Positions 1 to 20,222 of a stretch of DNA of 20,222 nt are shown piece after piece (the first letter of the stretch is position 1; each line of letters begins with the position of its first letter). The notes beneath the pieces are model-generated. The model saw nothing but the letters and a program-made list of their open reading frames with translations, made no database searches and was not told the DNA's origin. Position numbers and translations under genes: made by a program. Location of the stretch: the IMG/VR virus record IMGVR_UViG_3300036820_000621, positions 1 through 20,222 of that record. The stretch is one strand, 5' to 3'. The DNA is from a virus.

Positions 1-204
1 GTGAGCACAAAACATGGATTCGCCCATCGGCTCGAATCAGATACTGGGCTTTATGTATCTTTCTGCACGGTCTGCTACCAGACAGTAGCCAAAGCATCAA
101 ACGAAGCAAAACTCGCTGACGGAGAAAAGGGACACGAATGCGACGGGCCACCATCGCCACCACCAGCCAATCTCAAGCAATTTGAGGAAGACCAGCAAGA
201 ATAG
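1..204 (+). CDS. Small Cys/His-motif protein, possible zinc binder
   Basis: A 67-residue reading frame opening with GTG at the first base of the window, so the true start may lie outside and no ribosome site can be judged. It carries C22-x2-C25 and then H45-x-C47, separated by an Ala/Glu/Lys-rich helix, which could form one small zinc site. The last 20 residues are Pro- and acid-rich and probably disordered. The wording around the first Cys pair (GLYVSFCTVCYQTVA) resembles short orphan proteins I associate with Acidobacteriota genomes; this is recollection, not a search result. The function is unknown. It reads toward the opposing gene at 336-563. Confidence 0.5.
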   Translation: MSTKHGFAHRLESDTGLYVSFCTVCYQTVAKASNEAKLADGEKGHECDGPPSPPPANLKQFEEDQQE

Positions 205-335
205 TGGCTGACCAAACACATATTCAGGGCTACATTCCCCGCTCTCGCTATGTTCTCCTCAATGCCCCGCGTATGCGCCAGCTTTAAATTTCGGCGATGG
301 TACGTCGTTGAACCCGACCTGCGAACAATCAAAAC

Positions 336-563
336 CTAAGCGTCCGCCGTCTCCCCATTTTCGAGGTACTTCAACGCCGAGCGGATATGCCGCACGTCAT
401 GCATCGCGGCATCCAGTCTGCGGCCTACCTCCGCCTTTTCGCTGGCATTCATCGAGGCCTCAAACAGAATGCAAAGGGATTCGCACTGGAGTTCTTTAAC
501 TCTCAGTTGCGCTCTCAGTTCTTGAATCTGCGTCCTGCGAATTGTAGCGTCCGAGGGGCCCAT
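336..563 (-). CDS. Small helical/coiled-coil hypothetical protein
   Basis: A 75-residue protein that is almost wholly helical, with heptad-like spacing of Leu/Ile from about residue 12 to 66 (IQELRAQLRVKELQ and HIRSALKYLENG). It is rich in Arg, Glu and Ala and has no membrane segment. The ATG at 563 is the most upstream start in frame and has no obvious Shine-Dalgarno sequence. A near-palindrome (565-588) lies immediately upstream and could be its operator. The plus-strand frames across it look like compositional shadows. The function is not recognised. Residue composition supports a real gene, but the absence of a ribosome site lowers confidence. Confidence 0.45.
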   Translation of the reverse strand: MGPSDATIRRTQIQELRAQLRVKELQCESLCILFEASMNASEKAEVGRRLDAAMHDVRHIRSALKYLENGETADA

Positions 564-917
564 CGAATGGGAATAAAATATTCCATTCTGTGGTTCGCGA
601 GATATGATTTAAATCACTAATGACTCAAGAAAGGCAGGTAACTTTGGGTCATTGTCCCTTAGTAATGCCGGTCTTGTAGCTGGATAAACCGAAATCGTCG
701 TACACTGTTATCAACCCAGACCCCTTCCCTTGCTGGCCGCTTTTCGAGTTCCCCACCTGTATGAACACCCTATAAACTCCCAAAACCCAATCAACAGATG
801 GTCTGGCAGTAGCCGGGAGGAATCCCGGCTTGTTGCCTTCGTTGCGGCCAGAAACAGGCTCCCTTTCGGGCGAGGCTCCGCTCCGCTCCCTTGCGAAGCC
901 TACCTCAAACTGCACAA
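564..917. other. About 350 bp without a convincing gene; contains a strong hairpin
   Basis: No frame here has a ribosome site or recognisable protein. The clearest structure is an 8-bp perfect stem, AGCCGGGA (811-818) with TCCCGGCT (823-830) around a GGAA tetraloop. It is extended by GGCA (805-808) pairing with TGCC (834-837) across a small internal loop. It is followed by GC-rich short-period sequence (CTCCGCTCCGCTCC, about 885-898) and a possible GGCT...AGCC closing pair. No U-run follows, so it is not a typical intrinsic terminator. It could be a structured RNA, a repeat element or remnant DNA. Confidence 0.4.
565..588. promoter_or_regulatory. Inverted repeat upstream of the 336-563 gene
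   Basis: GAATGGGAATA (565-575) faces TATTCCATTC (579-588). The arms are complementary apart from one extra G, with a 3-nt centre. The AT-rich dyad sits directly 5' of the ATG at 563. It has the shape of a dimeric repressor site, or of a hairpin that would occlude the start codon. No repressor gene is visible in the window. Confidence 0.35.
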
Positions 918-1118
918 CTAGGCTCGGCTGAAGTCCTCTCGCCTATGTTTCTGTCTGACGTGGAGATTGAATTGAATTGCGAACCATTTGAGGTTCTCCG
1001 CTGGCAATGCGCCCTTGGATTCCATGAGTGGCATTTGAGCGCAACAAGCGGAACAGGAAGCGGCGACCGGATGCGAATTCGCGCTATAGCCGATTACCAA
1101 TTCCGGCTTCTTGTTCAT
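918..1118 (-). CDS. Small C2H2-like zinc-finger protein
   Basis: A 66-residue protein with C22-x2-C25 (SCSACCAQM) and H53-x4-H58 (LHVRQKH), a C2H2-like arrangement with a long 27-residue linker. WF(x3)F just before the histidines looks like a hydrophobic core. The ATG at 1118 is preceded by a poor ribosome site (TTTAGGC directly adjacent). The pattern resembles short orphan proteins I have seen in Acidobacteriota, but I cannot name a family. It runs in the same direction as the pilin gene to its right but is separated from it by a terminator. A function in nucleic-acid or protein binding would be guesswork. Confidence 0.5.
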   Translation of the reverse strand: MNKKPELVIGYSANSHPVAASCSACCAQMPLMESKGALPAENLKWFAIQFNLHVRQKHRREDFSRA

Positions 1119-1288
1119 GCCTAAAGTCTACGCCCGGTCTTGAACCACCGCTAGAAATGTTTGCGTGCCAACGGTCATGATTCTAATGTGCTGCCTCGCC
1201 CTTCTGCGGTCTTCAGATGAATTCTCTATAACAAGTCTGAACTGTAAGGTTACTGATTACCGATTCCACGCGCCTACTCCAGACGCAG

Positions 1289-1316
1289 AAAAACCTCTCG
1301 CAAAGGAGAGGTTTTT
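1289..1316 (-). terminator. Bidirectional intrinsic terminator after the pilin gene
   Basis: A perfect 11-bp stem, AAAAACCTCTC (1289-1299) pairing with GAGAGGTTTTT (1306-1316), with a 6-nt loop. Read leftward it ends in a run of T and lies 36 nt beyond the stop of the Flp pilin gene, so it is its natural terminator. The symmetric A/T arms make it usable in the other direction too. Confidence 0.85.
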
Positions 1317-1352
1317 GTGTTTGTACCCCCCCGGGGAAATCGACTGTCGGAA

Positions 1353-1538
1353 CTATCCCAATGAAGTGCTGATATTGGTGAAGACGGAGTTTACGGCGGT
1401 GGCTACGCTGCCGACACCAGAAATGCAAACAAGAGCAATCAAGGCGACCAGCAGCGAATACTCAACCAAGTCCTGACCTTCTTCGCCGTTATTGAAGCCG
1501 TGGAGCTTGGTAATTAGATTCAGAAAGAGCTTCTTCAA
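1353..1538 (-). CDS. Flp/Fap-family type IVb pilin
   Basis: A 61-residue prepilin of the Flp family, the major subunit of Tad (tight adherence) pili. It has a short charged leader, then a G18-E19-E20 region followed by G21-Q22-D23-L24-V25-E26-Y27, the family signature, and a hydrophobic helix (about residues 28-50). Prepilin peptidase of the Tad system would process it and export it through the inner membrane. The start is a TTG at 1538, chosen because a near-perfect Shine-Dalgarno (AAAGGAGGG, 1543-1551) lies 4 nt upstream. No other tad/cpa gene is in the window, so it is an orphan pilin here, bracketed by terminators at 1289-1316 and 1722-1752. It is probably a host gene next to the prophage rather than phage cargo. 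Confidence 0.9.
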   Translation of the reverse strand: MKKLFLNLITKLHGFNNGEEGQDLVEYSLLVALIALVCISGVGSVATAVNSVFTNISTSLG

Positions 1539-1565
1539 TTGACCCTCCTTTGGTTCTCGAACTCT

Positions 1566-1584
1566 GCGTTAATGCGAGTAACGC
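1566..1584. promoter_or_regulatory. Inverted repeat in the pilin 5' leader
   Basis: GCGTTA (1566-1571) and TAACGC (1579-1584) are exact inverted copies separated by 7 nt. They lie 27 nt upstream of the TTG start of the Flp pilin, just outside its ribosome site. This could be an operator or a short 5'-UTR hairpin. No clear -35/-10 pair was found in the 180 bp between the upstream terminator and the gene. Confidence 0.3.
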
Positions 1585-1721
1585 GGGAGCCATACGGAGA
1601 CGGAGAGACATTTGAAGTTCGTTCTGGACTTTGACTCCCACGCCAATGCCCTAGTCGTAACAGTGAAACCCATTACCTTTCGCCCTTTCAATAGCACTTT
1701 GGAGCCATAAATCCAAAATAA

Positions 1722-1752
1722 AAAAGGCCGGGGAGCAATCCCCCGGCCTTTT
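1722..1752. terminator. Strong bidirectional intrinsic terminator
   Basis: A 12-bp perfect stem, AAAAGGCCGGGG (1722-1733) with CCCCGGCCTTTT (1741-1752), and a 7-nt loop. Leftward it is followed by a long T-rich tract (TTTTTTATTTT), rightward by TTTTACTTATT. Leftward it would stop transcripts entering the pilin gene from the prophage side. Rightward it lies only about 20 nt before the ribosome site of the zinc-ribbon gene at 1782. Confidence 0.85.
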
Positions 1753-1781
1753 ACTTATTATGTAGTTGAGATGGAGGCACC

Positions 1782-1997
1782 ATGACAATCTGCGTTCAAT
1801 GCGGAGGTGATTTCGAGCCCGGTCACATGGGCTTTGTGAACAAGTGTGAGGACTGCTCGTTTAAACGGAAGCCCACACCGGAGCAGCAGAGACTTTACGA
1901 AGACGCCGAGAATTATTTCGTTAACAGTGAAGGGGAGGAAGTCCACTTCAAGGTAATCAGAGAATTCCATTTTTCTGTGTCGATGGAGACCCTGTAG
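1782..1997 (+). CDS. Small zinc-ribbon protein
   Basis: A 71-residue protein with two CxxC knuckles, C4-x2-C7 and C22-x2-C25, separated by GGDFEPGHMGFVN, a compact zinc ribbon. A hydrophilic tail contains EQQRLYEDAEN. The ATG has a good ribosome site (GGAGG, 7 nt upstream). It is followed 8 nt later by the 2006-2473 gene on the same strand, so the two are probably co-transcribed. Similar tiny ribbon proteins are, to my recollection, common in Acidobacteriota, but no function is known to me. A strong terminator ends about 30 nt upstream of the ATG, which leaves little room for a conventional promoter. Confidence 0.8.
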   Translation: MTICVQCGGDFEPGHMGFVNKCEDCSFKRKPTPEQQRLYEDAENYFVNSEGEEVHFKVIREFHFSVSMETL

Positions 1998-2005
1998 GGC
2001 AGGTC

Positions 2006-2473
2006 ATGCACGATACTGAATGGCTGAAGATTCTGCTCTCAGCACTGGCGGGTATGTTGGCCGGATTCATCGCTGACCCAATTCGCGCTGCGTTCGCAAG
2101 GGACGTGGAACTTTACCGGATGAGACGGGCGATTACCCTAGACCTGTTGAACGTGATTACTGGCCAAACAGCGGTGATGCACGGAGCCGCGACTGCACAT
2201 CAGTTTTGGCAGTGGAAGATGTTTCCAAGCTTTACCTTTTATTGGCAACGGAACATGGAATACTTCTACAGCGACTTCACGCTTCACGCGGTCAGGATGA
2301 ACATTCAAGCCATCCAGCTTCTCCAATCGTCGGTACAAAGCGGGATAAAAACCGTGGCCGATGGGGAAGCTAAGCTGGAGGACTTAATGAAGCCCCTGAG
2401 AGGGACTTTATTGGAGACGAAACCGCGTGGTTGGGAGATGCTGAAGAGGCGTATTTTCGCGAAATTGACTTAG
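2006..2473 (+). CDS. Hypothetical membrane-anchored protein
   Basis: A 155-residue protein. Residues about 6-25 (KILLSALAGMLAGFIADPI) form one membrane or amphipathic helix near the N-terminus. The rest is a mostly helical, aromatic-rich soluble part (for example FWQWKMFPSFTFYW) with a basic C-terminus (LKRRIFAKLT). The ATG at 2006 is preceded by AGGGCAGG and lies 8 nt after the zinc-ribbon gene, so the two form a pair. The N-terminal pattern (a Gly/Ala-rich helix followed by ADPIRAAF and a basic stretch) resembles small anchored proteins in mobile islands. I do not recognise a named family or catalytic motif. It may be prophage cargo or a host gene at the junction. Confidence 0.7.
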   Translation: MHDTEWLKILLSALAGMLAGFIADPIRAAFARDVELYRMRRAITLDLLNVITGQTAVMHGAATAHQFWQWKMFPSFTFYWQRNMEYFYSDFTLHAVRMNIQAIQLLQSSVQSGIKTVADGEAKLEDLMKPLRGTLLETKPRGWEMLKRRIFAKLT

Positions 2474-2821
2474 CCACCGCGAAAGAACCTCACAACCGCA
2501 TCCCACACCCGCCAGAGTCCTCTAGGCTCATCGCGCTCTGCGACTCTGCGCTCTGCCATAAATGCGCTTCGACAAACAGCATTAATCCCCATACCAAGAC
2601 CAGATTCAGGCGGCGGGGGTGAAGCACGCTTGTACCGTATGCTCTTACTTCCGTCCACAAGATTTTGTGAAGATTGAGAAACCGCTCAAAAGTGCCAACA
2701 TCGCAACTCACAAGCTGAACGCCTCCCCACAGCTATCGTAGACCTCTGCGAGTTTGTTCGCTTTTGCGTTTGGCAAGTCGTCAGAGAGTCACTGCAAGAC
2801 CACCTACTAGGGGTGACCTTC
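2474..2821. other. About 350 bp with no secure gene; one weak minus-strand candidate
   Basis: The best coding candidate is a minus-strand frame from GTG at 2711 to 2490 (73 residues). It has one hydrophobic stretch (LNLVLVWGLMLFVEA) and a fair ribosome site (GGGGAGG about 10 nt upstream). Position and direction would suit a small late-phage or lysis-accessory membrane protein downstream of the 2822-3025 gene, but the composition is not convincing and I know no homologue. No terminator or repeat was found in this stretch. Confidence 0.3.
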
Positions 2822-3025
2822 TCATTTGACTTTGGTTTGGAATTCTGGAATCGGCTTGAGAATTTCGTAACCAAGGTCTTTAGCGACATCGGCGAAGGCG
2901 TAAACGAATTCAAGACCGAGCGGAATAGCCTCCGGAGATTTGAGGTCAACGCCGGAAGCAACCAACGCTTCTACTCTCAGTCTGACTTCTTCAAGTTTTG
3001 CCAGCTTCTCTTGAAACGTAGCCAT
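2822..3025 (-). CDS. Small helical hypothetical protein
   Basis: A 67-residue protein starting MATFQEKLAKLEEV, with a likely amphipathic or coiled-coil first half (residues 3-22) and a second helix containing GLEFVYAFADVAKDLGYEIL. The ATG at 3025 was preferred over the longer frame (GTG-type start at 3061) because AAGGGGG lies 6 nt upstream of it. It is divergent from the 3077-3730 membrane protein, sharing a 51-bp intergenic region. It is in the same direction as the prophage late genes but separated from them by that plus-strand gene. No recognised family; it could be a late accessory gene or a partner of the divergent membrane protein. Confidence 0.65.
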   Translation of the reverse strand: MATFQEKLAKLEEVRLRVEALVASGVDLKSPEAIPLGLEFVYAFADVAKDLGYEILKPIPEFQTKVK

Positions 3026-3064
3026 GATTCCCCCTTCACAATAGTGCAGCCTTCGCCACAAGGA

Positions 3065-3070
3065 TATAAT
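3065..3070 (+). promoter_or_regulatory. Candidate -10 box for a leaderless transcript
   Basis: A perfect TATAAT ends 6 nt before the ATG of the 3077-3730 gene, so transcription would be expected to start at or next to the start codon. No good -35 hexamer is present at 16-18 nt upstream; the nearest resemblance, TTCACA (3035-3040), is 24 nt away. The box lies in the short divergent intergenic region. Confidence 0.35.
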
Positions 3071-3076
3071 GCAGCC

Positions 3077-3730
3077 ATGCCGCGCAGACCAATTATATGG
3101 GGACGATGGGCGGTTTATGTAGCTGCTGTCGGTGCGTTATTGACGCTGGTAGCGATTCTTGTCTCTGGATATTTGGCGTGGGATGCAATCACTGCTCAGA
3201 AAAGCGAAGCGGACGCGGCGATTGCGGAGCAACGGGACGAGGCGAAGATTGCTCATTTGGTGGAGGAGTCAGCCGCATTTGACGAGGAGCCTCTTTACTC
3301 TGAGCGACAGAAGCTTGCACGGGACCGCATCGACGCTCGGCGCGGCGTCCTGCTTCCCATGACTTATGATGATTCACCCGAAGAGTTGTGGGATGTTTTG
3401 AACGAATGCGACCATCTCGGTTTGCTAACCCAACGGGGTTATTTGGACGCCCATGACGTGTGGAGTGAGTTGGGTTATTGGCTGTTTAACATCTACGCAG
3501 ATGCCAAACCCGTTATTGAATCCGATAGGAGGGGTGACCCTGACACTGGCAGAAAAGGAGAGCCAGCTTCGATGTCCAGTTGCACGTGGCTAATTGAACA
3601 AATCACGCCAATAGAATTGAAAGAGGACAATGGTGCCGAACTGAACCCGTCGCAGGACGACATCAATGCTTTCTACTCTGGCGAGATTGCTACACCTACA
3701 AGAATCCCTTCTCGCGGTCGGAGAAAGTGA
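3077..3730 (+). CDS. DUF4760-like single-pass membrane protein
   Basis: A 217-residue protein. A transmembrane helix (about residues 12-34, YVAAVGALLTLVAILVSGYL) is followed by an acidic helical linker. The soluble domain contains LWDVLNECDHLGLLTQRGYL, DVWSELGYWLFNIYADAKPVI and CTWLIEQITPIELKED. The order 'hydrophobic helix, helical domain with H-x-GLL-x-RGYLD-x-x-x-VWSE-x-x-YW' matches my recollection of DUF4760-type proteins found in genomic islands of many bacteria; their function is unknown. The ATG at 3077 starts right before the membrane helix; the longer frame upstream (from 2813) runs antisense across another gene and was rejected. It faces the XhlA-like late gene tail to tail, 17 nt apart, so it is transcribed against the late operon. 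Confidence 0.75.
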   Translation: MPRRPIIWGRWAVYVAAVGALLTLVAILVSGYLAWDAITAQKSEADAAIAEQRDEAKIAHLVEESAAFDEEPLYSERQKLARDRIDARRGVLLPMTYDDSPEELWDVLNECDHLGLLTQRGYLDAHDVWSELGYWLFNIYADAKPVIESDRRGDPDTGRKGEPASMSSCTWLIEQITPIELKEDNGAELNPSQDDINAFYSGEIATPTRIPSRGRRK

Positions 3731-3747
3731 ACAATACCATTCACGTC

Positions 3748-4041
3748 TTACTTCGCGTGAAACCACGTCCACGGAATGTATTTTGCAGCGAATGACGACG
3801 CCGCTGTGACGACCGCCCACAACGCGACTAGGATTCCAGTCACCTTCCAGCGGATGCGTTCAATCGCTGTGAGTCTACTCTCTAGCTTCGATACGCGGCC
3901 AGCTTGCCCGTTCCCGTACAGGTCGGTGACTTTCGTCTCCGTGATAGCGAGACGTTCGCCCATCTCCTGACGCCATTCGGCGACTTCGCTGCGTAATCCG
4001 CGCACTTCCGTCAACACTTCTGCGAGTATTGTGTCTTCCAT
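3748..4041 (-). CDS. XhlA-like coiled-coil membrane protein (lysis accessory)
   Basis: A 97-residue protein with a heptad-rich coiled coil (residues about 5-62) and a C-terminal transmembrane helix (about 66-86, KVTGILVALWAVVTAASSFAA) ending in an aromatic, basic tail. This layout is that of the hemolysin XhlA / phage holin-partner family, which sits in the membrane and aids host lysis. The ATG at 4041 was chosen because AAGGG lies about 9 nt upstream; the frame extends 15 codons further without a better site. It is the last gene of the late operon, 49 nt after the tail tip gene. No endolysin or separate holin is recognisable beside it, so its role in lysis rests on architecture and position only. 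Confidence 0.65.
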   Translation of the reverse strand: MEDTILAEVLTEVRGLRSEVAEWRQEMGERLAITETKVTDLYGNGQAGRVSKLESRLTAIERIRWKVTGILVALWAVVTAASSFAAKYIPWTWFHAK

Positions 4042-4090
4042 TTCTTTAGCCCTTTTGTAGATAAATTTATTGAGACTTCGCGGCAAGCGT

Positions 4091-7051
4091 TTATTGAATG
4101 TAGATTTCGTAGACGAGCATCTGCACTGCGCCGGTCGCGGATGCTCCCACCGTTGACGGCGTCGGCGGCGTCGATATGAACTCCAAGACTGCCTCGACTG
4201 TCACCGTGCTCAAATCAGTGCCCGATGGAATCGTGACGGTGCTGTCCGATTCCGTGCTGCCCGGTGAGACCGAGCCGAGTGTCGTCGTACCGGCCATGAC
4301 AGTGACGTTTCCGTTCCAAGAAACACCACCGCTGCTGTCCACCGTCGAAGCAACGAAGTTAAGAGTCGTTGAAGTGGAAGTTGTGACTGCCGGAAATCCC
4401 GACCATTTGCAATCGCCGGTCGTTGTATAGTCACCCGGTGGAGTTGGTGAACCCGGCAGTCCAGTCCAGTTCCACTGCTCCCATTGAGCGTTTACGATTG
4501 CATACGTGCTGGTGTTGCTGTCGTATGCGGCGGCAGGACTGCTTGTAGTCGCGCTCCCGAGGTCGGTGTACGACGATGGTGAGTAACGCGGACTGTACGA
4601 AGGCGTGACAATCGAGTTGATGAGGAAGTATCCAATCTTGTTTTCAAAGTCGGATGGGTTCTGGGTCGCAATCGGCGTGATGCTGCCACCCAAAAAAGAT
4701 GGGTCGATGTAGTACACGTAGTAAAGCTGAGACTGGGCCAACGAAACAGGCGGTGAACCAATCGCTGTAATCACGCTCGGCGTCGGTGTGCATGAGACAG
4801 AGATTGAACCCACAGATGCAGTGAATGGCAGAATCGTAATCGCAGCCGTGCCACCAGAGAATGCCTGTGCGGTGAGCGTCCCTGTCGTCGCAACGGGGAT
4901 GCCTGAATAAGCCAATGAGGAAAGCGAATTGCTCACAGTAACAGGACCGGAGAAGACCCACGCCGAGGGAACGTTGGCGAAGTTTACGCACCGCACCTGT
5001 ACGTTGTATTCGTTGCCATCTGTGACTCCGACGATGAAGATTGAAGTCGCAGTGGGCGCGATGTTGGTCAAAGCGTTCCAGTATGACGCCCCGTTCGGTT
5101 GCCATTGAACCTCAACGTGACCGCCTTCGACTACGTTCGTGTCGTAAATTTCGTCCCAGCGGACGTAGATGCTATTCGATGCGATTCCAGAGGCGGTCGT
5201 GTTGATTGTTGACGGATACACGATTCCGTCTACCGTCTCGCCCGGTCCCGAGTAGGACGTGACATCGTTCGGCGGGTCGCATACCTGAGACCCTACATTC
5301 TGCGGTTGCTGCCAACCTTGCGGCGTAAGCTGCTCTGTGATGCTCCAGTCGTATATCGACGGGTCTGTCTCGGCAATGTCCAGTTCGACGGTGAGCGTGC
5401 CCGACTTGTCGGGTACGAAACGGGATGACAGAACCTCGAACTGCTTGTTGACCCACGTGTAGCGAGGATGCGTTAGCTGAATCACGTCGAGCGCGACCGC
5501 CTGATACGCCTTGAGAGAGCAGCGGATTGTTCCGCGCCCCTGAAAGCGAGTTCTGAGCAGAGCAATCTTCGCCAACCGTTGAGCGGTTGCCGATGAATCC
5601 GTGCATAGGAATGATGCTTCCTTGAAGATGCGTTCGCCGTTATCCTCCGCCAGCCACTGGTCGGAGACGTAGCCGTGCAGAGCGTCTTCTGCGTAGTACG
5701 GAATATCACCCTGCTGGTAATTGTTCTCAGGGCTGACGTACACGCCCTTGACCGCATTGCAGGTGTCACGGATGCTGAAGCGTGGATGCCATTCAATTCC
5801 ACCCACAAGGTCGGCGTCTGTCAGGCTCAACGTGGGCGCAACCCAAGCACCGGGGAAGATTGAATACTGCCCTCCCTGATAACTGATGCGACCGGCGCAT
5901 GAGGTCAGCATCGACTGGAGGATGCTGCCCCGTGCTTGGTTGAGCATGAAAAACGTATTGCACGTGTAGCGAGGTTCAGTCCCTCCGCCAGCTAAATCGA
6001 CAGCCTCGTCGCAGATATTCGCCGCTGCCGTCAGAGCCGCTGTGGGAATGTCCGCGCCCATCGTCAAGCCGAATCCGCCCTGTGTGGCCGGAATAGACAA
6101 GAAATCAGCAGCGCACAGTGCTGCGTTTTCCGTGTATCCGTAGCTGTTCGTGCGTGGGTCGTATATGTTGTTTTTTCCTTGAATCACGAATGAGATTTCA
6201 GGAATTCCCGAGGGGAAGACGTTGGACGCCCAGCCAAGCTGCACGTATGCCAGCGTGCGGCCAAGGCACAGGTCAGTTGCTTGCCACGACGTACCAGCCT
6301 GTAAGAGAGTCGGGAATGTCGCGGTATGTGTTCCGTTCAGGAACTCGACATAAATCTTGTCTTGATAGTCGGCGAACGTCGTCTCTGCCGCTCCACCTGA
6401 TGAAGTTGAGTTCGGACCGCCGCAGATGTATGTGAACGTCGTGTCGTCCGCAGGGTTCGGCTGCGTTACTATCCATGTGCCGTTATAGGTGTTGTCGTCT
6501 ACGCCCGTAACCTGTAAGTTCAGTCCGTCCTGATTCGCAATTCCCCCCGCAAGCACCATTGTCACGACACCGGATGAGCGGCTTATCGAAGTGATGTTCT
6601 GCGTTATCTGCGTCGGTGAGTAGCTTATCCAGCCGGGTCCGTTCGCATTGACAAGAACCTGCTTCCCGCCCACCCTTAGTTGCCAACTAGCTCCGGGGGC
6701 GTCCACGACACATGGATGGCACGCAAGGCAATAGACAGTGTGAAGCTGCTTATTGTTCGATGTAGTGCTGCCGCCCGTGTTGTTGTTCGATTGCTGGAAT
6801 ATCCTTACGCCGCCGACTTTTTGCGTTCCGTAGACGTATGACCACGAGCCAACCGGAGTAGTCACCGCAGTTGACAGACCGCCCTGATTATTCTTGAGAG
6901 CATCGCCGACTCCCTGCATGACGAACGATGCGCCCGTGCTCACAAGAGCGGAAACAATCGTCCCTGAGAGAGCGACACCCAGACCGGGCAATGCGAACGC
7001 AGCACCAATTGCGGCGGCTCCAACTGCTACTTCTGTGATTGCTTTTGCCAA
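4091..7051 (-). CDS. gpJ-like tail tip attachment / central tail protein
   Basis: A 986-residue protein forming the distal tip of a siphovirus tail and contacting the host. The Gly/Ala-rich N-terminal hydrophobic region (residues about 8-50) is typical of the family, followed by SYVYGTQKVGGVRIF. A small inserted beta-domain has the pattern DDNTYNGTWIV...TTFTYICGG (about 183-212). Next come the hub/phage-tail domains (about 240-590, with LGRTLAYVQLGW and QYSIFPGAW). A fibronectin-III-like region (about 630-720, IYVRWDEIYD...YNVQVRC) precedes a long Ser/Thr-rich beta-structured C-terminus. The start is a TTG at 7051, supported by GAGGT 6 nt upstream; no alternative fits. The gene follows the DUF6950/NlpC-like gene by 9 nt, the classic K-I-J order of lambda-like tails. 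The C-terminus probably sets host specificity. Confidence 0.85.
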   Translation of the reverse strand: MAKAITEVAVGAAAIGAAFALPGLGVALSGTIVSALVSTGASFVMQGVGDALKNNQGGLSTAVTTPVGSWSYVYGTQKVGGVRIFQQSNNNTGGSTTSNNKQLHTVYCLACHPCVVDAPGASWQLRVGGKQVLVNANGPGWISYSPTQITQNITSISRSSGVVTMVLAGGIANQDGLNLQVTGVDDNTYNGTWIVTQPNPADDTTFTYICGGPNSTSSGGAAETTFADYQDKIYVEFLNGTHTATFPTLLQAGTSWQATDLCLGRTLAYVQLGWASNVFPSGIPEISFVIQGKNNIYDPRTNSYGYTENAALCAADFLSIPATQGGFGLTMGADIPTAALTAAANICDEAVDLAGGGTEPRYTCNTFFMLNQARGSILQSMLTSCAGRISYQGGQYSIFPGAWVAPTLSLTDADLVGGIEWHPRFSIRDTCNAVKGVYVSPENNYQQGDIPYYAEDALHGYVSDQWLAEDNGERIFKEASFLCTDSSATAQRLAKIALLRTRFQGRGTIRCSLKAYQAVALDVIQLTHPRYTWVNKQFEVLSSRFVPDKSGTLTVELDIAETDPSIYDWSITEQLTPQGWQQPQNVGSQVCDPPNDVTSYSGPGETVDGIVYPSTINTTASGIASNSIYVRWDEIYDTNVVEGGHVEVQWQPNGASYWNALTNIAPTATSIFIVGVTDGNEYNVQVRCVNFANVPSAWVFSGPVTVSNSLSSLAYSGIPVATTGTLTAQAFSGGTAAITILPFTASVGSISVSCTPTPSVITAIGSPPVSLAQSQLYYVYYIDPSFLGGSITPIATQNPSDFENKIGYFLINSIVTPSYSPRYSPSSYTDLGSATTSSPAAAYDSNTSTYAIVNAQWEQWNWTGLPGSPTPPGDYTTTGDCKWSGFPAVTTSTSTTLNFVASTVDSSGGVSWNGNVTVMAGTTTLGSVSPGSTESDSTVTIPSGTDLSTVTVEAVLEFISTPPTPSTVGASATGAVQMLVYEIYIQ

Positions 7052-7060
7052 GGACTACCT

Positions 7061-7495
7061 CTAAATATGGAAAGCGCGAGAAACTTGTGCGAGATGTAAT
7101 GGCACACGAAGAATCCCATCCTTGTACGGGGTGAGAACTTCGGTGCCGTGCATGGCGATAATGCCGAGCGTGGATGCTCGACCTTTCTTTAGGACAACCG
7201 CGTCTCCACGTTGAGCGAACGGAACGGGAATCTCCTTCGCTTCGTACTGTGCTGCAAGGTGAACCGCAATTGCTTCCATCGTTGCTATTCCACACATGGC
7301 CTTAATCGCTGCGAATGCTTCACGCCGGTTCGTGTACTTGTCGCGCAAGGACTCTGCGACATCGACTCCAGTCATCGCTTCAATTGCACCGGCAATGAAT
7401 AGACCGCAGTCGAGTTCCCCGTACTGGAATGGGGTTATATAGCAGTGCGTGAGATAGTCGCTCAGTCGTGTCTGCCAGTTTTGAATACGGGTCAT
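7061..7495 (-). CDS. DUF6950 / NlpC-P60-like tail assembly protein
   Basis: A 144-residue protein with the phage DUF6950 pattern: W7-Q-x-R-L-x-x-Y-L near the start, FQYGELDC (Cys30) followed by F-x-A-G-A-I-E-A-M-T-G-V-D, RGDAVVL in the middle and ILRVPLHLAQVSRAFHI at the end. NlpC/P60 proteins are cysteine hydrolases of peptidoglycan and, at this place next to gpJ, correspond to lambda gpK. Where classical members have the catalytic His (H-V-G-I), this one reads TLGI, so activity may be lost or use a different residue such as the His in MHG just after. The ATG at 7495 overlaps the previous stop by 1 nt (TAATG), implying translational coupling. Confidence 0.8.
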   Translation of the reverse strand: MTRIQNWQTRLSDYLTHCYITPFQYGELDCGLFIAGAIEAMTGVDVAESLRDKYTNRREAFAAIKAMCGIATMEAIAVHLAAQYEAKEIPVPFAQRGDAVVLKKGRASTLGIIAMHGTEVLTPYKDGILRVPLHLAQVSRAFHI

Positions 7496-8112
7496 TATTG
7501 GTTGTTCTGCGACGTGGGCGACTGACCCCAATAAACTTGCTGTTCCTGAATGCCGGGAACCCACTCAAAGCCTGTATCTGCTGTGGTGCTTGGTAGTCCA
7601 AGACGGGTGAGCGTTGCGGCTAAATCTATTTGCTGGTCGTCGTTCGTATAGCGGCGATAGCATGGCCGGTTCAAATCGACCAGCACATTCTCGACCGTGA
7701 TTTGCGCTGTGCAAGTTTGCCCGTCATCGTTCAACGTCGGAGCGTCCATCTTGCCTTGGTAAGACATGACGGGATTCGCTATCAGGTTGTTTGAATCGTC
7801 GTAGAGAGCAAGCCAGATTTGGACGGTGCCGAGAATTCTTACCTCCTCCAGCACGTCAGTCATCATGTCGGATGGGATACCGGATAAGCCGATAGTGACC
7901 CCTTGCGCTTCGACGCTTGAATCCTCCGAGATTGTTGAGACAGAACAGAAGTCACCAACGCCGGTGAAGGTCATGTCGTTCCACGTAATCGAACCGAGGC
8001 CAGTCCACACGTAGGCAGTGCCACTCGCAAAGACGAGCGATGCAAGCAATGCCGGACGCACGACAGACGCACAAAGAGCCGTCGCCATCGCTGTGGTCAT
8101 GACGCGGGGCAT
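7495..8112 (-). CDS. Distal tail protein, tail-hub associated
   Basis: A 205-residue protein. An Ala-rich hydrophobic N-terminus (MTTAMATALCASVVRPALLASLVFAS) precedes YVWTGLGSITWNDMTFTGVGDF, then VEAQGVTIGLSGIPSDM, YQGKMDAPTLNDDGQT and VDLNRPCYRRYTNDDQQ. This series matches a conserved phage tail protein regularly found just upstream of the NlpC-like and tip genes; the precise role is unproven but is probably distal tail or hub assembly. The ATG at 8112 was chosen because it overlaps the stop of the upstream gene as TAATG. A much longer open frame continues upstream to 8589, but it only shadows the neighbouring gene. The stop in turn overlaps the next ATG by 1 nt. Confidence 0.8.
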   Translation of the reverse strand: MPRVMTTAMATALCASVVRPALLASLVFASGTAYVWTGLGSITWNDMTFTGVGDFCSVSTISEDSSVEAQGVTIGLSGIPSDMMTDVLEEVRILGTVQIWLALYDDSNNLIANPVMSYQGKMDAPTLNDDGQTCTAQITVENVLVDLNRPCYRRYTNDDQQIDLAATLTRLGLPSTTADTGFEWVPGIQEQQVYWGQSPTSQNNQ

Positions 8113-8756
8113 TAGATTGCCTCCGTTATGCCGAACCCTGAGAGTCCGTAGAGGCCAACGTTCGTGCTGAATTTGTTTCCGTTGTTGCGTGCGAGTCTGA
8201 AAAGGCATTTGCAGTTCCGTGTCTGAATCACTGTTCCGTCTGCTGGCGCATCGCGAAGATTCGGCCAGATGGAAATCGTTGAGTCGCCCGAACTGTCGGA
8301 GTTCGCAGGGGCGGTCAGTCGGTACATCCGGTAGCCGATTTGAATGAGGTCGCCGGGTAACAGAATCGAAATGACGTTCGGTGTCCATCCGCGAGTGACG
8401 AGGCTGTAGCCCGTCTGCCCCGCCCCGCTGACGACAGGAACTCCTGTTGCCGGTCCCTTGGGAAGAACCGCCTTGGGGTCGCCTAGCGAGAAGACATTGC
8501 TCTGACCACGGCAGGAGAGGATGAACGCTGACCATGCATCGAACGAGTAGCGATTCATCGGTGGGAAGCTGATTTGTCCTGACCACCACGACGCTTGCCA
8601 GTCATACGTCTGTGTCTGTCCTGTGAACGGCGATTGGTTCACTGCGACGGCTTCCATTGAGTCAATCTCAATCGAAGACGGAGAACAGACGTATGGCATC
8701 GTGTCGCACGGCAGGGAGACGATATTCAGACCGTTGAATGTTCCGATTACTGACAT
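8112..8756 (-). CDS. Distal tail protein (conserved phage tail family)
   Basis: A 214-residue beta-rich protein. Recognisable segments are YDWQASWWSGQISFPPMNRYSFDAW (an edge-strand motif), FSLGDPKAVLPKG, GAGQTGYSLVTRGWTP, LLPGDLIQIGYRMYRL and IWPNLRDAPADG. This order is that of a tail protein family that sits between the tape measure and NlpC/tip genes in siphoviruses and probably forms part of the distal ring. It starts at ATG 8756 with a weak ribosome site (GGAT). A 75-nt gap separates it from the tailspike gene and contains a short hairpin (8794-8812). It ends in a 1-nt overlap with the next gene. Confidence 0.75.
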   Translation of the reverse strand: MSVIGTFNGLNIVSLPCDTMPYVCSPSSIEIDSMEAVAVNQSPFTGQTQTYDWQASWWSGQISFPPMNRYSFDAWSAFILSCRGQSNVFSLGDPKAVLPKGPATGVPVVSGAGQTGYSLVTRGWTPNVISILLPGDLIQIGYRMYRLTAPANSDSSGDSTISIWPNLRDAPADGTVIQTRNCKCLFRLARNNGNKFSTNVGLYGLSGFGITEAI

Positions 8757-8831
8757 AGGTATCCGGGCACCCGCAAGATAGGCGCGAAGGGAAGGACACC
8801 CGGAGGGTGCCTCCGTTGGGGCTAGAGATTT

Positions 8832-11363
8832 TTATTCGATGACGCGAACGATATATGTGGTGGAAGTTGGTGTCTCAGCAGTCGAAGTATTCACGTTGCA
8901 CAAGTAAACCGTCACCGTTCCACTAGAAGTGACCGTCCCGCGATAGGTGAAATACCCACCGGGGTCGGACGCTGCTGAGACGACGACCGGCATAGAGGTT
9001 GTTGCACCTGTAACGGTCGTAGTGCCAGACGTGCATGTGTGGGCAGAAACCGAAGAACCGCCAAGTGTCACAGCGGTGCCGCTCAATGTAGGCGTCGGCG
9101 TCCCGCTAATTTGCGAATATGCAACCTGAGCGCAGGGTGTGCTGCTCGTGCCTGTGCCGGTTGCATACTGGCCTGATGTGCAGGTCGAAGCTGCGGCTCT
9201 CGCCGCTGCCGCACCGCTGGCGTCGTAGACGCCGGAGCCAATGACAGTCTGAATTTGAGATGAGGTCGCGGCTGTGTCCGCTCCCGTGCCGTTCCCGTAG
9301 CGTAGACCAGTGACATTCGCTTCCCCGCTTGGGCACCCGCTGTCCAGCACATTGCCGTTGGCATCGTGGCATATCGTTGCTATTGCAGAGGGTGTGCTCC
9401 ACGGCAGAGCCAACGGCACTTTTGTGCCGCTTGAGTTGCCGTTGTACCCCGTCAGCGTAGAAGGCAGCACGGTATTGCTTCCGATGAGCAGAGCATACGC
9501 GTCAATGTAAGAAAAAGCGTTGCCGGGACTCCCCATGTTTACTGCATCGTCTACCGCAGGGGAGATATACGTCGCGCCAATCAGATAGTCATTAGTCCCG
9601 CCAAACGCCAACCGAATTTGTTGCCCGGATGCTGCACCGATTACAAGCGGGTATCCGGTCGGAGACACGACGCCGTTAGTGGTTAGCAATCCCGCAGAGC
9701 CAGACGCGGCGTTAAGCGTGAGAGACGGCAACATATAGTTTTGCAACGTGGACATATCCGCGTTGCCATCAATGCCCCACCAGCCAGCCATCCCGCAAGT
9801 CCCCGCCGTGTAGCCATCGAGATTCTGGATAGCCACAACCACATCCGAAAACGAAGAACCATCAAATTGAATCGCGCAAGCGTCCGGGCTTGAGTTGCCG
9901 TCCTGAAAGTAGTTCGTGCCAAACGTCAAGCTGCCGAGGGCACCAGTGATTTCAATAGCCGGGCCATACGGCGAATCTGTTGTGTAGAAGTCATTGCCGC
10001 CGATGTAAGCGGGGGCTTGACCGTAGTACGCCCGTGTTTTGTAATGCTCAAAGTGACTACTAGCTACGCGGTACGGGCCGCCAACTCCGGCATAGATGTC
10101 ATAAGCACAGTCCGCGTTGTGGGCTGAAATGCCTTGGTCGAAGAGTAGATTGTCAAAGTCCCCACCGGCTGCGCCTTCATAATCAATGGCGGCGTGGCAA
10201 GAGCCTCCGGCTCCGGTGAAGGTGTCATCGCTCATACTCCAATCGCCAAGATTGGACGTTCCATTGCCGAGCAGAAGACAGTCATAGTAGCAGTCGAACA
10301 GAGACGAGCCGTTGATGTGTCCCGCTTCCGAATCAACCGCATATACTGCGGTTTTGAATCCAGCCATTTCTACGTCTTCCATGCTCATTTTCTGGTCGTA
10401 GTAGGAGCCTCCCGGATTAAATTCGATACCGTACCCGGACGTTGGCTCCGTCCCGGCTTCCCCTACTGAGTTGGTGATGACAATATCCTTTACGAGCAGG
10501 TATGCGGCGGTGTCCGTAATGCAATTCCCAGTTGCACTGTTACATTGAATCTGAGAGATGGTGCTTCCTTGGTCATTCGACCCCGGACCAACGCCCGAAA
10601 TTGTTGCTGTCGCTGTTATTGTGTCCAATGTCGTGATGTTGCATATTCCCGCCGGAAAGAAAAGTCTTCCTTGACCGGCAGCATTGAGCGCGGCGACCGC
10701 AAGATTTGCGTATGGGGTATCATCTACGATGCCGTTACACGGCGCACCGTATGCGCTAATGTCATACTGCTCACCGCCCGTATCATAAACCGCCGTTGTG
10801 GTCGTGCTCGGAGTAATGGCTTGGCCGTTAACGTTGCCCACTGCGCCAGTCTCACCCTGCGGAATCGAGCAGTTGAGCAAAATGGGGTTTGTCCCGGACA
10901 ACCCGCACGACGCACCTTCACCCGGCGGTAGCGTTGTTACAGTGCCCATAGATAACGCAGTCACAGGTAACACCGCCATGTTCGGGTCATACGTGTCCAG
11001 CGCCCACGATGAGCCGGTAATCGCGGTCATGCCGTAGTCGCGAATGACAGCGTTCGACGTGCGGTTCTGTGCTGTGATGTGGTAGTAGATGCCCGATGGT
11101 GTCGGCACAACGCTCAGACCCGCTTGGAGCACGCCATTACTGACGAGACCGCATACAGGAGTGTCAACGACCTGAATACTGTCCACGCGGAACCCTGTCG
11201 CCGTATCAGTCGCATCGACGGGCTGAAAGCAGAGATTAGCCGAAGGGATGGGATGGCCGAATGAGTCAGCTACGTCGGACGCAGAAATCGCCGTTGATGT
11301 TTGAGCGTGTACAAGGCAAGCGGTGAAGACGAGCGATAGAGCTATAAATAATTTACGAATCAT
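8832..11363 (-). CDS. Beta-helix tailspike-like protein with N-terminal signal peptide
   Basis: An 843-residue protein. Residues 1-20 look like a Sec signal peptide: basic MIRK, hydrophobic core, VHA before Q21; a weak lipobox-like FTAC at 13-16 is also present. An N-terminal beta-domain (about 22-135) is followed by a short collagen-like patch (PQGETGAVG, 168-176). A pectate-lyase-3 entry motif (YDISAYGAPCNGIVDDT near 200, RLFFPAGI near 233-240) leads into a right-handed parallel beta-helix running to about 560. Near the end NMGSPGNAF resembles sequences before tail-fibre C-terminal domains; the last 80 residues form a Cys-containing beta-domain. Its likely role is receptor binding or polysaccharide depolymerisation; no catalytic residues can be assigned. 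The signal peptide and the location before the distal tail genes are unusual for a tailspike. Confidence 0.8.
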   Translation of the reverse strand: MIRKLFIALSLVFTACLVHAQTSTAISASDVADSFGHPIPSANLCFQPVDATDTATGFRVDSIQVVDTPVCGLVSNGVLQAGLSVVPTPSGIYYHITAQNRTSNAVIRDYGMTAITGSSWALDTYDPNMAVLPVTALSMGTVTTLPPGEGASCGLSGTNPILLNCSIPQGETGAVGNVNGQAITPSTTTTAVYDTGGEQYDISAYGAPCNGIVDDTPYANLAVAALNAAGQGRLFFPAGICNITTLDTITATATISGVGPGSNDQGSTISQIQCNSATGNCITDTAAYLLVKDIVITNSVGEAGTEPTSGYGIEFNPGGSYYDQKMSMEDVEMAGFKTAVYAVDSEAGHINGSSLFDCYYDCLLLGNGTSNLGDWSMSDDTFTGAGGSCHAAIDYEGAAGGDFDNLLFDQGISAHNADCAYDIYAGVGGPYRVASSHFEHYKTRAYYGQAPAYIGGNDFYTTDSPYGPAIEITGALGSLTFGTNYFQDGNSSPDACAIQFDGSSFSDVVVAIQNLDGYTAGTCGMAGWWGIDGNADMSTLQNYMLPSLTLNAASGSAGLLTTNGVVSPTGYPLVIGAASGQQIRLAFGGTNDYLIGATYISPAVDDAVNMGSPGNAFSYIDAYALLIGSNTVLPSTLTGYNGNSSGTKVPLALPWSTPSAIATICHDANGNVLDSGCPSGEANVTGLRYGNGTGADTAATSSQIQTVIGSGVYDASGAAAARAAASTCTSGQYATGTGTSSTPCAQVAYSQISGTPTPTLSGTAVTLGGSSVSAHTCTSGTTTVTGATTSMPVVVSAASDPGGYFTYRGTVTSSGTVTVYLCNVNTSTAETPTSTTYIVRVIE

Positions 11364-11365
11364 TT

Positions 11366-11782
11366 CTACTGGTCTGCCTCAGCGGTGAAAATCGCCGCCC
11401 ATGTTGTGGAGGTCGGCGAAGGATTTAATGCAAATGAAGAGAATGTCCCGAATGTTTGAATCTGCTTTCCGCTAATCGAATCCCATAGGACAGCAGAAAA
11501 TGTCGCGTTCGGATTGTCCGGTGAGTCCACTGTCGAGTCGAGAACGACTTCTGGAATCGTGATAGTGGCTAGTGTTGGCGGTGAACTGCCAACGGGTGTG
11601 ACGACGCACGCATAGCTCTGATAGAACGTCCCGAGACTAGCCGGGGAGCATCGGATGCTTTGTGGGTAGATATTGCCGGATGCAGCGGTAAAACTCTGAT
11701 TCGTATAAATCAAAAGCTGTACGCCAGACACGTTTCCTTGCCACCCGCTGATAGTCACGGATGAGATTGAAATTGAAGCCAT
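11366..11782 (-). CDS. Small beta-rich tail-associated protein
   Basis: A 138-residue Ser/Thr-rich protein predicted to be all beta, opening MASISISSVTISGWQG and with no signal peptide or membrane segment. Two Cys (RCSPAS and YACVV) could pair. The ATG at 11782 has AAGGA 9 nt upstream. It starts 12 nt after the tape measure stop, and its own stop lies 2 nt before the tailspike ATG, so translation of the two is probably coupled. No family is recognised. From its place it may be a tail adaptor or a chaperone/anchor for the tailspike; it is not obviously a lambda M or L homologue. Confidence 0.65.
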   Translation of the reverse strand: MASISISSVTISGWQGNVSGVQLLIYTNQSFTAASGNIYPQSIRCSPASLGTFYQSYACVVTPVGSSPPTLATITIPEVVLDSTVDSPDNPNATFSAVLWDSISGKQIQTFGTFSSFALNPSPTSTTWAAIFTAEADQ

Positions 11783-11794
11783 AATCTATGTCCT

Positions 11795-14182
11795 TTATTG
11801 AGGCCGTCTGCGTTGACGCTCCACGATTGACCGCTGTGCATCGCTCACGGCAGAGGCGTGAGTCATCGCTAGAGCACGGGTGAAGTTCGCCCGTGTCAAG
11901 GCGGGGTCAGTGCCACGTGCGTCGATGTATCCAATGGAGGGTGCTGAGTGTAGGTCTTTGTTAGGAATAATCCGACCGTTAGACGGCGGAATGAATCTCT
12001 CCTTGCCGAGTTCGCCGACTTCGATTGGCAGTCCACCCGTAACGTCGCCGCCCGTGGCGAAGTGGCCGAAGATGCTCCCGGAGCCAAAGAGTTTGCCGCC
12101 GAACAGCGACGATGCCCAGTCCGAGTCATTAAGCATCCCGATGAGTCCGCCAGCACCCGCCGAGATAGCAGATGGGCCGCTTGTTACGTGGGCGCTGTAC
12201 TTGCCAAGAACCGAATCAATGGTAGAGAGACCGGGGACGACACCGCCTCCGCCACTGGGCATGTTGTCCACAAATACGTGGTAGCCATCTGCCTTTTTAT
12301 GTGTTGGAAGTCCGAGCAGTTTTGCTCCGAACCCCTCGGCGGTCTGGAGTCCGGTCTTTGCCAGCGACTGAGCGGAGTTCTCAAACACGCTCTTGAAGTT
12401 TGCTTTGTGGCCGGTCATTGCCTTCGCAATCTCGGTATTCAAACTGTCAATAGTGCGTGTAGCAATCTGCTGTAATTCCTGCTGAACGTCCTCCGCCTTT
12501 CTGATTAGTTCATCCCACACGGAATCAACCATGCCCGTCCATGTGGTGTTGAGGGTCTGCTGTGCGTCAGTAAGTGACTGAATCTGCGCTTTGCTCTGTA
12601 GGGCGGAAATCTGCTGTCGAAGCTGACTTTCTTTCGCTTCATTGTCTGTATTTCCGCCAAGCGCGGCGTTCATTGCGTCGTTCACTTCGAGCCCCTGTAG
12701 CTCCTTGTTAAGGTCGGCAAGCTGATTCTTGTATTCGAGCGCGTGTGCTACGGATTCATCCAATGCCGCTGCGTGCGGAGTAATTGCCCCTGTCGCGAGG
12801 TCTAGCTTGTCTTTTTCGACCTGAAGCTGAGCATTGAGCAGTGCTTGTGACTCTGCGGCCTTCTCGGTCGCGGCTGCGAGAACATCATCGCCGTCCTTGG
12901 AACGGTCAAGCCCACCTTCGGAATCGACTACGTAACCAGATGGAGCGGTAGGACCGTTAGCGACGGTATCGGAAAGTTTCTTTAGCTGGCCTTTCGCGCC
13001 GAAGTTTTTCAGTAGCTCGTCGCCAGCCTCTGATGCCTTTTGGAGAGCGGCAATATATTCCTTTGAGCCAACAGTGAAAGTGCTTGCTTCCTTCTGCCAG
13101 TAGAGGACTTCCTCGCCCAGACTGATTTGATGCAGAGCTTTGCGCTGGTCAATCTCCTGCTCCAACAACTGAAGACGGTTCGCGACTGCTTCCTTCGCGG
13201 CTGTGATGGCGTCTTGCTGCCCAGTAACGGTCGCATTGTCATGGCTCAGGCCAATGAAATCTGATTCCTGCCCGAGAGACGCACCGTAATTCGTGAGGGC
13301 GCTTATGCGAGGCTGAATAACGGAAGCCGCATATCCTCCGTTGGCTTGGTCAGCCACCATCTTTGCCTTAGCATCGGCCAATTGTGGCGCAACCCACGTC
13401 GATAGTTCCTTGTCGATGGCCGCTTTACGAGCGGCGTCTAACTGGTCTGTCGCATCGTCAATCTGTTTCTGTGTTGCGCCTTGCTTCTTCAACTCCTCAA
13501 GGTGTGCCCTGCCGTTTATGTCAATCTGTGAGAGGTTGTCCTGCAATCCCTGAGCGTGTTTCGTGACATCTGATGTGTCGGTAGACGATGCATTCAAGAG
13601 ACCCCATAAACCCGGCTCCTGAGCCTTCAATGTGTCCGCAATCTTCTTTACGTCATCAGTCAGCTTGGAGCCCAGCTTGTCAGCAGACTCAATCGCTTCA
13701 TCAATCGCAAGTTTCAAACCGTTGGTTGGCTTGTTCTCCAGCTTCGCGATTGCGTTCGCAATCTTGTCGTTGGTAACCTGCAATTCATCATTCGTGAGTT
13801 GCATCGAACCCTGAAGGCTCTGCCAATCATCGGCGTTTTTCCGGGCGGCTTCCTGCGACTTCTGTGCGAATTCGACAATCTTTTCGGTGACCTTAACGAC
13901 AGTGGTGATGAGCGCGAAGACGACAACGCCATCGAAAGCAAGATTCAATGCCTTCGATACGCCCGGTAGCGTGGAGATAACCCGTTGCAGGGAACGCGGG
14001 ATTCCTAATCCCATTTCCTCCGACAAGAGCCGCACAGAATCCTGCGACTGCTTCATCTCCGCACGCATTTGCGCGGTGTACTTCTTCGTAGCAGCCGTGG
14101 CATCGCCTAGAGCCTGTTTGAACTTGGCAGTATTGGCCTGAAGTTCAACGTAAATTTCTGCTACTTTTGCGCTATTTGGCAT
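11795..14182 (-). CDS. Phage tail tape measure protein
   Basis: A 795-residue tape measure protein, which sets tail length and is ejected at infection. The N-terminus has the family pattern (VAEIYVELQANTAKFKQAL, then KKYTAQMRAEM), a hydrophobic segment (about 85-105, VVVFALITTVVKV) and long helical coiled coils to about residue 620. The C-terminus has a Gly-rich hydrophobic part (AGAGGLIGML, FGSGSIFGHFATGGDV) and the common VGELGKERFIPP...GRIIPN motif. At about 1.5 angstrom per residue the length implies a tail near 120 nm. The ATG abuts the stop of the frameshifted chaperone frame (TAAATG), with AGGA upstream, so it is coupled to it. Confidence 0.9.
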   Translation of the reverse strand: MPNSAKVAEIYVELQANTAKFKQALGDATAATKKYTAQMRAEMKQSQDSVRLLSEEMGLGIPRSLQRVISTLPGVSKALNLAFDGVVVFALITTVVKVTEKIVEFAQKSQEAARKNADDWQSLQGSMQLTNDELQVTNDKIANAIAKLENKPTNGLKLAIDEAIESADKLGSKLTDDVKKIADTLKAQEPGLWGLLNASSTDTSDVTKHAQGLQDNLSQIDINGRAHLEELKKQGATQKQIDDATDQLDAARKAAIDKELSTWVAPQLADAKAKMVADQANGGYAASVIQPRISALTNYGASLGQESDFIGLSHDNATVTGQQDAITAAKEAVANRLQLLEQEIDQRKALHQISLGEEVLYWQKEASTFTVGSKEYIAALQKASEAGDELLKNFGAKGQLKKLSDTVANGPTAPSGYVVDSEGGLDRSKDGDDVLAAATEKAAESQALLNAQLQVEKDKLDLATGAITPHAAALDESVAHALEYKNQLADLNKELQGLEVNDAMNAALGGNTDNEAKESQLRQQISALQSKAQIQSLTDAQQTLNTTWTGMVDSVWDELIRKAEDVQQELQQIATRTIDSLNTEIAKAMTGHKANFKSVFENSAQSLAKTGLQTAEGFGAKLLGLPTHKKADGYHVFVDNMPSGGGGVVPGLSTIDSVLGKYSAHVTSGPSAISAGAGGLIGMLNDSDWASSLFGGKLFGSGSIFGHFATGGDVTGGLPIEVGELGKERFIPPSNGRIIPNKDLHSAPSIGYIDARGTDPALTRANFTRALAMTHASAVSDAQRSIVERQRRRPQ

Positions 14183-14587
14183 TTATTTCCTAATCGGTGT
14201 TGCGTTTGATGACATTTCCTGAATCAAACGAATCATTGCTTCCTCGTCGGATTCCACGCGGTTCCATCTGGACGGCATAAAGTCCGTCACTTGCGGTATC
14301 TTCTTCGGAGCGGCCATTGAAAAGCCGACGACATTGCGATTGATGAGAGCGAGTAAGAACTCCTGCCGCTCCTGCTCCATGCTGCGCCTCTTGCGGAGAG
14401 CAGCGAACAAGCGCGGCGTCAGGCTCATGAACTCATCGCGGGACAGGCTGAAATCGTATCTCGCTTCCGACCAAAGGCTCACCCACATTTGCTGTCGGGT
14501 TAGCTTTGGCCGCGAGTAGGGTTTTCGTCGGACTCTTTTTCTGGCTCCGTCTGAGCCAGCGCCCACGCTTCGAGAACTTTCCCCCAT
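14183..14587 (-). CDS. Tail assembly chaperone C-terminal extension (gpT-like, made by -1 frameshift)
   Basis: This frame overlaps the end of the upstream chaperone gene and is in the -1 register relative to it. The conserved part begins after the slip site: KLTRQQMWVSLWSEARYDFSLS, then RRSMEQERQEFLLALINRNVVGFS and VTDFMPSRW. These resemble lambda T-type extensions that bind the tape measure protein. The ATG at 14587 has no use as an independent start, because the first 20 or so residues are low-complexity Arg/Ser read across the other gene. The product is expected as a fusion of about 110 residues from the upstream frame plus 111 from this one (about 221 in all). Its stop abuts the tape measure ATG. 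Confidence 0.75.
   Translation of the reverse strand: MGESSRSVGAGSDGARKRVRRKPYSRPKLTRQQMWVSLWSEARYDFSLSRDEFMSLTPRLFAALRKRRSMEQERQEFLLALINRNVVGFSMAAPKKIPQVTDFMPSRWNRVESDEEAMIRLIQEMSSNATPIRK
14468..14524 (-). promoter_or_regulatory. Programmed -1 ribosomal frameshift signal
   Basis: On the minus strand the heptamer A-AAC-CCT (14524 to 14518) fits the X-XXY-YYZ slip rule in the chaperone reading frame. After a 5-nt spacer comes a long hairpin: 14512-14504 pairs with 14476-14468 (9 bp, one G-U), a C bulge at 14477, then CT (14503-14502) with AG (14479-14478), one mismatch, then ACCC (14500-14497) with GGGT (14484-14481), leaving a 12-nt loop. The zero-frame stop (14502-14500) lies inside the stem. 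Confidence 0.75.
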
Positions 14588-14847
14588 GCTTCGGGGAGAG
14601 ATTTCCGCGTGATGAGCGACTTCGCGTGCTCGAATGTCAACTCGGGGTGAGAAGTACGAGCGGTTGCAAAAAACATGGCGCGAACAAGTCCAACGGTCGG
14701 CGTCGAAATATCACGGGAACGGAGTCCCGTGATTAGCGGACGGTCAACGATTTCCTCGGCATCGGCGATAGCGTTGAAGTCATAGACCAATTCGTAATCA
14801 ACACCAGACAGTTTCAGCTTCACTGAGGGTTTTTCAGGATGAGACAT
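14500..14847 (-). CDS. Tail assembly chaperone (gpG-like)
   Basis: A 115-residue protein opening MSHPEKPSVKLKLSGVDYELVYDFNAIADAEE, the pattern of phage tail assembly chaperones that keep the tape measure protein soluble during tail assembly. The rest is helical (VGLVRAMFFATARTSHPELTFEHAKSLI) with an acidic end (TEPEKESDENP). The ATG at 14847 has AAAGGA 5 nt upstream and was preferred over the in-frame GTG at 14862. Its last 88 nt overlap the gpT-like frame, and a slip site plus hairpin lie just before its stop. Most ribosomes should make this short form and a minority the long fusion. A U-run hairpin upstream (14874-14902) should reduce its mRNA relative to the tail tube. Confidence 0.8.
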   Translation of the reverse strand: MSHPEKPSVKLKLSGVDYELVYDFNAIADAEEIVDRPLITGLRSRDISTPTVGLVRAMFFATARTSHPELTFEHAKSLITRKSLPEAWGKVLEAWALAQTEPEKESDENPTRGQS

Positions 14848-14871
14848 TGGGGTCCTTTGCACTGTTTAGAT

Positions 14872-14904
14872 AAAAAGCGGACAGGGACAGCCCATCCGCT
14901 TTCC
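14872..14904 (-). terminator. Intrinsic terminator / attenuator after the tail tube gene
   Basis: Reading leftward: AAAGCGGA (14902-14895), GGG (14893-14891), a 4-nt CTGT loop, CCC (14886-14884), then TCCGCTTT (14881-14874) continuing into TTATC. That is an 8-bp stem extended by 3 bp across a small internal loop, followed by a T-run. It lies about 24 nt beyond the tail tube stop and 25 nt before the chaperone start. Since essential genes follow, it must leak or be antiterminated. Confidence 0.65.
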
Positions 14905-14926
14905 AATCAGCGAGGTTCTGAAGGGA

Positions 14927-15403
14927 TTAGCTACCGGCAGTGAACGTGACGGCAGTCGTAATCTGGATGGAGATTTTGTACGTCAGCAACTTCGTTGGGT
15001 CAATACCATCGGGAATCGGCTGCTCCAGAACGAATCCGGAGAAGGAGTACAAGTTGCCGGTAGTCGTTTGACCGAATTGCGTAATTACAGGGAACTGCAC
15101 CTTGAAGTCGTGTAGAACTGTCGAAGAGAACGCAGTCATGAGAGCAGCAAGGCCCGTGTCCGTGGACAGGTAGATTGCCGAAGCCTCGAATTTGCCGGGT
15201 TCAATGACTGTGGGCAAATATTGCTTTACGGTTGCTTCGCCGAGAGTGGGAGAAGACAAGCAGGTTGCATCTTCTGTTTGCAGCGTTGGCTGCGTCCACG
15301 AGATGCTTTTTACCTGCAAGATTGATGTGAACGTCTCGCCCTCACCGGGAGTTCCGATGGAGAGAATTACGCCACTGCCAGTTGCGCCAATTGTATTGGA
15401 CAT
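14927..15403 (-). CDS. Major tail (tube) protein
   Basis: A 158-residue tail tube subunit that polymerises into the rings of the siphovirus tail. Segments supporting this are ATGSGVILSIGTPGEGETFTS, VKSISWTQPTLQTEDATC, VKQYLPTVIEPGKFEASAIY (a typical tube-protein strand pair) and GNLYSFSGFVLEQPIPDG ahead of the final strands YKISIQIT. The fold family is that of lambda gpV/Hcp-like tubes (TTP). The ATG at 15403 has only a modest ribosome site (GAGG about 12 nt upstream), 20 nt after the DUF3168 gene. A terminator-like hairpin follows the stop. Confidence 0.85.
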   Translation of the reverse strand: MSNTIGATGSGVILSIGTPGEGETFTSILQVKSISWTQPTLQTEDATCLSSPTLGEATVKQYLPTVIEPGKFEASAIYLSTDTGLAALMTAFSSTVLHDFKVQFPVITQFGQTTTGNLYSFSGFVLEQPIPDGIDPTKLLTYKISIQITTAVTFTAGS

Positions 15404-15423
15404 ATATTTCGTGCCTCGCTAAT

Positions 15424-15825
15424 TTAAGTGGTTGTATCTGCGTAGTGCATGACTGCATGTACGGAGGTTTTTGAGATACGCGAACCGTCGTCAAAGCCAT
15501 CGACTAGGTTCACAATCTCTGTGAAGTAAACGACTGTCCCATCCGGGAGAGTCCCTTGGTATGCAGTCAAAGCAGCCTTGACCGCGAGAGCTAAGTTGCG
15601 TGCGTCTAAATATCGCTGCGCTAAACAATCGAAAACGACTCGCGTCATGGTTACGCCTGTTGGTGACGTGAGCGTGTAATCGCTCACGTCGGACGCGACT
15701 TGATAGGCGATGCACGGAAAATCGGAAAGCGTCTCAGGCGCGGGAATCGGCTGGATGCGATTACCGGCAATTCCGGCGATGGTCGAATCCGAGAGAAGGA
15801 GCGATACAAGTCCGTTGGTTATCAT
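15424..15825 (-). CDS. DUF3168-family tail terminator/completion protein
   Basis: A 133-residue protein with the family pattern: L-L-x-D at the start (VSLLLSDSTIAGIAGNRIQP), PCIAYQVASDVSDYTL, a strand with MTRVVFDCLAQRYLDARNLALAVKAAL, and a final region ending VHAVMHYAD. DUF3168 proteins sit at the end of the tail tube that joins the head and stop tube growth (like HK97 gp11 / lambda gpU). It starts 2 nt after the gp10-like gene ends and is followed by the tube gene, the usual order. Confidence 0.85.
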   Translation of the reverse strand: MITNGLVSLLLSDSTIAGIAGNRIQPIPAPETLSDFPCIAYQVASDVSDYTLTSPTGVTMTRVVFDCLAQRYLDARNLALAVKAALTAYQGTLPDGTVVYFTEIVNLVDGFDDGSRISKTSVHAVMHYADTTT

Positions 15826-15827
15826 CG

Positions 15828-16295
15828 CTACCCCTCTGAGTCAGCAGTGCCGTTAAGACCCTCGGCGAGCCGCGCTACGAAGGCATCCACCGCTGCCTCT
15901 CCTGCCTCATCAACCGATGCGGCCATAAAGTGCTTGCCCGGAATCTGTCTGACCTTTTTCCCGTTGTGCAGTGTCAGCATCCATCCGTTTTCCTGCCAGC
16001 GTGCGACATGGGCAGCAATGTCAGTCGGGCCCACACGGAGTCGTGCGCCAGTCGTGGAAGTAACAGTCACCTGTGTATGCAGGTCTTCACGGAGAATCCC
16101 CGGTGGGAGCGAATCTTCGTCGGGGGTCGGCTCGTCTGTCCGTTCCGGGCAAAGAGCCTTCATCGAAGCGAGGAGTACGTCGCCGCCAGCTTGCAAAGCG
16201 TCTTTCATAATTCGGCCAGCGACTTTCGTTGGCAGCGCGGTCAGCATCGCATCGAACTGCGAAGTGTCGATTTTTAGCGAGATGTCGTCAGGCAT
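15828..16295 (-). CDS. HK97 gp10-like head-tail connector protein
   Basis: A 155-residue protein resembling HK97 gp10. It has a short beta start (ISLKIDTSQFDAML), a helix (AGRIMKDALQAGGDVLLASMKALCP), an acidic loop, then LREDLHTQVTVTSTTGARLRVGPTDIAAHVARWQENG and PGKHFMAASVDEAGEAAVDAFVARL. The pattern 'V-G-P...A...V/E-x-G...PFL-x-A' is characteristic. The role is assembly of the head-tail joining region. The ATG overlaps the adaptor stop by 1 nt (TAATG), so translation is coupled. Confidence 0.85.
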   Translation of the reverse strand: MPDDISLKIDTSQFDAMLTALPTKVAGRIMKDALQAGGDVLLASMKALCPERTDEPTPDEDSLPPGILREDLHTQVTVTSTTGARLRVGPTDIAAHVARWQENGWMLTLHNGKKVRQIPGKHFMAASVDEAGEAAVDAFVARLAEGLNGTADSEG

Positions 16296-16663
16296 TAGTT
16301 GTCGTCGCTGTCTATCGCCATCGTGAAAAGCTTCACAACGCGATTACGGCGAAGCGCATTGTCCACGGCCTGAACGATGTATGTGTTGTCTTGGAAAAGA
16401 ACGCGCATACCCGGTTGCAAGTCAACCGAGCTACCCGGCCAACGGAGCGTGAACACGTCCGTCGATTGTGCGGCTATTGCTCCGTCCTGAACGAGTTCTT
16501 TGTAGGCACTGCCGGTCGTGCTCTCAATCTGTGCCCGAGTCGTCAGGATGGTTGTCCATGTCGATATAGGCTGACCGGCAGAGTCACGTGTCGAACTTGG
16601 CGACTGGACAGTGACGATGTGACGGAGTGAGCCAGCGGGTAAAAAGAGAGGGTCAAACGGCAT
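16295..16663 (-). CDS. Head-tail adaptor (phage_H_T_join family)
   Basis: A 122-residue beta-barrel protein of the SPP1 gp16 / phage head-tail joining type. LFLPAGSLRHIVTVQSPSSTRDSAGQPI is the family's opening strand pair (rightward barrel with D-x-x-G-Q). Next come TRAQIESTTGSAYKEL, and the conserved RVLFQDNTYIVQAVDN followed by RVVKLFTM. It docks on the connector and closes the portal channel. Both ends overlap neighbouring genes by 1 nt, within a block of coupled connector genes. Confidence 0.85.
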   Translation of the reverse strand: MPFDPLFLPAGSLRHIVTVQSPSSTRDSAGQPISTWTTILTTRAQIESTTGSAYKELVQDGAIAAQSTDVFTLRWPGSSVDLQPGMRVLFQDNTYIVQAVDNALRRNRVVKLFTMAIDSDDN

Positions 16664-17538
16664 TAAACGATGCTTTCGTAATCTAAAACGGCGCTGACCT
16701 TGTACATATCGAGCAAAGCAGTGACGCCGAATGGAATCTCGCTCAGCCTGTTAATGCCAGCCGACTCGCGGTTGATGTACCAGTGCGATACAAGCAAGAG
16801 CATTGCTTGTGTAATCGCTTGCGGAAATGTCGTCCCCGCCCAATACGTGAGTGTCAACGTCTGATTTGCGTATTCCGATGGAACGGACAGAACTCCATCC
16901 GTCAGCGTGTAACCCGTAACAGGGGCACCCATGGCGTCTAGGAAGCTAGAAATTGCCGTCATTGGCGATTGTTGCGGCGTGTACGTCAGCACGGGAGGAG
17001 ACGACGTTACATTGAATAGCTCTGTGAACTGCTGGACGTAGCTGCCAGACGTGTAGTTCACTGCCACGGAGCCGGGGACATACAGGGTGTCGAGAGGCCA
17101 GAAGATTCCGGGCGACGGCACAATCCGTGCCGGTGTTGAATTCAAGTCCGAGACATAATCAGATGAGTCGAGCGTCTGCTGAGTTCCGCTCAAATCCAGA
17201 TACGTGATGCTGTCGATGCTGATGCACGTCGGCTTCGGCACAGCGATTGTCATGCCGTTCCAGATGCCAGCGTAGTAATACCAGTCACGACGGAGAGCGG
17301 GATTGATTGTCCCGCTGTACAGATAAGTCGGAAAGTGGTCAAGCGTCAGTTGCCACGACTGATTAAAGAATGAACGTCGCGTGTACTTCTCTGCGTACTG
17401 TCGAGCAGCAACGCCGAGAGCAGCGATGAGGGTGTCGTCGTCTGTGAAACTGGCATCGACGACGCACTGCTGCTTTAGTTGAGCTAGTGTTAGCGGCTCA
17501 GCAATCGGCTGTGCTGTCTGATGTACGTTTAAGAACAT
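16663..17538 (-). CDS. Head-tail connector gp6-like protein with an inserted domain
   Basis: A 291-residue protein. The N-terminus (LTLAQLKQQCVVDASFTDDDTLIAALGVAARQYAEKYTRRSF) and C-terminus (FPQAITQAMLLLVSHWYINRE...GVTALLDMYK) match HK97 gp6-type connectors that form a ring under the portal. Family members are usually near 100-200 residues. Here about 70 extra residues (about 167-236) lie between VNYTSGSY and the C-terminal helices, and they end in a second strand of similar type (LTLTYWAGTTFP). The ATG at 17538 has AGGGA about 10 nt upstream. It is the first gene after the capsid gene, separated by a hairpin. Confidence 0.8.
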   Translation of the reverse strand: MFLNVHQTAQPIAEPLTLAQLKQQCVVDASFTDDDTLIAALGVAARQYAEKYTRRSFFNQSWQLTLDHFPTYLYSGTINPALRRDWYYYAGIWNGMTIAVPKPTCISIDSITYLDLSGTQQTLDSSDYVSDLNSTPARIVPSPGIFWPLDTLYVPGSVAVNYTSGSYVQQFTELFNVTSSPPVLTYTPQQSPMTAISSFLDAMGAPVTGYTLTDGVLSVPSEYANQTLTLTYWAGTTFPQAITQAMLLLVSHWYINRESAGINRLSEIPFGVTALLDMYKVSAVLDYESIV

Positions 17539-17569
17539 GAGGGTGCGTTCCCTGCTTCAATGGGGGTGT

Positions 17570-17600
17570 GGAAGGGGGACAGAATGACCATCCCCATTCC
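17570..17600 (-). other. Hairpin directly after the capsid gene
   Basis: GGAA (17570-17573) pairs with TTCC (17597-17600) and GGGGA (17575-17579) with TCCCC (17591-17595), separated by one mismatch, with an 11-nt loop. It begins 6 nt past the capsid stop codon. There is no T-run on either side, so it looks more like a 3' mRNA stabiliser or processing site than a terminator. Confidence 0.4.
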
Positions 17601-17606
17601 GGTTGC

Positions 17607-18800
17607 TTACGAGTGAATTGTGATTGCGATAAGCGGTGGATTGCTTGTGTTCGGAGCAATCGCGATTCCACCCACACGGGCGAAGCCAACGAAGCCAACT
17701 TCGTAGGAAGCCATGTAACGCTCGTTCAAACGAATCACGGCGAGGCCGGGATTCTGTTGGCGAAAGCGATATGCCTTCTTGAAGTCGCCGTAGTAGACTG
17801 CGACGTTGCCAGCAGCCACGTTCGGCATCTGAGTGACAACCTTCACAGGCTTGCCGAGAATGGTTCCGGCGAAGCCTTGGTCGGCAGCGCCGTACCAAGG
17901 AAGGAACAGCGGACGACCGTTGCTGTCGGTCAGACCTGCGACGTAGCCGAGTGTGGCGGTGTTGAACGCCCACACAGCATTTGGCTGATATGCAGGGTCG
18001 AGCGTGCCAATCGCAGTCGCAAAGTCTGCGTACTTCAATGTGCCGGATGTGACAGACGTGAGGCCGTCAGTGTAGGACGACGCGAGAGAAACCACGTTGC
18101 CAGAATCACCATTGAAGATGAGGCTGGACGCACCACGGAAGAAACGCTGGGCGAAGCGGTCACGGACCCAAGATTCAATATCGAATCCAGAGTCGTTAAG
18201 CAGACCCACATCGACCTTGATTGCGCCTGTGGTGAATGTGTCCACCTGAAGCAGCTTGCTGGTCAAAGTTGGGTCAACTTCTGAAACGTCTGTACCAACG
18301 GTGACGGAGGTCAATCCGTTCGCGGTATCGTCGTCCAGTACGACCTTCATCGGGTCGCCGTTGTCTGTCTTTACAACGTCAACGATGTTGTAAAGTTCCC
18401 CGTAGCTCTTGAGCGCCTCAATGACCTGCGGGTCGAACGCTTGGGGAATTGCGACAGCGCCAGCACCACCAGTGACGGTAAGGTCACGAGTCTCGATTTC
18501 GCCGGTCGCAAGAAACTTGCGGAAGGCTTTCTTCTGACGAGCATTGCGGACCTCAGCGCGTTCCTCGGGGTCATTCGACTCACCGGGATTTGGACGCGAA
18601 GGAACGATTGCACGCTGTTCGGCGTTGTACTTCTCAACGGCGTCAAGACGTGCGATGTCGCCGTCAATTACCGTCACATCGGCAAGCATCGCGTCAAACT
18701 GCGAACGCTGCTCAGCCGTTACTTCTGCGCCCTGCACCAAGGCGGTAGCATCCGCCATGACTTTATTGCGCTTTTCGCGCAGTTCTTTAAGGGTAGGCAT
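17607..18800 (-). CDS. HK97-fold major capsid protein
   Basis: A 397-residue capsid precursor. Residues 1-65 (MPTLKELREKRNKVMADATALVQ...) form the helical delta domain that replaces a separate scaffold, followed by a linker with RKAFRKFLATGE. The mature HK97 fold starts around residue 105-115 (VTGGAGAVAIPQAFDPQVIEALKSYGELYNIVDVV) and contains VDPTLTSKLLQVDTFTTGAIKVDVGLLNDSGFDIESWVRDRFAQRFF and LGKPVKVVTQMPN...VYYGDFKKAYRFR. Phage S78 protease would remove the delta domain. The ATG has AAGGA 10 nt upstream. The gene follows the protease by 143 nt, the largest gap in the head module; that gap holds only a weak hairpin (18841-18859). A hairpin follows the stop. Confidence 0.95.
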   Translation of the reverse strand: MPTLKELREKRNKVMADATALVQGAEVTAEQRSQFDAMLADVTVIDGDIARLDAVEKYNAEQRAIVPSRPNPGESNDPEERAEVRNARQKKAFRKFLATGEIETRDLTVTGGAGAVAIPQAFDPQVIEALKSYGELYNIVDVVKTDNGDPMKVVLDDDTANGLTSVTVGTDVSEVDPTLTSKLLQVDTFTTGAIKVDVGLLNDSGFDIESWVRDRFAQRFFRGASSLIFNGDSGNVVSLASSYTDGLTSVTSGTLKYADFATAIGTLDPAYQPNAVWAFNTATLGYVAGLTDSNGRPLFLPWYGAADQGFAGTILGKPVKVVTQMPNVAAGNVAVYYGDFKKAYRFRQQNPGLAVIRLNERYMASYEVGFVGFARVGGIAIAPNTSNPPLIAITIHS

Positions 18801-18943
18801 TTAATTTATTTCCTTTTTGTGTTGAGTTGTTGCAGGACAGCACTCCACGGCGTGTGGTGCTTCACAGCGGCAACGCGGACGAATGCGATTGAACGCAGGA
18901 GATGAACTCCGCATCCGATTTGCGTGAAACTAAATTCGGGTTG

Positions 18944-19678
18944 TTACTTGAGAGCTAGGAGAGCGAGGCGCATCTCCATCTTTCTGCGCTCCGATTCCGG
19001 CAGAGGCTTGCTGCGATAGCACGCGCAATCCGGGTCGTTGCAATCATCGTTCGAGCAAATGCCACAAGCATCGGCGGCACACTGAGCGCATGAGCACGAG
19101 CAGCCGAGGCCAAACGCTCGTGTGCTCTTTTTCTCATTGTTGAAACGAGAGCGTAACTCTGCTGGCATTGTGTCCGGTAGACTTCGCACGGCGGTCGATG
19201 TAGCAGTGAACGCGGGATACGTCACGGGCGAAATATCGAACAACTGGTCGAACTCAAGAATCCTGCGACTAATCGAACCGTCGCTGTTCTCAGTCCATTG
19301 GTCACGCTTCGTAATGAAGCCGAAACTGGAGCCTGTGATGTCGCCCCGGCGCATAGACACCATCAGGTCGTTTGCAAGTTGCGTATTCGGTGGGTCAATC
19401 GAGTAGGCCAATCCTCGGGCGTCTATGGTAAGGGAAAGAGTTCCCGCCGTTGTTCGCCCGAGAACGGCATCCGGGTTGTGATTGAACAGCGCACGCACGT
19501 CAGGATTCGTAGCCATCACTGAATCGAACGCATGATTGTCAATCTGCTCTGTCCAGCCCATGTCTTCCGAGTTGGAATCAAATACTGCGGCATATCCAGT
19601 AATCCTTGGGGCTTCGCCTTCCTTGGATACGCGAAATTCCTGAGCGAAATACCGATGCTCTAAGTTATTGCTCATCAT
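18944..19678 (-). CDS. HK97-family prohead protease (peptidase S78) with Cys-rich tail
   Basis: A 244-residue protease that processes capsid delta domains during head maturation. The N-terminal substrate-like strands (ITGYAAVFDSNSEDMGWTEQIDNHAF) are followed by VRALFNHNPDAVLGR with the catalytic His67, GDITGSSFGF with the likely nucleophile Ser118, and LFDISPVTYPAF. Residues 193-220 then hold nine Cys in 28 positions (CSCSCAQC, CGIC, then single Cys among Asp/Asn), followed by a basic helix to the end. This extension is not part of the known protease fold and could bind metal. Two adjacent ATGs (19678, 19675) are possible; AGAGG spacing favours the second. The start overlaps the portal stop by 11-14 nt. 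Confidence 0.9.
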   Translation of the reverse strand: MMSNNLEHRYFAQEFRVSKEGEAPRITGYAAVFDSNSEDMGWTEQIDNHAFDSVMATNPDVRALFNHNPDAVLGRTTAGTLSLTIDARGLAYSIDPPNTQLANDLMVSMRRGDITGSSFGFITKRDQWTENSDGSISRRILEFDQLFDISPVTYPAFTATSTAVRSLPDTMPAELRSRFNNEKKSTRAFGLGCSCSCAQCAADACGICSNDDCNDPDCACYRSKPLPESERRKMEMRLALLALK

Positions 19679-20222
19679 TTACCTCTTGCACTTTTGTTTC
19701 CGCTATCGCTGCGCCAGCTTCGCGGTAGACTGCGTAGTAGAGAGAGCGAACAGCTTTGTTTAGCTCTGCGCTCGCAATCGTGTCTTTGTCTTCCGCTTTC
19801 CATTCCGATGCGCGGTTGGTGAGCGATTTAATGTAGTCACGCTGTGTCTTATCTGAAGCGTGCCAGTCATCGGACAATTGGAACTGCGATTGTGCCTCGC
19901 CCTCAATCAAGAATGTGATTGACTGGAGCACCGGAGCGAGAATCTGGGTCACACTATCCGCGTCACGTTTGCTGCGAGAAGTGATTCGCCCGACAGCATC
20001 CTTGAATATGGACAGGAAGCCGGAACTGTAAGCGGCGAAGTAGCTACGCAAGCCTTTTGTCTCCTGCGTTGCGGGTGCTGCATCAATTGGCTGGTCTTGA
20101 ATGCTCTCCGTGTCGAGCATCCGGCTCGAATCCTGCATGTTGACCGGAGCCCACGTAAGATTGCCCTCGGCTCCCGGCAATGGATTCATCCCAAGCTGCT
20201 CACGGCAGTCGTTGGCGGTCAG
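19665..20222 (-). CDS. Portal protein, C-terminal part (cut by the window edge)
   Basis: The frame is open to the last base of the window, giving 185 visible residues. It begins LTANDCREQLGMNPLPGAEG and continues LTWAPVNMQDS, the 'L-T-x-N-E-x-R...G-x-x-P-x-P-G-G' hallmark near the C-terminus of HK97-type portal proteins. The portal is the dodecameric ring through which DNA enters and leaves the head. The remaining 150 residues (helical, with VTQILAPVLQSITFLIEGEAQSQF and a final Glu/Gln-rich stretch) are a longer tail than minimal portals have. The ATG at 20189 is internal, not the start. The gene overlaps the protease start, as usual in this module. Confidence 0.9.
   Translation of the reverse strand: MTANDCREQLGMNPLPGAEGNLTWAPVNMQDSSRMLDTESIQDQPIDAAPATQETKGLRSYFAAYSSGFLSIFKDAVGRITSRSKRDADSVTQILAPVLQSITFLIEGEAQSQFQLSDDWHASDKTQRDYIKSLTNRASEWKAEDKDTIASAELNKAVRSLYYAVYREAGAAIAETKVQEVNDEQ

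Follow-up and report, generated by a model that had tools for sequence, protein, structure and literature searches.

A predicted -1 frameshift between two tail assembly chaperone frames in a virus record, and the variable slip site of its relatives

Known chaperone frameshifts and the locus in the window

The closest described system is the tail assembly chaperone frameshift of lambda G/GT (Xu, Hendrix and Duda 2004, as cited in PMC5009743 and PMC3483164). Its gene pair lies between the genes of the major tail protein and the tape measure; the second frame is read in the -1 register, and slippage takes place at G_GGA_AAG, shortly before the first frame ends. Work on PRFect (PMC10885494) reports SEA-PHAGES tail chaperones without an XXXYYYZ motif, including GGGGGAA. 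It also gives a hypothetical 'twoonefour' class into which GGACCCC would fit by name, GGACCCY itself not being spelled out in the text consulted. Among the literature matches listed, from a search that left subscription papers mostly outside, neither AAACCCT nor GGACCCY was found as a described slip site.

The window analysed here is a whole virus record of 20,222 bases, whose structural genes are all on the minus strand, in the order prohead protease, capsid, connectors, tail terminator, major tail protein, chaperone, second frame and tape measure. The features around the chaperone are the following:

14927-15403, minus strand: major tail (tube) protein, PHROG 158 (E 1.8e-10), directly upstream of the chaperone
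14500-14847, minus strand: zero-frame tail assembly chaperone (gpG-like), 115 aa from ATG 14847
14518-14524, minus strand: slip heptamer A_AAC_CCT, in the zero frame, 5 codons before the stop
14460-14516, minus strand: downstream hairpin (outer helix from 14516-14512; main helix 14511-14504 with 14476-14469), enclosing the zero-frame stop
14500-14502, minus strand: zero-frame stop TAA, 15 nt past the heptamer
14183-14518, minus strand: -1 frame with the gpT-like domain, predicted to be entered by a slip at the Tyr codon TAC (14518-14516)
11795-14182, minus strand: tape measure protein, PF09718 Tape_meas_lam_C (E 3.8e-07), its ATG directly after the -1 frame stop

The chaperone ORF spans 14862-14500 (minus strand) and has a further upstream GTG at 14862; ATG 14847 is the likely start, because AAGGA can be read in the sequence just upstream of it. 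The zero frame ends in GAC GAA AAC CCT ACT CGC GGC CAA AGC TAA, and the -1 frame, open to 14183, overlaps it by 211 nt. An earlier note on this DNA had proposed a -1 frameshift at A-AAC-CCT, at the place where lambda-like phages frameshift. In the window, the heptamer indeed has the correct phase in the zero frame, the chaperone is overlapped by a second frame shifted by -1, and the pair does sit between the major tail protein and the tape measure. The predicted fusion has 110 + 111 = 221 aa, with the junction ...SDENP|YSRPKLTRQQ. Of the 4907 codons in the genes of the window, 8 carry an in-frame X_XXY_YYZ heptamer, a rate that gives P ~0.024 for finding one in the last 15 codons. A lambda-like GGGAAAG near 14584 (in TGG GGG AAA GTT) was rejected as a slip site, being in the wrong phase for -1 and off the conserved position.

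Both parts were compared with known proteins. The zero frame of the window matches a PHROG 2115 tail protein (E 3.8e-11); its sequence gave no match to lambda gpG. Among solved structures, its AlphaFold model (pLDDT 86) is closest to the tail assembly chaperone of HK97 (2ob9, Z 5.0) and next to YqbN (3klu, Z 4.2), with 10-11% identity; since Z is low, the fold match supports rather than proves kinship with HK97. In a viral structure library the matches listed include tail assembly proteins, N15 GT among them. Sequence profiles of the two domains run against the PDB found nothing. The -1 domain of the window has no Pfam or PHROG match above threshold, so that its assignment rests on relatives: the -1 frames of the relatives' set match Phage_TAC_6 (PF09550) in 17 of 20 sequences and, in a feature shared with lambda, Minor tail protein T (PF06223) in 12 of 20. 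Zero-frame relatives match Phage_TAC_11 (PF11836, GTA-gp10) in 10 of 30. PF11836 and PF09550, separate families in Pfam, are represented here by the two overlapping frames of a single pair.

The second frame in relatives

Viral contigs and bacterial genomes were scanned with both domains, which yielded ~100 loci, many of them repeats of one contig. After reduction to at most 85% identity in the chaperone, 47 sequences were analysed, window included; slip motifs played no part in choosing them, and three loci from Acidobacteriota searches (L107, L110, L111) were left out of the statistics. Identity in the -1 domain was 36-37% to the first relatives found and 23-45% over the wider set, and no closer ones came up when the -1 domain of the window itself was used for a scan. 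A long ORF of tape measure size comes next in most relatives with enough DNA.

Each of the 47 sequences has its second frame in the -1 register. Canonical in-frame heptamers were concentrated in the overlap (27 of 876 codons, vs 8 of 5230 outside; p 9e-17, sequences treated as independent), and so were C_CCN motifs (47 of 876 vs 61 of 5230; p 1e-13, same treatment). By phase, 24 of the 47 sequences had a canonical heptamer in the zero phase, vs 8 and 3 in the two others, and the pattern was kept when each 45%-identity cluster contributed a single member (17.2, 4.6 and 2.6 of 29 clusters).

Two frames may merely look separate because of slippage during transcription or an error in assembly, both of which can pass for a frameshift between neighbouring ORFs. 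We regard this as extremely improbable here: a run such as AAAACCC is too short for efficient polymerase slippage, and independent contigs, dozens of them, as well as bacterial genomes show the same -1 layout. Another possibility is that translation of the downstream frame begins at a start of its own (ATG 14587 or later), by independent initiation or by termination-reinitiation, and yields a separate protein. The -1 frame of the window does hold ATG 14587, an upstream GTG, and an ATG 14 nt past the zero-frame stop, but no good Shine-Dalgarno sequence precedes 14587. Moreover, in many relatives (L031, L049, L066, L094, L025, L047) the overlap is just 16-46 nt and contains no usable start codon, which means that their downstream part can be reached only via a shift. 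In L049, L031, L066, L094, L025 and others, a stop just upstream closes the -1 frame, which offers no start before a conserved P-x-L-T, so that a start further in would cost conserved residues. Separate initiation is therefore very unlikely.

We conclude that a -1 programmed ribosomal frameshift of the lambda G/GT type very probably joins the gpG-like chaperone to the gpT-like domain. The observations on which this reading is based are the register, the motif and its enrichment, the homology of both parts (for the T part, via the relatives) and the gene order; the frameshift proposed by the earlier note is thus strongly supported by the relatives and by the domain matches. Most ribosomes would read the chaperone through to TAA and produce the 115-aa gpG-like protein. 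A minority would pause at A_AAC_CCT, where tRNA-Asn (AAC to AAA) and tRNA-Pro (CCT to CCC) would re-pair one base back, and the slipped ribosomes would go on in the -1 frame to give the 221-aa fusion (...DENP-YSRPKLT...). The tape measure is the expected partner of the G part, and the tail tube protein that of the T part; such binding would set up tail assembly. Unlike in lambda, the slip is C-based and predicted to be weaker, and a strong hairpin lies downstream; the slip site alone is probably weak, and the hairpin, 1-6 nt downstream, probably raises efficiency.

In cultured phages, single-protein searches each gave at most 1-2 weak matches, and the family is present in 4 of 396 Acidobacteriota genomes, which suggests an Acidobacteriota host for the phage of the window. 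The analysis as a whole supports a recoding site in a phage group barely present among cultured phages, for which gene callers would miss the GT fusion.

Variation at the slip site

The slip heptamer was compared within the close clade, 13 sequences that align without gaps. The slip position is kept: RAC_CCY stands at the same relative position in 13 of 13 members, in the form A_AAC_CCY in the window and L026 and N_GAC_CCY in the remaining ones, and ACCC (columns 3-6) is the sole invariant part. AAACCCT as such is usually absent, the relatives having mostly G_GAC_CCY, although it appears again in the distant L048 and L103, and overlaps CCCAAAC in L044. The earlier note had named relatives that keep both frames and lack the heptamer as evidence against frameshifting. 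Such relatives exist with respect to AAACCCT, but they carry another slip motif in the same place, and frameshifting is therefore not refuted. At the level of sequence, the comparison shows that the heptamer itself is replaceable.

The noncanonical G_GAC_CCY is the commonest slip form in the family (L020, L030, L031, L032, L035, L049, L066, L072, L080, L090, L094, L008 and others), and the sole candidate in several overlaps of 28-34 nt. Of the 47 sequences, 16 have GGACCCY in phase and none in the other phases; the phase counts for GACCC are 26, 0 and 0. Codon choice is biased at this place. The Asp codon before Pro is GAC in 26 cases and GAT in 2, compared to 215 and 152 elsewhere (p 1e-4); the Pro codon of GAC_CCN is CCY in 23 of 26 cases, vs 148 of 339 elsewhere (p 2.7e-6); and the base preceding GAC is G in 17 of 26 (p 8e-4). 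These three preferences would be explained better by slippage than by constraint on the protein alone. In some RNA viruses, slip heptamers are known that begin with G_GA as an imperfect first half (PMC5009743). We lean, with some reserve, towards a site based on RAC_CCY, above all G_GAC_CCY (GGACCCT or GGACCCC), being a functional -1 signal, at which tRNA-Pro would re-pair perfectly and tRNA-Asp partly (GAC to GGA). AAACCCT of the window is, as judged from its identical position, the canonical counterpart of this site. While the frameshift trick is ordinary, the G_GAC_CCY site seen across the family is the lead with most novelty, and tools seeking only XXXYYYZ would overlook this common form.

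A variant of the same frameshift needs a single tRNA: tRNA-Pro alone would slip on C_CCT (a Z_ZZN tetramer), AAC need not re-pair, and AAACCCT would be a chance improvement on an ancestral C_CCY. The invariance of ACCC in the close clade points in this direction, as does the presence of an in-phase C_CCN in 40 of the 47 sequences. The preference for CCY agrees with the ranking obtained in E. coli, where C_CC.U and C_CC.C are among the few shift-prone tetramers, and C_CC.A and C_CC.G are much weaker, barely shifting (PMC4066793). The excess of G before GAC stands against it: since G is favoured there, the P-site tRNA is suggested to matter too, through re-pairing on G_GA. We hold slippage of tRNA-Pro alone to be possible but rather unlikely, and keep the two-tRNA slip as the preferred reading. 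For the two-tRNA slip, the same E. coli tests indicate that, with the IS3 pseudoknot, 3 of 64 heptamers fall below threshold (A_AA.C_CC.A, G_GG.C_CC.A and C_CC.G_GG.C); A_AA.C_CC.U, not being one of these, is above threshold. It is not among the motifs listed as shifting at >0.10% without stimulators (PMC4066793).

Other relatives carry C_CCT_TTN, C_CCA_AAC, C_CCC_CCA, G_GGC_CCT, A_AAA_AAC or G_GGG_GAA. The PRFect motif GGGGGAA is found in L037, L046 and L047 of the present set. Three sequences (L081, L084 and L087) have no canonical heptamer, RAC_CCN or GGGGGAA; an in-phase C_CCT is present in L081 and L084, and in L087 only further upstream. In L047, a Granulicella mallensis prophage, the overlap is 16 nt and the zero-frame TAG (near 3310) follows G_GGG_GAA without a gap; the shift must for this reason take place at or next to termination. 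A_AAA_AAC has the same stop-abutting position in L016, L017 and L038.

The downstream hairpin and other candidate stimulators

A hairpin 5 nt past the slip site, with the stop codon in its stem, was part of the earlier description of this locus. RNA folding of the window gives a stable hairpin that does enclose the UAA stop inside its stem, but the distances differ: the main stem, in which GGCCAAAG pairs with CUUUGGUC, starts 6 nt past the heptamer, and an outer 5-bp helix (CUCGC/GCGAG) starts 1 nt past it. The MFE is -28.1 kcal/mol (z -2.9), and none of 200 shuffles folds as well. Of all 60-nt stretches on the minus strand, this one ranks among the best-folding 0.16% (0.06% when GC-matched), and none of the other 7 in-frame heptamers of the window has a comparable one. 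Compared with synonymous recodings that leave the protein of the downstream frame unchanged, the hairpin is marginal (p ~0.036).

Over the family, folding downstream of the slip is better than in recoded controls (Stouffer z -4.6, kinship not corrected; 12 of 37 at p < 0.05), with poor folding in L020, L026, L030 and L032. The stem itself is not conserved as one structure. RNAalifold gave no consensus pairs on the 13 aligned close-clade sequences, and a single conserved hairpin was rejected. When the structure of the window was applied to the close-clade alignment, 59% of cells were paired, vs 28-48% in slid controls, most outer pairs being broken. The pairing partner of the 5' arm around the stop differs between lineages, being one or the other of two Trp-codon regions. 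The hairpin is thus modestly supported and variable between lineages. As for the stop inside the stem, which had been taken for a distinctive design, the pairs spanning it average 9.2 in the family vs 8.9 in recoded sequences; as this count equals the recoded expectation, it is neither a distinctive design nor a selected feature.

An upstream Shine-Dalgarno-like stimulator, optional in the canonical bacterial -1 signal, is absent in the window. Among 44 family sequences, 27 have Shine-Dalgarno-like tetramers ~6-17 nt upstream of the slip, where 17-20 are expected; these are a possible upstream stimulator. The first null used was too lenient, because the acidic tails are GAG-rich; with local shuffles the excess has z 2.3-3.3. 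There was no trade-off across the family between the hairpin and this upstream element (p 0.68).

Three other regions of the window drew attention. A 61-aa ORF near the contig end (1353-1538, minus strand) resembles a Flp/Fap-type pilin (GEEGQDLVEYSLLVALIALVCISG) and may be phage cargo or host flank. In the tail module, an 843-aa protein (8832-11363, minus strand) without a Pfam match has a secreted-like start (MIRKLFIALSLVFTACLVHAQ) and reads like a beta-helix. The tail tip genes (4091-8756, minus strand) include DUF6950 and a sub-threshold Phage-tail_3 match; together with chaperones of the TAC_11/TAC_6 type, they resemble by eye the tail module of a gene-transfer agent.
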